Origin: Vineibacter terrae
Lineage (GTDB): Bacteria > Pseudomonadota > Alphaproteobacteria > Reyranellales > Reyranellaceae
Length of the DNA: 64,000 bases
Assembly: GCF_008039615.1 (NCBI RefSeq)
Contig: NZ_VDUZ01000001.1
Span: 242,834 to 306,833, forward strand
Reading direction: 5' to 3'
Shown: piece after piece, positions 1 to 64,000 of the stretch
How the letters are laid out: every line of letters starts with the position of its first letter
Numbering within the stretch: position 1 is the stretch's first letter
The notes under the pieces: generated by a model
The model's database searches: none
What the model saw: the letters and a program-made list of their open reading frames with translations, nothing else
Told to the model about the DNA's origin: nothing
Program-made: the position numbers and the translations under genes

Positions 1-178
1 CCCGGGGGTGGGGTTGATTCGCGACTCATCGGCTCGTCCGTTGTACCTTTACGCACGCAGCACTTCGTGGGAACAGCATCATGCCACCGCGCGCCGGGCG
101 CCGGAACCGCTTTCGGCGGCCGGCATCAGCGCTGGCGCTGTGGACGAACACCCCTCCATGCCGGCAGAAAGCCCCGTC

Positions 179-778
179 ATGACCAACGCTGCCCTCCCTG
201 CCCTTCATGCTGTCTGCGTCTTTTGCGGCTCCAGCCCCGGATCCGACCCGCGCTATGCCCGCGAGGCGCGGCGGTTCGGACGCTTGCTGGCGGAGCACAA
301 GGTGGGACTGGTTTATGGCGGCGGTGCGGTCGGCCTGATGGGCGCCGTGGCCGACGGCACATTGTCCACCGGCGGCCGTGTCGTGGGCATCATCCCGCGC
401 TTCCTGCTGCGCGCCGAGGTCGGGCACGAGCACCTGAGCGAGCGTATCGTCGTCGAGACCATGCATGAGCGCAAGATGGCCATGTTCGAGCGGGCCGACG
501 CCTTCGTCGTGCTGCCCGGCGGCATCGGCACGCTGGAGGAGCTGTTCGAGATCCTGTCCTGGCGCACGCTGTCCCTGCACGCCAAGCCGATGGTGGTGGT
601 CGAGGCCGACGGCTACTGGGACCCGCTCAAGGCCCTGATCGAGCGCTGCGTGGCGACGCGCTTCGCACGGCCCGAGCTGCACGACCATATCCGCTTCGTG
701 CCCACGGTCGACGCGGTGCTGCCCACCCTGACCGCCATGCCGACCGACCGGACTCCGTCCAAGATCGAGAAGACGTGA
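179..778 (+). CDS. LOG family protein (cytokinin-type nucleoside 5'-monophosphate phosphoribohydrolase)
   Basis: The product is 199 residues, the usual length of the TIGR00730/LOG family. These Rossmann-fold cytosolic enzymes cleave ribose-5-phosphate from nucleoside monophosphates, classically cytokinin precursors or AMP. It opens with the family pattern [10 protein letters not shown], then has GGGAVGLMG, and the hallmark PGGIGTLEE starts at about residue 113. I chose the ATG at 179 because the protein then begins just before the first conserved strand. An in-frame ATG at 158 would add seven residues, and the longer open frame upstream has no family similarity. It stands alone, about 200 bases before icd on the same strand, with a family D repeat between. 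Substrate specificity cannot be read from sequence. Family call is firm. Confidence 0.9.
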
Positions 779-789
779 ACGCATAAGGC

Positions 790-862
790 CGGGCCGCGGC
801 GCTCCAGCGCCGCTCATGATCCGGCGCCAGGCGCCGGTGTGGCACTCCAGCGCCGCGGCCCG
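790..862. repeat. Family D palindromic repeat, copy 1
   Basis: The outer arms CGGGCCGCGGCGCT and AGCGCCGCGGCCCG pair at the two ends, and an inner GCGCC/GGCGC hairpin lies in the middle. The core CGCCGCTCATGATCCGGCGC is shared with a second copy near 62,430. It fills the gap between the LOG gene and icd. Confidence 0.75.
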
Positions 863-974
863 ACCGTTTGCCTCGCCTTGCCCGTCCCTGCCCCGTCCGC
901 TAGAACCCGCGCGCCGGCGGGGCGTCGTGGGGCCACGCCGAGTCCTCCCTACTTCCACGGCAAAAGGTTGTTCC

Positions 975-2192
975 ATGGCCAAGATCAAGGTGAAGAACCC
1001 GGTCGTCGAGATGGACGGCGACGAGATGACCCGCATCATCTGGCAGTTCATCAAGGACAAGCTGATCCTGCCGTACCTCGACATCGACCTGAAGTACTAC
1101 GATCTCGGCATCGAAGCGCGGGATCGCACCAACGACCAGATCACGATCGATTCGGCCAAGGCGACGCAGCAGCACGGCGTGGCTGTGAAGTGCGCCACCA
1201 TCACCCCCGACGAGGCGCGGGTGAAGGAGTTCAACCTCAAGGAGATGTGGAAGTCGCCCAACGGCACGATCCGCAACATCGTGGGCGGCACGATCTTCCG
1301 CGAGCCGATCGTGTGCAGGAACGTGCCGCGGCTGGTGCCGGGCTGGACCAAGCCGATCGTCATCGGCCGCCACGCCTTCGGCGACCAGTACCGCGCCACC
1401 GACTTCGTGGTGCCCGGCAAGGGCAAGCTGACCATCAAGTTCGAGGGCGAGGACGGCAAGACGATCGAGCACAACGTGTTCGACTTCCCCGGCGGCGGCG
1501 TCGCCATGGCGATGTACAACATCGACGACTCGATCATCGGCTTCGCGCGCAGCTCGTTCAACTACGGTCTGATCCGCGGCTGGCCGGTCTACCTGTCGAC
1601 CAAGAACACGATCCTCAAGCGCTACGACGGCCGCTTCAAGGACCTGTTCCAGAAGGTGTTCGACGAGGAATTCGCCGCCAGGTTCAAGGAGAAGAAGCTC
1701 ACCTACGAGCACCGGCTGATCGACGACATGGTGGCCTCGGCGCTGAAGTGGGAAGGCGCCTTCATCTGGGCGTGCAAGAACTACGACGGCGACGTGCAGA
1801 GCGACACCGTGGCCCAGGGCTTCGGCTCGCTGGGCATGATGACCTCGGTGCTGATGACGCCGGACGGCAAGACGGTCGAAGCCGAGGCGGCGCATGGCAC
1901 GGTCACGCGCCACTACCGCGAGCACCAGAAGGGCAAGGCGACCTCGACCAACCCGATCGCCTCGATCTTCGCCTGGACCCAGGGCCTGAAGTACCGCGGC
2001 ATGTTCGACGACACGCCGGATCTCGTGAAGTTCGCCGATACCCTGGAGAAGGTCTGCGTCGATGCCGTCGAGAGCGGCAAGATGACCAAGGACCTGGCGC
2101 TGCTGATCGGCCCCAACGAGCCGTGGCAGACGACGCAGCAGTTCCTCGACACGCTCGACGGCATGCTCAAGGAGCGCATGGCGACGTGGTGA
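975..2192 (+). CDS. icd: NADP-dependent isocitrate dehydrogenase (eukaryote-type, homodimeric)
   Basis: This TCA-cycle enzyme oxidatively decarboxylates isocitrate to 2-oxoglutarate and yields NADPH. The 405-residue protein begins [20 protein letters not shown] and matches the subfamily II enzymes of alphaproteobacteria and eukaryotes rather than the E. coli type. The isocitrate-binding motif KSPNGTIRN lies near residue 93, and the dehydrogenase signature with [11 protein letters not shown] lies in the C-terminal third. I chose the ATG at 975 because it gives the canonical family N-terminus; in-frame sequence upstream is repeat-derived. A strong intrinsic terminator follows 28 bases after the stop. 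In many alphaproteobacteria icd follows recA and alaS. Here both lie 17-29 kb away on the opposite strand. Confidence 0.97.
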
Positions 2193-2220
2193 GCCGCTAG
2201 CTTCCCGGTTACGCAGGATG

Positions 2221-2249
2221 AAGGGCCGGGCATGATCCCGGCCCTTTTT
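2221..2249 (+). terminator. Rho-independent terminator of icd
   Basis: The stem AAGGGCCGGG (2221-2230) pairs perfectly with CCCGGCCCTT (2237-2246) around a 6-base loop, and a run of five T follows from 2245. It begins 28 bases after the icd stop codon. Confidence 0.9.
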
Positions 2250-2463
2250 CTTTGCCGGGAGCCATCGCCAGCCCACCTTCTCGTCGACCCTCGCGCGAGG
2301 CTCAGGATGCAGCAATGGACAGGAGCACGGCCAGTGACGACGACGTTTCTTCCGGACGCAGTGCCGTTCACGGCGCTGTCATCGGCATGGCGGCAAGATG
2401 CATCTGCGGTGCACCGCGCGTTCCGATTGATCCGCCAGCTCTTCTATCGGGTATACTTGCGCC

Positions 2464-3981
2464 ATGTCAGACAACACCGATGCGGTTGAGGTCATGAGCG
2501 AGCCCGGCGCCTTGCTCGACGAGCTCGTTGCGCTGCGCGAAGCGGTCGCCATGGAGGCCGCGGCGGCACTTGCCGACTGGCAACCCGGGATCACGCGCGC
2601 GGCCTTCACCCCCAGCGCCGCCAATCTCGCGGCGTATCTCGCGCTGCGCCGCCACGATCTCGGAGCGCTGCAGGACGAGCTGAGCTTCTGGGGCTTGTCC
2701 TCCCTGGGCCGGAGCGAAGGCCACGTCCTTGAGAGTCTCGACGCGGTCATCGCCGCCGTCGCCGCCATTGCCGGACAGCCCCTGCCGGCGGGTATTTCAC
2801 GGCCTGATCGCCGTGCCTGGCAGCACGGGGAGATCATCCTGCGAGAGAACAAGCGCCTGCTGTTCGGCGCGGATCCTCACGGGCCCAAGACGCGCGTCAT
2901 GGTCACCCTGCCGACCGAGGCAGCGACCGATCCCGGCCTGGTGCCGGCGCTGATCGCCGCTGGCACCGACTGCTTCCGAATCAACTGCGCGCACGACGAT
3001 CCAACGATCTGGTCCGCGATGATCAGGCACGTGCGCGCCGCCGCCGAAAGCAGCCGCCATTGCCCGGTGCTCATGGACATCGCTGGCCCCAAGATCCGCA
3101 TCGACGCGCTCTTTGATGAGCACATGCCGCGGCTCGCCGTCGATGACCGGTTCGCCCTGACCGGCGGCAACCCGCCCCCGGCGGATATCGGCATTCCCTC
3201 CGTTGCCTGTCAGGCTCCGGGTGTCGTCGGGGCGCTCGTCACCGGGGCGCAGGTGTGGTTCGACGACGGCAAGCTCGGCGCCGTGGTCGAACGCTGCGCA
3301 CCGTGGGGCGCCGTGCTGCGCATCACGATCGCCCGTGACAAGGGCGTGCGGCTCAAGCGCAAGAAGGGGCTCAACTTTCCCGACACCGATGTCATGCTGC
3401 CGGCATTGACCCCAAAGGATCTCGCCGATCTCGATTTCGTGGCGAGCAACGCCGACATGGTCGGCTTTTCGTTCGTGCAGACGGCCGAGGACGTCCACTG
3501 GCTTCAGCGCGAGCTGGCGGCGCGCCGCGGCGCGGCCGCACCGCTGCCGGTGGTGCTGAAGATCGAAACCCGACGCGCGGTGGAAAACCTGCCACGGCTG
3601 ATCGTCGCGGCGGCCGGCCGCCAGCCGCTCGCGGTGATGATCGCGCGCGGTGATCTCGCGCTGCACCTTGGGTTCAAGCGGCTGTCAGAAGTCCAGGAAG
3701 AGATCCTGTGGCTGTGCGAGGCGGCGCACGTGCCGGCGATCTGGGCGACGCAGGTGCTGGAGCAGCTGGTCCGCAAGGGCCTGCCGACACGCGCTGAGAC
3801 GACCGATGCGGCCATGGGCCAGCGCGCCGAGTGCGTCATGCTCAACAAGGGGCCGCATCTTGTGGAAGGCGTAAGCTTTCTCGACGATGTGCTGCGCCGC
3901 ATGGATCGCCACCAGCGCAAGAAGTCGGCCCGCCTCGCACCACTGCGGGCCTGGACAGCCATGCGTCCGGCGAGGCGCTGA
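2464..3981 (+). CDS. Pyruvate kinase-like barrel protein with an N-terminal extension and no C-terminal PK domain
   Basis: This 505-residue protein has a helical N-terminal region of about 140 residues not seen in classical pyruvate kinases. A recognisable pyruvate kinase barrel follows: CPVLMDIAGPKIRIDAL near residue 200, LKIET with the catalytic-type lysine at about K366, and the metal-site ARGDL with D397. The IWATQVLE and TRAETTDAA segments of the active-site loop are also present. It ends soon after, so the regulatory PK C-terminal domain is absent. Pyruvate kinase transfers phosphate from phosphoenolpyruvate to ADP, but this divergent subgroup may not do so efficiently. The gene is convergent with queC 35 bases downstream. 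The upstream 214 bases hold only the icd terminator and the likely promoter. Fold is firm, reaction uncertain. Confidence 0.8.
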   Translation: MSDNTDAVEVMSEPGALLDELVALREAVAMEAAAALADWQPGITRAAFTPSAANLAAYLALRRHDLGALQDELSFWGLSSLGRSEGHVLESLDAVIAAVAAIAGQPLPAGISRPDRRAWQHGEIILRENKRLLFGADPHGPKTRVMVTLPTEAATDPGLVPALIAAGTDCFRINCAHDDPTIWSAMIRHVRAAAESSRHCPVLMDIAGPKIRIDALFDEHMPRLAVDDRFALTGGNPPPADIGIPSVACQAPGVVGALVTGAQVWFDDGKLGAVVERCAPWGAVLRITIARDKGVRLKRKKGLNFPDTDVMLPALTPKDLADLDFVASNADMVGFSFVQTAEDVHWLQRELAARRGAAAPLPVVLKIETRRAVENLPRLIVAAAGRQPLAVMIARGDLALHLGFKRLSEVQEEILWLCEAAHVPAIWATQVLEQLVRKGLPTRAETTDAAMGQRAECVMLNKGPHLVEGVSFLDDVLRRMDRHQRKKSARLAPLRAWTAMRPARR

Positions 3982-4016
3982 CCGGCACAGCCCTGGGATG
4001 GCGGCGTGTCCCAGAG

Positions 4017-4724
4017 CTACCTCGAGCCGGCGGACTGTCGGTAGCGCGCCCAGCCCTGCGCCCGCAGCGCGCACGCCGGACAGGTGCCACAGCCATAGCC
4101 CCAGGCATGCCGCGTGGCGCGGTCACCAAGGTAGCAGGTGTGGGTCTCGGCCACGACGAGATCCACCAGCGCCGTGCCGCCCAGCGCCTCGGCAAGCTGC
4201 CAGGTGGCGGCCTTGTCGAGCCACATCAGCGGCGTGTCGATCACCAGCCGGCGGTCGAGGCCCAGGGTCAGCGCGACCTGCAACGCCTTCAGCGTGTCGT
4301 CGCGGCAGTCAGGATAGCCCGAATAGTCGGTCTCGCACATGCCGCCGACCAGGCGCCTGAGGTCGCGGCGATAGGCGACGGCAGCGGCATAGGTAAAGAA
4401 CAGGATGTTGCGGCCCGGCACAAAGGTGTTGGGCAGGCCGTTCTGCTCGAAGGCAATGGCGGCGTTGCTGGTCAGCGCCGTATCGCCGATGGCTGCCAGG
4501 GTGCGCAGGTCCAGGACGTGGTCCGCGCCCAGCCGCGACGCCCAGCGCGGAAAGCCGCGACGCAGGGCGAACCGCACCGCCTCGCGGCATGCCATCTCGA
4601 TGGCATGCCGCTGGCCATAGTCGAAACCGACGGTCTCGACATGGTCGTAGCGATCGAGCGCCCAGGCGAGGCAGACAGTCGAGTCCTGGCCGCCCGAGAA
4701 CAGCACGAGGGCACGGTCGGTCAT
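4017..4724 (-). CDS. queC: 7-cyano-7-deazaguanine synthase QueC
   Basis: QueC converts 7-carboxy-7-deazaguanine, ammonia and ATP into preQ0 in queuosine tRNA-modification biosynthesis. The 235-residue protein starts [20 protein letters not shown], so the PP-loop ATP-binding motif SGGQDS is at residues 10-15. The C-terminal zinc site is formed by the CYLGD cysteine and the CGTCPAC cluster. The start at 4724 is set by an AGGAGG ribosome-binding site six bases upstream; in-frame sequence further upstream is derived from the family A repeat. It is a single gene converging on the pyruvate-kinase-like gene. No other queuosine gene is in the window. Confidence 0.95.
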
Positions 4725-4760
4725 GATGGTCCTCCTTGGCGATGACGCACCGTCGCTGAC

Positions 4761-4880
4761 CCTGTACCCGGAATCACTGGTTGGTGACACACCTGTCATC
4801 CCGAGCGCAGCGAGGGATCTCCTGCGGCAGAGCGCACAGTGCGCCATTCGCAGGAGATCCCTCGCTGCGCTCGGGATGAC
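4761..4880. repeat. Family A palindromic repeat, copy 1
   Basis: A perfect 32-base inverted repeat spans 4795-4826 and 4849-4880 and begins GTCATCCCGAGCGCAGCGAG. The loop is 22 bases and contains its own small GCGCAC/GTGCGC hairpin. A leader with TACCCGGAATC from about 4764 is shared with copy 3 near 45,620, so the mobile unit may extend beyond the hairpin. It lies upstream of queC. Confidence 0.9.
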
Positions 4881-4928
4881 AATGCCTGCGATCGACCATC
4901 GGTCAATCCCGCGTCCGCGCCCTTCTCC

Positions 4929-6092
4929 TCACAGGCCGCCGGCAGTCCGGATGGCGGCGCCGCCGCCACCAAGCTTGATCGGCTTGCCGGTGTCGACCAG
5001 CTTGGCGCCGTCCCAGCGGAAGACCATGGCGTTCTCCTCGACCATGTTCTGCACCACGATGGTCCTGCCGTCGCGCGAGAAGGCGATGCCCTGCGACCAG
5101 CGGCCGATCGGCGCTTCGGCGGCCTTGGTCAGGCGCATGCCGTCGACCCTGTAGACCACCAGGCGTCCGGTGGTGTGGAAGAACGGCGAGTCCTTGGGCC
5201 GGCCCGTGCCGTTGTGCAGGACGACGCCGCACCACTTGCCGTCCGGCGACAGCATCATGCCTTCCGGCGTCTCATAGCCGAGATCGACCCAGCCGACGGC
5301 GCGCGCCGGGTTCTTCGACAGGTCGATGACGGTCAAGGTGTCGACGTCGCCGGTGCCGCGGCCGACATTGGCGACCAGCGCCATCTTGCCGCCGGGATGC
5401 ACCACCACCGGATAGGGCCGTGTGCCGACCGAGATCTCGCGCTTGGTGTCCTCGAGCTTCTCGCCGTCGATCTTCAGCACCTTCACCGTGTTGTCGCCGT
5501 ACATCGACACCAGGGCGGTCTTGCCGTCGGGCGTGACCGCGACATGGCTGGGCGACGACGTGTCCTTGCCGATCGTGAGCTTCGTGAGCTCACGCGCCTC
5601 CTGGCCATTCAAGGCATACATCGACACGCTGCCTTCGTTGCGGTTGGCGACCAGCAGGAGCTTGCCGTCGGGCGTGATCGACATGCCGGACGGCGCCTTG
5701 CCGGCCTGGATCTGCCCGACCACCTTGGGCGGACTGGCCTTCAGGTCGATGATCGCGATCTTGTCGTCCGCCTCCTGCTTGGTGGGATCCTTGGCGTCGA
5801 TCTTCATTGCCGAGGCGACATAGGCGACCGATCCGTCGCGCGCGACCGCCACCGACAGCGGCGGACCGACGACGCTGCCCGGCACGTCGATCTCGGCCAG
5901 CACCTTGGGCGGTGTGACACCCAGGTCGATCACCGTCGCCGTGTCCGGCTTGGGGCCGGCGACCACCTTGGGAACGCCATTGTCCAGCACCATCTTGCGG
6001 TCATTGGACGAGACCGCGATCTGGGCTGAGGCCTGAACGGACAGACACGCGAGCGACACAACGAACGCGACAGCGCCGGCGGACTTCGACAT
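4929..6092 (-). CDS. Secreted YVTN/lactonase-type beta-propeller protein
   Basis: The 387-residue product has an N-terminal signal peptide (MSKSAGAVAFVVSLACLSVQ, cleavage probably after ASA) and is predicted periplasmic. The rest is a series of propeller blades with repeats of the type ITPDGKLLLVANRNEGSVS, VTPDGKTALVSMYGDNTV and LSPDGKWCGVV, as in the YncE/6-phosphogluconolactonase-like family. Such propellers serve as binding or assembly proteins or sugar lactonases; which applies here cannot be decided. I chose the start at 6092 because a GGGAGGAAGCG ribosome-binding site directly precedes it and the signal peptide begins there. It is divergent from the ABC importer operon. Confidence 0.8.
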   Translation of the reverse strand: MSKSAGAVAFVVSLACLSVQASAQIAVSSNDRKMVLDNGVPKVVAGPKPDTATVIDLGVTPPKVLAEIDVPGSVVGPPLSVAVARDGSVAYVASAMKIDAKDPTKQEADDKIAIIDLKASPPKVVGQIQAGKAPSGMSITPDGKLLLVANRNEGSVSMYALNGQEARELTKLTIGKDTSSPSHVAVTPDGKTALVSMYGDNTVKVLKIDGEKLEDTKREISVGTRPYPVVVHPGGKMALVANVGRGTGDVDTLTVIDLSKNPARAVGWVDLGYETPEGMMLSPDGKWCGVVLHNGTGRPKDSPFFHTTGRLVVYRVDGMRLTKAAEAPIGRWSQGIAFSRDGRTIVVQNMVEENAMVFRWDGAKLVDTGKPIKLGGGGAAIRTAGGL

Positions 6093-6348
6093 CGCTTCCT
6101 CCCATGGCCTTGAACGCAGGTCATGCCCGCGCCGGCTGCGAGCATAAACCTGCGTGCGTGCACCGCTCCAGAGGGGCTGACCGCGCCGCGCTCGAAAGCG
6201 GCGAGCAATCTCGCGCCCTGCTGGCCCGCGAAAGAAAAGCCCAAGCCTCTTGCACGGCCGGCCCGATCCTGTGCTAGCGTTCGCTCCAACAAACAACAGG
6301 ACGGCACGGCGGCATCGGCCGCGGGTGACGTAGGAACGGAGGAAACCC

Positions 6349-7956
6349 ATGCGCACCGCCTTGGCGGCCGTTGCGGCTGCCTTTCTGTCGGCTGTCGCCG
6401 GCCTGGCAGGTCCGGCCCTGGCTCAGAAGCACGGCGGCACGTTGCGTATCTACCATCGCGACATGCCCGCCAGCGCCTCGATCCACGAGGAAGCCACGGT
6501 CTCCACCAACATGCCGTTCATGGCGGTGTTCAACAACCTGGTGTTCTTCGACCCCGACGTGAAGATCAACAGCCCCGAGAAGCTCGTGGGCGAGCTGGCG
6601 ACAAGCTGGGCGTGGAACGCCGACAATACCCGGCTCACCTTCCAGCTGCGCCAGGGCGTGAAGTGGCATGACGGCAAGCCGTTCACCAGCAAGGACGTGG
6701 TCTGCACCTGGAGCACCCTGTCCGGCCTCACCGCTCCCGAGAAGGGCGGCGACATGCGCAAGAACCCGCGCAAAGTGTGGTATCAGAACCTCAAGGAGAT
6801 CACGACGAAAGGTGACTACGAAGTCACCTTCGTGCTGGGGCGTCCGCAACCATCATTCATCGCGATGCTCGCTGCCGGCTACTCGCCGGTCTATCCCTGC
6901 CACGTGCCGGCACGCGAGATGCGCACCAAGCCGATCGGCACCGGTCCCTTCAAGTTCGTCGAGATGCGGCGCAACGAATCGATCAGGCTCGTGCGCAATC
7001 CCGACTACTGGAAGCCGGGCCGGCCCTATCTCGATGCCATCGACTGGAAGATCATCGACAACCGCTCGACGCGCGTGCTGGCCTTCATCGCCGGCGAGTT
7101 CGACCTCACCTTCGATTCGGACATCACCTTCCCGCTGCTGAAGGACGTGCGTTCGCAGGCGCCCAAGGCCGTCTGCGAGGCGCGGCCCACCAACGTCAGC
7201 AACAACCTGATCGTCAACCGCGACGCGGCGCCCTTCAACAATCCCAAGATCCGGCTGGCGATGGCCATGGCGCTGGACCGCAAGACCTTCGTCGACATCC
7301 TGAGCCAGGGCAACGACAAGATCGGCGCCGCCATGCTGCCGGGGCCCGAGGGCGTCTGGGCGATGCCGGCCGACATGCTGGCGACGCTGCCCGGCTACGG
7401 GCCTGACACCGAAAAGAACCAGGCGGCGGCGCGCAAGATCATGGAGGAGCTGGGCTACAGCGACGCAAACCCGCTGAAGGTCAAGGTGGCGACCCGCAAT
7501 ATCGCCGTCTATCGCGACCCGGCCGTCCTGCTGATCGACCAGCTGAAGAAGATCCATATCGCGGGCGAGCTCGATGCGGTCGACACGGCGGTCTGGTTCT
7601 CCAAGATCGCGCGCAAGGACTACCAGGTCGGCCTCAACCTCACCGGCCTGGGCGTCGATGACCCCGACGTGAACTTCTACGAGAACTACAGCTGCGGCTC
7701 GGAGCGCAACTACACCGGCTACTGCAACAAGGAGGTCGATGCGCTGATCGACGCCCAGTCGCGCGAGGCCGATCGGGAGAAGCGCAAGAAGATGGTGTGG
7801 GAGGTGGAGCGCAAGCTGGTGGAGGACGTGGCGCGGCCGATCATCTCGCACAACGTCGCCAACACCTGCTGGCAGCCCCATCTCAAGGGTCTCGTGCTGC
7901 AATCCAACAGCATCTACAACGGCTGGCGCTTCGAGGGCGTCTGGCTCGACAAGTGA
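6349..7956 (+). CDS. ABC transporter substrate-binding protein, family 5 (peptide/opine type), copy 1
   Basis: This 535-residue periplasmic binding protein has a signal peptide ending near GPALA. It carries the family 5 features: the N-terminal GGTLRI strand, LRQGVKWHDGKPFTSKDV near residue 110, and a long C-terminal lobe. It captures a peptide or other small polar solute for the permease genes downstream. The ATG follows a GGAGGAAACCC ribosome-binding site. Thirty-four bases after it comes a second, closely similar binding protein. Four cysteines (for example in YPCHVP and NYSCGSERNY) are shared with that paralogue and are unusual for the family. The ligand is unknown. Confidence 0.92.
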   Translation: MRTALAAVAAAFLSAVAGLAGPALAQKHGGTLRIYHRDMPASASIHEEATVSTNMPFMAVFNNLVFFDPDVKINSPEKLVGELATSWAWNADNTRLTFQLRQGVKWHDGKPFTSKDVVCTWSTLSGLTAPEKGGDMRKNPRKVWYQNLKEITTKGDYEVTFVLGRPQPSFIAMLAAGYSPVYPCHVPAREMRTKPIGTGPFKFVEMRRNESIRLVRNPDYWKPGRPYLDAIDWKIIDNRSTRVLAFIAGEFDLTFDSDITFPLLKDVRSQAPKAVCEARPTNVSNNLIVNRDAAPFNNPKIRLAMAMALDRKTFVDILSQGNDKIGAAMLPGPEGVWAMPADMLATLPGYGPDTEKNQAAARKIMEELGYSDANPLKVKVATRNIAVYRDPAVLLIDQLKKIHIAGELDAVDTAVWFSKIARKDYQVGLNLTGLGVDDPDVNFYENYSCGSERNYTGYCNKEVDALIDAQSREADREKRKKMVWEVERKLVEDVARPIISHNVANTCWQPHLKGLVLQSNSIYNGWRFEGVWLDK

Positions 7957-7990
7957 AGCGTGCGTGCGCGTACCAGTAGCGGAGGAAAAC

Positions 7991-9586
7991 ATGTCGTCTC
8001 GACTGGCATCGATCGGCGCCATGCTCACCGCCGTGGCGCTCGCCGCCGCCGCGCCGGCGCTGGCCCAGAAGTCCGGCGGCGTGCTGCACGTCACCCATCG
8101 CGACAACCCGCCGAGCGCCTCCATCCACGAGGAGGCCACGATCTCGACGGTCATGCCGTTCATGTCGCTCTACAACAACCTTGTCGTGTTCGATCCCAAG
8201 ACCAAGCAGAACAGCCTCGATGCCATCGTTCCCGAGCTCGCGACCGCGTGGAAATGGAGCGAGGACGGCACGCAGCTCACCTTCACCCTGCGCGACGGCG
8301 TGAAATGGCACGATGGCAAGCCGTTCACCAGCGCCGACGTCAAGTGCACCTGGGACCGCATCATCGGCGCGACCGAGGCGCGGTTCCGCAAGAACCCGCG
8401 CAAGCCCTGGTACTTCAACCTCAAGGAGGTGACCACCAACGGCGACCGCGAGGTCACGTTCCGGCTTGGCCGGCCGCAGCCGTCGCTGCTCGCGATGCTG
8501 GCTGGCGCCTTCTCGCCGGTCTATCCCTGCCACGTGCCGGCGGCGCAGATGCGCACCAAGCCGATCGGCACCGGTCCGTTCAAGTTCGTCGAGTTCAAGC
8601 AGAACGAGTCGATGAAGGTGGTGCGCAATCCCGACTACTGGAAGCCGGGCCGGCCCTATCTCGATGCCATCGAGTTCACCATCATCGCCAACCGCTCGAC
8701 GGCCCTGCTGGCCTTCATCGCCGGCAAGTTCGACCTCACCTTCACCGGTGAGGTCACGACGCCGCTCTTGAAGGACATCAAGTCGCAGGCACCGCAGGCC
8801 GTCTGTGAGATGCAGCCGACCAACACCCAGGCGAACCTGCTGGTCAATCGCGACAAGCCGCCGTTCGACGACGCGCGCGTGCGCCGCGCCATGGGCCTGG
8901 CGATCGACCGCAAGGCGTTCGTCGATATCGTGGCCGAGGGCAACGGCGACATCGGCGGCGCCATGCTGCCGCCACCGCAAGGCATCTGGGGCATGCCGCC
9001 CGACGTCCTGGCCACGGTCGCGGGCTATGCGCCCGACGTCGAGAAGAGCCGCGAGGAAGGCCGCAAGATCATGGCGGCGCTGGGCTACGGCCCGGACAAA
9101 CCGCTGAAGATCAAGGTCTCGACCCGCAATATCGCCGCCTATCGCGACCCGGCCGTGATCCTGATCGACCACCTCAAGCAGGTCTATATCGAGGGCGAGC
9201 TGGAGCCGCTGGACACGCCCGTGTGGTACGCCCGCATGGCGCGCAAGGATTACTCGGTCGGCATGAACGTCCAGGGTATCGGCATCGATGATCCCGATGT
9301 CGTCTTCTACGAGACCTTCAGCTGCGGCTCCGAGCGCAACTACACGAACTATTGCAATCCCGAGCTGGAGAAGCTGTTCGACCAGCAATCGGTCATGACG
9401 GACCAGGCCAAGCGCCGGGCGCTGGTGTGGGAGATCGACAAGCGTCTGCAGGAGGACGGCGCGCGCCCGGTGATCTTCCATGGCCGCGCCGCCACCTGCT
9501 GGCAGCCGGCCGTCAAGGGCATCAACCTCGCGGTGAACACCATCTACAACCACTGGCGCTTCGAGGACGTCTGGCTGGACAAGTAG
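7991..9586 (+). CDS. ABC transporter substrate-binding protein, family 5, copy 2
   Basis: The 531-residue paralogue of the preceding protein aligns along its full length with long identical runs, such as MRTKPIGTGPFKFVE, VRNPDYWKPGRPYLDAI and SCGSERNYT. It has a signal peptide ending in APALA. The start at 7991 is preceded by GGAGGAAAAC; the in-frame GTG-like start 27 bases upstream would disrupt the signal peptide. It is the result of a tandem duplication followed by divergence. Both proteins can probably dock to the same permease pair, which would broaden the substrate range of the importer. Confidence 0.92.
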   Translation: MSSRLASIGAMLTAVALAAAAPALAQKSGGVLHVTHRDNPPSASIHEEATISTVMPFMSLYNNLVVFDPKTKQNSLDAIVPELATAWKWSEDGTQLTFTLRDGVKWHDGKPFTSADVKCTWDRIIGATEARFRKNPRKPWYFNLKEVTTNGDREVTFRLGRPQPSLLAMLAGAFSPVYPCHVPAAQMRTKPIGTGPFKFVEFKQNESMKVVRNPDYWKPGRPYLDAIEFTIIANRSTALLAFIAGKFDLTFTGEVTTPLLKDIKSQAPQAVCEMQPTNTQANLLVNRDKPPFDDARVRRAMGLAIDRKAFVDIVAEGNGDIGGAMLPPPQGIWGMPPDVLATVAGYAPDVEKSREEGRKIMAALGYGPDKPLKIKVSTRNIAAYRDPAVILIDHLKQVYIEGELEPLDTPVWYARMARKDYSVGMNVQGIGIDDPDVVFYETFSCGSERNYTNYCNPELEKLFDQQSVMTDQAKRRALVWEIDKRLQEDGARPVIFHGRAATCWQPAVKGINLAVNTIYNHWRFEDVWLDK

Positions 9587-9617
9587 AGGCTGCGACCGCG
9601 CGAAACGGAGTCGGGGC

Positions 9618-10565
9618 ATGGGCGCCTATCTCGTCAGACGGCTGGCACTGATGGTCCTGACGCTGTTCGGGATGTCGGTCGTGATCTTCGTCCTGCTGCG
9701 GATCGTGCCCGGCAACATCGCCGACATCCTGTTCGACTCGGCCGGCATGGTCGACCCGGCCGAGAAGGCCAGGATCGTCGCCGAGCTGGGCCTCGACCAG
9801 CCCATCGCCGCTCAGTACCTGAAATGGATCGGCGGCCTCTTCCAGGGTGACCTCGGCTACTCCTACCTGTCCGAGAAGCCCACGATCGAGGAGATCGCGC
9901 CACGCATCCCGATCACGGCCAAGCTGGCGCTGCTGGCGCTGATCTTCTCGACCGTGATCGGTGTGCCGCTGGGTGTCATCAGCGCCGTGCGGCAGAACAG
10001 CGGCCTGGACTACGTCATCCGCGTGCTCAGCCTGAGCGGCCTCTCTCTGCCCTCGTTCTGGCTGGGGCTGCTGATCCTCATGGCCGCGGTGCGCTATTTC
10101 GGCGACATCCCGATCTACACGCGCACGCCCGCCAGCCTGTGGGACGAGCTGCTGCTGTACAGCCTGCCAGCCGCCGCCGTCGGCTTCCGCAGCTCGGCGC
10201 TGGTGATGCGCCTGACGCGATCCTCGATGCTGGAGGTCCTGCGCCAGGACTACATCCGCACCGCCCGCTCCAAGGGCGCGTCCGCCGCCGCGGTCAACTT
10301 CAATCACGGCCTGCGCAACGCGGTCCTGCCGGTGATCACCATCATCGGTATCGAGGCGGCCTTTCTGCTGGGCGGCCTGATCGTCACCGAGACGGTGTTC
10401 AACATCCCCGGCGTGGCGCGCTTCCTGGTCGAGGCGATCCGCTGGCGCGACTACCCGATCGTACAGAACCTCGTGATGTTCATCGCGCTGGTGGTGGTCG
10501 TGGTGAACCTCATCGTCGACCTGCTCTACAGCGCGCTCGACCCGCGCATCCGGTACGCGGATTGA
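9618..10565 (+). CDS. ABC importer permease, DppB type
   Basis: The 315-residue inner-membrane protein has the DppB layout. It has an N-terminal membrane segment (RRLALMVLTLFGMSVVIFVL), a periplasmic loop with PGNIADILF, then five further hydrophobic spans. The EAA loop that contacts the ATPase is visible as YIRTARSKGASAAAVNFNH. It lies 31 bases after the second binding protein, and its stop is two bases before the next permease start, so it is part of one operon. Confidence 0.93.
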   Translation: MGAYLVRRLALMVLTLFGMSVVIFVLLRIVPGNIADILFDSAGMVDPAEKARIVAELGLDQPIAAQYLKWIGGLFQGDLGYSYLSEKPTIEEIAPRIPITAKLALLALIFSTVIGVPLGVISAVRQNSGLDYVIRVLSLSGLSLPSFWLGLLILMAAVRYFGDIPIYTRTPASLWDELLLYSLPAAAVGFRSSALVMRLTRSSMLEVLRQDYIRTARSKGASAAAVNFNHGLRNAVLPVITIIGIEAAFLLGGLIVTETVFNIPGVARFLVEAIRWRDYPIVQNLVMFIALVVVVVNLIVDLLYSALDPRIRYAD

Positions 10566-10567
10566 CC

Positions 10568-11482
10568 ATGACCGACTCGCGCATCGACTTCACCGCCGCC
10601 GACCACGCCGCCGAGCTGGCCAGGGCGGGAGCCCATGTCACCGGCTGGCGCGGCGCCACCCTGCTGCTGATCCGGCGCTATCCGCTGGGCGCCATCGGCG
10701 CCGTCATCTTCACCCTGTTCGTCTTCGCGGCGGTGTTCGCCGACGTCGTGGCGCCGATGGACCCGCTCTCGACCAACTCGAGAGCGTCCCTGGCGGCGCC
10801 CAGCGCCACCTACCTGCTGGGCGCCGATTTCATGGGGCGCGACGTCTTCAGCCGCCTGGTCTACGGCGCCCGCATCTCGCTGGCGGTCGGCCTGGGCGCG
10901 ACCGCGCTCGGCTGCCTGTTCGGCATCCTGGTCGGCCTGCTGTCGGGCTATCTCGGCGGCTGGATCGACCTCGTGGTGCAGCGCGTCATCGACATCATGC
11001 AGTCGCTGCCGCTGCTGGTGATGGCGCTGGTGATGGCCGCCTCGCTGGGGCCGTCGTTGCGCAACACCATCATCGCGATCGCCATACCGCTGGTGCCCAA
11101 CGTCGCGCGCGTCATCCGCTCCAACACGCTGTCGCTGCGCGAGATGCCGTTCGTCGAGGCGGCCCGCGCGGTCGGCATGGGCGAGCTGCGCATCGCCCTG
11201 CGGCACGTGCTGCCCAACACGCTGGCGCCGATCATCGTGCTGGCCACGGCCCAGCTCGGCTCGACCATCCTGACCGAGGCGTCGTTGTCGTTCCTCGGCC
11301 TGGGGGTGCCCGAGCCGCATCCGTCCTGGGGCCGCATGCTGTCCGAATCAGCCGCGGAATACGTGCGCACGGCGCCGTGGCTGGTGATCTTCCCGGGCGT
11401 GGCCATCAGCCTCATCGTGTTCGGCACCAACCTGCTGGGCGATGCGGTGCGCGACATCCTCGATCCACGCCAGCGGAGTTGA
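10568..11482 (+). CDS. ABC importer permease, DppC type
   Basis: This 304-residue partner permease has the cytoplasmic N-terminus typical of DppC, a first span at about residues 40-60, the segment LGADFMGRDVFSRLVYGARI, and the EAA loop FVEAARAVGMGELRIALRHV. It ends in the usual DAVRDILDPRQR. The start at 10568 is two bases after the stop of the DppB-type gene, so translation is coupled. In-frame sequence upstream overlaps that gene and is not coding. Confidence 0.93.
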   Translation: MTDSRIDFTAADHAAELARAGAHVTGWRGATLLLIRRYPLGAIGAVIFTLFVFAAVFADVVAPMDPLSTNSRASLAAPSATYLLGADFMGRDVFSRLVYGARISLAVGLGATALGCLFGILVGLLSGYLGGWIDLVVQRVIDIMQSLPLLVMALVMAASLGPSLRNTIIAIAIPLVPNVARVIRSNTLSLREMPFVEAARAVGMGELRIALRHVLPNTLAPIIVLATAQLGSTILTEASLSFLGLGVPEPHPSWGRMLSESAAEYVRTAPWLVIFPGVAISLIVFGTNLLGDAVRDILDPRQRS

Positions 11483-11488
11483 GCACGC

Positions 11489-12532
11489 ATGGTCGTACAG
11501 TCCGCGTCCGCTTCCGCCGCCCTGGACGACGGCGTCGTCCTCGACGTGCGGGGCCTGAAGACCTACTTCTACACCCGCCAGGGCCTCTTGAAGGCGGTCG
11601 ACGACGTCTCGTTCGCGGTGCGCAAGGGAGAGACGCTGGCCATCGTGGGTGAATCGGGCTGCGGCAAGAGCATCACGGCGCTGTCCCTGATCCGGCTCGT
11701 GCCGACGCCGCCGGGCCGCATCGTGGGCGGCGCCGTCAGCCTTGCCGGCACCGACCTGCTGCGGCTCGACGAGAAGGCGATGCGCGGCGTGCGCGGCAAC
11801 GACATCTCGATGATCTTCCAGGAGCCGATGACGTCGCTCAACCCGGTCATGACCATCGGGCGGCAGATCGGCGAGGCCCTGATCCTGCACCAGGGCCTGA
11901 CGCGTGCCGCGGCGCTGGCACGCGCGGTCGAGATGCTGCAGCTGGTGCGCATCCCGGAGCCCGAGCAGCGCGCCCGCGACTACCCGCACCAGCTCTCCGG
12001 CGGCATGCGCCAGCGCGCCATGATCGCGATGGCGCTGGCGTGCAATCCCAAGGTCCTGATCGCGGACGAGCCGACGACGGCGCTCGATGTCACCATCCAG
12101 GCCCAGATCCTCGATCTGATCGTCGACCTGCAGCGCCAGCTCGGCACCGCCGTGATCCTCATCACCCACGACCTCGGCGTGGTGGCCGAGACCGCGCAGC
12201 GCGTGATCGTCATGTATGCCGGCCGCAAGGTCGAGGAGGCGCCGGCGTCCGAGCTCTTCGCGCGGCCGCTGCACCCCTACACGTCGGGCCTGATGGCCTC
12301 GATCCCGCGCCTCGACCTGATCCGTGGCCATGTCGAGGCCGGCCGGCTGCAGGAGATCCCCGGCATGGTGCCGGCGCTCACCGACCTGCCGACCGGCTGC
12401 GCCTTCGCACCCCGCTGTCAGTTCGCGGTCGACCGCTGCCACGCCGACTATCCGCCCTACGAGGAGAAGCGGCCCGGCCGCTGGGCGGCCTGCTGGCGCT
12501 CGGATGAGCTCTACGGAGCGGCCCATGCCTGA
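11489..12532 (+). CDS. ABC importer ATP-binding protein, DppD type
   Basis: The 347-residue ATPase has Walker A GESGCGKS near residue 54, signature LSGGMRQR near 169, and Walker [13 protein letters not shown] with the following H-loop. The C-terminal oligopeptide-transporter extension has the cysteine-containing pattern [20 protein letters not shown], which in this family can bind an iron-sulfur cluster. It starts six bases after the DppC-type stop and overlaps the next ATPase gene. Confidence 0.94.
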
Positions 12533-13502
12533 AGCCGCCGCCAAGCCGGTGCTGGAGGTAAGCGGGCTGAAGAAGCATTTCCCGGTGCGCAAGGGCTTGC
12601 TGCGCCGCACGGTCGGCCATGTCTTCGCGGTCGACGGCGTCAGCTTCTCGATCGGCGAAGGAGAAACCCTGGGCCTGGTCGGCGAGAGCGGCTGCGGCAA
12701 GACCACGGTCGGCCGCGCCGTGCTGCGCCTGGTCGAGCCGACCGACGGCAGCATCCGGCTCGACGGCGCCGACATCACGGGCCTGCGCAAGGCCGAGCTG
12801 CGGCCGCATCGCCGCAAGATGCAGATCATCTTCCAGGACCCGTTCTCGTCGCTCAACCCGCGCATGTCGGCCGGCGACATCGTGGCTGAGCCACTGGGGG
12901 TGCACCGCGTGGCGCGCGGCAAGGCGCTGCGCGACGAGGTCGCCGCCCTGTTCGAGCGCGTCGGCCTGCGGCGGGCGCAGATGGATGCCTACCCGCACCA
13001 GTTCTCCGGCGGCCAGCGCCAGCGCATCGGCATCGCCCGGGCGCTGGCGCTGAACCCGAAGCTGATCATCGGCGACGAGCCGGTGTCGGCGCTGGACGTG
13101 TCGATCCAGGCGCAGGTGATCAACCTGCTGATGGACCTGCAGCGCGAGCGGCGCCTGTCCTACCTCTTCATCTCGCACAATCTGGCGGTGGTCGAGCATA
13201 TCAGCCACCGCATCGCGGTGATGTATCTGGGCCGCATCGTCGAGCACACCGACAAGAAGACCCTGTTCACCAATCCGCTGCATCCCTACACCGAGGCGCT
13301 GCTGTCGGCGGTGCCGGTGCCCGACCCGGCCATCAAGCGCAAGAAGCTGGTCGTCCAGGGCGACGTGCCCAGCCCGGTGCGGCCGCCGCCCGGCTGCCAC
13401 TTCCACACCCGCTGCCCCTACGCCGTCGATCGCTGCCGCATCGATTCGCCGGCGCTGCGCGAGGTGGTGCCGGGCCATCACGTGGCCTGCCATCTGCGCT
13501 AG
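12525..13502 (+). CDS. ABC importer ATP-binding protein, DppF type
   Basis: The 325-residue second ATPase of the importer has Walker [10 protein letters not shown] near residue 53, signature FSGGQRQR near 160, Walker [13 protein letters not shown], and the oligopeptide C-terminal extension [15 protein letters not shown]. Its ATG at 12525 overlaps the last codons of the DppD-type gene by eight bases, which fixes the start. Longer in-frame sequence upstream lies entirely within the previous gene. It is the last gene of the operon and ends four bases before a convergent gene. Confidence 0.94.
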
Positions 13503-13505
13503 GGT

Positions 13506-13895
13506 TCAACGGCTTGCGGTCCCCTTGGCGGCGGCGAATTCGACCTCCTCAGTCCGGTCGGACTTGAGCCGGACTGCGACCAGCACGTCCTCGATCAGCG
13601 CCCGAATGGTGATCTTGGGATGGATGAGGTGAATCTGGATCGATTTGATGTGGCGCCCCTGGGCAGCAGAGTGGAGCAAGGACGGCGTGTGCAGACCGGA
13701 CGTGCATGTCAGGTAGACCGTGCCGTCGGTGAAGTCAGGGAAGAATTTGCCGCTGATCCTACCGCCCCTAAGGCTGTCGCCGCCGGGCCACGTGATGGAG
13801 CTGGCCGCAATCCATCCGACATAGGCCGCCGGCTTGACCACGCTGCCCTTGACGTCGTCGACCTTCACATAGATTTCCCCTGAGAAACTGGTCAT
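13506..13895 (-). CDS. Hcp-like type VI secretion tube family protein (orphan)
   Basis: The 129-residue product begins MTSFSGEIYVKVDDVKGSV and has the order of elements seen in Hcp proteins (PF05638). A first strand with a VKGS-like turn is followed by YVGWIAASSITW. Then comes the central TDGTVYLTCTSGLHTPSLL region with HSAAQGRHIKSIQI, the last strands IRALIEDVLVAVRLKS, and EEVEFAAAK at the C-terminus. Hcp forms hexameric tubes and also carries effectors in type VI secretion. No other type VI gene is in the window, so it is either an orphan Hcp or a domain-level relative. The start at 13895 follows GAGGCGGGACG. Confidence 0.65.
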   Translation of the reverse strand: MTSFSGEIYVKVDDVKGSVVKPAAYVGWIAASSITWPGGDSLRGGRISGKFFPDFTDGTVYLTCTSGLHTPSLLHSAAQGRHIKSIQIHLIHPKITIRALIEDVLVAVRLKSDRTEEVEFAAAKGTASR

Positions 13896-14063
13896 CGTCC
13901 CGCCTCGTTGTGTGTGGACGCTCACACCCACCAACGCTTCCGGGCTGCGAAAATTTCATCCGACGATCGCCGGGCGAGGCTGACCGGCCGCGCAGTCGTT
14001 GCGCCATCGAAGGGCATGAGGCACATTTTTTCTGCTGATCGTTGCGATAAGGATTTCTTTGAG

Positions 14064-14975
14064 ATGCGCAGTCTGAACCTCGACCAGCTGCGGACGCTCA
14101 TCGAAGTAATCGAGCAAGGCAGCTTCTCGGCCGCGGCGCGCCAGCTCAACCTGACGCAGCCGGCGGTCAGCCTGCAGATCCGCGAGCTGGAGCAGCGCTT
14201 CGGCGTGTCGCTGATCGAGCGCATGGGCAAGACGGTGCATGCGACCACGCCAGGCCGCGAGCTGGTCGAGCATGCCCATCGGATCTTCCGAGAGTGCGAT
14301 TTCGCCGCCTCGGCCATGCGCCGCTACCGCGACGGCTGGGTCGGCAGGGTGCATGTCGGCACCACCAACACGGCGCTGACCTACCAGCTGCCGCCGATCC
14401 TGCGGCGGCTGCGCCAGGAGCATCCCGGCATCGAGCTGCTGGTCACCAACATGCCAACCCGCGACACGCTGGAGAACATCATCCAGAACCGGATGGATCT
14501 CGGGCTGGTGACCCTGCCGGTCGACGACACGCATCTTCGGATCACGCCGCTGCGCCTGGAGATGCTGATGGCGATCCTGCCGGCCAGCACGCCCGACATC
14601 CCCGACGTGGTCACGCCCGAGTACGCCGCCCAGCATTCGCTGGTCCTCGAGCACGGCCGGGGCGCCGTGCACGCCCTGGTGATGCGGTGGCTGGCCAAGC
14701 AGCTGCCGCTGCCGCGCACGCCCATGCTGATGGGCACGATCGAGGCCATGAAGAAGGTGGTCGAGCTCGACCTCGGCATATCGATCGTGCCGGACGTCGC
14801 CGTCGCCGACCCCATCCCCGGCGTGGTCGTGCGGCCGCTCGATCCGCCCACCGCCTGCACGCTGGCGCTGATCGAGCACCGCAGCAAGCCCAACGAGCCG
14901 GCGCTGGAGATCGTGCGCAACGCGCTGCTCGAGCTCAAGGCCATCTCCGACGACGCGCCGGCGCCGGCGGCGTAG
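14064..14975 (+). CDS. LysR family transcriptional regulator
   Basis: The 303-residue regulator has the classic N-terminal winged helix-turn-helix MRSLNLDQLRTLIEVIEQGS, then FSAAARQLNLTQPAVSLQI, and a LysR substrate-binding domain from about residue 90. The start at 14064 puts the helix-turn-helix at the extreme N-terminus, as usual. An ATG 48 bases upstream in frame is possible but has no family support. It precedes the amidase gene on the same strand by about 90 bases and may control it. The effector is unknown. Confidence 0.9.
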   Translation: MRSLNLDQLRTLIEVIEQGSFSAAARQLNLTQPAVSLQIRELEQRFGVSLIERMGKTVHATTPGRELVEHAHRIFRECDFAASAMRRYRDGWVGRVHVGTTNTALTYQLPPILRRLRQEHPGIELLVTNMPTRDTLENIIQNRMDLGLVTLPVDDTHLRITPLRLEMLMAILPASTPDIPDVVTPEYAAQHSLVLEHGRGAVHALVMRWLAKQLPLPRTPMLMGTIEAMKKVVELDLGISIVPDVAVADPIPGVVVRPLDPPTACTLALIEHRSKPNEPALEIVRNALLELKAISDDAPAPAA

Positions 14976-15062
14976 CGCCGCGCATCGCGACGGTCGCGAG
15001 CCCGGCGGGGGCAGGATAAGCTCGCCCCCAACCGATCCGAACCACGAGAGGAAACTTCCAGG

Positions 15063-16493
15063 ATGACCACTTCCGAACTCTGGCAATGGGACGCCGTCGA
15101 CCTCGCGGCAGCGATCCGCAGCCGCAAGGTCTCGAGCCTCGATGCGACCGTGGCGGTGATCGAGCGCATGCATGCGGTCAACCCCAAGGTCAACGCCGTC
15201 GTGCGCGACCTGTCGGACGAGGCGCTGGCGGCAGCGCGCGCCGCCGACGAGGCCGTGCGCCGCGGCGAGCGCCTGGGGCCGCTGCACGGCGTGCCCGTCA
15301 CCATCAAGGAGAATGTCGACCAGCTGGGCCTGCCCACCATCAACGGCGTCGTCGCCTACAAGGACCTGACCGCCACCGAGGACAGCCCGCCGGTGGCCAA
15401 CTGGAAGAAGGCCGGGGCGGTGATCGTGGGCCGCACCAACACACCGGCCTTCTCGCTGCGCTGGCACACCGACAACGACGTGCACGGCCCGACGCTCAAC
15501 CCGTGGAGCCGGTCGCGCACGTCGGGCGGCTCCTCGGGCGGCGCCAGCGCCGCCCTGGCCGTCGGCATCGCGCCGCTGGCGCATGGCAACGACTACGGCG
15601 GCTCGATCCGCTACCCGGCCTATACCTGCGGCCTGGCCGGCATCCGCCCCACCATGGGCCGGGTCCCGGCCTTCAACCGCACGGCATCGGTCGAGCGCTC
15701 GCCGACCAACCAGCTGATGGCCGTGAACGGCCCGCTGGCGCGCAAGGTGCGCGACGTGCGCGTCGGCCTGGCGGCGATGTCGGGCCGCGATGCGCGCGAT
15801 CCGATCTGGGTGCCCGCCCCCCTGGAGGGCGCGCCGCCGGCGGCGCCGGTGCGCGTCGCGCTGTGCGTGCAGCCCAAGGGCCAGTACACCCATCCGGCGG
15901 TCGCCGAGGCGGTGCGCAAGGCCGGCAAGGCCCTGGCCGACAACGGCTACGCCGTCGAGGAGGTCGAGCCGCCGGCATTCGAGGCGGCGTGCCAGGTGTG
16001 GCGCAAGCTGGTGTTCACCGAGACCCGGCACCTCACCTATGAGAGCATCGAGAAGCTGGGCGACGCGCAGGCGCGAAAGAGCGCCGGGCTGTGGCTGGAG
16101 CTGCAGCCCGACCTGTCGCTCAAGGAATACATGCAGGCGCTGGCCGAGGTGCTGACGCACCGTCGCGCCTGGGCCGCCTTCATGGAGACCTACGCGCTGA
16201 TCATCGGCCCCAACTCGGGCGACCTGCCCTTCGAGGTCGGCTTCGACTGCAAGGACGTGCAGACCTTCCGCCACGTGCTCGACGCCCAGGCGCTGATGAC
16301 CCTGGTCAACATGCTTGGGCTGCCGTCGGTGGCGGTGCCGGTCGGCACCACCGCCGTGCCCGACGCACCGCAAGGCCTGCCGCTGGGGGTCCAGATCATC
16401 GCCCAGCGCTTCCGCGAGGACCTGGCGCTCGACGCCGCCGAGATCGTCGAGGCGGTGCACGGGATCACGACGCCGATCGACCCGGTGTGGTAG
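15063..16493 (+). CDS. Amidase signature family amidohydrolase
   Basis: The 476-residue enzyme hydrolyses a carboxamide through the Ser-cisSer-Lys triad: K82 in GVPVTIKENV, the cis-serine in TSGGSSGGAS (residues 157-158), and nucleophile S181 in DYGGSIRYPA. The length is normal. A GAGAGGAAACTTCCAGG ribosome-binding region precedes the ATG. The neighbouring LysR gene and the amidohydrolase remnant just downstream suggest a small catabolic set. The physiological amide cannot be named, and aryl-amide, nicotinamide and GatA-like functions are not separable here; GatA is less likely without gatB or gatC. Confidence 0.88.
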   Translation: MTTSELWQWDAVDLAAAIRSRKVSSLDATVAVIERMHAVNPKVNAVVRDLSDEALAAARAADEAVRRGERLGPLHGVPVTIKENVDQLGLPTINGVVAYKDLTATEDSPPVANWKKAGAVIVGRTNTPAFSLRWHTDNDVHGPTLNPWSRSRTSGGSSGGASAALAVGIAPLAHGNDYGGSIRYPAYTCGLAGIRPTMGRVPAFNRTASVERSPTNQLMAVNGPLARKVRDVRVGLAAMSGRDARDPIWVPAPLEGAPPAAPVRVALCVQPKGQYTHPAVAEAVRKAGKALADNGYAVEEVEPPAFEAACQVWRKLVFTETRHLTYESIEKLGDAQARKSAGLWLELQPDLSLKEYMQALAEVLTHRRAWAAFMETYALIIGPNSGDLPFEVGFDCKDVQTFRHVLDAQALMTLVNMLGLPSVAVPVGTTAVPDAPQGLPLGVQIIAQRFREDLALDAAEIVEAVHGITTPIDPVW

Positions 16494-16496
16494 GCT

Positions 16497-17102
16497 ATCA
16501 CGACCGAAGTCCCTCTTTGACGCGCACTTCCACATCATCGACCCGCGCTTTCCGCTGGCGGTCAACGAGGGCTACCTGCCGCCGGCCTATACGGTCGACG
16601 ACTACTGGGCCGCGGCAGGCCCGCTGGGCGTCTCCGGCGGCGTCATCGTCTCGGCCTCGTTCCATGCCTACGACCAGGGCTACCTGCTCGATGCGCTGGC
16701 GCGTTTCGGTCCCTGCTATGTCGGCGTCACGCAGCTTCCCGAGACGGTCGACGATCAGACCATCCGCTACCTCGACCGAGCCGGGATGCGTGCTGTGCGC
16801 TTCATTTTCTACCGCGGCGTCACCACCCGTCGCTGCTCGAGCTGGTCTGGCGCGGCCACAAGGTCAAGGCCAGCGGCTTCGGCCGGGTCTCGCTCACCGT
16901 GCGCGCCACCCTCCAGGCGATCGCCGATGCCGACCAGACGGCACTGATGTTCGGCACCGACCTGCCCTCGACCCGCGCCAACCGTCCCTTCTACCCCAGC
17001 GACATCGACCTGATCGCCAGCACGCTGGGCCCGGCGCGCGCCGAGCGTGCCCTGTTCCACAACGCCATCGCCTGCTACCGCCCGGCACAGGCGCCGGTCT
17101 AG
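16497..17102 (+). pseudogene. Amidohydrolase-2 (metal-dependent hydrolase) remnant with internal deletion and frameshift
   Basis: Two parts of one amidohydrolase-2 protein lie in different frames. The first (from about 16,518) reads FDAHFHIIDPRFPL, with the metal-binding HxH, and continues to RAVRFIFYRGVT near 16,823. The second (from about 16,827) reads HPSLLELVWRGHKVKASGFG and ends FGTDLPSTRANRPF and LFHNAIACYRP. Roughly 60-90 residues expected between them are missing, and the junction changes frame. No in-frame ATG, GTG or TTG start was found before FDAHFH. The gene directly follows the amidase stop, so it was probably its operon partner. Confidence 0.8.
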
Positions 17103-17116
17103 CCACGGACCATGGG

Positions 17117-18031
17117 TCAATCCGACTGGATCAGCTTGTCCGTCATCTTGATCATTCCGAAATATTCGATCGCGAGCGCCGGGTCGATGGGCGCGTATTT
17201 TTCGAAGCCATTGACCTTGTCGGCTTCGTAGTCGTTGCTGCCCTGCTTCGCCGTCTTGTATTTGCGAATGCGCTGCGCGGCGTACGGGATCCAGAGCTTG
17301 GGATCGGTGATCCACGGCGCGGTCGTCGGCGTGTCCTTGAACCAGAAGACGAGGCCGTCGTCGACCTTCTCCCTGAACCAATGCCAGTTGCGGAAGATGA
17401 AGCGCAGCTCAGAGGTCGTGATCGGCACGCCGGTCTGCAGGCCCATGTTGATCGGCATCTCCGTCTTGCCGACGACGTCCGCCATCGTGATGCCGTCGAT
17501 GATGTAGTGGATCGTGCCGCCCCGGTACTCCATGACATACTCGATGCCGAACTTGCAGGCGCGGCGTATCGCCAGATACAGCGCCGCGTCCAGCGCGGTT
17601 TGCTTGGTCAGCGCATCCTTCAGCATGGCGACAAACGCGTCGTAGTCGCCAGGGACCCTGTTGTCGTTCTTCGGCATTCGGGAGATCGACTTGTCGTCCC
17701 GCACCGAGATCGGTGAATAGCGGCTCTTCAGCAGTTCATCGATGTAGATGCCGGTGCCTGGCACACTCGTGACATTGGCGAGGATCTTACGGGCGAGCGT
17801 CTGGCTCGTAATGAACTTCGCCTCGACCATGGTGATCGGCTGGTTGTAGTAGTTGATCAACGCCTTCTTCGCCAGGTCTTCGAGCTGAAGCAGCATGCCG
17901 ACGGTCACGACACCGCCGCTTGCCTGGACTTCCTGCTTCTTGTGGGCGATCCATTTGTCCAGGTACTTGTCGCGCCAATCGGACACGCCGTAGAGCACAT
18001 CGTACTTTGGTCTGAATCGCGTATGAAACAT
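17117..18031 (-). CDS. Uncharacterised 304-residue protein
   Basis: I do not recognise this family. The predicted soluble protein has no signal peptide or membrane span. It is rich in Lys, Ile and Tyr, and has fewer G/C-ending codons than its neighbours, suggesting acquisition from another genome. Visible landmarks are KYDVLYGVSDWRDKYLDKW near the N-terminus, TSVPGTGIYIDELLKSRY in the middle, and IEYVMEYRGGTIHYIIDGIT followed by WHWFREKVDDGLVFWFKD near the C-terminus. I chose the start at 18031 because an AGGAT motif lies upstream; an ATG at 18070 has no ribosome-binding site. It ends 15 bases after the amidohydrolase remnant on the opposite strand. A secreted-effector role linked to the nearby Hcp is only a guess. 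Confidence 0.6.
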   Translation of the reverse strand: MFHTRFRPKYDVLYGVSDWRDKYLDKWIAHKKQEVQASGGVVTVGMLLQLEDLAKKALINYYNQPITMVEAKFITSQTLARKILANVTSVPGTGIYIDELLKSRYSPISVRDDKSISRMPKNDNRVPGDYDAFVAMLKDALTKQTALDAALYLAIRRACKFGIEYVMEYRGGTIHYIIDGITMADVVGKTEMPINMGLQTGVPITTSELRFIFRNWHWFREKVDDGLVFWFKDTPTTAPWITDPKLWIPYAAQRIRKYKTAKQGSNDYEADKVNGFEKYAPIDPALAIEYFGMIKMTDKLIQSD

Positions 18032-18142
18032 TTTTGAAATCCTGCAGACCATCGATATGCTTCCAACCATACGCCGCTTGTGGCTGAACGCAAAGCGAGC
18101 ATTTCTCGACGCAACGCGTCTCTACCATAGATGGAAGGCCAG

Positions 18143-18415
18143 ATGCTGTTCATGGTGATCGAGACCTTCCGCAATCAGGACGGCAAGGCGGTCTACCGCC
18201 GCCTCCGCGACAAGGGCCGCATGGTGCCGGAGGGCGTGACGTTCGTGAGCAGCTGGGTGTCGGCCGATCTCGGCCGCTGCTTCCAGGTCATGGAATGCGA
18301 CGACGTCGCCCTGCTGCAGCGCTGGGTGACAGCGTGGTCCGACCTCGTCGCGTTCGAGATCGTGCCGGTGACGGCCGGCAAGGACACCGCAGCGGCGCTC
18401 GCGGGAGAACTCTGA
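18143..18415 (+). CDS. DUF3303-type small protein
   Basis: The 90-residue protein begins MLFMVIETFRNQDGKAVYRR and contains VTFVSSWVSADLGRCFQVME and WVTAWSDLVAFEIVPV. This matches the DUF3303 ferredoxin-like fold family of unknown function. The start at 18143 gives the family N-terminus and has GGAAGG seven bases upstream; an in-frame ATG at 18131 would add four residues. Its stop abuts the end of the convergent membrane-protein gene. Confidence 0.75.
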   Translation: MLFMVIETFRNQDGKAVYRRLRDKGRMVPEGVTFVSSWVSADLGRCFQVMECDDVALLQRWVTAWSDLVAFEIVPVTAGKDTAAALAGEL

Positions 18416-18715
18416 TCAGGCCGGCGGCAACGGCAGGCCGTGGGGCAGGACGAACAGCAGGATCACCGCCAGCACCATGGCCGTCGTGACGATGGCGGTG
18501 ATGTAGGACACCGCGTCGCGGCGGCGCTCATGCGCGCGCCGCGCCCGATCGGCCCCATCACCGCCTTCCTGCGCCAGCTCGGCGGCATGGCGCAGCGCCA
18601 GCCCGCCGCTGGCGGCGATCAGCCGCGCCTCCTCGGCCGCAACGTCGATGAGGCGGGACGGCGGCAGGCGCGGCTTGATGCGGCGCCACTTGAGCCTGCG
18701 CAAGCGGCCGGCCAT
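18416..18715 (-). CDS. Small protein with one C-terminal membrane segment
   Basis: The 99-residue predicted protein has a basic N-terminus (RLRRLKWRRIKPRLPPSR) and an amphipathic helix around residues 25-50 rich in Ala and Glu. A single hydrophobic span near residues 71-92 (ITAIVTTAMVLAVILLFVLP) leaves a short proline-rich tail. No family is recognised. It probably belongs to the same transcription unit as the two small genes and alaS upstream on this strand. Confidence 0.5.
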   Translation of the reverse strand: MAGRLRRLKWRRIKPRLPPSRLIDVAAEEARLIAASGGLALRHAAELAQEGGDGADRARRAHERRRDAVSYITAIVTTAMVLAVILLFVLPHGLPLPPA

Positions 18716-18730
18716 GGCACACCCCGCCGC

Positions 18731-18931
18731 TCAGCGCCGCCGCCGCGGCGGCGCCTGCTCGGCAGGGTCGTCGCGGGTGCGCTCTTCCGCCACGGGCCCG
18801 CCCGTGTTGGGCCGGTTCTCGGTCGCGTCCTCGCGACGGCGCGGCGCCGCCGGCGGCTTTCCGGGCTTGCCCGGTCCGGAGGGCGGCGGCGGCTGGGGCA
18901 GACCCGACGGATCGTTCTGCTCGCGTGTCAT
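18731..18931 (-). CDS. Small proline-rich hypothetical protein
   Basis: A possible 66-residue protein starting MTREQNDPSGLPQPPPPSG is rich in Pro, Arg and Gly, with no hydrophobic segment. A start at 18958 would give 75 residues. Such low-complexity frames are common by chance in high-GC DNA. It is kept because it fills the gap between two same-strand genes with matching spacing. Confidence 0.35.
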   Translation of the reverse strand: MTREQNDPSGLPQPPPPSGPGKPGKPPAAPRRREDATENRPNTGGPVAEERTRDDPAEQAPPRRRR

Positions 18932-18988
18932 GCCCCAGGAACGGCCTGGGCACGGCAAAGGTTGCCGGCCGCCCGCCGGCGGTCAGGG

Positions 18989-19326
18989 TCAGTACGTGAT
19001 CCGGTACCGATTGGGCGTGCTGTAGCCGCGGGCCTTCATGCAGCTGTCCATCAGCGTGGCGCTGCGGTTGCGGTCGTCGCGCGCCGCCATCTGATCGGGC
19101 AGCTGGGTCCGGCCCAGCCGCTGGTCGGTGCCGCCCAGCGTCGCCTCGCGGTCGGCGACGATGCCGCGCTCCTTGGCCAGCGGCCCCTCGATCTGGGACC
19201 GGCACAGCGCCTCGTCCTTGTGGCGCTGATCGTCGGAGATCCCGTCGCGGCTGTAGTCCGGCTTCGAGCAGGCGACCAGCGCCAGCGCCGCCACGATAGC
19301 GAAGCGCCCTTTCCAACCACGCACCA

Positions 19327-19327
<1 letters not shown>
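18989..19327 (-). CDS. Small lipoprotein of unknown function
   Basis: The 112-residue protein has a short signal sequence with a lipobox, LVAC, placing the lipidated cysteine at residue 20 (MVRGWKGRFAIVAALALVAC). The mature part is charged, with two further cysteines (ALCRSQIEG and MDSCMKARGY) that could form a disulfide in the periplasm. Its ATG overlaps the alaS stop (TGATG), so it is translationally coupled to alaS. It is probably anchored to the outer or inner membrane. No family is recognised. Confidence 0.7.
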
Positions 19328-21987
<2,660 letters not shown>

Positions 21988-22221
21988 TGCCTTGTCTATC
22001 TGCGCCAGAGGCCGGCAGGCGCGAACCTCCGCGCGACCGATCCTATTGGAAAGTCAGGGTTCTTACCGCGCCGGCCCATCCGGTGTCCACATGGTGCCGG
22101 CCGGCCGCGCCTGCCAGGGCCCTGCATCCGATCCTTGTCAGCCGGGATGCGAAGGATCAAGCTTGCAGGGTGACGTCGGCGTTGCGTTGCGCCAGGGTAG
22201 AGAGCAAGGGAGACGCCCGAC

Positions 22222-22989
22222 ATGAGCGCACAACCATCGCCGCCAGGGGACGATGCACCCGGCATCATGGTCAGCGTCCCGGCCGAGCCGGTGCCGGCCC
22301 GCGCCGTCCTGCCGGCCCTGTACGAGCTCGTCGAGGCCCATACGCGCAACGCGCTCGCCACCGTGGCGGCCGAAGGCCGGACCATCTCGTGCAAGGCCGG
22401 CTGCGGCGCCTGCTGCCGGTATTTCGTTCCGGTCTCCGGCGTCGAGGCATATGCCCTGGCCGACCTGGTCGAGCGCATGCCCGAGCCGCGCCGCACGACG
22501 ATCAAGAAGCGCTTCGCCGACGCCGAGGCCCGCCTGGCCGAGTGGCGGCCGTTCGACGAGCAGATCCGCGGCGAGCCGCTGCCCGACGACGAGCACAAGC
22601 GCATGGTGACGGAGTATTTCCACCTCGGCATCCCCTGCCCGTTCCTCGAGGCGGAAAGCTGCTCCATCCACCCCGACCGCCCGCTGGTGTGCCGCGAATA
22701 CTTCGTGACGTCGCCGGCCGAGCATTGCGCCAGCCATGATGCCCGCCACCAGGTCAAGGGCGTGCGGCGCAAGTTCGTCGCCCATGCCCTGTGGTACCTG
22801 ACCTCGGAGGAGCCGACGCCGAAGGCGACCGTGATGCCGCTGACCCTGGCCCTGCACTGGGTCAAGCACCGGGCCGGCGAGGAGCAGCGGCGCAAGGGCC
22901 TCGAATGGCTGCGCCGCTTCTCCCTGATCCTGGAGAACCTGGCGCGGAACCACCGGCTCAATGCAACACCGCCCGGAGACCGTGCATGA
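22222..22989 (+). CDS. YkgJ-type cysteine-cluster protein, one domain
   Basis: The 255-residue cytosolic protein has one CxxxCxxCC domain (PF03692 type, annotated as zinc/iron-chelating). C57, C61, C64 and C65 lie in SCKAGCGACCRYF, and four more cysteines lie in IPCPFLEAESCSIHPDRP, VCREYF and AEHC. Eight ordered cysteines suggest one metal or iron-sulfur site. The PEPRRTTIKKRFADAE helix between the two halves recurs in all the domains of this cluster. The gene is divergent from alaS and its stop overlaps the start of the three-domain gene (ATGA), so the two are co-translated. The molecular function of the family is not established; a redox or metal role is inference. Confidence 0.88.
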   Translation: MSAQPSPPGDDAPGIMVSVPAEPVPARAVLPALYELVEAHTRNALATVAAEGRTISCKAGCGACCRYFVPVSGVEAYALADLVERMPEPRRTTIKKRFADAEARLAEWRPFDEQIRGEPLPDDEHKRMVTEYFHLGIPCPFLEAESCSIHPDRPLVCREYFVTSPAEHCASHDARHQVKGVRRKFVAHALWYLTSEEPTPKATVMPLTLALHWVKHRAGEEQRRKGLEWLRRFSLILENLARNHRLNATPPGDRA

Positions 22990-25331
22990 CATCGTCCGGC
23001 ATGGCCCCACCTGACGCGCCGCAGGTCGCCAGCGCCAATCTGCGCCTGCGCGTGGGCAACCTGACGGTCCAGGGGCGCATCACGGTGGCCACCGGACCGG
23101 TCAAGCCACAGGCCGTGCTGCCGGCGCTGCAGAACCTGGTGAACGCCGTGGTCACGGCCTCGGAGCAGGAGCTGGCCGATACCGGCTACAGCGTCTCCTG
23201 CAAGGCAGGGTGCGGCGCCTGCTGCCGCCAGCCGGTGCCGATCTCGGTCCCCGAGGCCTACTTCATCCGCGACCTGGTCGAGGCCATGCCCGAGCCGCGG
23301 CGCGCTGCGGTCAAGGCACGCTTCGGCGCCGCCCGCGAGCGCCTGCAGGCCGCCGGCCTGCACGACGCGGCCATGCATCTGGGCCAGATGTCGGTGCCCG
23401 ACCTGCAGCGCCTGGACGCCGCCTATTTCGACCTCGGCCTGGCCTGCCCCTTCCTCGAGGACGAGAGCTGCTCCATCCACGCCGACCGGCCGCTGATATG
23501 CCGCGAGTACCTGGTGACCTCGCCGGCCGAGCGCTGCGCGCGGCCGCATGCCGGCGGCATCGAGCGGGTGGCGATCCCCAAGCTGTCGCTGCTGCTGCAC
23601 CCGATCGGCGCCACCGCCAAGGGCGATTCGACCATGGCCCTGTCGGTGGCCCTGGACTGGGCCGATGCCCATCCCGACACCCTGCCCCTGCACAAGGGCA
23701 CCGACTGGGTGCAGTACTTCCTCAGCCGGCTCGGCGAATTGCCGGCCAGCAGCGAGCCGCCACCACCGCCCGTCAGGCCGACCGCCGACAGCGACGTCGT
23801 CGCGGGCGTGCGCCTGCCGGCCGGTGACGTCGCCGCATCGGCGATGCTGCCGGTCATCCAGGCGCTGGCCGATGAAGGCGTGCGGGCGGCGGTCGCCGAG
23901 GTCGAGGCCATCGGCGATCGCGTCTCGTGCCGCGCCGGCTGCAACGCCTGCTGCCATCATCTCGTGACGGTGAGCGTGGCGGAGGCGCATCGGCTGGCCG
24001 ATGTCGTCGCCCGGCTGCCCGAGCCACGCCAGGCGGCCGCGCGCCGGCGCTTCGCCGCGGCCGGGCAGGTCATATCCGGCTGGGACCGCGTCGGCGAGCT
24101 CGACCATCTGCTGGCCACCGCCGAGAGCAAGCCCGACCTGGAGCCGGCGTTCATGGCGCTGGGCCTGGCCTGCCCGCTGCTGGAGGAGGATGGCCGCTGC
24201 GCCATCTACGAGGAGCGGCCGCTGGTGTGCCGCGAGTACCTGGTGACGTCCGATCCCAGGCATTGCGCCTTCAAGGACGACGACGACGCGCGCCATCTGC
24301 GGCGGCTGCCCGTGGCCATGGTCGCGACCGCGGCGGCGCAGCTCGAGCTGGCCGACGACGCGCCGCGGCACTACGACCGGATCGACATCTTCCGTGCGCT
24401 GGCCTGGGTCGCGGGCCATCCCGACGCGTCGCCCCGCCTGCCGGCGCGGCGCTGGCTCGAGCGCTTCGCCCTGCGCCTGGGCGAGTCGCAGGCGGCGGCC
24501 GCGGTGACGGGGCGACGCATTCCCGAGGTGCCCGCCCTGGTCCCCTTCGGCGGCCGCGGCCCCAAGCCGGCGGAAGACGACACCGGTCCCGGGTTCGACA
24601 TCCCCATGCCGCCGGGCGCGGTGTCGGCCGAGGCGATGCTGCCCAGCTTCCGCGCCTACACCAATGCCCTGGTCGCCAACGCGGTCGAGCAGGTCGTCGC
24701 CGCCGGCAAATCGGTCTCGTGCCGCGCCGGCTGCGGCGCCTGCTGCAGCCAGAGCGTGCCGATCTCGACCGTCGAGGCGCGGCGCCTGGCGGCCCTGGTC
24801 GAGGCCATACCCGAGCCGCGGCGCAGCGAGATCCGCGGCCGCTTCGCCGAGACCGAGCGGCGCATCGCCGAATCCGACCTCGCCGCCGACTACGACCGCT
24901 GGGTCACGCATTCCAGCGCGCGCGACCGCCACATCCCGCACGACTACTTCAAGCTCGGCATACCCTGCCCCTTCCTCGAGGCGGGAAGCTGCTCGATCTA
25001 CGAGGAGCGGCCGCTGGTCTGCCGCGAGTACCTGGTGACCACGCCGGCCGAGAACTGCTCGCGCTACGGCGACCCGACGACCAGCATCGAGCTGGTGCCC
25101 AGCGCCTTCACGCATCTGGCGCTGCGGCATCTGGAGACGCCGTCGGGCGCGCGCACCGCCGAGACCGTGCCGCTGTCGCGCGCCCTGAGCTGGGCCGCGG
25201 CGCATCCCGCGACGGACGCGCCGCTGCATCCGGCGCGGGTCTGGATGAACCGCTTCCTGCACCGGCTGGAGAACGTGAAGAACTACGGCTACGCCGTGCG
25301 CTCCCTGTCGGAGGATGGTGGGAAGAGCTGA
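22986..25331 (+). CDS. Three-domain YkgJ-type cysteine-cluster protein
   Basis: The 781-residue protein is a tandem fusion of three copies of the same eight-cysteine domain. The clusters begin at C72 (SCKAGCGACCRQ), C315 (SCRAGCNACCHH) and C579 (SCRAGCGACCSQ). Each is followed about 100-130 residues later by a CPFL or CPLL, SC or RC, VCREYLVT or ICREYLVT, and final-cysteine set. Repeat spacing is about 243-264 residues. Proline- and charge-rich linkers join the copies. Family members are normally single-domain and 100-250 residues, so this length is unusual. The start at 22986 overlaps the stop of the previous gene by four bases. No signal peptide is present, so it is predicted cytosolic. Function unknown. 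Confidence 0.88.
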   Translation: MTSSGMAPPDAPQVASANLRLRVGNLTVQGRITVATGPVKPQAVLPALQNLVNAVVTASEQELADTGYSVSCKAGCGACCRQPVPISVPEAYFIRDLVEAMPEPRRAAVKARFGAARERLQAAGLHDAAMHLGQMSVPDLQRLDAAYFDLGLACPFLEDESCSIHADRPLICREYLVTSPAERCARPHAGGIERVAIPKLSLLLHPIGATAKGDSTMALSVALDWADAHPDTLPLHKGTDWVQYFLSRLGELPASSEPPPPPVRPTADSDVVAGVRLPAGDVAASAMLPVIQALADEGVRAAVAEVEAIGDRVSCRAGCNACCHHLVTVSVAEAHRLADVVARLPEPRQAAARRRFAAAGQVISGWDRVGELDHLLATAESKPDLEPAFMALGLACPLLEEDGRCAIYEERPLVCREYLVTSDPRHCAFKDDDDARHLRRLPVAMVATAAAQLELADDAPRHYDRIDIFRALAWVAGHPDASPRLPARRWLERFALRLGESQAAAAVTGRRIPEVPALVPFGGRGPKPAEDDTGPGFDIPMPPGAVSAEAMLPSFRAYTNALVANAVEQVVAAGKSVSCRAGCGACCSQSVPISTVEARRLAALVEAIPEPRRSEIRGRFAETERRIAESDLAADYDRWVTHSSARDRHIPHDYFKLGIPCPFLEAGSCSIYEERPLVCREYLVTTPAENCSRYGDPTTSIELVPSAFTHLALRHLETPSGARTAETVPLSRALSWAAAHPATDAPLHPARVWMNRFLHRLENVKNYGYAVRSLSEDGGKS

Positions 25332-25421
25332 TCCGGCGCGGGCAGCGCCGATCACGGCACATCCCTTCTCCCCGCGCAGGCGCCGGGCCGTCCGGGGAAG
25401 AGCGAGATTCAGCGGCAGAGC

Positions 25422-25507
25422 CTTCATGGTGAGCTTGTCGAACCATGAAGGCTCTCGCACAGCCATCAGTGCGTAGCGCTTCATGGTTCGACAAGCTCAC
25501 CATGAAG
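25422..25507. repeat. Family B palindromic repeat, copy 1
   Basis: The arms are CTTCATGGTGAGCTTGTCGA with following bases, and the matching CATGGTTCGACAAGCTCACC on the right, around a loop of about 27 bases. The same arms occur near 56,961-57,043, and a shortened version lies at 57,210-57,262. Confidence 0.85.
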
Positions 25508-25533
25508 CGCCATTGCCGCGAAGATGCCCGACT

Positions 25534-25629
25534 TTATCGAGAAGGAAACGTATTGACATCGCCGCTGTGCTTCGCGAAGAGTGCGGCCGCGATGATCAGG
25601 ACCATCACGATCCGACGCCGACGCAGCAT
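25534..25629 (-). CDS. Possible 31-residue membrane microprotein
   Basis: A short open frame starts MLRRRRIVMVLIIAAALF: four arginines followed by one hydrophobic stretch of about 12 residues, then a polar tail ending in PSR. A GGGAGAGG ribosome-binding site precedes the ATG by six bases. This is the shape of many bacterial single-span microproteins. It is the only plausible coding content in the 467-base gap between the three-domain gene and the aminotransferase, which otherwise holds a family B repeat and a hairpin terminator. Confidence 0.35.
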   Translation of the reverse strand: MLRRRRIVMVLIIAAALFAKHSGDVNTFPSR

Positions 25630-25703
25630 GCAACCTCTCCCGGGGCTGCGTGAGCGCGCGTCGTTGCATCGAGATCCCTAGCCGAGCAACATCGTCGCCA
25701 CCG

Positions 25704-25743
25704 CGAAAAGGCCACGGGCACCCCCCGTGGCCTTTTCGTTTTT
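25704..25743 (+). terminator. Strong hairpin with T-run upstream of the aminotransferase gene
   Basis: A 15-base perfect stem CGAAAAGGCCACGGG (25704-25718) pairs with CCCGTGGCCTTTTCG (25724-25738) around a 5-base loop, followed by TTTTT. It is the best intrinsic terminator in the window. It lies 370 bases past the three-domain gene and 55 bases before the aminotransferase start, so it insulates the two or acts as a leader terminator. Confidence 0.85.
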
Positions 25744-25798
25744 GGCCCTGCCCATCGCTTCCGCCACCGCCACCGACACCCGCCTGAAAGGACATGCC

Positions 25799-27013
25799 AT
25801 GAGCATTGTCGCGCACGATCCGACGCAGAGCTTGATGGACATCACCGCCCGCCCTGACGCCGTGTTCGTGCGCGGTGACGGCAGCTGGCTCACCGATCAC
25901 CGCGGGCGTCGGCATCTCGACTTCGTGCAGGGCTGGGCGGTCAACACGCTGGGCCACTGCCCGCCGCAGATCGCGCACACGCTTGCCGAGCAGGCCGCCA
26001 AGCTGATCACCCCCAGCCCCGCCTTCTACAACGAGCCGTCGCTGCAGCTGGCCGGACTGCTGACGCGCCACAGCTGCTTCGACCGCGTGTTCTTCTGCAA
26101 CAGCGGCGGCGAGGCCAACGAGGGCGCCATCAAGCTGGCGCGCAAATGGGGCGCGCTGCGCAAGGACGGCGCCTACGGCATCATCACCTTCGGCGACGGC
26201 TTCCACGGCCGCACGCTGGCCACCATGTCGGCCTCGGGCAAGGCCGGCTGGGACGCGCTGTTCGAGCCCAAGGTGCCGGGCTTCGCCAAGGCGCGGCTCA
26301 ACGACATCGCCTCGGTCGAGGCGCTGATCGACGGCAACACCGTGGCGGTGATGCTGGAGCCGGTGCAGGGCGAGGCCGGCGTCGTGCCGGCCACCCCCGG
26401 CTTCCTGCGCGAGCTGCGGACGCTCACGCGCAAGCGCGGCCTGCTGCTGATCTTCGACGAGATCCAGACCGGCATGGGCCGCAGCGGTGCGCTGTTCGCC
26501 TACCAGCATTTCGGCGTCGAGCCCGACATCATGACCCTGGGCAAGGGCATCGGCGGCGGCGTGCCGCTGGCGGCACTGCTGGCCAAGGAGACCGTCTCGT
26601 GCTTCGCGCATGGCGACCAGGGCGGCACGTTCAACGGCAACCCGCTGATGGCCGCGGTCGGGGTCACGGTGATGCAGACGCTGCTGGCGCCCGGCTTCCT
26701 CGACCAGGTGCGCGCCACCGGCAAGCACCTGTCGCGGCGGCTGGCGGCGCTGGCCGCCGAGACCGGCATGCACGGCGAGCGCGGGCTGGGCCTGCTGCGC
26801 GCCCTGATGCTGCGCAGCAGCGACGCGCCGGCCATTGTCGAGGCGGCCCGGCAGCTGCAGCCGGTGGGCCTGCTGCTCAATGCGCCGCGGCCGCACCTGC
26901 TGCGCTTCATGCCGGCGCTCACCGTCACCACGGCCGAGATCGACCGCATGGTCGAGCTGCTGCGCGAGGCGCTGGCCGTCGTGGCGGCGGCGGCACCATC
27001 GCGCGCGGCTTGA
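25799..27013 (+). CDS. Class III PLP-dependent aminotransferase (acetylornithine aminotransferase-like)
   Basis: The 404-residue enzyme has the fold-type I features: [41 protein letters not shown], and the PLP lysine K249 in [11 protein letters not shown], with [11 protein letters not shown] after it. It is closest in pattern to ArgD/acetylornithine and related omega-amino-acid transaminases, which use 2-oxoglutarate as acceptor. A true arginine-biosynthetic role is possible, but no arg genes are nearby. The start at 25799 follows AAAGGACATGCC. It sits between cysteine-cluster genes and is followed 66 bases later by the last of them. Confidence 0.88.
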
Positions 27014-27079
27014 CCGCCGGCACCGAAGCGCGTTGCCTTGAGGCCGCATCGCGGCCTGGGGCCGCGCGGGGAGCCAGCC

Positions 27080-27841
27080 ATGTCGAAAGATCGTCCCGAC
27101 GCCGCAGCACCGGCATCGCCGCAGGCGCTCCTGCCGGCGCTGCGGGCGCTGGTCGCCGAGGTCGTCGGCGCAGCCGTGGCCGAGGCCGAGGCCCAGGGCC
27201 GGCAGGTCTCCTGCGCCGCCGGCTGCGGTGCCTGCTGCCGACAGCTCGTGCCGATCGCGGATGTCGAAGCACAGGCCATCGCCGATCTGGTCGAGCGCCT
27301 GCCGCCAGCCCGGCGCGCCGAGATCGAGGCCCGCTTCGCCGAGGCCGAGCGCCGGATCGCAGCCTGGCAGCCGCTCGACAGCCTGCTCGATGCCGATGTC
27401 GACGCGCCCGCCGAGGAGCAGCTGCGCGTGGCCGCCGGGTATTTCCGGCTCGGCGTCGCCTGCCCGTTCCTGGAGGACGAAAGCTGCTCCATCTACCCCG
27501 AGCGGCCGCTGCTGTGCCGCGAGTACCTCGTCACGTCGCCCGCCGCCCATTGCGCGCGGCAATACGAGCTGCGCACGGACTCCGTGCGGCTGACCCGGCC
27601 CTCGTGGTCGCTGGCGCGCCTGGCCTCGGATGAGACGCCGCCGCAGCCGACCTATGTGCCCCTGTCGCTGGCGCTCTACTGGCAGCGCGAGCGCGCCCGG
27701 CCGGTCGCGCCGCAGCCGCTGGCCGTCTGGGTGGCCCGCTTCGAGGCCGCCAGCCGCCTGGTGGCCGAAAAGCTGGCGCAGGCCGAGCCCGACGCCGTGG
27801 TGGTGACGATGCACCGCACGACCGATGGAGGGGCGCCGTGA
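27080..27841 (+). CDS. YkgJ-type cysteine-cluster protein, one domain
   Basis: The 253-residue cytosolic protein has the same eight-cysteine arrangement as the two genes upstream: SCAAGCGACCRQL, then ACPFLEDESCSIYPERP, LCREYLVTSP and AAHC. It is the fifth copy of the domain in 5.6 kb. It begins 66 bases after the aminotransferase stop on the same strand. The C-terminal helix resembles those ending the other copies (LAVWVARFEAASRL). The start at 27080 is preceded by GGGGAGCC. Metal binding is likely from the cysteine spacing; the reaction or partner is unknown. Confidence 0.86.
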   Translation: MSKDRPDAAAPASPQALLPALRALVAEVVGAAVAEAEAQGRQVSCAAGCGACCRQLVPIADVEAQAIADLVERLPPARRAEIEARFAEAERRIAAWQPLDSLLDADVDAPAEEQLRVAAGYFRLGVACPFLEDESCSIYPERPLLCREYLVTSPAAHCARQYELRTDSVRLTRPSWSLARLASDETPPQPTYVPLSLALYWQRERARPVAPQPLAVWVARFEAASRLVAEKLAQAEPDAVVVTMHRTTDGGAP

Positions 27842-27880
27842 CGGCAGCGGCCAAGCAGGTGCTGTGGAGCGGACACATCC

Positions 27881-28013
27881 TTTCCTCCCCCACCGCAGGT
27901 GGGGGAGGTGGCCGAAGGCCGGAGGGGGAGCTGACGTGGTCTCAGTTACATGGACCACGTCGGCTCCCCTCCGCCCCTTCGGGGCACCTCCCCAGCAAAG
28001 CTGGGGAGGAAAA
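27881..28013. repeat. Family C palindromic repeat, copy 1
   Basis: The end arms TTTCCTCCCC...GGGGAGG and CCTCCCCAGC...GGGGAGGAAA are each hairpins. Between them lie GGCCGAAGGCC, a GACGTGGTC/GACCACGTC pair and CCCCTTCGGGG. Copies 2 and 3 are at 52,529 and 60,313. It lies between the last cysteine-cluster gene and the hydrolase gene. Confidence 0.88.
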
Positions 28014-28046
28014 GATGTGTCGGGAGATGAGCGCTGGAGTCGCGGC

Positions 28047-28664
28047 ATGACCATGCGCCTGCTCTTCCTGCCCGGCGTCAGCGGCCAGGGCAGCTTCTGG
28101 GAACCGGTCGCGGCGCGGCTGCCGGCCGGCTGGGATTGCACGCTGATCGACTGGCCCGGCATGGGGCCGGTACCGCCGGCGCCCGATATGCGATCGTTCG
28201 ACGATCTCGTGGCCGCGATCGCCGGCCGGCTCGATACGCCGGCCGTGCTGGTCGCCCAGTCGATGGGCGGCGTCGTGGCGATGCGCGCCGCGCTGCAGCG
28301 GCCCGACCGCGTGCCGGCGCTGGTGCTGACGGCGACCTCGGGCGGCATCGACCTGACATCGTTCGGTGCCGCTGACTGGCGGCCCGACTATCGCGTCACC
28401 TACCCGCAGGCGCCTTCCTGGGTCTACGCGCCGGGCCCGGACCTGTCGCCGGCCCTGGCCACGCTCGACATCCCCACCCTGCTGGTCTGGGCGACGCGCG
28501 ATGCCATCAGTCCGCTGGCCGTCGGCCGCCACCTGGCAAGGCTGCTGCCGCGCGCCAGCCTGCTGGAGATCGACAGCGACGACCATTGGGTGGCGCGGGC
28601 CCATGCCGAGACGGTCGCGGCGGCGATCATGCGGCATGTGGCTGATAGCGTTCTGGAAAAGTAA
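28047..28664 (+). CDS. Alpha/beta hydrolase
   Basis: The 205-residue cytosolic protein has an alpha/beta hydrolase core: the N-terminal RLLFLPGVSGQGSFW with the oxyanion-hole region, the nucleophile elbow AQSMGG with S72, TLLVWATRDAISP for the acid strand, and the histidine in DSDDHWVARAH. It is shorter than most family members because the cap is minimal. The substrate is not recognisable. It follows the fifth cysteine-cluster gene with only a family C repeat between them. The start MTM at 28047 could also be the second ATG six bases on. Confidence 0.82.
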   Translation: MTMRLLFLPGVSGQGSFWEPVAARLPAGWDCTLIDWPGMGPVPPAPDMRSFDDLVAAIAGRLDTPAVLVAQSMGGVVAMRAALQRPDRVPALVLTATSGGIDLTSFGAADWRPDYRVTYPQAPSWVYAPGPDLSPALATLDIPTLLVWATRDAISPLAVGRHLARLLPRASLLEIDSDDHWVARAHAETVAAAIMRHVADSVLEK

Positions 28665-28837
28665 AGTAGAATCAATAACTTGCAGATTTCGCCCTGTTTC
28701 GGGGCGTGACGCAAACGTCGCAAAATACGGAAACTGCCCACGCCGACCCCGATGGGCCTTGCCCATGGAAATGACCAGGAACCGGGATCGGTCATGGCGC
28801 GCCTCGCCTTGGAGCGCAGTCCTCGAAAGATCGCCCT
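28665..28837. other. Gap after the hydrolase gene, no gene seen
   Basis: The first 90 bases are AT-richer than their surroundings and contain GCCCTGTTTCGGGGC and GACGCAAACGTC inverted repeats. No open frame with family similarity was found. Confidence 0.4.
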
Positions 28838-28939
28838 GTCATCCCGAGCGCCCCTTCGACAGGCTCAGGAGAGGGATCTCCCGCGAATGACGCACCGTGC
28901 GTCCTGCCGCAGGAGATCCCTCGCTACGCTCGGGATGAC
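28838..28939. repeat. Family A palindromic repeat, copy 2 (altered left arm)
   Basis: The right arm AGGAGATCCCTCGCTACGCT and the GTCATCCCGAGCG start of the left arm are kept. The middle of the left arm is replaced by CCCCTTCGACAGGCTCAGGA, so the full hairpin is interrupted. Confidence 0.8.
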
Positions 28940-29258
28940 AGGTGATAGAAAAGATAACGGTGCCGGCCGAAGACGGCAGCGTGCTCCGTGTCGTGGAGCC
29001 GACGAAGCGCCCGTATGCCCCGGCGGCGGGTACGCGAACCTGATGCGTTATATTCTATTCTTTGATCAGGAACAAGACTTTTCATCCAGCGAGAACAACG
29101 ACACGGGCGGCGCCGTGGGGTGCGCCGCCCGTGCGTGTCCGGAACCGACATCGTGGGGTCAGGATCGTCCCGGACCTGGCTGCCGGGCGAGATGCGCCGG
29201 CGGCCAGCCCCTCCCTGAGGCATGGCCGCCGGCAAGGGCCCCTCGCCCCTGAAGCGTG
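28940..29258. other. Gap downstream of recA, no gene seen
   Basis: It holds an AT-rich stretch near 29,043-29,075 and the recA-distal hairpin at 29,102-29,133. Open frames here have no recognisable similarity. Confidence 0.4.
29102..29133 (-). terminator. GC-rich hairpin downstream of recA
   Basis: A 12-base perfect stem CACGGGCGGCGC pairs with GCGCCGCCCGTG around an 8-base loop, 126 bases after the recA stop. A T-run is lacking on either strand, so it may be a transcript-stabilising hairpin or a weak terminator. Confidence 0.5.
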
Positions 29259-30332
<1,074 letters not shown>

Positions 30333-30472
30333 GCCGACCTCCTTGGTTTATCTCCGGCCCGGCGGGCCCTTGCAATGCTGATAAGTCCGTGAGGCAGCGC
30401 CAACGTACACTTTTTGTTCCACCCGGCAACGAGGAAATTAACCTCCTGATTTAATTTTAAAACTTGACACAT

Positions 30473-30487
30473 GTTCTGGTATTGTTC
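30473..30487. promoter_or_regulatory. LexA (SOS) box of recA
   Basis: The sequence GTTCTGGTATTGTTC is an exact GTTC-N7-GTTC, the established LexA operator of alphaproteobacteria; read with recA it is GAAC-N7-GAAC. It lies in the AT-rich promoter region 141 bases upstream of the recA start. It sits next to two TTGACA motifs on the plus strand (30,464 and 30,492), so it could also control a divergent transcript. Confidence 0.85.
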
Positions 30488-30644
30488 GGATTTGACAGGT
30501 GCCATAGGACGCTTTCGGCCCTATCCCAGGTTTGAGGAGGCTCATGGCAGCCGCTCTTTTCCTGGGCTGCTCACGACGTTACATTTCTCGACAGGAGAGC
30601 TGCAGACATGGCGGATGCTTCTCCCGATCTCGGCGGGTCCTGAC

Positions 30645-31325
30645 TTATCCGGGCAGTTGGCAGACATCGGCATGCAGCAGAGGGGCGTCCTTGATCCAGA
30701 TGCGCGCGCCCTGCGAGCCGATATTCGCCGTTAGAGGGGTGTTGGCAGGCAGGCGGCCCCAGCTCTGCGGTTCGAGGGTTTCATGGCCAATGGTGATGCC
30801 GCCGAAGAGAACGAGAAATTCCAGCCCGCGCGGGTTGTCGACCGTGACGGTCGCACCGGCACCCCAATCCTCCAGGCGAACCGTTTCGTCGCCGTCGTCG
30901 AACAACACGGTCGCGCTGGCCGCGCCGGGTCGCGGACCGGCCTTTTCCCCTTCGCCGGGCTGGCGGACGATCTGCGCCTGATCGCCGGCGCGGAACTGCC
31001 AGAGGCGCACGAAGATGGTGCAGCCGTCCTTGGAGGCCGGAATATGCGACGTGCCTGGCGGGTTGCGGAAATAGCTGCCCGCAGGATAGGCGCCATGCTC
31101 GTCCTCGAAGACGCCATCGAGAACAACGATCTCTTCGCCGCCGCCATGGGTATGGCGCGGGAAGGCGCTGCCGGGGGCATAGCGCACGATCGATGTGGCG
31201 CGCGCGACCTCGCTGCCAATGCGGAACAGCATGCGCCGATCCACACCCGCGGCCGGACTCGCGATCCAGTCCAGCTTTGCGGCGTGGACGATGGCCGGCT
31301 GCGTCAGATCGTCATTGATGCGCAT
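30645..31325 (-). CDS. ChrR-like cupin domain protein
   Basis: The 226-residue protein has cupin strands with the metal-binding pattern FPRHTHGGGEEIVVLDGVFED, then PAGSYFRNPPGTSH, as in the cupin anti-sigma factor C-terminal region of ChrR. A second cupin-like half is degenerate (DNPRGLEFLVLFGG). No anti-sigma N-terminal domain is present, so it is probably a metal-binding enzyme or sensor rather than an anti-sigma factor. It is the last gene of a minus-strand unit, and its start overlaps the end of the alcohol dehydrogenase gene by 14 bases. Confidence 0.78.
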   Translation of the reverse strand: MRINDDLTQPAIVHAAKLDWIASPAAGVDRRMLFRIGSEVARATSIVRYAPGSAFPRHTHGGGEEIVVLDGVFEDEHGAYPAGSYFRNPPGTSHIPASKDGCTIFVRLWQFRAGDQAQIVRQPGEGEKAGPRPGAASATVLFDDGDETVRLEDWGAGATVTVDNPRGLEFLVLFGGITIGHETLEPQSWGRLPANTPLTANIGSQGARIWIKDAPLLHADVCQLPG

Positions 31326-32352
31326 GGCGGCTTTTCTCCATGGTCAACACTATCCGGAATTGGACGTCGCCGGACTTCATTCTCTCGTAGGCTTCGGGGG
31401 CGTTCTCCAGCGGCATGGTCTCGATCATCGGACGCACGCCGGCGAGCACGCTGAAGTCCAGCGTCTTCTCGTTTTCGTATGGCGAGCCGGTGATCGAACC
31501 CACAACGCCGCGCTCGCCACCAACGAGCAAGCCTCCCGAGACGGCAAGCGGGTCCTTGCCGGCGCCGAGCAGAACCAACCGGCCGCCGGGCGCAAGACCG
31601 CTCAGGAGCGGCGAAGCGGCCGAAGCGCTTGCGATTGTGACGATGATGGCCTTGGCGCCCTCCAGCTCGTTGAGCCTTTCGGCGGCAGCCTCGCGATTGG
31701 TGTCAATATAGACGTGCGCGCCCAGCTTCAGGGCGAGCTCCGCAATGTCCTCGCCGCGTCCGACAGCTACGACCTTGAAACCCATCCTGCGGGCATACTG
31801 AACGGCCATATGGCCGAGACCGCCGATGCCGAACACGGCGACCAGGTCGCCGGCCTCGGCACCGCATTTCTTGAGCGCGTTGAACGTCGCTATGCCGGCG
31901 CACAGAATGGGAGCCGCCTCTTCCGAGTTCAGCTCGTCAGGGATCGAAACGAGCCCGGTGCCGCGCGCCAGCATCATTTCGGCGTAGCCGCCGTCGCAGG
32001 ACGCGCCGACAAAAGGCTGGTTCCTGCACAGCTCGAAGCGGCCCTGGCGGCATTGGACGCATTCGTTGCAATGGCCGCCAAGCCGACCGACGCCGACGCG
32101 CTGCCCCACTTTCCAGATTGAGGGAACGGCATCGCCGAGCATGACGATGCGACCGACGACCTCGTGGCCAGGCACGCGGGGCGGCTGCAAGGATGGGTCG
32201 GCTCCCTCGATGTCACCGGCATCAGCGCCGCAGATCCCGCACGCCTCGACCGCGATCAGAACCTCGCCCCGGCCCGGTTCGCGAACGTCACGCTCGACCA
32301 GATCGAGAATGCCCGGTGTTGTCACCTGCATGGCTCGGTAGGTCCGTTTCAT
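31312..32352 (-). CDS. Zinc-dependent alcohol dehydrogenase
   Basis: The 346-residue medium-chain dehydrogenase has catalytic zinc ligands C41 and H63-E64 in VPGHEVVG, the structural zinc cysteines C95, C98, C101 and C109 (CNECVQCRQGRFELC), and the NAD(P)-binding GIGGLGHMA. The pattern is that of the AdhP/cinnamyl-type group. It oxidises a primary alcohol or reduces an aldehyde. It lies between a cupin gene (overlapping) and an amine oxidase gene (17 bases upstream), suggesting that the aldehyde product of amine oxidation may be its substrate. Confidence 0.9.
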   Translation of the reverse strand: MKRTYRAMQVTTPGILDLVERDVREPGRGEVLIAVEACGICGADAGDIEGADPSLQPPRVPGHEVVGRIVMLGDAVPSIWKVGQRVGVGRLGGHCNECVQCRQGRFELCRNQPFVGASCDGGYAEMMLARGTGLVSIPDELNSEEAAPILCAGIATFNALKKCGAEAGDLVAVFGIGGLGHMAVQYARRMGFKVVAVGRGEDIAELALKLGAHVYIDTNREAAAERLNELEGAKAIIVTIASASAASPLLSGLAPGGRLVLLGAGKDPLAVSGGLLVGGERGVVGSITGSPYENEKTLDFSVLAGVRPMIETMPLENAPEAYERMKSGDVQFRIVLTMEKSRHAHQ

Positions 32353-32368
32353 CGGTCGTCTCTCCCTG

Positions 32369-33487
32369 TCATGTCGCCATGCTTGCTCTGGTTTCGTTCA
32401 GGTGCCCGATCAGCTCACCGGCCGCGCGGTGTGCCGCCTCGACAGCGCCAGCGAGATAGCCCGGCTCCGACGTGCTGGTTTCGCTGCCTGCGAGCAGAAT
32501 GTGATTGCGCCATTCCCCGTCGATCCAGGGTCGCAGGTCGGGGGCCGGATGTCCGCTCGCGATCAGATCGGCGGCTGTTGCCGTCAGGGGATCGGCAGCC
32601 CAGTCCTTGAACAGGGTCGCGGCCGGCCGGGCTGCCTCCGGCCCAAACAATGCAGCAAGCTGTCGAACGGACGCGGCGATGATCTTGTCCCGCCCTGCCG
32701 CTTTGCGTTGCTCGGCCGAAACGCCGACGAAGCCGAACAAGGCGGGTGTGCCGGAAGCAGTTGTTGCGTCATGGATTTCGACGAGCGGGCTGACCATGCT
32801 CTGCGCTGCGCCGGACAAGCCCGCTTCTCTCCAGAAGGGGCGCTCGTACAGCGCAAAGACCTTGGCGTGCGGCGCCATCCATGTGGGGGTGTTGCGCCAC
32901 CGCTGCACGGTTCGCATGCCCAGCGCCGGCGTGAAAGCAATGGTCGCCTCGAGCAATCGTGGCGGCAGCGCGAGGATGACATGTGAGGCGCGAAGAGTTT
33001 GCGTCCGTCCATCCCCCCGAGCGAAGCACAGTTCCACTTCACTGCCAGCCAGCACAACCTGCGTCACCCGCGTGTTGAGGTGAATGCAGCTCTGCGGCAG
33101 ACTGGAAGCGAGCGCGGCAATGAGGGTGCCGGTCCCGCCGACAATGCGCATCGATGGCGGTTCCTGGCGCATGCCGGGATAGCGCCGCGGAGCTTCGTGC
33201 GCTGTTCGCTGAAATACGATGTCGCCGTCGCTGGCTTGGGGAAAGATCGGAATCCCGAGCTCTGCCACAAGTTCCGCCAGCTCGGGCTGCGCGGCGGGCC
33301 AGAACCATGACGGCCCGAGGTCGAATCCGTCGGCGGACGGCCCGTCCGTGGCATTGACGGAGAGAATACGGCCTCCGAGCCGGTCTCGTGCCTCCAGAAG
33401 CTGGAAACCGATCCGGGCGCGATCAAGCAGGCGAGCCGCGGCCAGTCCGGCAAGGCCGCCTCCAACGATCAGAACAGAGGAACGCAT
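32369..33487 (-). CDS. Flavin-containing amine oxidase
   Basis: The 372-residue protein starts MRSSVLIVGGGLAGLAAARL, an FAD-binding GxGxxG with the EARDRLGGRI continuation, and ends with LAGSETSTSEPGYLAGAVEA, the amine-oxidase FAD-binding C-terminus. These enzymes oxidise amines to imines or aldehydes with hydrogen peroxide. The start at 33487 follows TGGAGAAAATAGG. It is the first gene of the amine oxidase-dehydrogenase-cupin unit. The in-frame open sequence upstream to 33,904 shows no family match. Confidence 0.85.
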   Translation of the reverse strand: MRSSVLIVGGGLAGLAAARLLDRARIGFQLLEARDRLGGRILSVNATDGPSADGFDLGPSWFWPAAQPELAELVAELGIPIFPQASDGDIVFQRTAHEAPRRYPGMRQEPPSMRIVGGTGTLIAALASSLPQSCIHLNTRVTQVVLAGSEVELCFARGDGRTQTLRASHVILALPPRLLEATIAFTPALGMRTVQRWRNTPTWMAPHAKVFALYERPFWREAGLSGAAQSMVSPLVEIHDATTASGTPALFGFVGVSAEQRKAAGRDKIIAASVRQLAALFGPEAARPAATLFKDWAADPLTATAADLIASGHPAPDLRPWIDGEWRNHILLAGSETSTSEPGYLAGAVEAAHRAAGELIGHLNETRASMAT

Positions 33488-33895
33488 CCTATTTTCTCCA
33501 GAAAGCAAGGAAAGGCCGACACAGCGGCCTTCCCCGATCCATCGGGGCGCCGGCAGCGCGCCGATCGCATCGAACACGCGAGCCGTGCGGCCTGGAGCGT
33601 GATTTGCAGGTAGGCCATGGCTGTTTGTCCTCTTCGGTGGGGCCGCAAAGGTGGGTGTCACGGATGCGGAAGAAAAACTTTGCCAGCGTATCGCGAGCCC
33701 GGATCTGGTGTTGATCGCGCTGGCTTGGGCCCATCGGATGGCCAGCTTCAATGCGATCATGAAGCCCGCCGGCGCGGCTGACAAACGGGATGTTCTTGGG
33801 CGATGAGATAGAAAATCTTCGCCGCATGCGGCTTCATGCGCGTTGGGAAGAAGGCATCTCAACATTCGCTCAAGAATTTTCCCCCGCTCGGCAGA
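33488..33895. other. Gap upstream of the amine oxidase gene, no gene assigned
   Basis: Several overlapping open frames exist on the minus strand. One includes HAPGRTARVFDAIGALP, which vaguely resembles the C-terminus of FAD-dependent hydroxylases, but this is too weak to call. The region probably holds the operon promoter and insertion debris. Confidence 0.35.
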
Positions 33896-34110
33896 GAAAT
33901 CCAATCAGCAAACACGAGAAAAACGTCGAGCTGATCGCGGCCACCACGACCGGGGCGGGCTTGACGGTGCGTGCCAACTCGATCCCGACACCTATCCGGT
34001 CGGCATCAAAGCCTCGGACGCCGACCGGCAAGCGATCAATCTCAAAACGCCATGACTTTCATGGCGACTGGAATTACATCATCGAACCGAACCAACCAGT
34101 TTCGATGTAG
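33896..34110 (+). pseudogene. ISAzo13-type transposase remnant (C-terminus, two frameshifts)
   Basis: Read across frames, this segment gives VELIAATTTGAGLTV, then CQLDPDTYPVGIKASDADRQ, then HDFHGDWNYIIEPN. This is the C-terminal end of ISAzo13-family transposases. A missing base near 33,972 and another shift near 34,050 break the frame, and nothing of the DDE catalytic core is seen upstream. It is therefore a dead fragment. It marks the edge of the amine oxidase unit. Confidence 0.75.
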
Positions 34111-34426
34111 TTATTCGTGGATGACGCCTAAGTGGATCGCCGTGACAACCAGGAAATCGTCGGCCCGGTTGGGTGACCCCGCCCCGGCAGCGGTTGAACT
34201 CTTACGGGGAAGGCGGCGTACTCCCTTGGTTGCCACCCCTCCCCTCGCACTGTCGGCTGCGGGGCAGGAACATTGGTTCATCCCACCGTGTCCCGGCAAA
34301 TTCTGCCAAGTCTCGGCCGCCGGTCCAGGAAACACCCTGCCAGTCCAAGGAAATACTGACACATCTACAGGCGGACCGCCGACGGTGACGCCGCTGGCGC
34401 GACGCCACCGTCCGACGGCGGCGTGC
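34111..34426. other. Gap between the transposase remnant and the gamma-glutamyltransferase gene
   Basis: No gene is seen. The last 50 bases contain an inverted GACGGTG/CACCGTC pair (34,381-34,412) just past the transferase stop, a possible weak terminator on the minus strand. Confidence 0.4.
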
Positions 34427-36088
34427 TCAGAAGCCCATGGCGGCGCCGTCGCCGCGCGGGTCGGCGCCGCCTTCGAACAGGCCGGTCGCATGGTCGATGC
34501 GGATGGCCTGGGCGTGGCCCAGCGTCCCGTCCCAGCGGCCGACCATCTTCACCGGCTGTCCGCGCAAGCGCAGCTCGCGCGCGGTCTCGTCGGAGATCCG
34601 CGACTCCAGCCACAGATCGCGCGACGCCATGCCCCAGGTGCGCCCCATCAGCCAGCGCGGCGCCTCGATCGCCTGCTGCACGTCGTAGCCGAAATCGACC
34701 AGGCGGGTCAGCATGGCGGCCTGCGTCTGCGGCTGGCCTTCGCCCCCCATCGTGCCGTAGGCAAGAACCGGCTTGCCGTCCTTGAGCATCATGGCGGGGA
34801 TGATGGTGTGGAAGGTGCGCTTGCCGGGCTCGAGCCGGTTCGGGTGCGTCTCGTCGAGCGAGAAGAAGGAGCCGCGGTTCTGCATGATGACGCCGGTGTC
34901 GCCGCCGACAACCGCCGCGCCGAAGTCGTGATAGATCGACTGGATGATGGAAACGACCAGCCCGTCGGCGTCGCTGGCGCAGAAATAGACCGTGTCCCCA
35001 TCGGGGCCGCGGCGATCGAGCCTGGCGCCGTAGCGCAGGCCGGGCTCGATCTGGTCAGCCGCCAGCGCCTGCCCGGCATCGATCAGCCTGCGGCGGCGCG
35101 CCGCGTAGTCCTTGGACAACAGCGTCTTGAGCGGAATGTCGACGAAGTCGGGGTCCGTCAGCCACTCGTCGCGATCCGCGAAGGCAACCTTCACGGCCTC
35201 CACCATGTGGTGGTAGTAGTCCGCCGTGCCGTCACCCCAGCCGGCAACGTCGAAGCCTTCGAGCAGGTTCAGGATCTGCAGGGCCGCGAAGCCTTGCGTG
35301 CTCGGCGGCATCTGCACCACCTCGTGGCCGCGATAGGTGGTCGCGATCGGCGACACCCACCGCGCCTGATAGCGGGCGAAGTCGTCCGGCCTCAGCGGCG
35401 AGCCCACGGGACCAAGCGCATCGCAGATGCGCCGGGCGATCGGACCTTCATAGAACGCGGCCCGCGCGCCGGATGCCGCCAGCTGCTCGAACGTATCGGC
35501 GAGCCCGGCCTGCATCAGACGGGCGCCTTCCCGCTGCGGCCTGCCGCCTGGCAGATAGATGCGGGCCATGTCCGGGAATTGCCGAAGGATCGTCGCGTCC
35601 GCGGCCAGCCAGTCGGCCAGCGAGCGGCTCACGGCCATGCCGTCGCGGGCGTACATGATGGCGTCCGCAAACAGGCTCGCCCAGGGCAGCCGTCCATGAC
35701 GCTCATGGGCGAGGCGCCAGCCATCGACGGCGCCGGGGGTCGTCAGGGCCGCAAGCGGGCCGCGCGCCGGAATCTGATCCGTGCAGCCACGCTCGCGGTA
35801 GTAGTCGCGCGTCGCCGCCAGTGCCGCGGGTCCGCTGGCCTCCAGGGCCTGGACACCGCCGGTCTTCGGCCCGGCAATGAGCCAGAAGCCGTCACCGCCC
35901 AGACCCGCCATGTGCGGATACACCACGCACAGTGTCGCGTTCGCGGCGATCGCGGCATCGACCGCGCTGCCGCCGCGTCGCAGCGCATCGAGGCCGGAGG
36001 CCGAGGCAAGATAATGCGGCGTGCACACCATGCCGCGGGGAGCAAGAACCGGAGGACGACCGGTCCGCGGACCGTTGGAATGACTCAT
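34427..36088 (-). CDS. Gamma-glutamyltransferase family protein
   Basis: The 553-residue Ntn hydrolase is made as a precursor that cleaves itself before the catalytic threonine, T366, in the segment GDTVYFCASDADGLVVSII. The large-subunit part has GGSAVDAAIAANATLCVVYPHM and AGLGGDGFWLI. The C-terminal part has RTFHTIIPAMMLKDGKP and AYGTMGGEGQPQTQAAML. It hydrolyses or transfers gamma-glutamyl groups of glutathione-like compounds or related acyl amides. No signal peptide is evident, so it may be cytosolic, unlike E. coli Ggt. The start at 36088 gives the normal N-terminus. It lies downstream of a small membrane protein and a lactate-permease homologue. Confidence 0.9.
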   Translation of the reverse strand: MSHSNGPRTGRPPVLAPRGMVCTPHYLASASGLDALRRGGSAVDAAIAANATLCVVYPHMAGLGGDGFWLIAGPKTGGVQALEASGPAALAATRDYYRERGCTDQIPARGPLAALTTPGAVDGWRLAHERHGRLPWASLFADAIMYARDGMAVSRSLADWLAADATILRQFPDMARIYLPGGRPQREGARLMQAGLADTFEQLAASGARAAFYEGPIARRICDALGPVGSPLRPDDFARYQARWVSPIATTYRGHEVVQMPPSTQGFAALQILNLLEGFDVAGWGDGTADYYHHMVEAVKVAFADRDEWLTDPDFVDIPLKTLLSKDYAARRRRLIDAGQALAADQIEPGLRYGARLDRRGPDGDTVYFCASDADGLVVSIIQSIYHDFGAAVVGGDTGVIMQNRGSFFSLDETHPNRLEPGKRTFHTIIPAMMLKDGKPVLAYGTMGGEGQPQTQAAMLTRLVDFGYDVQQAIEAPRWLMGRTWGMASRDLWLESRISDETARELRLRGQPVKMVGRWDGTLGHAQAIRIDHATGLFEGGADPRGDGAAMGF

Positions 36089-36135
36089 CACTGACCTTCT
36101 TTCGTTGGTTGAGATGCCGCTGGCGTCGCCAGGCG

Positions 36136-36336
36136 TCAGGCCGGCGGTTGCCTGGGCGGGAAGAAGACCCGCTGCACGGGTGGAATGAGCCCACCCACGC
36201 ACAGCGCGGCGAGCCCGATCCACCAGAGGACAGGTGGACCGCTGGTGGTTCCGATGCTGATGAGCGGCAATGCGCACACCAGCAGCACCAGCGACGTGCC
36301 TAGATACGCAAGACGGTTCTTGAGCAAGGCAATCAT
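36136..36336 (-). CDS. Small two-span membrane protein
   Basis: The 66-residue product starts MIALLKNRLAYLGTSLVLLV and has two hydrophobic segments (about residues 11-29 and 37-55) separated by a short GTTSGPP loop. A GGAGAG ribosome-binding site precedes the ATG. It lies 14 bases after the stop of the permease gene and 47 bases before the transferase gene, so it is probably a subunit or partner of the permease. No family is recognised. Confidence 0.65.
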   Translation of the reverse strand: MIALLKNRLAYLGTSLVLLVCALPLISIGTTSGPPVLWWIGLAALCVGGLIPPVQRVFFPPRQPPA

Positions 36337-36350
36337 GTCTGTCTCTCCTG

Positions 36351-37982
36351 CTATGCCGCGAGCACGACCAGCAGGACGGTCGCCACGCCGGTCAGAAGGA
36401 AGGCGAACAGGGTCCAGGGAAGCGTCTTGCGAAGGATGGCGCCCTCCTGGCCACTGATGCCGGCGGTGCTGGCCCCCATGACCACGTTGGCTGGCGCGAT
36501 GGCGTTGCCGATCGCGCCGCCGGCGCTCTGGGCCGCCAGAATGGTTGCCTCGGGCAGTCCCTTGAGCCGCGCCAGCGTGACCTGCAGGTCGGAGAACAGC
36601 ACGTTCGACGAGGTGCTGCTCGACGTCGTGAAGGCGCCGATGATGCCGATGCCGTTCGACAGGAACGCAAACGCATAGGCAGGGGCGATGGCGGCGATGC
36701 CGAGCGCCAGGGTATCGTTCTGACCCGAATGGCTCATCAGGGCCGCCATGACGAGAAAGGCGACGATCGGCACGGACGCCGGGACGGCGCTTTCCAGCAG
36801 CCCGCGCAGAACGCCCGCCGGCTTCGTCCCGGTCGTTATCGACCACGCCTCGTAGTAGCCGCGCGCCCGATAGAGGCACCATGTCACGACGGCCGTGACG
36901 ATCAGGCTGGCGCCGGGATGCGTCAGCGGCTTCAGGGCCGAATAGACCGGAACGGCGGCGTTCGTGACGCCATAGCCGGTCGTGACTGCCGGAAACGGCA
37001 AGCCAAAGGTGACACCGGCAAGCACGGCCTTGAGCGGCTCGATCATCGACGTGCCGAGCGCCAGCACCGTGAGCAGGACATAGGGAAAGAACGACATCGC
37101 CGATCCCATCGGCGGTGTCCTGCCGATGGCGCTGTCGGCATGGCTTTCACGCATCGCCGGGCGATCGACGATATCCGTCGCGGGCTGCGCGTAGCGACGC
37201 CAGCGCGACAGCGGGTACAGCGCGAGCATCGCGGCCGTTGCCGGCAGGAAGGCCGCCAGCGCCGGGTCGACCAGCGTGGACAGCAGCTGACCCACGCCCT
37301 GGATGGTGGCGATGATCAGGACCAGCGGCCAGGCATGACGGATCGCCGGCCAGCGGCCATACATCCAGACGATGGTGAAGCCGCCCAGCACCGCCTGAAT
37401 GATGATGAGCAGGCCCGACTGGTAGGCGGTGGCGAGGATCGTGGCCTCGTCGAGATCGACGACCTGCAGAGTGGCGAGCCAGCCGACGCCGAGCGTTCCG
37501 AAGAACTTCGCCCAGATATGCGCGATGATCGGAATGGCCACGGCGTAGACCGGCCGCACGCCGAAGGCGACAAGCAACGGTGCCACGACGGCAATCGGCG
37601 CGCCGAATCCGTCGATGCCCTGAAGGAACGATGCGAAGACCCAGCCGAGCGCGACGATGATGAACAGCTCGTTGCGGCTCATCCGGGTGATTCCCCGCCG
37701 CAACGCGTCGTAGCCTCCCGCCTGGTTCATGATCTGGTAGAGCAGCAGGGCCGGCCAGATGACGTAGAGAATGAAGATCGCGTCCCACACGCCCTTGGCG
37801 CCGGCGACGGCAAGCGTGCTCATCGGCGTCTTGAAGATGAAGAAGGCGACGGCGGCGGCGATGAAGATGCCCGCAGCGCCGGCCTGCTGCGCCGTCCAGC
37901 GGAGATTCACCATCAGGACGGCCAAGGCGAGAATCGGCAGGGATGCGAGCGACCAATGCAGCAGGTCGACTGGAAGTTCCAT
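36351..37982 (-). CDS. L-lactate permease (LctP/LldP family) transporter
   Basis: The 543-residue integral membrane protein has 12 or more hydrophobic spans and the LctP signatures FLQGIDGFGAPIAVVAPLL, AHIWAKFFGTLGVGW and QSAGGAIGNAIAPANVVMGA. Family members import lactate, glycolate and similar 2-hydroxyacids with protons. Next to a gamma-glutamyltransferase gene, the actual substrate could differ. The start MELPVDLLHW at 37982 is the first plausible Met. It is the promoter-proximal gene of this minus-strand set. Confidence 0.88.
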   Translation of the reverse strand: MELPVDLLHWSLASLPILALAVLMVNLRWTAQQAGAAGIFIAAAVAFFIFKTPMSTLAVAGAKGVWDAIFILYVIWPALLLYQIMNQAGGYDALRRGITRMSRNELFIIVALGWVFASFLQGIDGFGAPIAVVAPLLVAFGVRPVYAVAIPIIAHIWAKFFGTLGVGWLATLQVVDLDEATILATAYQSGLLIIIQAVLGGFTIVWMYGRWPAIRHAWPLVLIIATIQGVGQLLSTLVDPALAAFLPATAAMLALYPLSRWRRYAQPATDIVDRPAMRESHADSAIGRTPPMGSAMSFFPYVLLTVLALGTSMIEPLKAVLAGVTFGLPFPAVTTGYGVTNAAVPVYSALKPLTHPGASLIVTAVVTWCLYRARGYYEAWSITTGTKPAGVLRGLLESAVPASVPIVAFLVMAALMSHSGQNDTLALGIAAIAPAYAFAFLSNGIGIIGAFTTSSSTSSNVLFSDLQVTLARLKGLPEATILAAQSAGGAIGNAIAPANVVMGASTAGISGQEGAILRKTLPWTLFAFLLTGVATVLLVVLAA

Positions 37983-38523
37983 GATTTGCAGTATCTCTTC
38001 TTCTGACCACGACCAGGTTCGGCACCCGATGCGGCAATGCGACAACCGTCGTGCTGACGCGATCTCGACGTCCGGCGCGGCGGTGGATCTCGGCTAACGA
38101 CCAATTGTCGGCGGGTGCCGCGTTGATCCACGTCAAAGCCATGCCGGCGCTGCGATCGGCGCGCTCGATTCCCGAGCGCGTAATATCTGGTCAAAGCGCG
38201 GCTCGCGTCATCGTCATCCGAGCGAAGCAAAGGACGATGCGTTGCCGGCATCTGCATCAGCAACCGGACGACACGCAACGCTTGCATGCTGAACGACCGG
38301 CCGCGAGGTTGTTTGCTTCGCGCCGGACGGCAACAGGGGTCGATTCGATCGCATTGAAAATGCGCGTGCACCATCCGCGCGCCGCATCGACGCGATCCGC
38401 TACGGATGCCATGGCACCAGGAGAAGGCCGGGCAGATGAAGGTGTTGGCGATGCCTTGGCATCGCTACGACGTATTGTCCTCGTGCGCCGATTGAGCGAT
38501 GCGCCGGCCACCTTGAACCGGCT
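37983..38523. other. 541-base gap, probably the promoter region of the permease operon
   Basis: No open frame here looks like a protein. A GCGCGCTC...GAGCGCG inverted pair lies near 38,158. The region has lower coding character than its flanks. Confidence 0.45.
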
Positions 38524-39129
38524 TCACGGCGCCGGCGGCGCGATCCTGATGGCACGATCGAACGTGTAGCTCGTCACGGTGCGGGCTTTCGTGCCGCCGG
38601 TATCGATGACGCTCTCCCCGGCCACGGGGCGGCGTGAGTCGGGATCAAAATAGGCGGACACCATCGCCTTCCGTCCGCCGATCACGGCATTGTAGGTGAA
38701 GGTCAAACGGGGCTTGCCGTCGACGACCTGGATGCCGCGGCACTGCAGATCGGACAGGCCGCCGGCCGCGAAATAGCCCTGCAACGGCGCATCCTTCATC
38801 AGCTCCGGCAATTTATCCGGCGGTATGGCGACCCATGACGCGCCTGCGCTCTTGATCCAGCCCTTCGTGTTGCCGGTGACGATGATATCGACGGCACGCA
38901 TCCTGACGCGGAACGACGTCGGCGGCGCGACCTGCACGGTCGTGATGGTCTGCGGTGTCTCCGGGGTGGCCGTCGCCGTCGGCGCAATGAAGACCCGGCC
39001 GCTGATCTCATAGGGGCCAGCGCTGGCGTTGATCTTGTTGACGTTGCTGAAATCGGACAGGCAATCGGCGCGAGCGCCCGCGACGCTTGCCATGACGAGA
39101 CAGCCGGCGACGATCAACCGACCCGTCAT
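38524..39129 (-). CDS. Secreted hypothetical protein
   Basis: The 201-residue protein has a signal peptide (MTGRLIVAGCLVMASVAGAR, cleavage near ARA) followed by a mature domain. Two cysteines, in ADCLSDFS and LQCRGI, could pair in the periplasm. It contains VRMRAVDIIVTGNTKGWIK and a C-terminal beta-rich part (KPRLTFTYNAVIGGRKAMVS). No recognised family. It is monocistronic, and the 367-base gap upstream holds only a small inverted repeat. Confidence 0.65.
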   Translation of the reverse strand: MTGRLIVAGCLVMASVAGARADCLSDFSNVNKINASAGPYEISGRVFIAPTATATPETPQTITTVQVAPPTSFRVRMRAVDIIVTGNTKGWIKSAGASWVAIPPDKLPELMKDAPLQGYFAAGGLSDLQCRGIQVVDGKPRLTFTYNAVIGGRKAMVSAYFDPDSRRPVAGESVIDTGGTKARTVTSYTFDRAIRIAPPAP

Positions 39130-39314
39130 GCGGTGTCCTTGTTGCGAAGCCAGAACCCGGAACCGCCCTCAGCCGCCAGGCCGTTCTCTGCCATGGGTCT
39201 CTCCCCGTTGGTATCCGTGCACGCCGGATATATCCCTCCCGCTGCCCCGACAAGGCGGCTGTCGCTTGTACCGCACATTGACGGGACCGAACGCGTCGGA
39301 TAAAATGAACGAAC

Positions 39315-39331
39315 GCTCACAAATAGTGAGC
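39315..39331. promoter_or_regulatory. Small inverted repeat, possible operator
   Basis: GCTCAC-AAATA-GTGAGC is a symmetric element in the divergent region between the secreted protein and the putative zincin. It is preceded by GAACGAAC. It could bind a TetR-type dimer, but no regulator is adjacent. Confidence 0.3.
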
Positions 39332-39496
39332 TGGTGAGACAACGTGCCTGGCAAACGGGACGGCATGGCGGCGCACGGAAGGGTCACCTGCCCCGCGAAG
39401 CGTCGTTCGACGGCACGGCATATCGGCAGCGCCTCGAGAGTCGGCGTAGAGGCGCTACCGGCGATGGATATCGCGAAGCCTGGTCGGAGGTGTTTG

Positions 39497-40426
39497 ATGG
39501 CGATCAAGAACACGATCCTCAGGCGGAGCTTCGATTCGCAGTTCACGCCGGCCGCCCCCGGCGTTGCGGCCCAATTGCGCCTGAAGCTCAAGGTCATGCT
39601 CATGGCGGTCGATCCCGGCGGGCGGACCGCGCGCGACGGGTATCGCTACGGCTCGGCGAACTTCGACGAGAGCGACAAGCAGACCTCCGACAACATCCAT
39701 GCGATCCGGAGCTGGAAGAAGGACGAGTTCCGCGCCTTCGAAACCGACTTCAAGCTTGCCGCCGAGCGCGGCTGGAACAACCAGATCATCCTGCTGCCGC
39801 CAGACGCCGACGCCCCGGCCGGCCTGAGCGATGACGATTACAGGCAGCTCATCCTGCGGCCCGGCCTTGCGGCGCATGTCGCGTGCTCCCTGGAGATCCA
39901 GATCGTCCGCTCCGGCACCGGCGTCGTCCCCCGCGCCATCATCGACGTGGCCCGGCTGTTGTTCGACGACGACGATACCGCGCGGTCGCACCACTTCATG
40001 ATCACCAACAAGGACGTCAAGTTCAGCACCAACTACTTCAAGGACATTGCTTTCAAGCAGGTCGTCGCCGCCCATGAAGTGGGCCACTGGCTGGGACCGG
40101 ACGCCTATGATGCCAATGGCTCGTTCCAGCACGTCGACTATGCCGCCGCGCGGGCGCGAAAGCTGCCGGTCAATGCCGATGAAGAATACGGCACGACCGC
40201 CACGCGCTCGATGTCGATCATGGGCCGTGGCTGCGTCGCCAGCGAATACGATGCCACGCCCTGGCTGGCGCGCATCAAGGAGCACACGGGCATCGCCGAC
40301 GGGTGGCGCTTCATCCACCGCATCCGGTTCAACAACGGCGCCGCCCCCGTCTCGGCGCGCCAGACACGGCTGATCACGGGCGCGCAGGCGTCCCGGCAGC
40401 CAGCAGCGCCCCGGCGCTTCACCTGA
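39497..40426 (+). CDS. Putative zincin-type protein of unknown family
   Basis: The 309-residue protein has VVAAHEVGHWLGPDA at about residues 190-204. This is an HExxH zinc motif extended to HExxHxxG, with a possible third histidine in GSFQHVDYA. The motif suggests a metallopeptidase of the metzincin type, although the rest of the sequence is unfamiliar. Upstream, the long polar region contains KQTSDNIHAIRSWKKDEF; downstream is SIMGRGCVASEYDATPW, where a metzincin would have its Met-turn (note SIMG). No signal peptide is seen. The start at 39497 follows GGAGG at normal distance. Confidence 0.6.
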   Translation: MAIKNTILRRSFDSQFTPAAPGVAAQLRLKLKVMLMAVDPGGRTARDGYRYGSANFDESDKQTSDNIHAIRSWKKDEFRAFETDFKLAAERGWNNQIILLPPDADAPAGLSDDDYRQLILRPGLAAHVACSLEIQIVRSGTGVVPRAIIDVARLLFDDDDTARSHHFMITNKDVKFSTNYFKDIAFKQVVAAHEVGHWLGPDAYDANGSFQHVDYAAARARKLPVNADEEYGTTATRSMSIMGRGCVASEYDATPWLARIKEHTGIADGWRFIHRIRFNNGAAPVSARQTRLITGAQASRQPAAPRRFT

Positions 40427-40499
40427 GAGAGAAACCAACAGCGGTCGTTGGAATCGCTGATTTGCCGCTCTTCCCGTCATCTCCTTCAATGCGGCAACG

Positions 40500-40782
40500 C
40501 CAACGCATATCGGTGGCCAACGACACCTTCGCCGCCACCGAAGCGCTGCCGCTGCCCGGCACCGCCGCCATCCGGTCCGCCTTCACGCCCGTCACACTCG
40601 CCATCTCCGCACCGCAGGGCGTGTTCACCCATCCGCGCTCCGGCTTCGCGACGATCCAGGACTTCATCGCCGCGGCCAAGGCGCGGCCCGGTGGCCTGAA
40701 CGTCGGCGTGCCCGGCATCGGCAGCTCACAGCATCTCACCAGCGAGCTGCTGCTGCGCGCCGCCGGCAAGACGCACGATTGA
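40500..40782 (+). pseudogene. Fragment of a tripartite tricarboxylate transporter binding protein (TctC/Bug)
   Basis: The segment FTPVTLAISAPQGVFTHPRS followed by LNVGVPGIGSSQHLTSELLL matches the central part of Bug-type periplasmic binding proteins, which are about 320 residues. Only about 85 such residues remain, with no signal peptide and no C-terminal lobe. Compare the intact paralogue at 51,528. The coding remnant stops directly before a family E repeat. Confidence 0.75.
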
Positions 40783-40790
40783 GCGGACGG

Positions 40791-40882
40791 ACCGCGCGGC
40801 TCCTGCGGCGCTCCTCGTCTTGTCGCGGCAATGCCATAAGCGCGCCGGGAGGCGCGCGTTCCGGCATACGCCGCCGTGCGCC
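40791..40882. repeat. Family E repeat, copy 1
   Basis: It shares CGCGGCTCCTG near its start, GCGCGCCGGGAGGCGCGCG in the middle (a 7-base hairpin with a GGGA loop) and ACGCCGCCG near its end with copy 2 at 48,551. It separates the TctC fragment from the GNAT gene. Confidence 0.75.
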
Positions 40883-41010
40883 ATCCGAGAACCCGGCAGG
40901 CGCAGCCGGTCGAGGTGCTGCGTCGGGCTAAAGCCACGGACCGCAATTGCATGAACGCGCGCATGGCCTGGCGCTTCGGCCGTGCCGCCGTGCTATCGTG
41001 CGGCACCGTG

Positions 41011-41553
41011 ATGACCCTGCGCCCCTTCGGCGAAGGCGACTTTGATCGCCTGATCTCGTGGGTGAGGACGCCCGACGAGCTTGCGCGGTGGTGCGGGACC
41101 TTCTTCAGCTTCCCGCTCGATCGGGCGCAGCTTTTCCGGTACGTCGAGTCCGCGCGACAGCCCAACATGCGCGAAATCTTTGCCGCGATCGGCGCGACGC
41201 GCGACGTCGTCGGCCACATCGAGATCAGCATGATCTGGCCTCACCTGTCGTGCCGCCTCTCCCGTGTGCTGATCGCACCGCAAGCCCGCGGGCAGGGCCT
41301 GGGCGGCCTTCTGGTAAAGCGCGCGATCACGCATGCCTTTGAGACGCATCACGTCGATCGTATCGATCTCGGTGTCGCGACAGACAACGTCGCTGCGATC
41401 GCCTGCTACGAGGCCCAGGGCTTTGGCCGGGTGGGCTTGTGGGTCAAGGCGATGGTCGCAGACGGAAATGCGATCGACGTGTGCTGGATGACCTTGACCC
41501 GGGCGGCATGGTCGACCCGACTGGCCGACGCCGCCGGCGGGCCCCCTGGATGA
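41011..41553 (+). CDS. GNAT family N-acetyltransferase
   Basis: The 180-residue protein begins MTLRPFGEGDFDRLISWV and has the GNAT acetyl-CoA-binding motif RVLIAPQARGQGLGGLLVKR with motif B VATDNVAAIACYEAQGFGRV. It transfers an acetyl group to an unknown amine. The start at 41011 gives the usual family N-terminus; an in-frame ATG at 40,951 would add 20 atypical residues. It is followed 16 bases later by a TfoX-domain gene on the same strand. Confidence 0.82.
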   Translation: MTLRPFGEGDFDRLISWVRTPDELARWCGTFFSFPLDRAQLFRYVESARQPNMREIFAAIGATRDVVGHIEISMIWPHLSCRLSRVLIAPQARGQGLGGLLVKRAITHAFETHHVDRIDLGVATDNVAAIACYEAQGFGRVGLWVKAMVADGNAIDVCWMTLTRAAWSTRLADAAGGPPG

Positions 41554-41569
41554 TCGCCGAGGATCGACG

Positions 41570-41953
41570 ATGACAGCCAGCGACAGCTTCGCTGCGTTCC
41601 TGCGCGATCAGCTCGCGCCGCTCGGCCGCGTCACCATGCGGCGCATGTTCGGCAAGACGGGCGTGTTCTGCGACGGCGTGATGCTCGGGATGGTGACAGA
41701 GGACACGTTCTATGTCCGCGTCGACGCGCATAACCGCGCGACGTTCAAGGAGGCCGAGTCCGCGCCGCCCCTCAACTACGAGAAGAAGGGCAGCACCATA
41801 GACCTCGCGTTCTGGCGCGTGCCGGAGCGGCTGATCGACGAGCCCGACGAGCTTGTCCTGTGGGCGCGCGCCGCGCTGGCGGCGGCGCGCCGCGTCGCGG
41901 CCAAGCGGCAACGGGCGGCGCCACGGCGCAAGCCAAAGCCGCGCCCGTCGTGA
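41570..41953 (+). CDS. TfoX/Sxy N-terminal domain protein
   Basis: The 127-residue protein has the TfoX N-terminal domain: RDQLAPLGRVTMRRMFGKTG, FCDGVMLGMVTEDTFYVRVD, and LNYEKKGSTIDLAFWRVPE. The C-terminal TfoX domain found in competence regulators is absent. The tail is a basic stretch (AAKRQRAAPRRKPKPRPS) that may bind nucleic acid. Stand-alone TfoX-N proteins are widespread in alphaproteobacteria and have no settled role. Confidence 0.85.
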   Translation: MTASDSFAAFLRDQLAPLGRVTMRRMFGKTGVFCDGVMLGMVTEDTFYVRVDAHNRATFKEAESAPPLNYEKKGSTIDLAFWRVPERLIDEPDELVLWARAALAAARRVAAKRQRAAPRRKPKPRPS

Positions 41954-42132
41954 CGACGCGCTCCGTCACCCCGCCCTTGCGATCACCTATACGTACCCGC
42001 CGGGTGGGCACCTGCCATCGACCGGCGGCCCTATCGGCCCGGCCGCGCCGGTGGCAGAGTCGGGCAGGACTACCCACGTTCCATGGAAGGCCGCGCCCTT
42101 TCATGCCCCCTCTTCCTGCGCGGGAGGCCATC

Positions 42133-42579
42133 ATGGCAGAGACCCCGATCAAAGGCGTGCCGATCCTCGACGTCACGGAGTCGGGCTGCACGCCCGACGG
42201 CCGCTACATCTGGCTGCATTTCAAGCTGCCCGGCGGCAACGCGCACAATTTCCTGCTCGACGTGGAGCAGGTCGACAAGACCATCGACATGATGCGCCGG
42301 GCGGCCGCGAAGGCAGCCGACCTGCAGGCCGAGCCGTCGGTCGTCATGGGCGCCGACCACACCCTGGTCCGGCCGATCGACGTGAAGTCGATCGCGGTCA
42401 GCACGTCGTGGCGGCACCGCGGCGGCGTCATCTTCAGCGCCACCGACAACGACAACCTGTCGACGGCCCTGGTGCTGCCCCTGGCCCTGGCGCGCCAGCT
42501 CGCGGCGCAGCTGCCCGCGGTCGTCGAGGAGATCGCCACCAAGATGCGTCCTACCGGGCCGCGGCGCTCGATGCATTGA
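42133..42579 (+). CDS. Hypothetical protein, 148 residues
   Basis: A soluble protein starting MAETPIKGVPILDVTESGCT with two similar beta-rich halves: GRYIWLHFKLPGGNAHNFLL and GGVIFSATDNDNLSTALVLP. The second half ends in the helix LALARQLAAQLPAVVEEIAT. No family is recognised. The start at 42133 follows GGGAGG. It has good codon bias for the genome. Confidence 0.6.
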   Translation: MAETPIKGVPILDVTESGCTPDGRYIWLHFKLPGGNAHNFLLDVEQVDKTIDMMRRAAAKAADLQAEPSVVMGADHTLVRPIDVKSIAVSTSWRHRGGVIFSATDNDNLSTALVLPLALARQLAAQLPAVVEEIATKMRPTGPRRSMH

Positions 42580-42838
42580 GCGGCGTGCCTGCCCACGCCT
42601 CATAGCGAGTCGCCACAAATGCCGCGGTTTCAGTCCGCGTGATGGTTCGAAAACCACAGGGACGGCGCTTGCCGCTTTCCCGCCAGGCGATCGATCGAGC
42701 CTGAAGACGCGCTTCAGGACCCCGAAATTTGCACTTTGTAGAGTGCTCTACCCGATCACCGTCCCGTCAGGCCGAGGTTCGGTGATAGCCTCGGCGCTGC
42801 AAGCCTCAATCGGTGGCCGGGGCAAAGGGGGGGCCTCG

Positions 42839-43174
42839 ATGCGTTCGCATGCTGACGTTTCCCGGAACGCCCGTCGCCTGGCAGCGTGGCTGCTGACGGC
42901 GGCGGCGGCCCTGCCGCCGCAGGGCGCCTGGGGCCAGACCCTGATCGATGCGCTCATGTCGACCTACAACACCAATCCCGACCTGCTGGGGCAGCGCGCG
43001 CAGCTGCGCCAGATCGACGAGACGGTGAACCCGGCGCTGGCCGACCGGCGGCCCCCGGTCCGGGCTCAGGCCGACTACGGCATCCACCGGCAGAACAGCT
43101 CGCTCCGCCGCCCCAACGTGCCGGACCTGGGCTCGCGCGGTCATTTCCGTCCTACGGGGAATAGCCAGCGATGA
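42839..43174 (+). pseudogene. TolC-family outer-membrane protein fragment (N-terminus only)
   Basis: The signal-peptide region (RRLAAWLLTAAAALPPQGAWG) and the opening of a TolC protein are present: QTLIDALMSTYNTNPDLLGQ, then NPALADRRPPVRAQADYG. After about 90 residues the similarity ends and the frame closes, whereas TolC proteins have more than 400 residues. The stop overlaps the next start (ATGA). It is a truncated gene whose product would lack the barrel and most of the tunnel. Confidence 0.8.
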
Positions 43175-43491
43175 CCCGGGGAACCCGAAGAGCCGGCGGT
43201 GCTCGTCGCCCCGTGGCAACGGAACCGCCCATTCTCCAGGCGCTCCGCAACGCCCTGGTGAGGGAGGTCCAGCGCCAGTATGACGCCGGCGCCCAGCCGG
43301 GCCACTTCGCGGATCTCGACGGTTTCATGGTCCCGGCCGATGAGGACAGCCATGACGTCTTTGCCGTCTTCGACACGGAGCTGCGGATCACCCCGATCAT
43401 CGTGGCCGTCCTCAAGGAGCTGCGGAAGCTGGAAGATGGCGAGATCCCGGATGTGATCGATGGGGTGTTGAAGGCCGCGCCGGTCGACTGA
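43171..43491 (+). CDS. Hypothetical protein, 106 residues, coupled to the TolC fragment
   Basis: A soluble protein with VATEPPILQALRNALVREVQ, an acidic middle (FMVPADEDSHDVFAVFD) and a C-terminal helix IVAVLKELRKLEDGEIPDVI. Its ATG overlaps the stop of the TolC fragment and its own stop overlaps the next start (TGATG). No family is recognised. It may be a genuine small gene inserted between fragments. Confidence 0.45.
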   Translation: MTRGTRRAGGARRPVATEPPILQALRNALVREVQRQYDAGAQPGHFADLDGFMVPADEDSHDVFAVFDTELRITPIIVAVLKELRKLEDGEIPDVIDGVLKAAPVD

Positions 43492-43691
43492 TGTCGGCCG
43501 CTGTTCCGTCCGATCAGCCGGGCGCGCCACCGTCTACGGACAAGACGGCTGGCTTCGGCTCGATCACGGAGATTGCGTTCGACTACAAGTTCGGGAACCT
43601 GAGCCGATTCGGCGCCCAGTACAAACGCCTGTTTGGCGAGCGTCCATCCGATACATTGCGCGCGGCCCGCTCGGCCATCGCAGGACCATGA
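43491..43691 (+). pseudogene. AraC-family regulator fragment (C-terminal helix-turn-helix end)
   Basis: After about 25 unrelated residues the frame reads ITEIAFDYKFGNLSRFGAQY, then KRLFGERPSDTLRAAR. This is the second helix-turn-helix of an AraC-type DNA-binding domain. The first helix-turn-helix and the sensing domain are missing. It lies 165 bases before an intact AraC gene, with which it need not share an origin. Confidence 0.7.
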
Positions 43692-43774
43692 GCAGGCAGC
43701 GACAATGAAAGGCCGGTGCGCCCAGGCCAGTCCGAACGTTCATTGGAAGCCGGCCGGTCAGCGATCAGCTTGCA

Positions 43775-43800
43775 GGTTCGCATTCCGGATAGTGGTGTCC
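43775..43800 (+). promoter_or_regulatory. Conserved upstream motif, copy 1
   Basis: GGTTCGCATTCCGGATAGTG followed by GTGTCC is nearly identical to the element at 44,872. Both lie about 50-80 bases upstream of a gene start. It is a candidate binding site for the AraC regulator encoded next to it, or a shared promoter. Confidence 0.5.
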
Positions 43801-43855
43801 TTCCGTCCGTGCTGCGCTGTAGCAAACGCCAAGGATATGGCGGGGGGACACTTCC

Positions 43856-44830
43856 ATGGAAGAGCCGCTAGCGCGACAGCATGAGCGCGTTGGCTTTCCG
43901 CGAACGTATTTTCGCGATTGCGACGAGCTCGCCGCTGCGTACAGAGCCTGGGGCATGGATGTCGTGCAGCTCAAGGCCGAGACGGGCGACAGCTGGACAG
44001 CATCCGACCAGCTCGGAGACCTTCGTGTCTGGGCGTCGAGCGTGACCGGCAGCTATGGTGTCCGCACCGGCCTGCCGCCAGGGACGGCGCTCATGCAGAT
44101 CCACTCGGGCCCGCACGGACGCAGGCGAATCGGCGGCATGGAGCTTGGCAACAGCGATATTCTCGCCGGCTTCGCAGGACTCGAGCTCACCGGGATCGTG
44201 GACCAGCAGCGCCGTGGCATCAGCTTCGTGATGCCTATCGACACTGTCACGGCGGCGTTGGCGGCCCGGGCGCCCGGGTCGGACAGAGTGACGCGCGGGG
44301 TCTCACCGCTGGTTCTCTCGGGGTGCTCGTCGAGGGTCGCGGCGCTGAGCCGGCTCATCGACGCCGCGATGTGTCTCGAGAGCGAGCACGACAGGCGCCT
44401 GGCAGCCAACGATATCACCGACCTGCTGGTGAGCACCCTGCTCTCGCCGTGGCACCGCGCAACAGAGACCACCTATCGCGTGCCGATCCTTCAGCGCCTC
44501 CCGATCGTGCGACGCGCCGAGGAATTCATGCGGGCGCGGCTGGGCGACCCGCTCAGCCTCCATGACATCTGCCTTGCGGCGCGGGCGAGCCAGCGTTCGG
44601 TCGAGTACGCATTTAGCAGCACCTATGGATTGGGGCCAAAGCAATACCTCAGGGTGCTGCGCCTCAACGCCGTCTGGCGGGCCTTGATGTCGCAGCCGCC
44701 GAAGACGGAAAAGATCAGCGAAATCGCGCGACGTCACGGGCTCTGGCACATGGGGCATTTCGCCACCGACTATTGCCGCATGTTCGGCGAATCGCCTCAG
44801 CAGGCCCGGGCGCGGCGCTGGCGGCAGTGA
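43856..44830 (+). CDS. AraC family transcriptional regulator
   Basis: The 324-residue protein has an N-terminal cupin-like sensing region (VWASSVTGSYGVRTGLPPG onward) of the AraC-binding-like type. The C-terminal double helix-turn-helix has LSLHDICLAARASQRSVEYA, with FSSTYGLGPKQYLRVLRLN after it, and ISEIARRHGLWHMGHFATDY. It is full-length. The start at 43856 is preceded by GGGGGACACTTCC. Nearly identical motifs lie upstream of this gene and of the next one, hinting at autoregulation and a shared target. Confidence 0.88.
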   Translation: MEEPLARQHERVGFPRTYFRDCDELAAAYRAWGMDVVQLKAETGDSWTASDQLGDLRVWASSVTGSYGVRTGLPPGTALMQIHSGPHGRRRIGGMELGNSDILAGFAGLELTGIVDQQRRGISFVMPIDTVTAALAARAPGSDRVTRGVSPLVLSGCSSRVAALSRLIDAAMCLESEHDRRLAANDITDLLVSTLLSPWHRATETTYRVPILQRLPIVRRAEEFMRARLGDPLSLHDICLAARASQRSVEYAFSSTYGLGPKQYLRVLRLNAVWRALMSQPPKTEKISEIARRHGLWHMGHFATDYCRMFGESPQQARARRWRQ

Positions 44831-44871
44831 CGACGATCCGGCTCACGCCGGCAGCATCGCCGAGCCCGGCC

Positions 44872-44898
44872 GGTTCGCATTTCGGATAGAGGTCGTCC
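44872..44898 (+). promoter_or_regulatory. Conserved upstream motif, copy 2
   Basis: GGTTCGCATTTCGGATAGAG followed by GTCGTCC matches the element at 43,775 with two substitutions in the first 20 bases. It is 49 bases upstream of the next gene. Confidence 0.5.
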
Positions 44899-44946
44899 TC
44901 TGTCCGGCCATACTTGCCCGCCGTCATCGTAACGGCGGAGGATGCG

Positions 44947-45534
44947 ATGACCAGTCTTGCGAAGCGATACGCGACCATAGCGGCTCTTGCCCTGGCCCTG
45001 GCAGCGCTCGATGGCGCCTGGGCACAGGCGCCGGTCGCGGGCATAGCGACGGTGACCTCGTCAAGCGGCGAGGCCAAGGTGACCGCTGTCGATCCAGCGA
45101 CCCGCGTCGTCACCATAGTGACCGCCGACGGACGCACCGTCACGGGCAAGGTCGGCGATCGGGTTCAGAACCTTGAGCAAGTGAAGGCCGGCGACATTGC
45201 CGTGGTCACGTACGAGGAGCGAACGAGCTTCGTCCTCTCGGAGCCGGGCACGAAGGTCCCAGGCGCCGGCGAGGTGGTGGTGTCCGCCCGCGCCGCCAAG
45301 GGCCAGCTGCCGGCGGCCGGCCTGATGCGGCAGAGCCTCGCCAACTACACGGTCGTCAGCACCAACACCCAAGCCAACACGATCACGCTCGTGAACGCGG
45401 CCGGTGGCGAGGTTCGCACCTTCGACGTGATGGATGCCACGGCGCGCGCCATGCTGCCTCGGGTCAAGCCCGGCAACTTCCTGACGGCGATCGACCGCCA
45501 GACCCTGATCGCCACGATCGCGCGCAAGCCGTAG
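44947..45534 (+). CDS. Secreted hypothetical protein, probable AraC target
   Basis: The 195-residue protein has a signal peptide (MTSLAKRYATIAALALALAA, cleavage near AWAQA). The beta-rich mature part has two similar OB-like segments: VTAVDPATRVVTIVTADGRT and YTVVSTNTQANTITLVNAAG. The repeat pattern of residue modification, log and identity motifs resembles DUF5666-type periplasmic proteins, but I cannot assign the family. It shares an upstream motif with the adjacent AraC gene. The start at 44947 follows GGCGGAGG. Confidence 0.65.
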   Translation: MTSLAKRYATIAALALALAALDGAWAQAPVAGIATVTSSSGEAKVTAVDPATRVVTIVTADGRTVTGKVGDRVQNLEQVKAGDIAVVTYEERTSFVLSEPGTKVPGAGEVVVSARAAKGQLPAAGLMRQSLANYTVVSTNTQANTITLVNAAGGEVRTFDVMDATARAMLPRVKPGNFLTAIDRQTLIATIARKP

Positions 45535-45616
45535 GCCGGCAGCGGGAATGCAGCGACCCGGCCCGCCATGCGCGCCGGCCATCCCGCTGCGGTCAGCCCG
45601 CACGGTCCAGGTCCGA

Positions 45617-45736
45617 TCCAGTACCCGGAATCGCTGGTCGCTGACAGACCCGTCATCCCGAGCGCAGCGAGGGATCTCCTGCGAGAGACGCACGGTGCGC
45701 CATTCGCGGGAGATCCCTCGCTGCGCTCGGGATGAC
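45617..45736. repeat. Family A palindromic repeat, copy 3
   Basis: The hairpin runs 45,652-45,736 with GTCATCCCGAGCGCAGCGAG at its left end. It keeps the leader CAGTACCCGGAATCGCTGGT seen before copy 1. It fills most of the 290-base gap before the LprI-type gene. Confidence 0.88.
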
Positions 45737-45825
45737 AGTTACGGCATGTCTTAATTGCGACAAAATGAGCGACCACACACTCAATGTGTTCGTGGTAATC
45801 TAATGTCCTCAAGGATGCACGCGTG

Positions 45826-46863
45826 ATGCGGTCGAATGCCTGTCGGTCCATGGTGCTGGCGCTGGCCCTGGCGGCGGCCATAGCCCCGGTGCAGGTGCAG
45901 GCGCAGGCGCCCGCGCCGGCCGATTGCGACCAGCCGGCGACGGCGGTGGCGAAGGCTGCCTGCGCGCAGAGCCTCATGGCCGCCGCGGAGAAGGCGCTGG
46001 CAGCGGCCTATGACGAGCTGGCCCAGTCGCTGCAAGGGCCCGCCCGCAACCACCTGCGCACCGAGCAGGAGGCATGGCGCGCCGCGCACAACCGCATCTG
46101 CAGCACGCAGACCGTGGGCAGCGTCACCGGCGACAATCCGCTGGACCGCCAGGAATGCATCCTGGCGCGCACGCACCGGCGCACGGCGTGGCTGCGCGCC
46201 CTGCCGGCGGGCGCCGACTATCCCTACATCGCCGAGCATGCGCGCACCGAAAGCGGCGCGGTGCCCGGCATCCGCTACGCCTTCTCCGCCATCTACCCGC
46301 GCTTCGAGCGTCCCGGCGTCGACTACCGCCAGGTCAACAAGCGGCTTTCGGCGGCGGCGGACGCGATGTTCGAAAAGCCCGATGCCGGCGATGTCATCCC
46401 CGGCCAGACGCAGCGCTGGAGCCGCGAGCTCGACTACAGCCTGGTCTTCGCCACGCCCCGTCTGGTGAGCGTCATCAGCGCCGGCAACGTCTATCTCGGC
46501 GGCGCGCATCCCGTCGGCGGCCTCGCCGTGACCATCGTCGACCTCCGGACCGGCCGGCTGGTGACGCCCAGGGACCTCTTCGTCGCCGGATTCGAGGACA
46601 AGATCCTGCCGATGGTGCAGGCCGACCTGCGCCGGCAGTTCCACGAGCAGCCCGGCTTCGACGCGGCGCTGGAGCCGGCCAGGCTGCGCAAGCTGCTGCG
46701 CCACGACGCCAGGTGGGCGGCGCGCGGCGATGCGATCGACATCGAGTTCAACGTCTACGAGGTCGGCCCGTATGCGTCCGGGCCCTATACGGTATCCCTG
46801 CCCTACACGCGCATCGCAGCGCTGATCCGGCGCGACGGGCCGCTGGCCGGCAAGGCACGCTGA
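45826..46863 (+). CDS. Secreted protein with LprI-type N-terminal and DUF3298-type C-terminal domains
   Basis: The 345-residue protein has a signal peptide (RSMVLALALAAAIAPVQVQA). A cysteine-containing helical domain of the lysozyme-inhibitor LprI/PF07007 type follows: DCDQPATAVAKAACAQSLMA, with ALAAAYDELAQSL and EQEAWRAAHNRICS. The second half matches DUF3298/RsiV-like proteins: YSLVFATPRLVSVISAG, YLGGAHPVGGLAVTIVDL and TGRLVTPRDLF. It is periplasmic. The combination suggests binding of lysozyme-like enzymes or cell-wall stress sensing. A GTG directly before the ATG at 45826 is an alternative start. Confidence 0.8.
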   Translation: MRSNACRSMVLALALAAAIAPVQVQAQAPAPADCDQPATAVAKAACAQSLMAAAEKALAAAYDELAQSLQGPARNHLRTEQEAWRAAHNRICSTQTVGSVTGDNPLDRQECILARTHRRTAWLRALPAGADYPYIAEHARTESGAVPGIRYAFSAIYPRFERPGVDYRQVNKRLSAAADAMFEKPDAGDVIPGQTQRWSRELDYSLVFATPRLVSVISAGNVYLGGAHPVGGLAVTIVDLRTGRLVTPRDLFVAGFEDKILPMVQADLRRQFHEQPGFDAALEPARLRKLLRHDARWAARGDAIDIEFNVYEVGPYASGPYTVSLPYTRIAALIRRDGPLAGKAR

Positions 46864-46883
46864 GCGGCGACGGGCGCCGGCCG

Positions 46884-47633
46884 TCAGTGGAAGGTGCGGC
46901 CGGAATCGATCACCACGGTCTGGCCGGTCATCGTCGTGGTGCGGCACATCGTGACCACCTGGTCGGCGACGTCGTCCTTGTCGGCGGCCTTGCCCAGCAG
47001 CGACGTGCTGGTGGCCTTGGCGATCTGCTCGGGAAGCAGGTTGGCCGTGGCGCGCGTGCCCTCCAGCAGGCCGGGCGCGACGCAGTTCACCAGCACCTCG
47101 GGCGCCAGCGCCACCGCCATGCATTTGGTGAGGTGGATCAGGCCGGCCTTGGAGACGGCATAGGCGATCGAGGAGCCCGTGGGGCCCAGCCCCGCGACCG
47201 AGGCGATGTTGACGATGCGCCCGATGCCCTGGCGCTTCATCACCGGCGACACGGCCTTGATGCACAGCATCGGGCCGGTGAGGTTGACGTCGATGATCCG
47301 GGTCCATTCCTCGTCGGTCAGGCCGTCGAGGTCGGCAAACGGTATCGACTTGTTGTAGGCGGCATCGTTGACGAGGATGTCGAGGCGGCCGAAGCGCCTG
47401 ACGACGTCGTCGACCATGCCCGCCACCGCCTCGCGCTTCGTGACGTCGCAGGCGAAGGCGGCAGCGGCGACCTGGTGCTGCTCGAGGTCGCGCGCGACAC
47501 TTTCGGCCTGATCCCTGCTGCGGGCATAGACCACGGCGATGTGGCAACCCTGTGCCGCAAGCGCGTGGCAGATCCGCTGGCCCAGCCCGCCATTGCCGCC
47601 GGTGACCACGGCGACCATCCCTTTCAGGTCCAT
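46884..47633 (-). CDS. Short-chain dehydrogenase/reductase (classical)
   Basis: The 249-residue SDR has the cofactor motif TGGNGGLG near residue 11, the structural NDAA, catalytic serine in NIASVAGLG, and YAVSK with tyrosine and lysine in place. It is of the FabG-like group and reduces a ketone or oxidises an alcohol with NAD(P)H. The substrate is unknown. It is convergent with the LprI-type gene and divergent from the following secreted-protein gene. Confidence 0.9.
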   Translation of the reverse strand: MDLKGMVAVVTGGNGGLGQRICHALAAQGCHIAVVYARSRDQAESVARDLEQHQVAAAAFACDVTKREAVAGMVDDVVRRFGRLDILVNDAAYNKSIPFADLDGLTDEEWTRIIDVNLTGPMLCIKAVSPVMKRQGIGRIVNIASVAGLGPTGSSIAYAVSKAGLIHLTKCMAVALAPEVLVNCVAPGLLEGTRATANLLPEQIAKATSTSLLGKAADKDDVADQVVTMCRTTTMTGQTVVIDSGRTFH

Positions 47634-47745
47634 GCGCTTCCTCCGGTGCTATTGCCTGCAGACTACGGGATGACGCAGCGCGATGGCGAGAGCTGCGGTA
47701 ATGTGCGGCACAGACACCGTGCCGCAACCGTGTCAACAGGAGCCG

Positions 47746-48549
47746 ATGTCCCGCGCCCATCCCGTGCCGCGCCGCCTCGCGGCGATCCTCGTCCTTGCCG
47801 GCCTCTGCCTGCCCGCGATCGCCGCGGCACAGCCGGCGCCGCCCTACACGCCGCCGTTCGGCGCCGGCCACAACGTCCTGATCGACGAGGGCAACCCGGG
47901 CGGCTGGTCATCGCCGCAGTCGCTGGCGGCGGCGGTCAAGGGCAACGAGATCATGGCGCCGATCAGGCCCGACCACGGCTGGACGGAAGAAGCCCAGCGC
48001 CTGGGCGCCGTGCCGCCGCTGCCGGCCACGAGCGGACGGCCGCCGCAGCCGGTGCAGCGCGTCGGGCGCCGCGGACCGGTCCTGATGCTGGCGATCGGCA
48101 ACGACAAGGTCCTGAAGCTGTTCGACTACGGCAGCCTGGGCAGCGAGGCCCGCCATGTCCACCTGTTCGAGGCCTTCCTGCCCGCGATCGGCTACTACGT
48201 GGTGCGCGTCGATGAATACGAGGAGAGCCACCGCTACCTGATCTCGGCCGCCACCGGCACCCTCACCGAGATGCTGGAGCCGCCGGTGGTGTCGCCCGAC
48301 CGCGGCCGGGCGCTGTCGTGGCACGACTCGCAGATGATCGGCCGCACGCTGGAGGTGGTGCGCATCACGGCAGCGCGCGCCATGCCGGAGACCGTGGCAT
48401 GGGAGCCCAGCCAGGACGACGGCCTGACCTACGACGTCGCCTGGGCGCCCGACAGCCAGGCCATCGTCGTCACCGAGATCAACAGCAAGACGCGGCAGCG
48501 CAAGACGCTGCGGCTGACGTTCAAGGACGGCGCCTGGCGTCCGTCGTAG
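47746..48549 (+). CDS. Secreted hypothetical protein
   Basis: The 267-residue protein has a signal peptide (RRLAAILVLAGLCLPAIAAA). The mature part has LMLAIGNDKVLKLFDYGSLG, YRYLISAATGTLTEM-like stretches and VAWAPDSQAIVVTEINSK near the C-terminus, which resembles a single beta-propeller-like blade. No family is recognised. The start at 47746 follows CAGGAG. Its stop lies one base before a family E repeat. Confidence 0.65.
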   Translation: MSRAHPVPRRLAAILVLAGLCLPAIAAAQPAPPYTPPFGAGHNVLIDEGNPGGWSSPQSLAAAVKGNEIMAPIRPDHGWTEEAQRLGAVPPLPATSGRPPQPVQRVGRRGPVLMLAIGNDKVLKLFDYGSLGSEARHVHLFEAFLPAIGYYVVRVDEYEESHRYLISAATGTLTEMLEPPVVSPDRGRALSWHDSQMIGRTLEVVRITAARAMPETVAWEPSQDDGLTYDVAWAPDSQAIVVTEINSKTRQRKTLRLTFKDGAWRPS

Positions 48550-48550
48550 G

Positions 48551-48641
48551 ACTGCGCGGCTCCTGCCGCGCTCTTCGTCTGGTCGCGGTGAGGCCATGAG
48601 CGCGCCGGGAGGCGCGCGGTCCGGCACACGCCGCCGCGCGT
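48551..48641. repeat. Family E repeat, copy 2
   Basis: It shares the order of segments with copy 1 at 40,791, including GCGCGCCGGGAGGCGCGCG. Its right end touches the stop codon of the LysR gene, so it overlaps or immediately follows both flanking genes. Confidence 0.75.
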
Positions 48642-49528
48642 CAAGCTGCGGGCATCTCCGCCTCGGCCGCCAGGAAGGCGCGGAACGCCGCCAGCCGCGG
48701 ATCGGATTGCCGCGACAGCGGATAGACCAGGTGGAACTCGCGCCGGCTGCGATGGGTGAAGGACAGCGGCCGCACCAGCCTTCCTGACGCCAGGTCCTCG
48801 GCCACCAGGCAGCCCACGCCCATCGCCACGCCGACGCCTTCGATCGCGGCCTGGAAGGCCAGGCTCATGGTCTCGAAGCGCGGGCCGCGCGCGGCATCGA
48901 TGCCGCTGACGCCGACGGCCTTCAGCCAGCGCGGCCAGTCGTCCGGCCGCGGGTCGTTGTGGATCAGCACGTGGCGGCGCAGGTCGGCCGGCTGGCGCAG
49001 GCGGGCGGCAAGCAGCGGGCTGCAGACCGGGAACACCTCGACCGGCGCCAGCCAGACCGCGCCATGGCCCGGCCAGCTGCCGTCGCCGATGCGCACCGTG
49101 GCGTCGAAGCCGTCGCGCGCCATGTCGACTGGCGCCAGCGATGTGGTGAGCTGCAGGTCGATCCCGGGATGCATGTCGTGGAAACGCCGCCAGCGCGGCA
49201 TCAGCCAGCGCATGGCGAAGGTCGGGTAGGCGCAGATCGACAGCGGCCCGTGCCGGTCGCGCCCGCGCACCTGCTCGGTGGCCAGCACCAGGCGGTCGAA
49301 GGCGTCGCGCACCTCGCGGGCATAGGCGCGCCCGCGCGCCGTCAGCTCGACGCTGCGGTTGCCGCGCACGAAGAGCGGCACGCCCAGGGTTTCCTCCAGC
49401 GCCTGGATCTGGCGGCTGACGGCGCCCGGCGTCACGGCCAGGTCCTCGGCCGCGCGCGCGAAGTTCAGCCGGCGCGCGGCGGCGTCGAAGGCGCGCAAGG
49501 CGGTGAGCGGCGGCAGCCTGGTGGCCAT
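48641..49528 (-). CDS. LysR family transcriptional regulator (GcvA-like)
   Basis: The 295-residue regulator begins MATRLPPLTALRAFDAAARR, then LNFARAAEDLAVTPGAVSRQ. This is the GcvA-type N-terminal helix-turn-helix, followed by a LysR ligand-binding domain. It is divergent from the acyl-CoA dehydrogenase gene with 113 bases between the starts, the usual arrangement for a LysR regulator and its target. The effector is unknown. Confidence 0.9.
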   Translation of the reverse strand: MATRLPPLTALRAFDAAARRLNFARAAEDLAVTPGAVSRQIQALEETLGVPLFVRGNRSVELTARGRAYAREVRDAFDRLVLATEQVRGRDRHGPLSICAYPTFAMRWLMPRWRRFHDMHPGIDLQLTTSLAPVDMARDGFDATVRIGDGSWPGHGAVWLAPVEVFPVCSPLLAARLRQPADLRRHVLIHNDPRPDDWPRWLKAVGVSGIDAARGPRFETMSLAFQAAIEGVGVAMGVGCLVAEDLASGRLVRPLSFTHRSRREFHLVYPLSRQSDPRLAAFRAFLAAEAEMPAA

Positions 49529-49641
49529 GTCCGAATTGATCTCAGCTCAACTCAGGAAACGCAATAGTCGATTGCCGCGGCGCCATCCATGGGCCATGGC
49601 TGGCCGGGAAAATCCATTAGGACCAAGCAGGGGCAACGCAC

Positions 49642-51396
49642 ATGAACGCCATCGCCATGCCGGCTGCCGAGCGGCCGAAATCGGGCTCCGACCTGATCGC
49701 GCCGGATTGCCGCGGCCTCAATTTCTGGTCCGTCGACCGCGCCCTGCGCGACCTGCTGGCGCTGCATGTCGAGCCGGCGGCCCTGCAGCATTTCGCGCCG
49801 CATCTGGAGCGGCTGGGCGGCCTGGCCGGCGGCAAGCTGGACGAGCTGGCGATGCAGGCCGACAAGCGCACGCCGATCCTGCACTACCGCGACCGCTTCG
49901 GCCGCGACGAGGACTGGGTGGAGTACCACCCGGCCTATTGCGAGATGGAGAAGATCGGCTTCGGCGAGCTGGGCCTGCATGCGATGTCGCACAAGCCGGT
50001 GCTGGGCTGGCCGACGCCCGTGACTCCGCTGGTGAAGTACGCCTTCCAGTACCTGTTCGCGCAGGCCGAGTTCGCCCTGCTCTGCCCGCTCTCGGTCACC
50101 GACACCTCGACCGTGCTGATCAGCAAGTACGGCGACGCGGCGGTGAAGCGCCGCTTCCTGCCGGGCATGACCACGCAGGACATGGACACGCTGCTGAAGG
50201 GCGCGCAGTTCATGACCGAGAAGGCCGGCGGCTCGGACGTCTCGGGCAACGCGCTGACCGCGAAGCCGGCCGGCGACCACTGGGAGCTGTGGGGCGACAA
50301 GTGGTTCTGCTCCTGCGTCGATCACGACGTGGTGCTGCTGCTGGCGCGCTGCGAGGGCGCGCCGGCGGGCAATGCCGGCCTGTCGCTGTTCGCCATGCCG
50401 CGGCGGCTGGATGATGGCAGCCGCAACCGCTATCGCATCGTGCGCCTGAAGGACAAGCTGGGCTCGCGCTCGATGGCGGCCGGCGAGACCATCATGGAGG
50501 GCGCCGTCGCCTACCTGCTGGGCACGCCCAACCGCGGCCTCAAGCAGATGATGGACCAGGTGAACCTGTCGCGCCTGTCGCACGGCTTCCGCGCCGCCGG
50601 CATGATGCGCCGCTGCCTCAACGAGGCGCTGCAGGTGGCGCGCCACCGCAGCACGTTCGGCCGCCGGGTGATCGAGCATCCGATGGCGCGCCGCCAGCTG
50701 CTGAAGCTGATGCTGCCAACCGAGCAGGCGCTGTCGGTGGCGGTGGCGGCGGCCGTGGCCATGACGCGCGGCGACGAGGCCCAGCTGCGCATCCTGACGC
50801 CGCTGCTGAAGTACCGCGCCTGCCGCGACAACGTCACGGTGGCGACCGGCGCCATGGAGATGCGCGGCGGCAATGGCTACATCGAGGACTGGGGCAACGC
50901 CAAGCTGGTGCGCGATGCGCATCTGGGCCTGCTGTGGGAAGGCACCAGCAGCGTCAACGCGCTCGACATCGTGCGCCGCGCCGTCGGCCGCGAGCAGGCG
51001 CAGGTGGCGCTCGCCGAGGCCCTGCACAAGGATCTCGCCGATGCGCCGATCCCCGGCCAGTTCCGCGGCCGCATCGCGCAGCTGCTCGATCGCGCGATGG
51101 CGTTCGCCGAGACCGTGGCGCGGCAGCCCGAGGCCGAGGCCTCCTGCCGGCGCGCCGCCAGCAGCCTGTACCACGTCACCAGCGCGGCGCTGATGGCGGC
51201 CGAGGGCGCGCGGCTGGGCGCCCAGGGCGGCGATGCGCGCCGCCTGCTGCTGGCCCGTCTGGTGATCGACCATCGCCTGGGCAACGCCGATCCCTTCAGC
51301 CTGCCCGACCATCGCTGGGAGGACGCCGCCACGGCGCGGCTGCTCGACGATGCCGTCGTGACGCTCGACGACGCCCAACAGCTGCTCGGCGGTTGA
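49642..51396 (+). CDS. Acyl-CoA dehydrogenase family protein (AidB-like)
   Basis: The 584-residue flavoprotein is longer than ordinary acyl-CoA dehydrogenases (about 390) and matches the AidB-like group. It has the N-terminal region LIAPDCRGLNFWSVDRALRD, FAD-binding QFMTEKAGGSDVSGN, DKWFCSCVDHDV and GSRSMAAGETIMEGA, then RHRSTFGRRVIEHPMARRQL and MRGGNGYIEDW. The acyl-CoA dehydrogenase-type C-terminus (ILTPLLKYRACRDNV) is followed by an AidB-like extension. AidB binds DNA and protects against alkylation; in other members dehydrogenation is retained. The start at 49642 follows AAGCAGGGGC. It is divergent from a LysR gene. Confidence 0.85.
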   Translation: MNAIAMPAAERPKSGSDLIAPDCRGLNFWSVDRALRDLLALHVEPAALQHFAPHLERLGGLAGGKLDELAMQADKRTPILHYRDRFGRDEDWVEYHPAYCEMEKIGFGELGLHAMSHKPVLGWPTPVTPLVKYAFQYLFAQAEFALLCPLSVTDTSTVLISKYGDAAVKRRFLPGMTTQDMDTLLKGAQFMTEKAGGSDVSGNALTAKPAGDHWELWGDKWFCSCVDHDVVLLLARCEGAPAGNAGLSLFAMPRRLDDGSRNRYRIVRLKDKLGSRSMAAGETIMEGAVAYLLGTPNRGLKQMMDQVNLSRLSHGFRAAGMMRRCLNEALQVARHRSTFGRRVIEHPMARRQLLKLMLPTEQALSVAVAAAVAMTRGDEAQLRILTPLLKYRACRDNVTVATGAMEMRGGNGYIEDWGNAKLVRDAHLGLLWEGTSSVNALDIVRRAVGREQAQVALAEALHKDLADAPIPGQFRGRIAQLLDRAMAFAETVARQPEAEASCRRAASSLYHVTSAALMAAEGARLGAQGGDARRLLLARLVIDHRLGNADPFSLPDHRWEDAATARLLDDAVVTLDDAQQLLGG

Positions 51397-51412
51397 ACTT
51401 TGCCGCCCAACC

Positions 51413-51491
51413 GTCATCCCGAGCGCAGCGAGGGATCTCCTGCGAACGGAGCCTCCTGCCGCGGGAGATCCCTCGCTGCGCTCGGGATGAC
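51413..51491. repeat. Family A palindromic repeat, copy 4
   Basis: Arms GTCATCCCGAGCGCAGCGAG and CTCGCTGCGCTCGGGATGAC flank a 15-30 base centre. It lies 16 bases after the acyl-CoA dehydrogenase stop and 36 bases before the Bug protein start. Confidence 0.88.
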
Positions 51492-51527
51492 AGCTTGGCC
51501 CATGACAGATCAACGCAGGACAGCTTG

Positions 51528-52520
51528 ATGACTTCTTCCCTCCCCCGTCGCCGGCTGCTCGCGAGCGGCGCCGCCCTGATCACCGCGCCCTTCATTGCAC
51601 GGGCCGGCATCGCGGCCGACGCCTATCCGGCCAAGCCGATCAGGCTCGTGCTGGGCTTCGCGCCCGGCGGCATCACCGACATCCTGGCGCGCATCGTGGC
51701 GCAGCACCTGGCGGCGACGCTCAAGACGCAGGTGATCGTCGACAACCGACCCGGCGCCGGCGGCAACATCGCCGCGGCCCAGGTGGCCCGTGCCGCGCCC
51801 GACGGCTACGCCCTGCTGTTCGGCACGCTGGGCACCGCCGTCACCAACCAGTTCATCTACAAGGACATGCCGTTCGACACGGCCAAGGATTTCGTGCCGG
51901 TGGCGCTGGTGGGCAGCGTGCCCAACGTGCTGCTGGTGCATCGCGACGTGCCGGCCACGACGGTCGCCGAATACATCGCGCTGGCCAAGGCCAAGCCCGG
52001 CAGCATGAACTACGGCTCGACCGGGCTGGGCAGCTCCTCGCATCTGGGCATGGAGCTGTTCAAGGCCATGACCGGCATCGAGGCCGAGAACGTGCCGTAC
52101 AAGGGCAGCGCGCTGCTGCTGCAGGATCTGCTGGCCGGCCGCATTCCGTCGGCCATGGACAGCATCTCGATCCACCTGCCGCACATCCGCAGCGGCGCCA
52201 TCCGGGCGCTCGGCGTCACCTCGCCGACACGCGCGCCCGATCTGCCCGACGTGCCCACCATCGCCGAGGTGGCGGTGCCAGGCTACGACGCGGTGGTGTG
52301 GCTCTACGTGGCGGCGCCGGCCGGCACGCCGGAGCCGATCGTGGCGCAGCTGAGCGAGGCGGTCACCTCAGGCGTGCGCTCGGCCGACATTCAGCGCCAG
52401 ATCCGCGAGGTCGGCGCCGTGCCGCTGCCGGGATCGGCCGCCGACCTGGCGCGCCATGTCGCGGCCGAGACCGTGAAGTGGAAGAAGATCGTCGACGCCG
52501 CCGGCCTGCAGCCGGGGTGA
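51528..52520 (+). CDS. Tripartite tricarboxylate transporter substrate-binding protein (Bug/TctC family)
   Basis: The 330-residue periplasmic protein has an RR-containing signal (LPRRRLLASGAALITAPF) that could be Tat-type. The Bug core reads YPAKPIRLVLGFAPGGITDI, VDNRPGAGGNIAAAQVA, NYGSTGLGSSSHLGMELF and VPYKGSALLLQDLLAGRI. It would bind a carboxylate for uptake. No TctA or TctB membrane partner lies nearby, as is common for Bug genes. The start at 51528 has ACAGCTTG upstream and no clear ribosome-binding site. A truncated relative lies at 40,500. Confidence 0.88.
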   Translation: MTSSLPRRRLLASGAALITAPFIARAGIAADAYPAKPIRLVLGFAPGGITDILARIVAQHLAATLKTQVIVDNRPGAGGNIAAAQVARAAPDGYALLFGTLGTAVTNQFIYKDMPFDTAKDFVPVALVGSVPNVLLVHRDVPATTVAEYIALAKAKPGSMNYGSTGLGSSSHLGMELFKAMTGIEAENVPYKGSALLLQDLLAGRIPSAMDSISIHLPHIRSGAIRALGVTSPTRAPDLPDVPTIAEVAVPGYDAVVWLYVAAPAGTPEPIVAQLSEAVTSGVRSADIQRQIREVGAVPLPGSAADLARHVAAETVKWKKIVDAAGLQPG

Positions 52521-52528
52521 GGTACATC

Positions 52529-52694
52529 TTCCCTCCCCCAACGCAGTTGGGGGAGGTGGCCGATTCGGTATTTCGACGCGTTGCGTCGAAATACCTGTGC
52601 CGGAGGGGGAGCCGACGCGGTCTCCACTATCAAGACCACGTCGGCTCCCCTCCGCCCCTTCGGGGCACCTCCCCAGCAAAGCTGGGGAGGAAAG
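52529..52694. repeat. Family C palindromic repeat, copy 2, with a nested palindrome
   Basis: The end hairpins and middle segments match copy 1. At 52,567-52,595 a second perfect 13-base palindrome (GGTATTTCGACGC and GCGTCGAAATACC, loop GTT) is inserted in the GGCCGAAGGCC position. It is the longest of the three copies. Confidence 0.88.
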
Positions 52695-52706
52695 ACATGA
52701 AGAGTT

Positions 52707-53318
52707 TCACTTCGCCTGCTGCGCCTTGATCTCGTCCTCGACGTCGCGCAGGCGGTCCTTGCCGAAGAAGATCTCGTCGCCGACGAAGAAGGTGGGCGAG
52801 CCGAACGTGCCGCGCTCGAACGAGCTCTGGGTGCTGGCCATCAGGCGGTCCTTCACGTCCTGGCTCTGCACCAGCTCGAACAGCTTCGCGGTGGGCAGGC
52901 CCGACTCGTCCAGCGCCGCGCGCAGCACGGCGGGATCGTCCATCTTCTTCGGATCGGCCCACATGTGGCGGTAGACCTCCTCGACATAGCGCTCGAAGAT
53001 GCCCAGCGTCTGGGCCGCCACGGCGCCGCGCATCAGCATCAGCGTGTTCACCGGGAAGAACGGGTTGAGCTTGAAGCGGGTGATGCCGTGCCGGCGCAGG
53101 AACCGGCTCATCTCCAGCCGCTCGTACTCGGGCTTGTTCTTGATGCCCGCGAAGGCCTCGGCGGGAGAACGGTTGCCGGCGAGCTTGAAGATGCCGCCCA
53201 GCAGGATCGGGACATACTGGAATTTCGCCCCGGTGCGCTTCTCGATGTCCGGGATCACCAAATGCGACAGATAGGCATTGGGGCTGCCGAAATCGAAGTG
53301 GAATTCTACCGCCGACAT
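52707..53318 (-). CDS. 2-hydroxychromene-2-carboxylate isomerase-like DsbA-fold protein
   Basis: The 203-residue protein has the HCCA isomerase/kappa-class GST pattern. It begins VEFHFDFGSPNAYLSHLV with the serine in SPNAY, and has PILLGGIFKLAGNRSP, NPFFPVNTLMLMRG, and at the end FGSPTFFVGDEIFFGKDRL. Family members isomerise 2-hydroxychromene-2-carboxylate in naphthalene breakdown or use glutathione. The start at 53318 is just past an SDR gene, which it follows by four bases on the same strand. Activity unproven. Confidence 0.85.
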   Translation of the reverse strand: MSAVEFHFDFGSPNAYLSHLVIPDIEKRTGAKFQYVPILLGGIFKLAGNRSPAEAFAGIKNKPEYERLEMSRFLRRHGITRFKLNPFFPVNTLMLMRGAVAAQTLGIFERYVEEVYRHMWADPKKMDDPAVLRAALDESGLPTAKLFELVQSQDVKDRLMASTQSSFERGTFGSPTFFVGDEIFFGKDRLRDVEDEIKAQQAK

Positions 53319-53322
53319 CGTC

Positions 53323-54066
53323 TCACCATTTCTCGCCAAAGGGACGGATTTCCTGCTCGAAGGTCCAGGCATCGCGCGGCTGACTATAGAGCTGCCAGTA
53401 GGTCTCGGCGACGGCCTCCGGACGCATTAGGCGTCCCGGGTCGAGGTTCTGCAGCGCCGCCTCGCCTTCACGGTCCTTGATGCGCTCGCGCACCCAGGCC
53501 GTGTCGACGCCCGAATCGATCACCAGGTGCGCGACATGGATGTTCCTGGGGCCCAGCTCGCGCGCCGCCGCCTGGGCCATGGCGCGCAGGCCCGCCTTGG
53601 CGGCGGCGAAGGCGGCATAGCCGACGCCGCCGCGCAGGCTGGCGGTGGCGCCGGTGAAGAAGATGCAGCCGCCGCCGTGCGGCAGCATCAGGCGCGCCGC
53701 CTCGCGACCGGCCAGGAAGCCGGAATAGCAGGCCATCTCCCAGACCTTGCGGAACACCCGCTCGGTGGTGTCGAGCAGCGGGAAGTTGACGTTGGCCCCG
53801 ATGTTGAAGATGCAGACCTCCAGCGGCGCATGCTGGTCGGCCGCCTGCAGGAAGGCGGTGATGTCCTCCTCCTTGCGGGCATCGAGCGAGCGCGCCACGA
53901 TGCGCCCGCCCGCGGCCTCGACCTCGGCCACCAGCGGCGCCAGCTTGTCGCCGTTGCGGCGGCCGGCAAAGATGGTGAAGCCCTCGGCCGCGAACTTCTT
54001 GGCGATGGCCGAGCCGATATAGTCCCCGGCGCCGATCACGGCGGCTGTCGCGTTGCGGTGTTGCAC
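53323..54066 (-). CDS. SDR family protein with Phe at the catalytic Tyr position
   Basis: The 247-residue SDR-fold protein has the cofactor motif VIGAGDYIGSAIAKKF and the FFTGATASLRGG strand. The tyrosine of the YxxxK motif is replaced: the aligned segment is GYAAFAAAKAGLRA, with Phe four residues before the Lys. The subgroup FAAFAxAK is known among alphaproteobacteria, so it is not a frame error. It may bind NAD(P) without ordinary dehydrogenase activity. It lies between the isomerase and the acyl-CoA ligase genes in one minus-strand set; starts and stops are within 30 bases. Confidence 0.82.
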   Translation of the reverse strand: MQHRNATAAVIGAGDYIGSAIAKKFAAEGFTIFAGRRNGDKLAPLVAEVEAAGGRIVARSLDARKEEDITAFLQAADQHAPLEVCIFNIGANVNFPLLDTTERVFRKVWEMACYSGFLAGREAARLMLPHGGGCIFFTGATASLRGGVGYAAFAAAKAGLRAMAQAAARELGPRNIHVAHLVIDSGVDTAWVRERIKDREGEAALQNLDPGRLMRPEAVAETYWQLYSQPRDAWTFEQEIRPFGEKW

Positions 54067-54094
54067 AAGATCCTCCGGCGTTTGATTTCCGAAC

Positions 54095-55678
54095 TCAGGC
54101 GCTCTTTCGCGTGCCCCGGCGGGCCGCCTCTTCCTGCGCCGCCTCTGCCAGCCGATGCTTCAGTATCTTGCCGGTGGCACCGGCCGGCAACGCTTCCAGG
54201 ACGATGATCTCGGCCGGCCGCTTGTAGGCGGCGAGCTGGCCCGAGGCATGGGCCATCAGCTCGCTGACCGTGACGCAGGCGCCGGGCAGCAGCTGCACGA
54301 AGGCGACGACCTCCTCGTTGCCGTCGCGCGCGCGGCCCACGACCGCCGACTGCACGACGCCGGGATGGGCATTCAGCACCGCCTCGACCTCGGCCGGATA
54401 GACATTGAAGCCGGAGCGGATGATCAGCTCCTTGGTGCGGCCGGCGATGAACAGCGCATCGCCCTCGAGCCGCGCCAGATCGCCGGTGTTGAACCAGCCC
54501 TCGGCGTCGATCGCCGCCGCCGTCGCTTCCGGCGCGCGGTAGTAGCCGCGCATCACGTTGGGTCCGCGCACATGCAGCTCGCCCACGGCGCCCGGCGCCA
54601 CCGGGCTGCCGTCGCGCCCGACGAGGCGGACCTCGATGCCGGGGATGATCGGCCCCACCGACTCGTCCTGGCGCGGCGCGTCGGGGCGCACGCCGGAGAT
54701 GCCGGGCGCGCATTCCGTGATGCCGTAGCCGTTGAGCAGCGGCAGGCCGAGCGCGGCCTCGACCTGGCGCTTCAGGGCCGGATCCAACGGCGCGCCGGCC
54801 ACGAACAGCATGCGCAGCCGGCCGCGCGGCAGCGCCTTCAGCCCGGCGACGGATTTGTGCTCCAGCAGGCGCTGGTAGGTGGCGGGCACGCCGAACAGCA
54901 TGGTCACGGTGCCGGCCGCGACCGCGGCGACGAAGGCGGCGGGATCGTAGCGCGGCACGAGGTGGACCGTGCTGCCCGCCATCAGCGACGACGCCAGGAT
55001 GATGGAGAAGCCTACGATGTGCGACATCGGCAGCACGCCGTAGATCTGGTCGGCCGGCGTCGGCGCGCGCGTCACCTGGGTGACGGCGGCGTTGAACAGG
55101 ATGTTGCGGTGCGTGAGCATCACGCCCTTGGGGTTGCCGGTGGTGCCCGAGGTGTAGAGCAGCGCCGCCGCCTGGCGCGCGCCGTCGGCTTCGACCGGCT
55201 CCGGGACAGCGGCCGCGTTCAGGGGGCCGATGCCCAGCGTGCCCAGCCGGCCCAAGGTCGTGATGGCGGCGCCGTGCCGCGCCGCGTGCTGGCGCGCCGG
55301 CTCGGAGACATCGACGGCGTAGAGAACGCGCCGGGCGCCGCTGTGGTCGCGGATCAGGTCGATCTCACGCGCCGACAGGCGCGGATTGCCGACCACCACC
55401 CAGGCATCGAGCGCCGACGACGCCAGCACCAGGGCGGCCAGCGCCAGGCCGTTCTCGCTCACCACCATGAGCCGGTCGCCCGGCCGCACGCCCAGCTGGC
55501 GCAGCGCCGCGGCAGCCTCGGCCGTGATCGCCGCCAGCTCGCCGTAGGTCCACACCGTGTCGCCGGCGATCAGCGCCGGATGGTCCGGCTGCGCGCGCGC
55601 CGGCGCATCGACGATATGGCCCAGCCGCCGGGGCAGGCCGGCGAGCAATGAAGCTGCTTCCGCCGTGATAGATCGCAT
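54095..55678 (-). CDS. Acyl-CoA ligase (AMP-binding family)
   Basis: The 527-residue ANL enzyme activates a carboxylic acid as acyl-AMP and joins it to CoA. Visible motifs are the P-loop LLYTSGTTGNPKG, A5 GYGITECAPG, A7-A8 GWFNTGDLA with KELIIRSGFNVYPAEVE, and the catalytic lysine in PAGATGKILKHRL. It is the first gene of the ligase-SDR-isomerase set. The start at 55678 follows CAGGGGGCGACC; a TTG at 55,759 would add 27 residues. Confidence 0.9.
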   Translation of the reverse strand: MRSITAEAASLLAGLPRRLGHIVDAPARAQPDHPALIAGDTVWTYGELAAITAEAAAALRQLGVRPGDRLMVVSENGLALAALVLASSALDAWVVVGNPRLSAREIDLIRDHSGARRVLYAVDVSEPARQHAARHGAAITTLGRLGTLGIGPLNAAAVPEPVEADGARQAAALLYTSGTTGNPKGVMLTHRNILFNAAVTQVTRAPTPADQIYGVLPMSHIVGFSIILASSLMAGSTVHLVPRYDPAAFVAAVAAGTVTMLFGVPATYQRLLEHKSVAGLKALPRGRLRMLFVAGAPLDPALKRQVEAALGLPLLNGYGITECAPGISGVRPDAPRQDESVGPIIPGIEVRLVGRDGSPVAPGAVGELHVRGPNVMRGYYRAPEATAAAIDAEGWFNTGDLARLEGDALFIAGRTKELIIRSGFNVYPAEVEAVLNAHPGVVQSAVVGRARDGNEEVVAFVQLLPGACVTVSELMAHASGQLAAYKRPAEIIVLEALPAGATGKILKHRLAEAAQEEAARRGTRKSA

Positions 55679-55867
55679 GGTCGCCCCCTGCCCTGGCCGC
55701 TTCGTTGATGCTCGGATCATAAGTTCTATTTTCAAACTAATCAACCTGCCATGCGGCAAGAAATACCGGGATCGGCGTGAGAAAAACTATGTTGACCCGT
55801 GCTGATTCCGAATTGACAGTTGCCGGCCGGCAGCCTTGCCGCGTCAACCAGGGAACGATCGCGCCAC

Positions 55868-56848
55868 ATGAAGACACGCATCACGGAACTGTTCGGAATC
55901 GCGCATCCCATCATCCAGGGCGGCATGCACTATGTCGGCTATGCCGAGCTGGCGGCGGCGGTGTCCAATGCCGGCGGCCTGGGCATCATCACGGCGCTGA
56001 CGCAACCGACGCCCAAGGACATGGCGCGCGAGATCGCGCGCTGCCGCGAGATGACGGACAAGCCGATCGGCGTCAACCTGACGTTCCTGCCGTCGTTCTC
56101 GGCGCCGCCCTATCCCGAGTACATCCGGGCGATCATCGACGGCGGCGTGAAGATCGTGGAGACGGCCGGCCGCAGCCCCGAGCAGCACATGCCGCAGCTC
56201 AAGGCGGCCGGCATCAAGGTGATCCACAAATGTACCTCGGTGCGCCACTCGCTCAAGGCCGAGCGCATCGGCTGCGACGCCGTCAGCGTCGACGGCTTCG
56301 AGTGCGGCGGCCACCCCGGCGAGGATGACGTCCCCAACATGATCCTGCTGCCGCGCGCGGCCGAGGCGCTGAAGATCCCGTTCGTCGCCTCCGGCGGCAT
56401 GGCCGACGCGCGCAGCCTGGTGGCCGCGCTGTCGCTGGGCGCCGACGGCATGAACATGGGCACCCGCTTCATCGCCACCAGGGAAGCGCCGGTGCATGAC
56501 AACGTGAAGCAGGCGCTGGTCGCGGCGGACGAGCTGCAGACGCGTCTGATCATGCGACCGCTGCGCAACACCGAGCGCGTGCTGACCAACGCTGCCGTCG
56601 AGCAGATCGTCGCGATCGAGCGCGACAAGGGCGCGGCCACGACCATCGAGGACATCCGCCACCTGGTCGCCGGCGCCAAGAGCCGTCGCGTGCTGCAGGA
56701 GGGTGAGATGGACGCAGCCGCCTGGAGCTGCGGCATGGTGGCCGGCCTGATCCACGACATCCCGACCTGCAAGGAGCTGATCGACCGCATCATGCGCGAG
56801 GCCGGGCAGATCATCCGCCAGCGCCTGGGCGGCCTGCTGGCGGCGTGA
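55868..56848 (+). CDS. Nitronate monooxygenase (2-nitropropane dioxygenase family)
   Basis: The 326-residue FMN enzyme begins MKTRITELFGIAHPIIQGGM and has the family landmarks VGYAELAAAVSNAGGLGIIT, IKVIHKCTSVRHSLKAE, GFECGGHPGEDDV and VASGGMADARSLVAALSLGA. It oxidises alkyl nitronates such as propionate-3-nitronate. The start at 55868 gives the standard N-terminus. It is divergent from the ligase set and may be unrelated to it. The 548-base gap downstream is filled with palindromes. Confidence 0.9.
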   Translation: MKTRITELFGIAHPIIQGGMHYVGYAELAAAVSNAGGLGIITALTQPTPKDMAREIARCREMTDKPIGVNLTFLPSFSAPPYPEYIRAIIDGGVKIVETAGRSPEQHMPQLKAAGIKVIHKCTSVRHSLKAERIGCDAVSVDGFECGGHPGEDDVPNMILLPRAAEALKIPFVASGGMADARSLVAALSLGADGMNMGTRFIATREAPVHDNVKQALVAADELQTRLIMRPLRNTERVLTNAAVEQIVAIERDKGAATTIEDIRHLVAGAKSRRVLQEGEMDAAAWSCGMVAGLIHDIPTCKELIDRIMREAGQIIRQRLGGLLAA

Positions 56849-56960
56849 CCGCCGCATGCGTCCACCACCCTCAGGCGATTGTGCGTGGTGCCAGGAAGCA
56901 AACCACAGAGGCACAGAGACACAGCGCAGCCTTTGGCCGCAACCAAATGTGGGGAAAGCG

Positions 56961-57043
56961 CTTCATGGTGAGCTTGTCGAACCATGAAGCGTCGCACCGC
57001 TGCCCGTGCGACGCCTTCATGGTTCGACAAGCTCACCATGAAG
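56961..57043. repeat. Family B palindromic repeat, copy 2
   Basis: The arms CTTCATGGTGAGCTTGTCGA and TGGTTCGACAAGCTCACCAT match copy 1 at 25,422 with a different loop. Confidence 0.85.
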
Positions 57044-57209
57044 GCTACAAAAATCACCGCGGCTCGCGAAGATTCTTGAAGTCAGTAGTACAGAGGCAGC
57101 ACAGAGAGAAAGCTGTTGCGCGCCTTCGGCGCGCGATCATGTCCTGCTCTGTGTGACCTCTGTACTACTAACCTCAAGAATCTCCGCGACCTGTGGTGAT
57201 TTGGATAGC

Positions 57210-57262
57210 CTTCATGGTGAGCACAGGTGAATGCGAAGCATTCACCTGTGCTCACCATGAAG
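57210..57262. repeat. Family B variant, near-perfect hairpin
   Basis: CTTCATGGTGAGCACAGGTG plus AATG pairs fully with CATT plus CACCTGTGCTCACCATGAAG around the 5-base loop CGAAG. The ends match family B, but the interior differs. Confidence 0.88.
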
Positions 57263-57396
57263 CACTCCTCCGCTATTTGGTTGCGGCCAAAGGACTGCGC
57301 TGTGCCTCTGTGGTTCGTCTTCCGACAGTCCGGCCGGCAACGCCGTATGCGATTGCCCTGCTCGGGGGAAGAAATGACAGTCTTCGTTGCCAGGGT

Positions 57397-57915
57397 TCAG
57401 GCGCGCTTGCGGGCGGGCTGGCGCGGAACCGGGACGTCCATGCCGAGCGGGACATGCCGGGGGCTGCCGGCGCCGGGGCCGGGATGCACATGGACCTGGC
57501 GCGGCACCAAGGGCTCGCCGCATTCGGAGCACACCAGCACCGGGTCGAAATCCTTGCCGCAGAGCTCATGGCGGTGCAGCAGCGGCCGGCCCTTGCGGTC
57601 GGACATGTGGACGTCGCCCCAGTGCACGATCGACATCACGACGGGATAGAGGTCGAGCCCCTTGGGCGTCAGCCGGTACTCATAGCGCACCGGCCGCTCC
57701 TGGTATGGGACCTTGGCCAGGACGAACTTCGCCACCAGCTTGCGCAGCCGGTCGGCCAGGATCGGCCGCGTGATGCCCAGGCGCTGCTGAAAATCCTCGA
57801 ACCGGCGCACCCGCAGGAAGCAGTCGCGCAGGATCAGCAGCGTCCAGCGGTCGCCGATCACGGCGATCGTGCGCGCCATCGAGCACGCCTCGTCCTCGAG
57901 CTTGTTCCACTGCAT
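57397..57915 (-). CDS. HxlR family transcriptional regulator
   Basis: The 172-residue regulator has the HxlR winged helix: ACSMARTIAVIGDRWTLLIL, LRVRRFEDFQQRLGITRPIL, and the wing RYEYRLTPKGLDLYPVVMSI. An additional C-terminal part has CSECGEPLVPRQVHVHPG with two cysteines. The N-terminal cysteine (EACSM) is a common redox-sensing position in the family. It is divergent from a TAXI binding-protein gene, its probable target, with 127 bases between starts. Confidence 0.88.
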   Translation of the reverse strand: MQWNKLEDEACSMARTIAVIGDRWTLLILRDCFLRVRRFEDFQQRLGITRPILADRLRKLVAKFVLAKVPYQERPVRYEYRLTPKGLDLYPVVMSIVHWGDVHMSDRKGRPLLHRHELCGKDFDPVLVCSECGEPLVPRQVHVHPGPGAGSPRHVPLGMDVPVPRQPARKRA

Positions 57916-58042
57916 CGGCGACCTCCACGCTGCCCGCCCATGCTACACCGCACTGCGTTCGAATACAAAACCTGCCTGGGCCCTGGCGCCGGCGCCGCGC
58001 TTTCTGTCATCCTGCGCCGTGCGAAGACGCGCAGGAGGCACC

Positions 58043-58996
58043 ATGACGAGCCTGACCATCGCGCTGTCCGTGCTGATCTGCGCCGCCGCCTTCGGCGCGG
58101 CGCAGGCGCAGGACAAGACGATCGTGACCTTGGGCACTGCGACGCCGGGCGGCGGCTTTCCGGTCTACGGCGATGCCATGGCGCAGACGATCAACGACAC
58201 CGACGCCAGCCTCCTGGTGCAGCCGCGCAACACCAAGGGCAGCGCCGAGAACATACCGCTGCTGGAGGCCGGCAGCCTGGACATCGCGCTGGTCCAGGGC
58301 GAAGCCGCGTTCGAGGCGCTGAACGGCGTCGGCCGCGCACCGGCCGACCTGAAGATCATCGCCGCCATGTACGCCACCGCCGGCATGTTCGTCGTGCGCG
58401 CCGACAGCTCCTATCGCAGCATCCAGGATCTCAAGGGGCAGAAGGTGGCGTTCGGCGCCCGCGGCTCGGGCCTGGTGATCCTGGCGCGCTACGTGCTGGA
58501 CGGCATCGGGCTGGACCAGGACCGCGACTTCCAGGCGATCTATCTCGAGCGCGCCGGCGACGGCCCGGCGATGGTGCTGGACGGCCGCGCCGCCGCGCTA
58601 TGGGGCGGCGGCATCGGCTGGCCCGGCTTCGCCACCATGGCGCGCAGCGAGCCCGGCGCCCGCTTCATCACGCCCAGCGCCGAGGAGATCGCGCGCATCC
58701 GCGCCAGGCACAGCTTCCTGCGGCCGCTGGCGATTCCGGCCGGCAGCTATCCCAACCAGGACACCGAGCTGCGCTCGGTCGGCTCGTGGAGCTTCATCAT
58801 GGCGCGGCCGACACTGCCTGACGACGTGGCTTGGCGCCTGGCGCGGGCGCTGCATCGCGGCGAGCCGGCGCTGGCGCAGCGCCTGGCGCAGGCGCGCGAG
58901 ACCACGGCCGCGAACACGGCCGCCGCCGTGCCGCGGCCGGCGCTGCTGCATCCCGGCGTCGCGCGCTACCTGCGCGAGCAGGGTCTGTTGCGCTAG
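58043..58996 (+). CDS. TAXI family TRAP transporter solute-binding protein
   Basis: The 317-residue periplasmic protein has a signal peptide (LTIALSVLICAAAFGAAQAQ) and the TAXI pattern VTLGTATPGGGFPVYGDAMA, DIALVQGEAAFEALNG and KVAFGARGSGLVILARYVLD. It is the soluble component of a tripartite ATP-independent importer; the membrane subunits are not in the window. The start at 58043 follows GCAGGAGGCACC. Confidence 0.88.
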   Translation: MTSLTIALSVLICAAAFGAAQAQDKTIVTLGTATPGGGFPVYGDAMAQTINDTDASLLVQPRNTKGSAENIPLLEAGSLDIALVQGEAAFEALNGVGRAPADLKIIAAMYATAGMFVVRADSSYRSIQDLKGQKVAFGARGSGLVILARYVLDGIGLDQDRDFQAIYLERAGDGPAMVLDGRAAALWGGGIGWPGFATMARSEPGARFITPSAEEIARIRARHSFLRPLAIPAGSYPNQDTELRSVGSWSFIMARPTLPDDVAWRLARALHRGEPALAQRLAQARETTAANTAAAVPRPALLHPGVARYLREQGLLR

Positions 58997-59090
58997 GCGC
59001 GACCCAGCCTGCCGCGCGCGGTGCTGGCCCGCCAGCGGCGACCGCCATAGGCTGCCGCCGATCGCCATCACGCCCGTGAAAGGACAGTCC

Positions 59091-60311
59091 ATGAATGTCG
59101 TCGCCAAGATCGATTCCGCCGGCCACGGGCTCAGCCCGGAACGGCTGGACCGCATCCGCGGCTGGATGCAGGCCCTGGTCGACCAGAAGAAGCTCGCCGG
59201 CCTGATCTCGGTGGTGAGCCGGCGCGGCCAGATGGCGCTGATGCATACCTGTGGCAAGGCCGACCTGGCGCGCGACAAGCCGATGCGGCCCGACACCATC
59301 TTCCGCATCTATTCGATGACCAAGCCGCTCACCAGCGTCGCCATCATGATGCTGTACGAGGAAGGCCGCTTCCAGCTCGACGACCCGATCACGCGCTTCC
59401 TGCCGGCGTTCAAGAACATGCGGGTCTACGTCTCGGGATCACGCGGCAAGTACGAGAGCGAGCCGGCGCAGCGCGACATCACCTTCCGCGACCTGCTCTC
59501 GCACACGTCGGGCCTGACCTACGGCTTCATGGAGGCAAGCCCGGTCGATGCCATGTACCGCGATGCCGGCGTCGACTTCCAGACCTCCAAGGCCAGCCTC
59601 AGGGAGGTGGTCGAGCTGGCCGCCAGCCTGCCCCTCATCGCCCAGCCCGGCACGGAATGGAACTACAGCATCGCCACCGACGTGCTGGGCTATCTGGTCG
59701 AGGTGATCTCGGGCCAGCCGTTCGAGACCTTCCTGCACGAGCGCGTGATCGCACCGCTGGGCATGACCGACACGTCCTTCCAGGTGCCGGCCGACAAGGT
59801 CGAGCGCTTCGCCGCCAACTACGGTCCCGACGAGGGCGGCGGCATCAAGCAGATCGAGGACCCGCAGAAGAGCCGCTTCCTGACCAAACGCCTGTGCTCG
59901 GGCGGCGGCGGCCTGCTGTCGACGGCGGCGGACTACATGCGCTTCTGCCAGATGATGCTGAACAAGGGCACGCTCGACGGCAAGCGCCTGCTGGGCCGCA
60001 AGACGGTCGAGCTGATGACCAGCAACCACCTGGCCGGCGACATGGCCGACATGGGCCAGCCGCGGTTCAGCGAATCGACCTATGCCGGCATCGGCTTCGG
60101 GCTCGGCTTCTCGGTGACGCTCGATCCGGCCAAGGCGCAGATCCTGGGGACGCCCGGCGAGTATGCCTGGGGCGGCGCCGCCAGCACCGCCTTCTGGATC
60201 GACCCGGCCGAGGACATGTACGTGATCCTGCTGACGCAGCTGATGCCGTCGTCGACCTACCCGATCCGCCGCGAGCTGCGCGTGCTCAGCTACCAGGCGA
60301 TCGTGGATTGA
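59091..60311 (+). CDS. Serine beta-lactamase-fold hydrolase (class C/EstB-like)
   Basis: The 406-residue protein has the penicillin-binding fold active-site motifs: SxxK at S75-M-T-K78 in RIYSMTKPLTS, the second motif with Y192 in WNYSIATDVLGY, and the third WGGAASTAFWID. Between them DLLSHTSGLTYG is diagnostic. It hydrolyses esters, amides or beta-lactams. No signal peptide is visible, so an esterase role in the cytosol is likelier than antibiotic resistance. The start at 59091 follows AAAGGACAGTCC. Confidence 0.88.
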   Translation: MNVVAKIDSAGHGLSPERLDRIRGWMQALVDQKKLAGLISVVSRRGQMALMHTCGKADLARDKPMRPDTIFRIYSMTKPLTSVAIMMLYEEGRFQLDDPITRFLPAFKNMRVYVSGSRGKYESEPAQRDITFRDLLSHTSGLTYGFMEASPVDAMYRDAGVDFQTSKASLREVVELAASLPLIAQPGTEWNYSIATDVLGYLVEVISGQPFETFLHERVIAPLGMTDTSFQVPADKVERFAANYGPDEGGGIKQIEDPQKSRFLTKRLCSGGGGLLSTAADYMRFCQMMLNKGTLDGKRLLGRKTVELMTSNHLAGDMADMGQPRFSESTYAGIGFGLGFSVTLDPAKAQILGTPGEYAWGGAASTAFWIDPAEDMYVILLTQLMPSSTYPIRRELRVLSYQAIVD

Positions 60312-60312
60312 G

Positions 60313-60443
60313 CTTCCTTCCCCACGCAGTGGGGAAGGTGGCCGAAGGCCGGATGGGGACCTGACGTGGTCTCCGTTGCAAAGATCACGTCGGCTCCCCT
60401 CCGCCCCTTCGGGGCACCTCCCCAGCTTTGCTGGGGAGGAAAA
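60313..60443. repeat. Family C palindromic repeat, copy 3
   Basis: It shares the end hairpins, GGCCGAAGGCC, the GACGTGGTC/GATCACGTC pair, and CCCCTTCGGGG with copy 1. It sits between the hydrolase stop and the dioxygenase stop. Confidence 0.88.
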
Positions 60444-60444
60444 T

Positions 60445-61332
60445 TTACGCCGCCGCCTGCTGCGCGGTCGGGGCCTCGCCGGCGACGGTGGTGCGGCGCA
60501 TGTCGCGGACCTCGCCGGTCTCGTCGTAGCGCCGCGCGCGGTGCATGGTCTGGCGGTTGTCCCACATCACCAGGTCGTGCTGGCACCACTGGTGCGCGTG
60601 GACGAATTCGCGCTGGGTGGCGTGCTCGATGAGGTCGCGCAGGAAGGCGCGCGCCTCAGGCATCGGCCAGCCCACGATCGTGCCGGCGTGCGAGGCCAGG
60701 AACAGCGACTTGCGGCCGGTCACGGGATGGGTGCGCACCAAGCTCTGGCGCACCGGCCTGAACATGGCGCGCTCCTCCTCGCTGAACTCGCCGAAGCCCA
60801 GCTGGCCGCGCGAGTAGATCAGCGAATGCTCGCAGACCAGCCCCTCGATCTCGGCCTTGGTGGCATCGTCGAGCGCATCGTACGCGGCGCGCATGTCGGC
60901 GAACTCGGTGTTGCCGCCGTGCGAGGGCACGGCACGGCCCGACAGCAGCGAGTACTTCGCCGGCACGGCGCGGAAGGAGCTGTCGGAATGCCACAGGCGG
61001 TTGCCCAGGTTGAACATCCGGCGCCGGTCGTCGCGCTGGTAGATCTTGCTGTCGGGGTCGAGGTTGGAGATGTCGGCCAGCTCGCCGCTGATGCGCCGCT
61101 CGTTGGCCTTGGTGATGTTGCCGCCGACCGCCAGCTCGATCTGGCCGAAATTGCGCGTGAAGGCGACCTGCTGCTCGTCGCTGATGTCCTGGCCGTGGAA
61201 GACCAGCACCGCATATTTGTCCATGCCGGCCTCGATGGCCGCGACCTCGTCGGGCGCCATCGGCCGGCGCAGATCGACGCCGGACACCTCGCCGACAAAG
61301 ACCGGATGAAGCGGGCGAATGGTGACGCTCAT
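60445..61332 (-). CDS. TauD/TfdA family 2-oxoglutarate-dependent dioxygenase
   Basis: The 295-residue Fe(II) enzyme has the metal-binding HxD at H115-S-D117 in NRLWHSDSSF, the distal H264 in NRQTMHRARR, and the 2-oxoglutarate-binding arginine near residue 279. It starts MSVTIRPLHPVFVGEVSGVD, as in TfdA-type enzymes, with the LVFHGQDIS strand. It hydroxylates an aryloxy acid, a sulfonate or a similar substrate. The start at 61332 follows GCGATC without a strong ribosome-binding site. Its stop lies against a family C repeat. Confidence 0.9.
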   Translation of the reverse strand: MSVTIRPLHPVFVGEVSGVDLRRPMAPDEVAAIEAGMDKYAVLVFHGQDISDEQQVAFTRNFGQIELAVGGNITKANERRISGELADISNLDPDSKIYQRDDRRRMFNLGNRLWHSDSSFRAVPAKYSLLSGRAVPSHGGNTEFADMRAAYDALDDATKAEIEGLVCEHSLIYSRGQLGFGEFSEEERAMFRPVRQSLVRTHPVTGRKSLFLASHAGTIVGWPMPEARAFLRDLIEHATQREFVHAHQWCQHDLVMWDNRQTMHRARRYDETGEVRDMRRTTVAGEAPTAQQAAA

Positions 61333-61380
61333 GATCGCCTCGTGCTGCAAGCAACAAACACGATCCTAGCCCCGCTTCCC

Positions 61381-61436
61381 AGGCCTGTCACCCCCGGGCT
61401 TCGCCCAGGATGACAGTGGCTTGCTCGGGGTGACGC
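61381..61436. repeat. Short inverted repeat resembling family A ends
   Basis: The segment has CTGTCACCCCCGGGCTTCGC and AGGATGACAG with a downstream GGGGTGAC, giving overlapping TGTCA...TGACA pairs. It may be another small repeat family. Confidence 0.4.
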
Positions 61437-61442
61437 TGCCGC

Positions 61443-62357
61443 CTAACCCGTCGCCGCCTGCTTGCGCGCTTCGCGGGCGGCGATGGCGTCGTGGCGGCGC
61501 AGCAGCGTCTCGGCGCGGCGGATCACCGGGATGTCGATCATCTTGCCGTCGACGGCGAAGGAGCCGCGGCCGGAGGCGGCCTGCTTGCGGTCCTCCTCGA
61601 TGAGGCGCCGGGCATAGGCGACCTCCTCGGCCGAGGGGGTGTATTCCTCGTTGACGATCGCCACCTGCCCCGGATGGATGCAGCTTGCGCCCATGAAGCC
61701 GAACTGGCGCGAGCGGCGCACCATGCGGCGAAAGCCGTCCCGGTCACCGAAGCCGGCGACGCTGGCGATGTAGCCGAACGGCATCAGGCCGGCCGACCGG
61801 GCGGCGTAGATCATGGTCTGCTTGGGCAGCAGCAAGGTCTCCTCGGTCGGCTCCATGCCGACCTCCGATGCGAAATCCTCGCCGCCGATGCTCATGGCCA
61901 CCAGGCGCTCGCAGGCGGCGGCAATCGCCGGCATGTCGAAATAGCTGCGCGGCGTCTCGATCATGGCGATGAGCTTGGTGTGGCCGGGCGCCAGGCCGCG
62001 CTGCTGCTCCAGCTCGCCCACCAGCTCGTCGAGCAGCCGGATGTGGTCCGGGCCCTCGACCTTGGTCACGGCGATGCCGTGCACGCCGGGGCAGACCGCG
62101 GCCTCCAGGTCGCGCACCGCCATCTGCAGCGGCCGGTTGATGCGCACGACCACGTCGGCGCCGCCGCGGCTCACACGCGCGGCGGCTGCCTCGACCAGCA
62201 TGCGCGCCCGCGCCTTCTCGCCCGGCGGCACGCTGTCCTCGAGGTCGAGCTGCACCACATCGGCGCCACGTGTGTGGGCCTTGTCGACGAACTTCTCGAC
62301 ATTCACCGGCACGTAGAGCAGCGAGCGCCAGACGGGCAGGTCCTTTTCCGCCTTCAT
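61443..62357 (-). CDS. HpcH/HpaI aldolase family protein (CitE-like)
   Basis: The 304-residue TIM-barrel protein begins WRSLLYVPVNVEKFVDKAHT and has the CitE features VVQLDLEDSVPPGEKARAR, VVRINRPL, LIAMIETPRSYFDMPAIAA and IGGEDFASEVG. Near the end is GASCIHPGQVAIVNEEYTPS. CitE-like enzymes cleave or form C-C bonds in acyl-CoA thioesters, for example malyl- or citramalyl-CoA. The start at 62357 follows GGAGGAGGTGTC. It is 76 bases downstream of a CaiB-type CoA-transferase gene, with which it probably acts. Confidence 0.9.
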   Translation of the reverse strand: MKAEKDLPVWRSLLYVPVNVEKFVDKAHTRGADVVQLDLEDSVPPGEKARARMLVEAAAARVSRGGADVVVRINRPLQMAVRDLEAAVCPGVHGIAVTKVEGPDHIRLLDELVGELEQQRGLAPGHTKLIAMIETPRSYFDMPAIAAACERLVAMSIGGEDFASEVGMEPTEETLLLPKQTMIYAARSAGLMPFGYIASVAGFGDRDGFRRMVRRSRQFGFMGASCIHPGQVAIVNEEYTPSAEEVAYARRLIEEDRKQAASGRGSFAVDGKMIDIPVIRRAETLLRRHDAIAAREARKQAATG

Positions 62358-62378
62358 GACACCTCCTCCATGCCGGCA

Positions 62379-62480
62379 GCGCGCCACAGCAGTGGCGCAT
62401 CGGCCCGAAGGGCCGGCTGCTTCCCAGCGCCGCTCATGATCCGGCGCTGCGCGCCGGTGCGCCACTGGAGTGGCGCGCTC
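62379..62480. repeat. Family D palindromic repeat, copy 2
   Basis: Outer arms GCGCGCCACAGCAGTGGCGC and GCGCCACTGGAGTGGCGCGC enclose the core CGCCGCTCATGATCCGGCGC shared with copy 1 at 790. The stop codon and last residues of the CoA-transferase gene lie inside it. Confidence 0.8.
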
Positions 62481-63717
62481 CCGGCAAGTCAGCCTCGATC
62501 ACGACGCCCTGGGCCTTCAGCGCCGCGTAGTCGGCATCCGACACGCCGATTTCGGCCAGCAGCGCGCGGTTGTGCTCGCCCAGCCTCGGTGCCCGGGAGC
62601 GGATCGAGCCGGGCGTGCCGGACAGGCGCGGGATGACCGGATGCATCGGGAACTGGCCCATCTCCGCGTCGGGATAGTCGGCCAGGATCTCGCGCTCGAC
62701 GACATGCGGGTCGCGCAGGATCTGGTTCACGTCGTAGACCGGGCCGATGGTCACCGCGGCGGCGTCGAAATACGCCACGGTCTCTTCCAGCGTGCGGGCG
62801 CCGACGAAGGCGCCGATGATGGCGTCGAGCTCCTCGGAGCGCTGCACGCGGTCGGCGTTGGTGCGGTAGCGTGGATCATTGATCAGGTCGGCCCGGTCGA
62901 TGGCGCGGAACAGCCGCTCCGTCATGCCCTGGGTCGAGGCCGACAGGCAGACCCAGCCGCCGTCCCTGGTGCGATAGACGTTGCGCGGCGCGGCGTTGGT
63001 CGAGCGGCTGCCGGTGCGCGGCTTGATGGCGCCGGTCAGCCGGTAGTTCGCGGCCTGCGGGCCGAGCGCGTTGAACAGCGGGTCCAGCAGCGGCAGGTCG
63101 ATCACCTGCCCGGCGCCGCCGTTCACCTCGACCGCGCGCAGCGCCATCATCACCGCCCCCACCCCGCTCAGCCCGGCGATGGTGTCGGCCAGGTACATCG
63201 GCGGCAGCACGGGCTCGCGGTCCTCGAAGCCGTTCATCGAGGCAAAGCCGCTCATGCCTTCGACCAGGGTGCCGAAACCCGGGCGGTGGCTATAGGGACC
63301 GGTCTGGCCCCAGCCGGAGATGCGCACGATCACCAGCCTCGGGTTGGCTGCCAGCAGGGTGTCGGGCGCCAGGCCCATCTTCTCCAGGGTCCCCGGCCGG
63401 AAGCTCTCGACGAACACGGCGCAGGACGGCAGCAGCTTCAGCAGAAGGTCGCGCACCGGCGCCTTGCGGAAATCGACGGCCAGGCTCTTCTTGTTGCGCG
63501 CGAAGATCTTCCAGTTGGTCTCGACGCCCTCGACCCGCCAGGCGCGCAGGGTGTCGCCCTCGGGCGGCTCGACCTTGATCACCTCGGCGCCGTAGTCGCC
63601 CAGCATTTGGGTCAGCGTGTTGCCGGCCACCAGCCGCGACAGGTCCATCACCCGCAGGCCGGTCAGCGGCCCGGTCGCGCCGGCGGCATAGTCGCGTTTC
63701 TTCAAGGCTTCGGTCAT
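62434..63717 (-). CDS. CaiB/BaiF family CoA-transferase
   Basis: The 427-residue protein belongs to the family III CoA-transferases: LTGLRVMDLSRLVAGNTLTQ, then GAEVIKVEPPEGDTLR, FRPGTLEKMGLAPDTLLAAN, ISGWGQTGPYSHRPGFG, and a C-terminal part with IGPVYDVNQILRDPHV. It moves CoA between an acyl-CoA and a carboxylate. The last 15 or so residues (PGARHSSGAPARSAGS) are coded by a family D repeat and are probably not part of the ancestral protein. The start at 63717 gives a normal N-terminus. It is the first gene of the transferase-lyase pair. Confidence 0.9.
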   Translation of the reverse strand: MTEALKKRDYAAGATGPLTGLRVMDLSRLVAGNTLTQMLGDYGAEVIKVEPPEGDTLRAWRVEGVETNWKIFARNKKSLAVDFRKAPVRDLLLKLLPSCAVFVESFRPGTLEKMGLAPDTLLAANPRLVIVRISGWGQTGPYSHRPGFGTLVEGMSGFASMNGFEDREPVLPPMYLADTIAGLSGVGAVMMALRAVEVNGGAGQVIDLPLLDPLFNALGPQAANYRLTGAIKPRTGSRSTNAAPRNVYRTRDGGWVCLSASTQGMTERLFRAIDRADLINDPRYRTNADRVQRSEELDAIIGAFVGARTLEETVAYFDAAAVTIGPVYDVNQILRDPHVVEREILADYPDAEMGQFPMHPVIPRLSGTPGSIRSRAPRLGEHNRALLAEIGVSDADYAALKAQGVVIEADLPGARHSSGAPARSAGS

Positions 63718-63781
63718 CGCTTGTCCGCGCTCGCTTGCGTGAGGCGCCACGTTAGCCCGCCGTCGCGACCGCGCACAAACG

Positions 63782-63813
63782 CTCCGTCGTGCGCCGCTGC
63801 GCTCGGGATGGCA
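63782..63813. repeat. Family A half-arm fragment
   Basis: The segment GCCGCTGCGCTCGGGATGGC resembles the right arm of family A with changes. The left arm is not seen within 40 bases. Confidence 0.4.
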
Positions 63814-63863
63814 GCGATGCGAAAGCTCGGCTACGCTTGCCGGCCACGACGGACGGGAGCGCC

Positions 63864-64000
63864 ATGAAAGTCTTCATCGCCTGCCTGGGCACCGAGACCA
63901 ACACCTTCGTGCCGTTCCCCACCGGGCGGCGCAATTTCGAGGAGAACGGAGTCTTCCACGGCGACGCGACGCGGCACACGCCCAACCTGTTCTCGGCACC
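63864..64000 (+). CDS. M81 family metallopeptidase (MlrC-like), start only
   Basis: The visible 45 residues start MKVFIACLGTETNTFVPFPT and continue RRNFEENGVFHG. This is the N-terminus of the M81/MlrC family, whose founding member opens the cyclic peptide microcystin. The gene runs off the end of the window. It is divergent from the CoA-transferase gene. The full family assignment rests on the short N-terminus. Confidence 0.75.
   Translation, partial: MKVFIACLGTETNTFVPFPTGRRNFEENGVFHGDATRHTPNLFSA

Follow-up and report, generated by a model that had tools for sequence, protein, structure and literature searches.

Apart from FliB, we know of no assigned function for PF03692 (CxxCxxCC/YkgJ) proteins, although 10 of the 14 well-known genomes used as controls have a match. 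FliB, the flagellin lysine methylase of Salmonella, has eight conserved cysteines, carries one [4Fe-4S] cluster and performs SAM-dependent lysine methylation; the FliB paper also likens its cysteine motif to PF03692 (PMC8598068). A Campylobacter transcriptome study mentions both YkgJ and type VI secretion (T6SS). Here we analysed a 64-kb stretch of DNA (the window) that carries an array of PF03692 domains between alaS and recA, together with a family set of 37 genomes, taken as Reyranellaceae, and relatives from outside this family.

Results

Five diverged eight-cysteine domains in three genes

The array and its flanks are listed below. G000 is the genome of the window, and G001, G002 and G003 are the other genomes of its genus in the set. 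The boundaries of D2, D3 and D4 are our own choice, and groupings are those of a domain tree, in which copy A goes with a G002 copy.

19327..21987, minus strand: alaS, divergent conserved flank
22222..22989, plus strand: single-domain PF03692 protein, copy A, 255 aa; cysteines 57, 61, 64, 65, 139, 147, 157 and 169
22986..25331, plus strand: three-domain PF03692 fusion, 781 aa; ATGA overlap with copy A at 22986-22989
22986..23795, plus strand: domain D2 of the fusion; groups with domains of G001, G002 and G003
23796..24605, plus strand: domain D3 of the fusion; groups with one G003 domain only
24606..25331, plus strand: domain D4 of the fusion; grouped with two G002 domains and one each of G001 and G003
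25799..27013, plus strand: ArgD-like class-III aminotransferase within the array; genus-limited paralogue, probably not part of the array
27080..27841, plus strand: single-domain PF03692 protein, copy D5, 253 aa; groups with a G002 copy
28047..28664, plus strand: downstream alpha/beta hydrolase; accompanies the arrays of G001, G002, G007, G009, G011 and G013 as well
29259..30332, minus strand: recA, conserved flank of the array opposite alaS

A sequence-only reading of the window had reported five domains in three genes, and its counts, coordinates, fusion and cysteine-cluster positions were all borne out by open reading frames, Pfam and a cysteine count; the ATGA overlap of the first two genes and the two flanks hold as well. 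PF03692 was detected in all three proteins (33.3, 99.3 and 38.2 bits against a gathering cut-off of 23). In the 781-aa protein it forms three separate stretches, and the cysteine clusters begin at residues 72, 315 and 579.

Each of the five domains has exactly eight cysteines, none extra, at near-fixed spacing. Eight ordered cysteines per domain is what we take to describe the YkgJ type, and this is the pattern found in the window. The domains resemble PF03692 in scoring above the Pfam cut-off and in having a cysteine cluster ahead of a second, four-cysteine block. They differ in that the first motif reads C-x3-C-x2-CC, and not C-x2-C-x2-CC, in all 58 rows of an alignment that takes in the five window domains, and in the fusion of three domains in one protein. 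The other PF03692 gene of the window's genome has C-x2-C-x2-CC, as in the family's name. FliB shares with the window proteins the eight conserved cysteines and a CC at the close of the first motif, although that motif is C-x4-C-x3-CC in FliB (PMC8598068). A search of the window's genome with the FliB model NF038110 (Lys_methyl_FliB) gave nothing at E<=1, and no NCBIfam model matched the three window proteins or five relatives from the T6SS side.

Seventeen positions are invariant in the 58-row alignment, namely the eight cysteines and E, R, P, L, I, R, P, R and V, with E90, R112, R168 and R173 among them; the eight-cysteine observation is therefore more than chance. All 17 are kept in five of five window domains, and the remainder of each copy diverges, leaving a pairwise identity of 36-46%. 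Eight cysteines are a rule of the subfamily and not peculiar to this cluster, and all domains listed have at least eight.

These features bear on a passive metal store or chelator, an example offered by the sequence-only reading. Pfam describes the domain as putative zinc- or iron-chelating, and five copies with eight cysteines each would suit such a role. There are, however, just eight cysteines per ~250 residues, and no metal-homeostasis family was found among the scanned neighbours (aminotransferase, hydrolase, alaS, recA and a 112-aa frame, itself with no family match). Because the glutamate and three arginines named above are invariant too and the copies have diverged so far, passive storage becomes less likely, and we consider it very improbable.

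A confident predicted structure and methyltransferase partners

The AlphaFold2 model of D2 has a pLDDT of 91.3, and its cysteine region is predicted to be irregular but is confidently modelled. Neither phmmer with P0002 (best E 1.1) nor a profile search (best E 0.78) nor Foldseek runs on two models (best E 1.5 and 0.59) found a solved relative. The subfamily is thus one with a confident predicted model and without a solved relative.

Methyltransferases accompany some relatives elsewhere. At one locus (L064) the relative is fused to a HemK/PrmC-like methyltransferase, at another (L083) its gene overlaps the gene of such an enzyme, and at a third (L094) a PKMT-like methyltransferase gene lies beside it. 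The likeness of the HemK/PrmC-like enzymes to known systems goes as far as this partnership, fused once and overlapping once, and they score below the cut-offs of named models. None of the 23 family genomes searched, G000 among them, has the DUF7782 portion of this HemK-like partner, nor do the 14 non-family genomes of the same search; such a partner was accordingly rejected for the window's genome.

An iron-sulfur carrier or assembly scaffold, in which each domain would bear a cluster for clients and the array would raise capacity, draws on the eight invariant cysteines of each domain, on the irregular yet confidently modelled region around them and on the single cluster of FliB (PMC8598068). 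Capacity alone, however, does not call for divergence to the extent seen among the copies, and the methyltransferase fusion and the overlapping pair point to modification instead. We regard the carrier as distinctly unlikely.

Tandem expansion of a resident gene

A PF03692 domain adjoins alaS and/or recA in all 37 family genomes searched, and 28 of them have a single copy at the locus. Because the domain is there throughout, the insertion between alaS and recA that had been supposed from the window was rejected; the cluster is a tandem expansion of a gene resident at alaS-recA throughout the family genomes searched. The multi-copy state has a single origin, in one clade, on a tree of alaS and recA. 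In the domain tree, a 98% branch sets all 42 alaS-locus rows, together with three other rows, apart from the rest. A mobile origin was rejected, the query P0002 having no plasmid match and three viral-contig matches at 27-33% identity, and so was an anti-phage system, for which one weak model match, with a type IIG enzyme at E 0.0054, was taken as noise.

The three-domain fusion is present in four of four genus genomes (G000 to G003) and is hence not confined to one strain; such confinement was one half of what the sequence-only reading had named as refuting a conserved metal-binding system. Turnover occurs as well: the G002 fusion is without a D3-like domain and has two D4-like domains. Such turnover is consistent with near-neutral tandem duplication without new function, as is the fast evolution of the array copies, whose dN/dS is 0.34-0.38 in five pairs (alaS 0.12, recA 0.09). 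These values nevertheless stay well under 1 in every pair, the eight cysteines are retained in all eight domains of the G001 locus and all five in the window, and the fusion is kept across the genus. Near-neutral duplication is the least probable of the explanations weighed here.

The gene amid the array was correctly recognised as a class-III aminotransferase. It passes the cut-off of the NCBIfam model NF002985 (ArgD acetylornithine transaminase) with 677 bits against 568. At the array locus it was found in the four genus genomes only, and a role as conserved partner was rejected. Three ArgD-like genes were found in the window's genome, this one among them, and an extra paralogue above the model cut-off occurs in 4 of 21 genomes searched (the same four); there is thus no evident sign that the aminotransferase belongs to the PF03692 system. 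At locus L115 an aminotransferase also lies directly upstream of a relative, but it is of a different class. The downstream hydrolase was not found at the array loci of G003 or G004.

Association with type VI secretion

T6SS genes at the loci were found with seed proteins; selected genes and the TssB and VgrG seeds were confirmed by Pfam. Of 49 non-family loci, 21 have T6SS genes near the relative, 16 of these two or more different ones, and none was seen at the remaining 28; the gene is thus in or beside a T6SS cluster for part of the non-family relatives only. Such relatives are labelled Acidobacteriota, Myxococcota, Verrucomicrobiota and Gammaproteobacteria and occur in several different arrangements, whereas the window copies sit at alaS-recA. 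Among 247 Acidobacteriota genomes (kinship uncorrected), tssK is present in 14 of 14 carriers of the subfamily and directly adjoins its gene in 10. Where PF03692 is represented by other types only, 22 of 110 genomes have tssK, and it is rarer still (8/123) where the PF03692 family is missing. In Verrucomicrobiota the subfamily is too rare (1/240) for co-occurrence to be assessed. Outside the window's family, the subfamily is strongly associated with T6SS. The sequence-only reading had proposed an expanded metal or redox system, which is possible but unproven; the strongest context, T6SS in other phyla, is invisible from the window sequence alone.

Within the family the picture is different. 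A search with 18 seed proteins found no T6SS gene in the window. Contig C9 of the genome encodes TssA, B, C, E, F, G, K, L, M, ClpV, Hcp and VgrG, and the array is on contig C1, so the window copies lie outside the T6SS cluster. T6SS occurs in 14 of the 37 family genomes although all carry the domain, and it does not accompany the domain wherever the latter is found. It is present in 9 of 9 array genomes and 5 of 28 single-copy genomes (Fisher 1.6e-5), which amounts to one event on the tree. Because the expansion arose once, we discounted this coincidence as independent evidence for T6SS-driven expansion, and the T6SS link in the window's own family is unproven.

The sheath protein VipB was not found in 23 of the 28 single-copy family genomes, and a T6SS-independent role must therefore exist. 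The matched stretch holds eight cysteines in 22 of these 23; in G033 it is split over two frames. This retention favours a housekeeping function, in which the ancestral alaS-side copy would serve the whole family in some task such as the handling of iron-sulfur clusters or metal in connection with translation, and the array would add dosage or specialisation. The constant position beside alaS and/or recA and the outside loci without T6SS genes agree with it. Yet it leaves unexplained the complete co-occurrence with tssK in Acidobacteriota, the direct adjacency there and the variety of T6SS arrangements, and we judge it possible but doubtful.

Discussion

The explanation we tentatively prefer, while granting that it may well be wrong, is that the domains are FliB-like iron-sulfur modules that modify or mature proteins, T6SS parts among their targets, and that the copies have diverged by target. 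Each domain would be a self-standing module whose eight cysteines hold a metal, most likely one iron-sulfur cluster by analogy with the distant relative FliB. The modules would modify or mature other proteins, each diverged copy may handle a different target, and the fusion would place several specificities on one chain. Judging from other phyla, T6SS machinery (tube, sheath or baseplate-side proteins) would be one target of the subfamily; because of this putative target and of the T6SS encoded elsewhere in the same genome, some window copies may serve that system. A bolder version, which we think unlikely, would make the subfamily a class of protein-modifying enzymes that has so far escaped recognition, with eight cysteines, probably an iron-sulfur cluster and a fold not in the PDB, acting on T6SS machinery in several phyla and reaching, in one alphaproteobacterial clade, up to eight copies per locus, each with its own target.

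Cumulatively, the fixed cysteine spacing, the confident model without solved relatives and the T6SS association give PF03692 a testable job. Modification of T6SS parts by the subfamily, if real, would add a new level to T6SS biology. Otherwise, the diverged copies of the array would still form a natural series in which to seek out what the domain recognises.

Composition of the array and sequence constraint

Pfam matches placed five eight-cysteine PF03692 (YkgJ-type) domains in three genes of the window, as the sequence-only reading had proposed, and also bore out alaS and recA as the flanks. The genes are as follows.

22222-22989: PF03692 gene, copy A (255 aa); Pfam match; ATGA overlap with the gene at 22986-25331
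22986-25331: PF03692 gene, 781-aa fusion of three domains (D2, D3 and D4); Pfam match
25799-27013: class-III aminotransferase, between the fusion and the last PF03692 copy
27080-27841: PF03692 gene, last copy (D5, 253 aa); Pfam match
28047-28664: alpha/beta hydrolase, downstream of the last PF03692 copy

The same reading was right about the ATGA overlap of the first two genes, the aminotransferase amid the array and the cysteine clusters at residues 72, 315 and 579 of the 781-aa protein, and exactly eight cysteines were found in each of the five domains, which share 36-46% pairwise identity. Parts of the array are flanked by two intergenic inverted repeats, one at 25422-25507 (perfect 29-nt arms, 28-nt gap) and one at 27872-28021 (19-nt arms, 95%, 112-nt gap), and such repeats could aid duplication of the array. 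The genome of the window (135 contigs, 8.76 Mb) carries another PF03692 gene (L003, contig C7:156254-156460) of a different type, with C-x2-C-x2-CC spacing.

An alignment of 58 rows, the five window domains included, was used to examine constraint. The eight cysteines are invariant together with E90, R112, P155, L157, I164, R168, P169, R173 and V177 (D2 numbering). The first motif, C-x3-C-x2-CC, occurs in 58/58 rows and is followed by a gap of 71-81 residues in the six commonest spacing classes; the second block reads C-x7-C-x9-C-x11-C, with x8 replacing x7 in one row. When copies A, D2, D4 and D5 were compared with genus genome G002, and D3 with G003, dN/dS was 0.34-0.38, against 0.12 for alaS, 0.09 for recA and 0.34 for the hydrolase. 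Evolution of the window copies is fast, yet not free. The predicted structure of D2 reached a pLDDT of 82.9 with 13 sequences and of 91.3 (pTM 0.87) with 58. Neither model matched any PDB entry in Foldseek at E<=0.001, and sequence searches for a solved relative found none.

Tandem duplication within Reyranellaceae

Matches to this subfamily were found in 38 of 61 genomes, comprising all 37 of the family and one member of the same order. The family is taken here as Reyranellaceae; a record of Reyranella sp. CPCC 100927 has a locus of this type. The domain adjoins alaS and/or recA in 37/37 family genomes, and both flanks lie on a single contig in 34, the exceptions being G004 (recA side), G025 (alaS side) and G009 (two contigs). 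Several copies occur in nine family genomes, the G009 tally being drawn from the ends of two contigs, and a single copy in the other 28; that of G033 (L178) is split over two frames and perhaps broken or an assembly error. Within the genus, the locus holds five copies in the window's genome (G000), eight in G001, five in G002 and three in G003; elsewhere it holds at least four in G004 and three each in G007, G011 and G013. The three-domain fusion proved to be conserved, being present in 4/4 genus genomes, and a two-domain fusion occurs in G007, G011 and G013.

In a quick alaS plus recA tree (SH-aLRT support only, with G004 represented by 12% of columns), the nine multi-copy genomes fall on one side of a 100% branch. 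The domain tree used 99 of 132 rows; the 33 dropped were mostly single-copy family loci and also included fragment L048 as well as L067 and L109, repeats of L046 and L051. One side of a 98% branch holds all 42 alaS-locus rows plus L083, L046 and L051. Here D2 is joined by domains from G001, G002 and G003, and D3 by a single domain from G003. D4 clusters with G001, G003 and two G002 domains, and the single-domain copies A and D5 with one G002 copy apiece. These two trees indicate that the array arose by tandem duplication inside the family, with domain turnover.

Three single-copy family genomes have a second paralogue away from alaS (L047, L049, L050), which groups in the domain tree with L130 from a Caulobacter-labelled MAG. 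An independent duplication is seen in a Bryobacter MAG, where two subfamily copies lie in tandem (L102:8166-9729).

Neighbourhoods with type VI secretion genes

From a scan of genome contigs we took the best 80 of 167 loci, of which 31 were assigned to the family or its order (alaS/recA neighbours and similarity being among the criteria) and 49 to other groups. Among these 49, type VI secretion system (T6SS) genes are present at 21, and 16 have at least two different ones.

Loci with at least two different T6SS genes: L064, L068, L070, L071, L072, L075, L077, L079, L086, L087, L089, L094, L104, L108, L118, L136
Loci with Hcp or VgrG alone (five): L080, L103, L111, L134, L138

Pfam confirmed TssC, Hcp, TssE, TssF and TssG at L094, a ClpV-type ATPase at L064, and FHA, TssK, TssL, TssM and TssA around the domain's gene at L075; at L108 the gene immediately upstream is a TssB-TssC fusion. 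L111 has two subfamily copies with Hcp beside them; in this Akkermansia-labelled MAG (L111:8938-12086) two hcp-like genes lie between the copies, with no other T6SS gene in the locus. The arrangements vary by lineage, and the T6SS label requires 10 changes on the domain tree, at least three of them on well-supported branches. The remaining 28 of the 49 loci, some of them short, yielded no T6SS gene. Direct or near neighbours scanned in 12 of these include an MTS-type (HemK/PrmC-like) methyltransferase in two (L083, L137) and are otherwise unrelated (LrgB, GntR, GNAT, integrase, WD40 and others). In an Acidobacteria assembly (L115:7846-9717), a class I/II aminotransferase gene is directly upstream of the domain's gene.

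The MTS-type methyltransferase is fused to the domain in one gene at L064, is encoded by an overlapping gene at L083 (Aquisphaera, outside any T6SS cluster), and lies nearby at L072, L094 and L137; at L094 a PKMT-like methyltransferase gene also adjoins the domain's gene. Four of the five partners carry an NPPF motif, and the L064 fusion has HPPF. HemK/PrmC-type models were among the best NCBIfam matches of the L064 and L094 partners, all below cut-offs, and the DUF7782 part of the partner was not found in the 23 family and 14 other genomes searched.

Co-occurrence with TssK and T6SS in the family

Across 247 Acidobacteriota genomes (subfamily threshold E<=1e-30), the subfamily occurs in 14 and TssK in 44, and all 14 carriers have TssK (one-sided Fisher 4.6e-12, kinship ignored). 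The 44 TssK genomes include five whose match is short and weak, and no subfamily carrier is among these five. The subfamily gene adjoins tssK in 10 of the 14, lies about 22 kb away on one contig in another, and is on a different contig in three; a single arrangement seems to be shared by the 10 adjacent cases. As a control, PF03692 of any type was found in 124/247 genomes. TssK accompanies PF03692 without this subfamily in 22/110, versus 14/14 carriers (Fisher 3.5e-9, kinship ignored). It occurs in 8/123 genomes lacking PF03692, versus the 22/110 (Fisher 0.003), and because these two also differ, genome size or kinship may account for part of the signal. The same test in Verrucomicrobiota (1/240) was too rare to give power.

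No T6SS genes were found in the family loci searched or in the 64-kb window. VipB is present in 14/37 family genomes, namely nine of nine multi-copy and 5/28 single-copy; since the multi-copy state goes back to a single event, the agreement counts as one coincidence, not as nine. In the window's genome, the array is on contig C1 and the T6SS on C9 (TssA, B, C, E, F, G, K, L, M, ClpV, Hcp and VgrG). A 4021-aa open frame lies within that region, between the tssM-side and tssA-side genes (L163:38-12103).

Interpretation

FliB is described in the available text of PMC8598068 as having eight conserved cysteines and one [4Fe-4S] cluster and as methylating flagellin. The FliB model had no match in the present proteins, so the likeness concerns possible mechanism and not membership. 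Another protein-modifying family occurs in T6SS loci, in an account whose available text mentions neither cysteine nor FliB (PMC4431377). Other contexts exist in the wider family, as a Xanthomonas PF03692 gene adjoins oleABCD, with its significance given as unknown in the portion available (PMC7064751). With its chemistry proposed by analogy with FliB, the subfamily may form a metal-bearing protein-modifying module that would have T6SS parts among its targets in several phyla and would have been expanded here for more targets, a reading that we offer tentatively as the best explanation and rate as somewhat short of probable.
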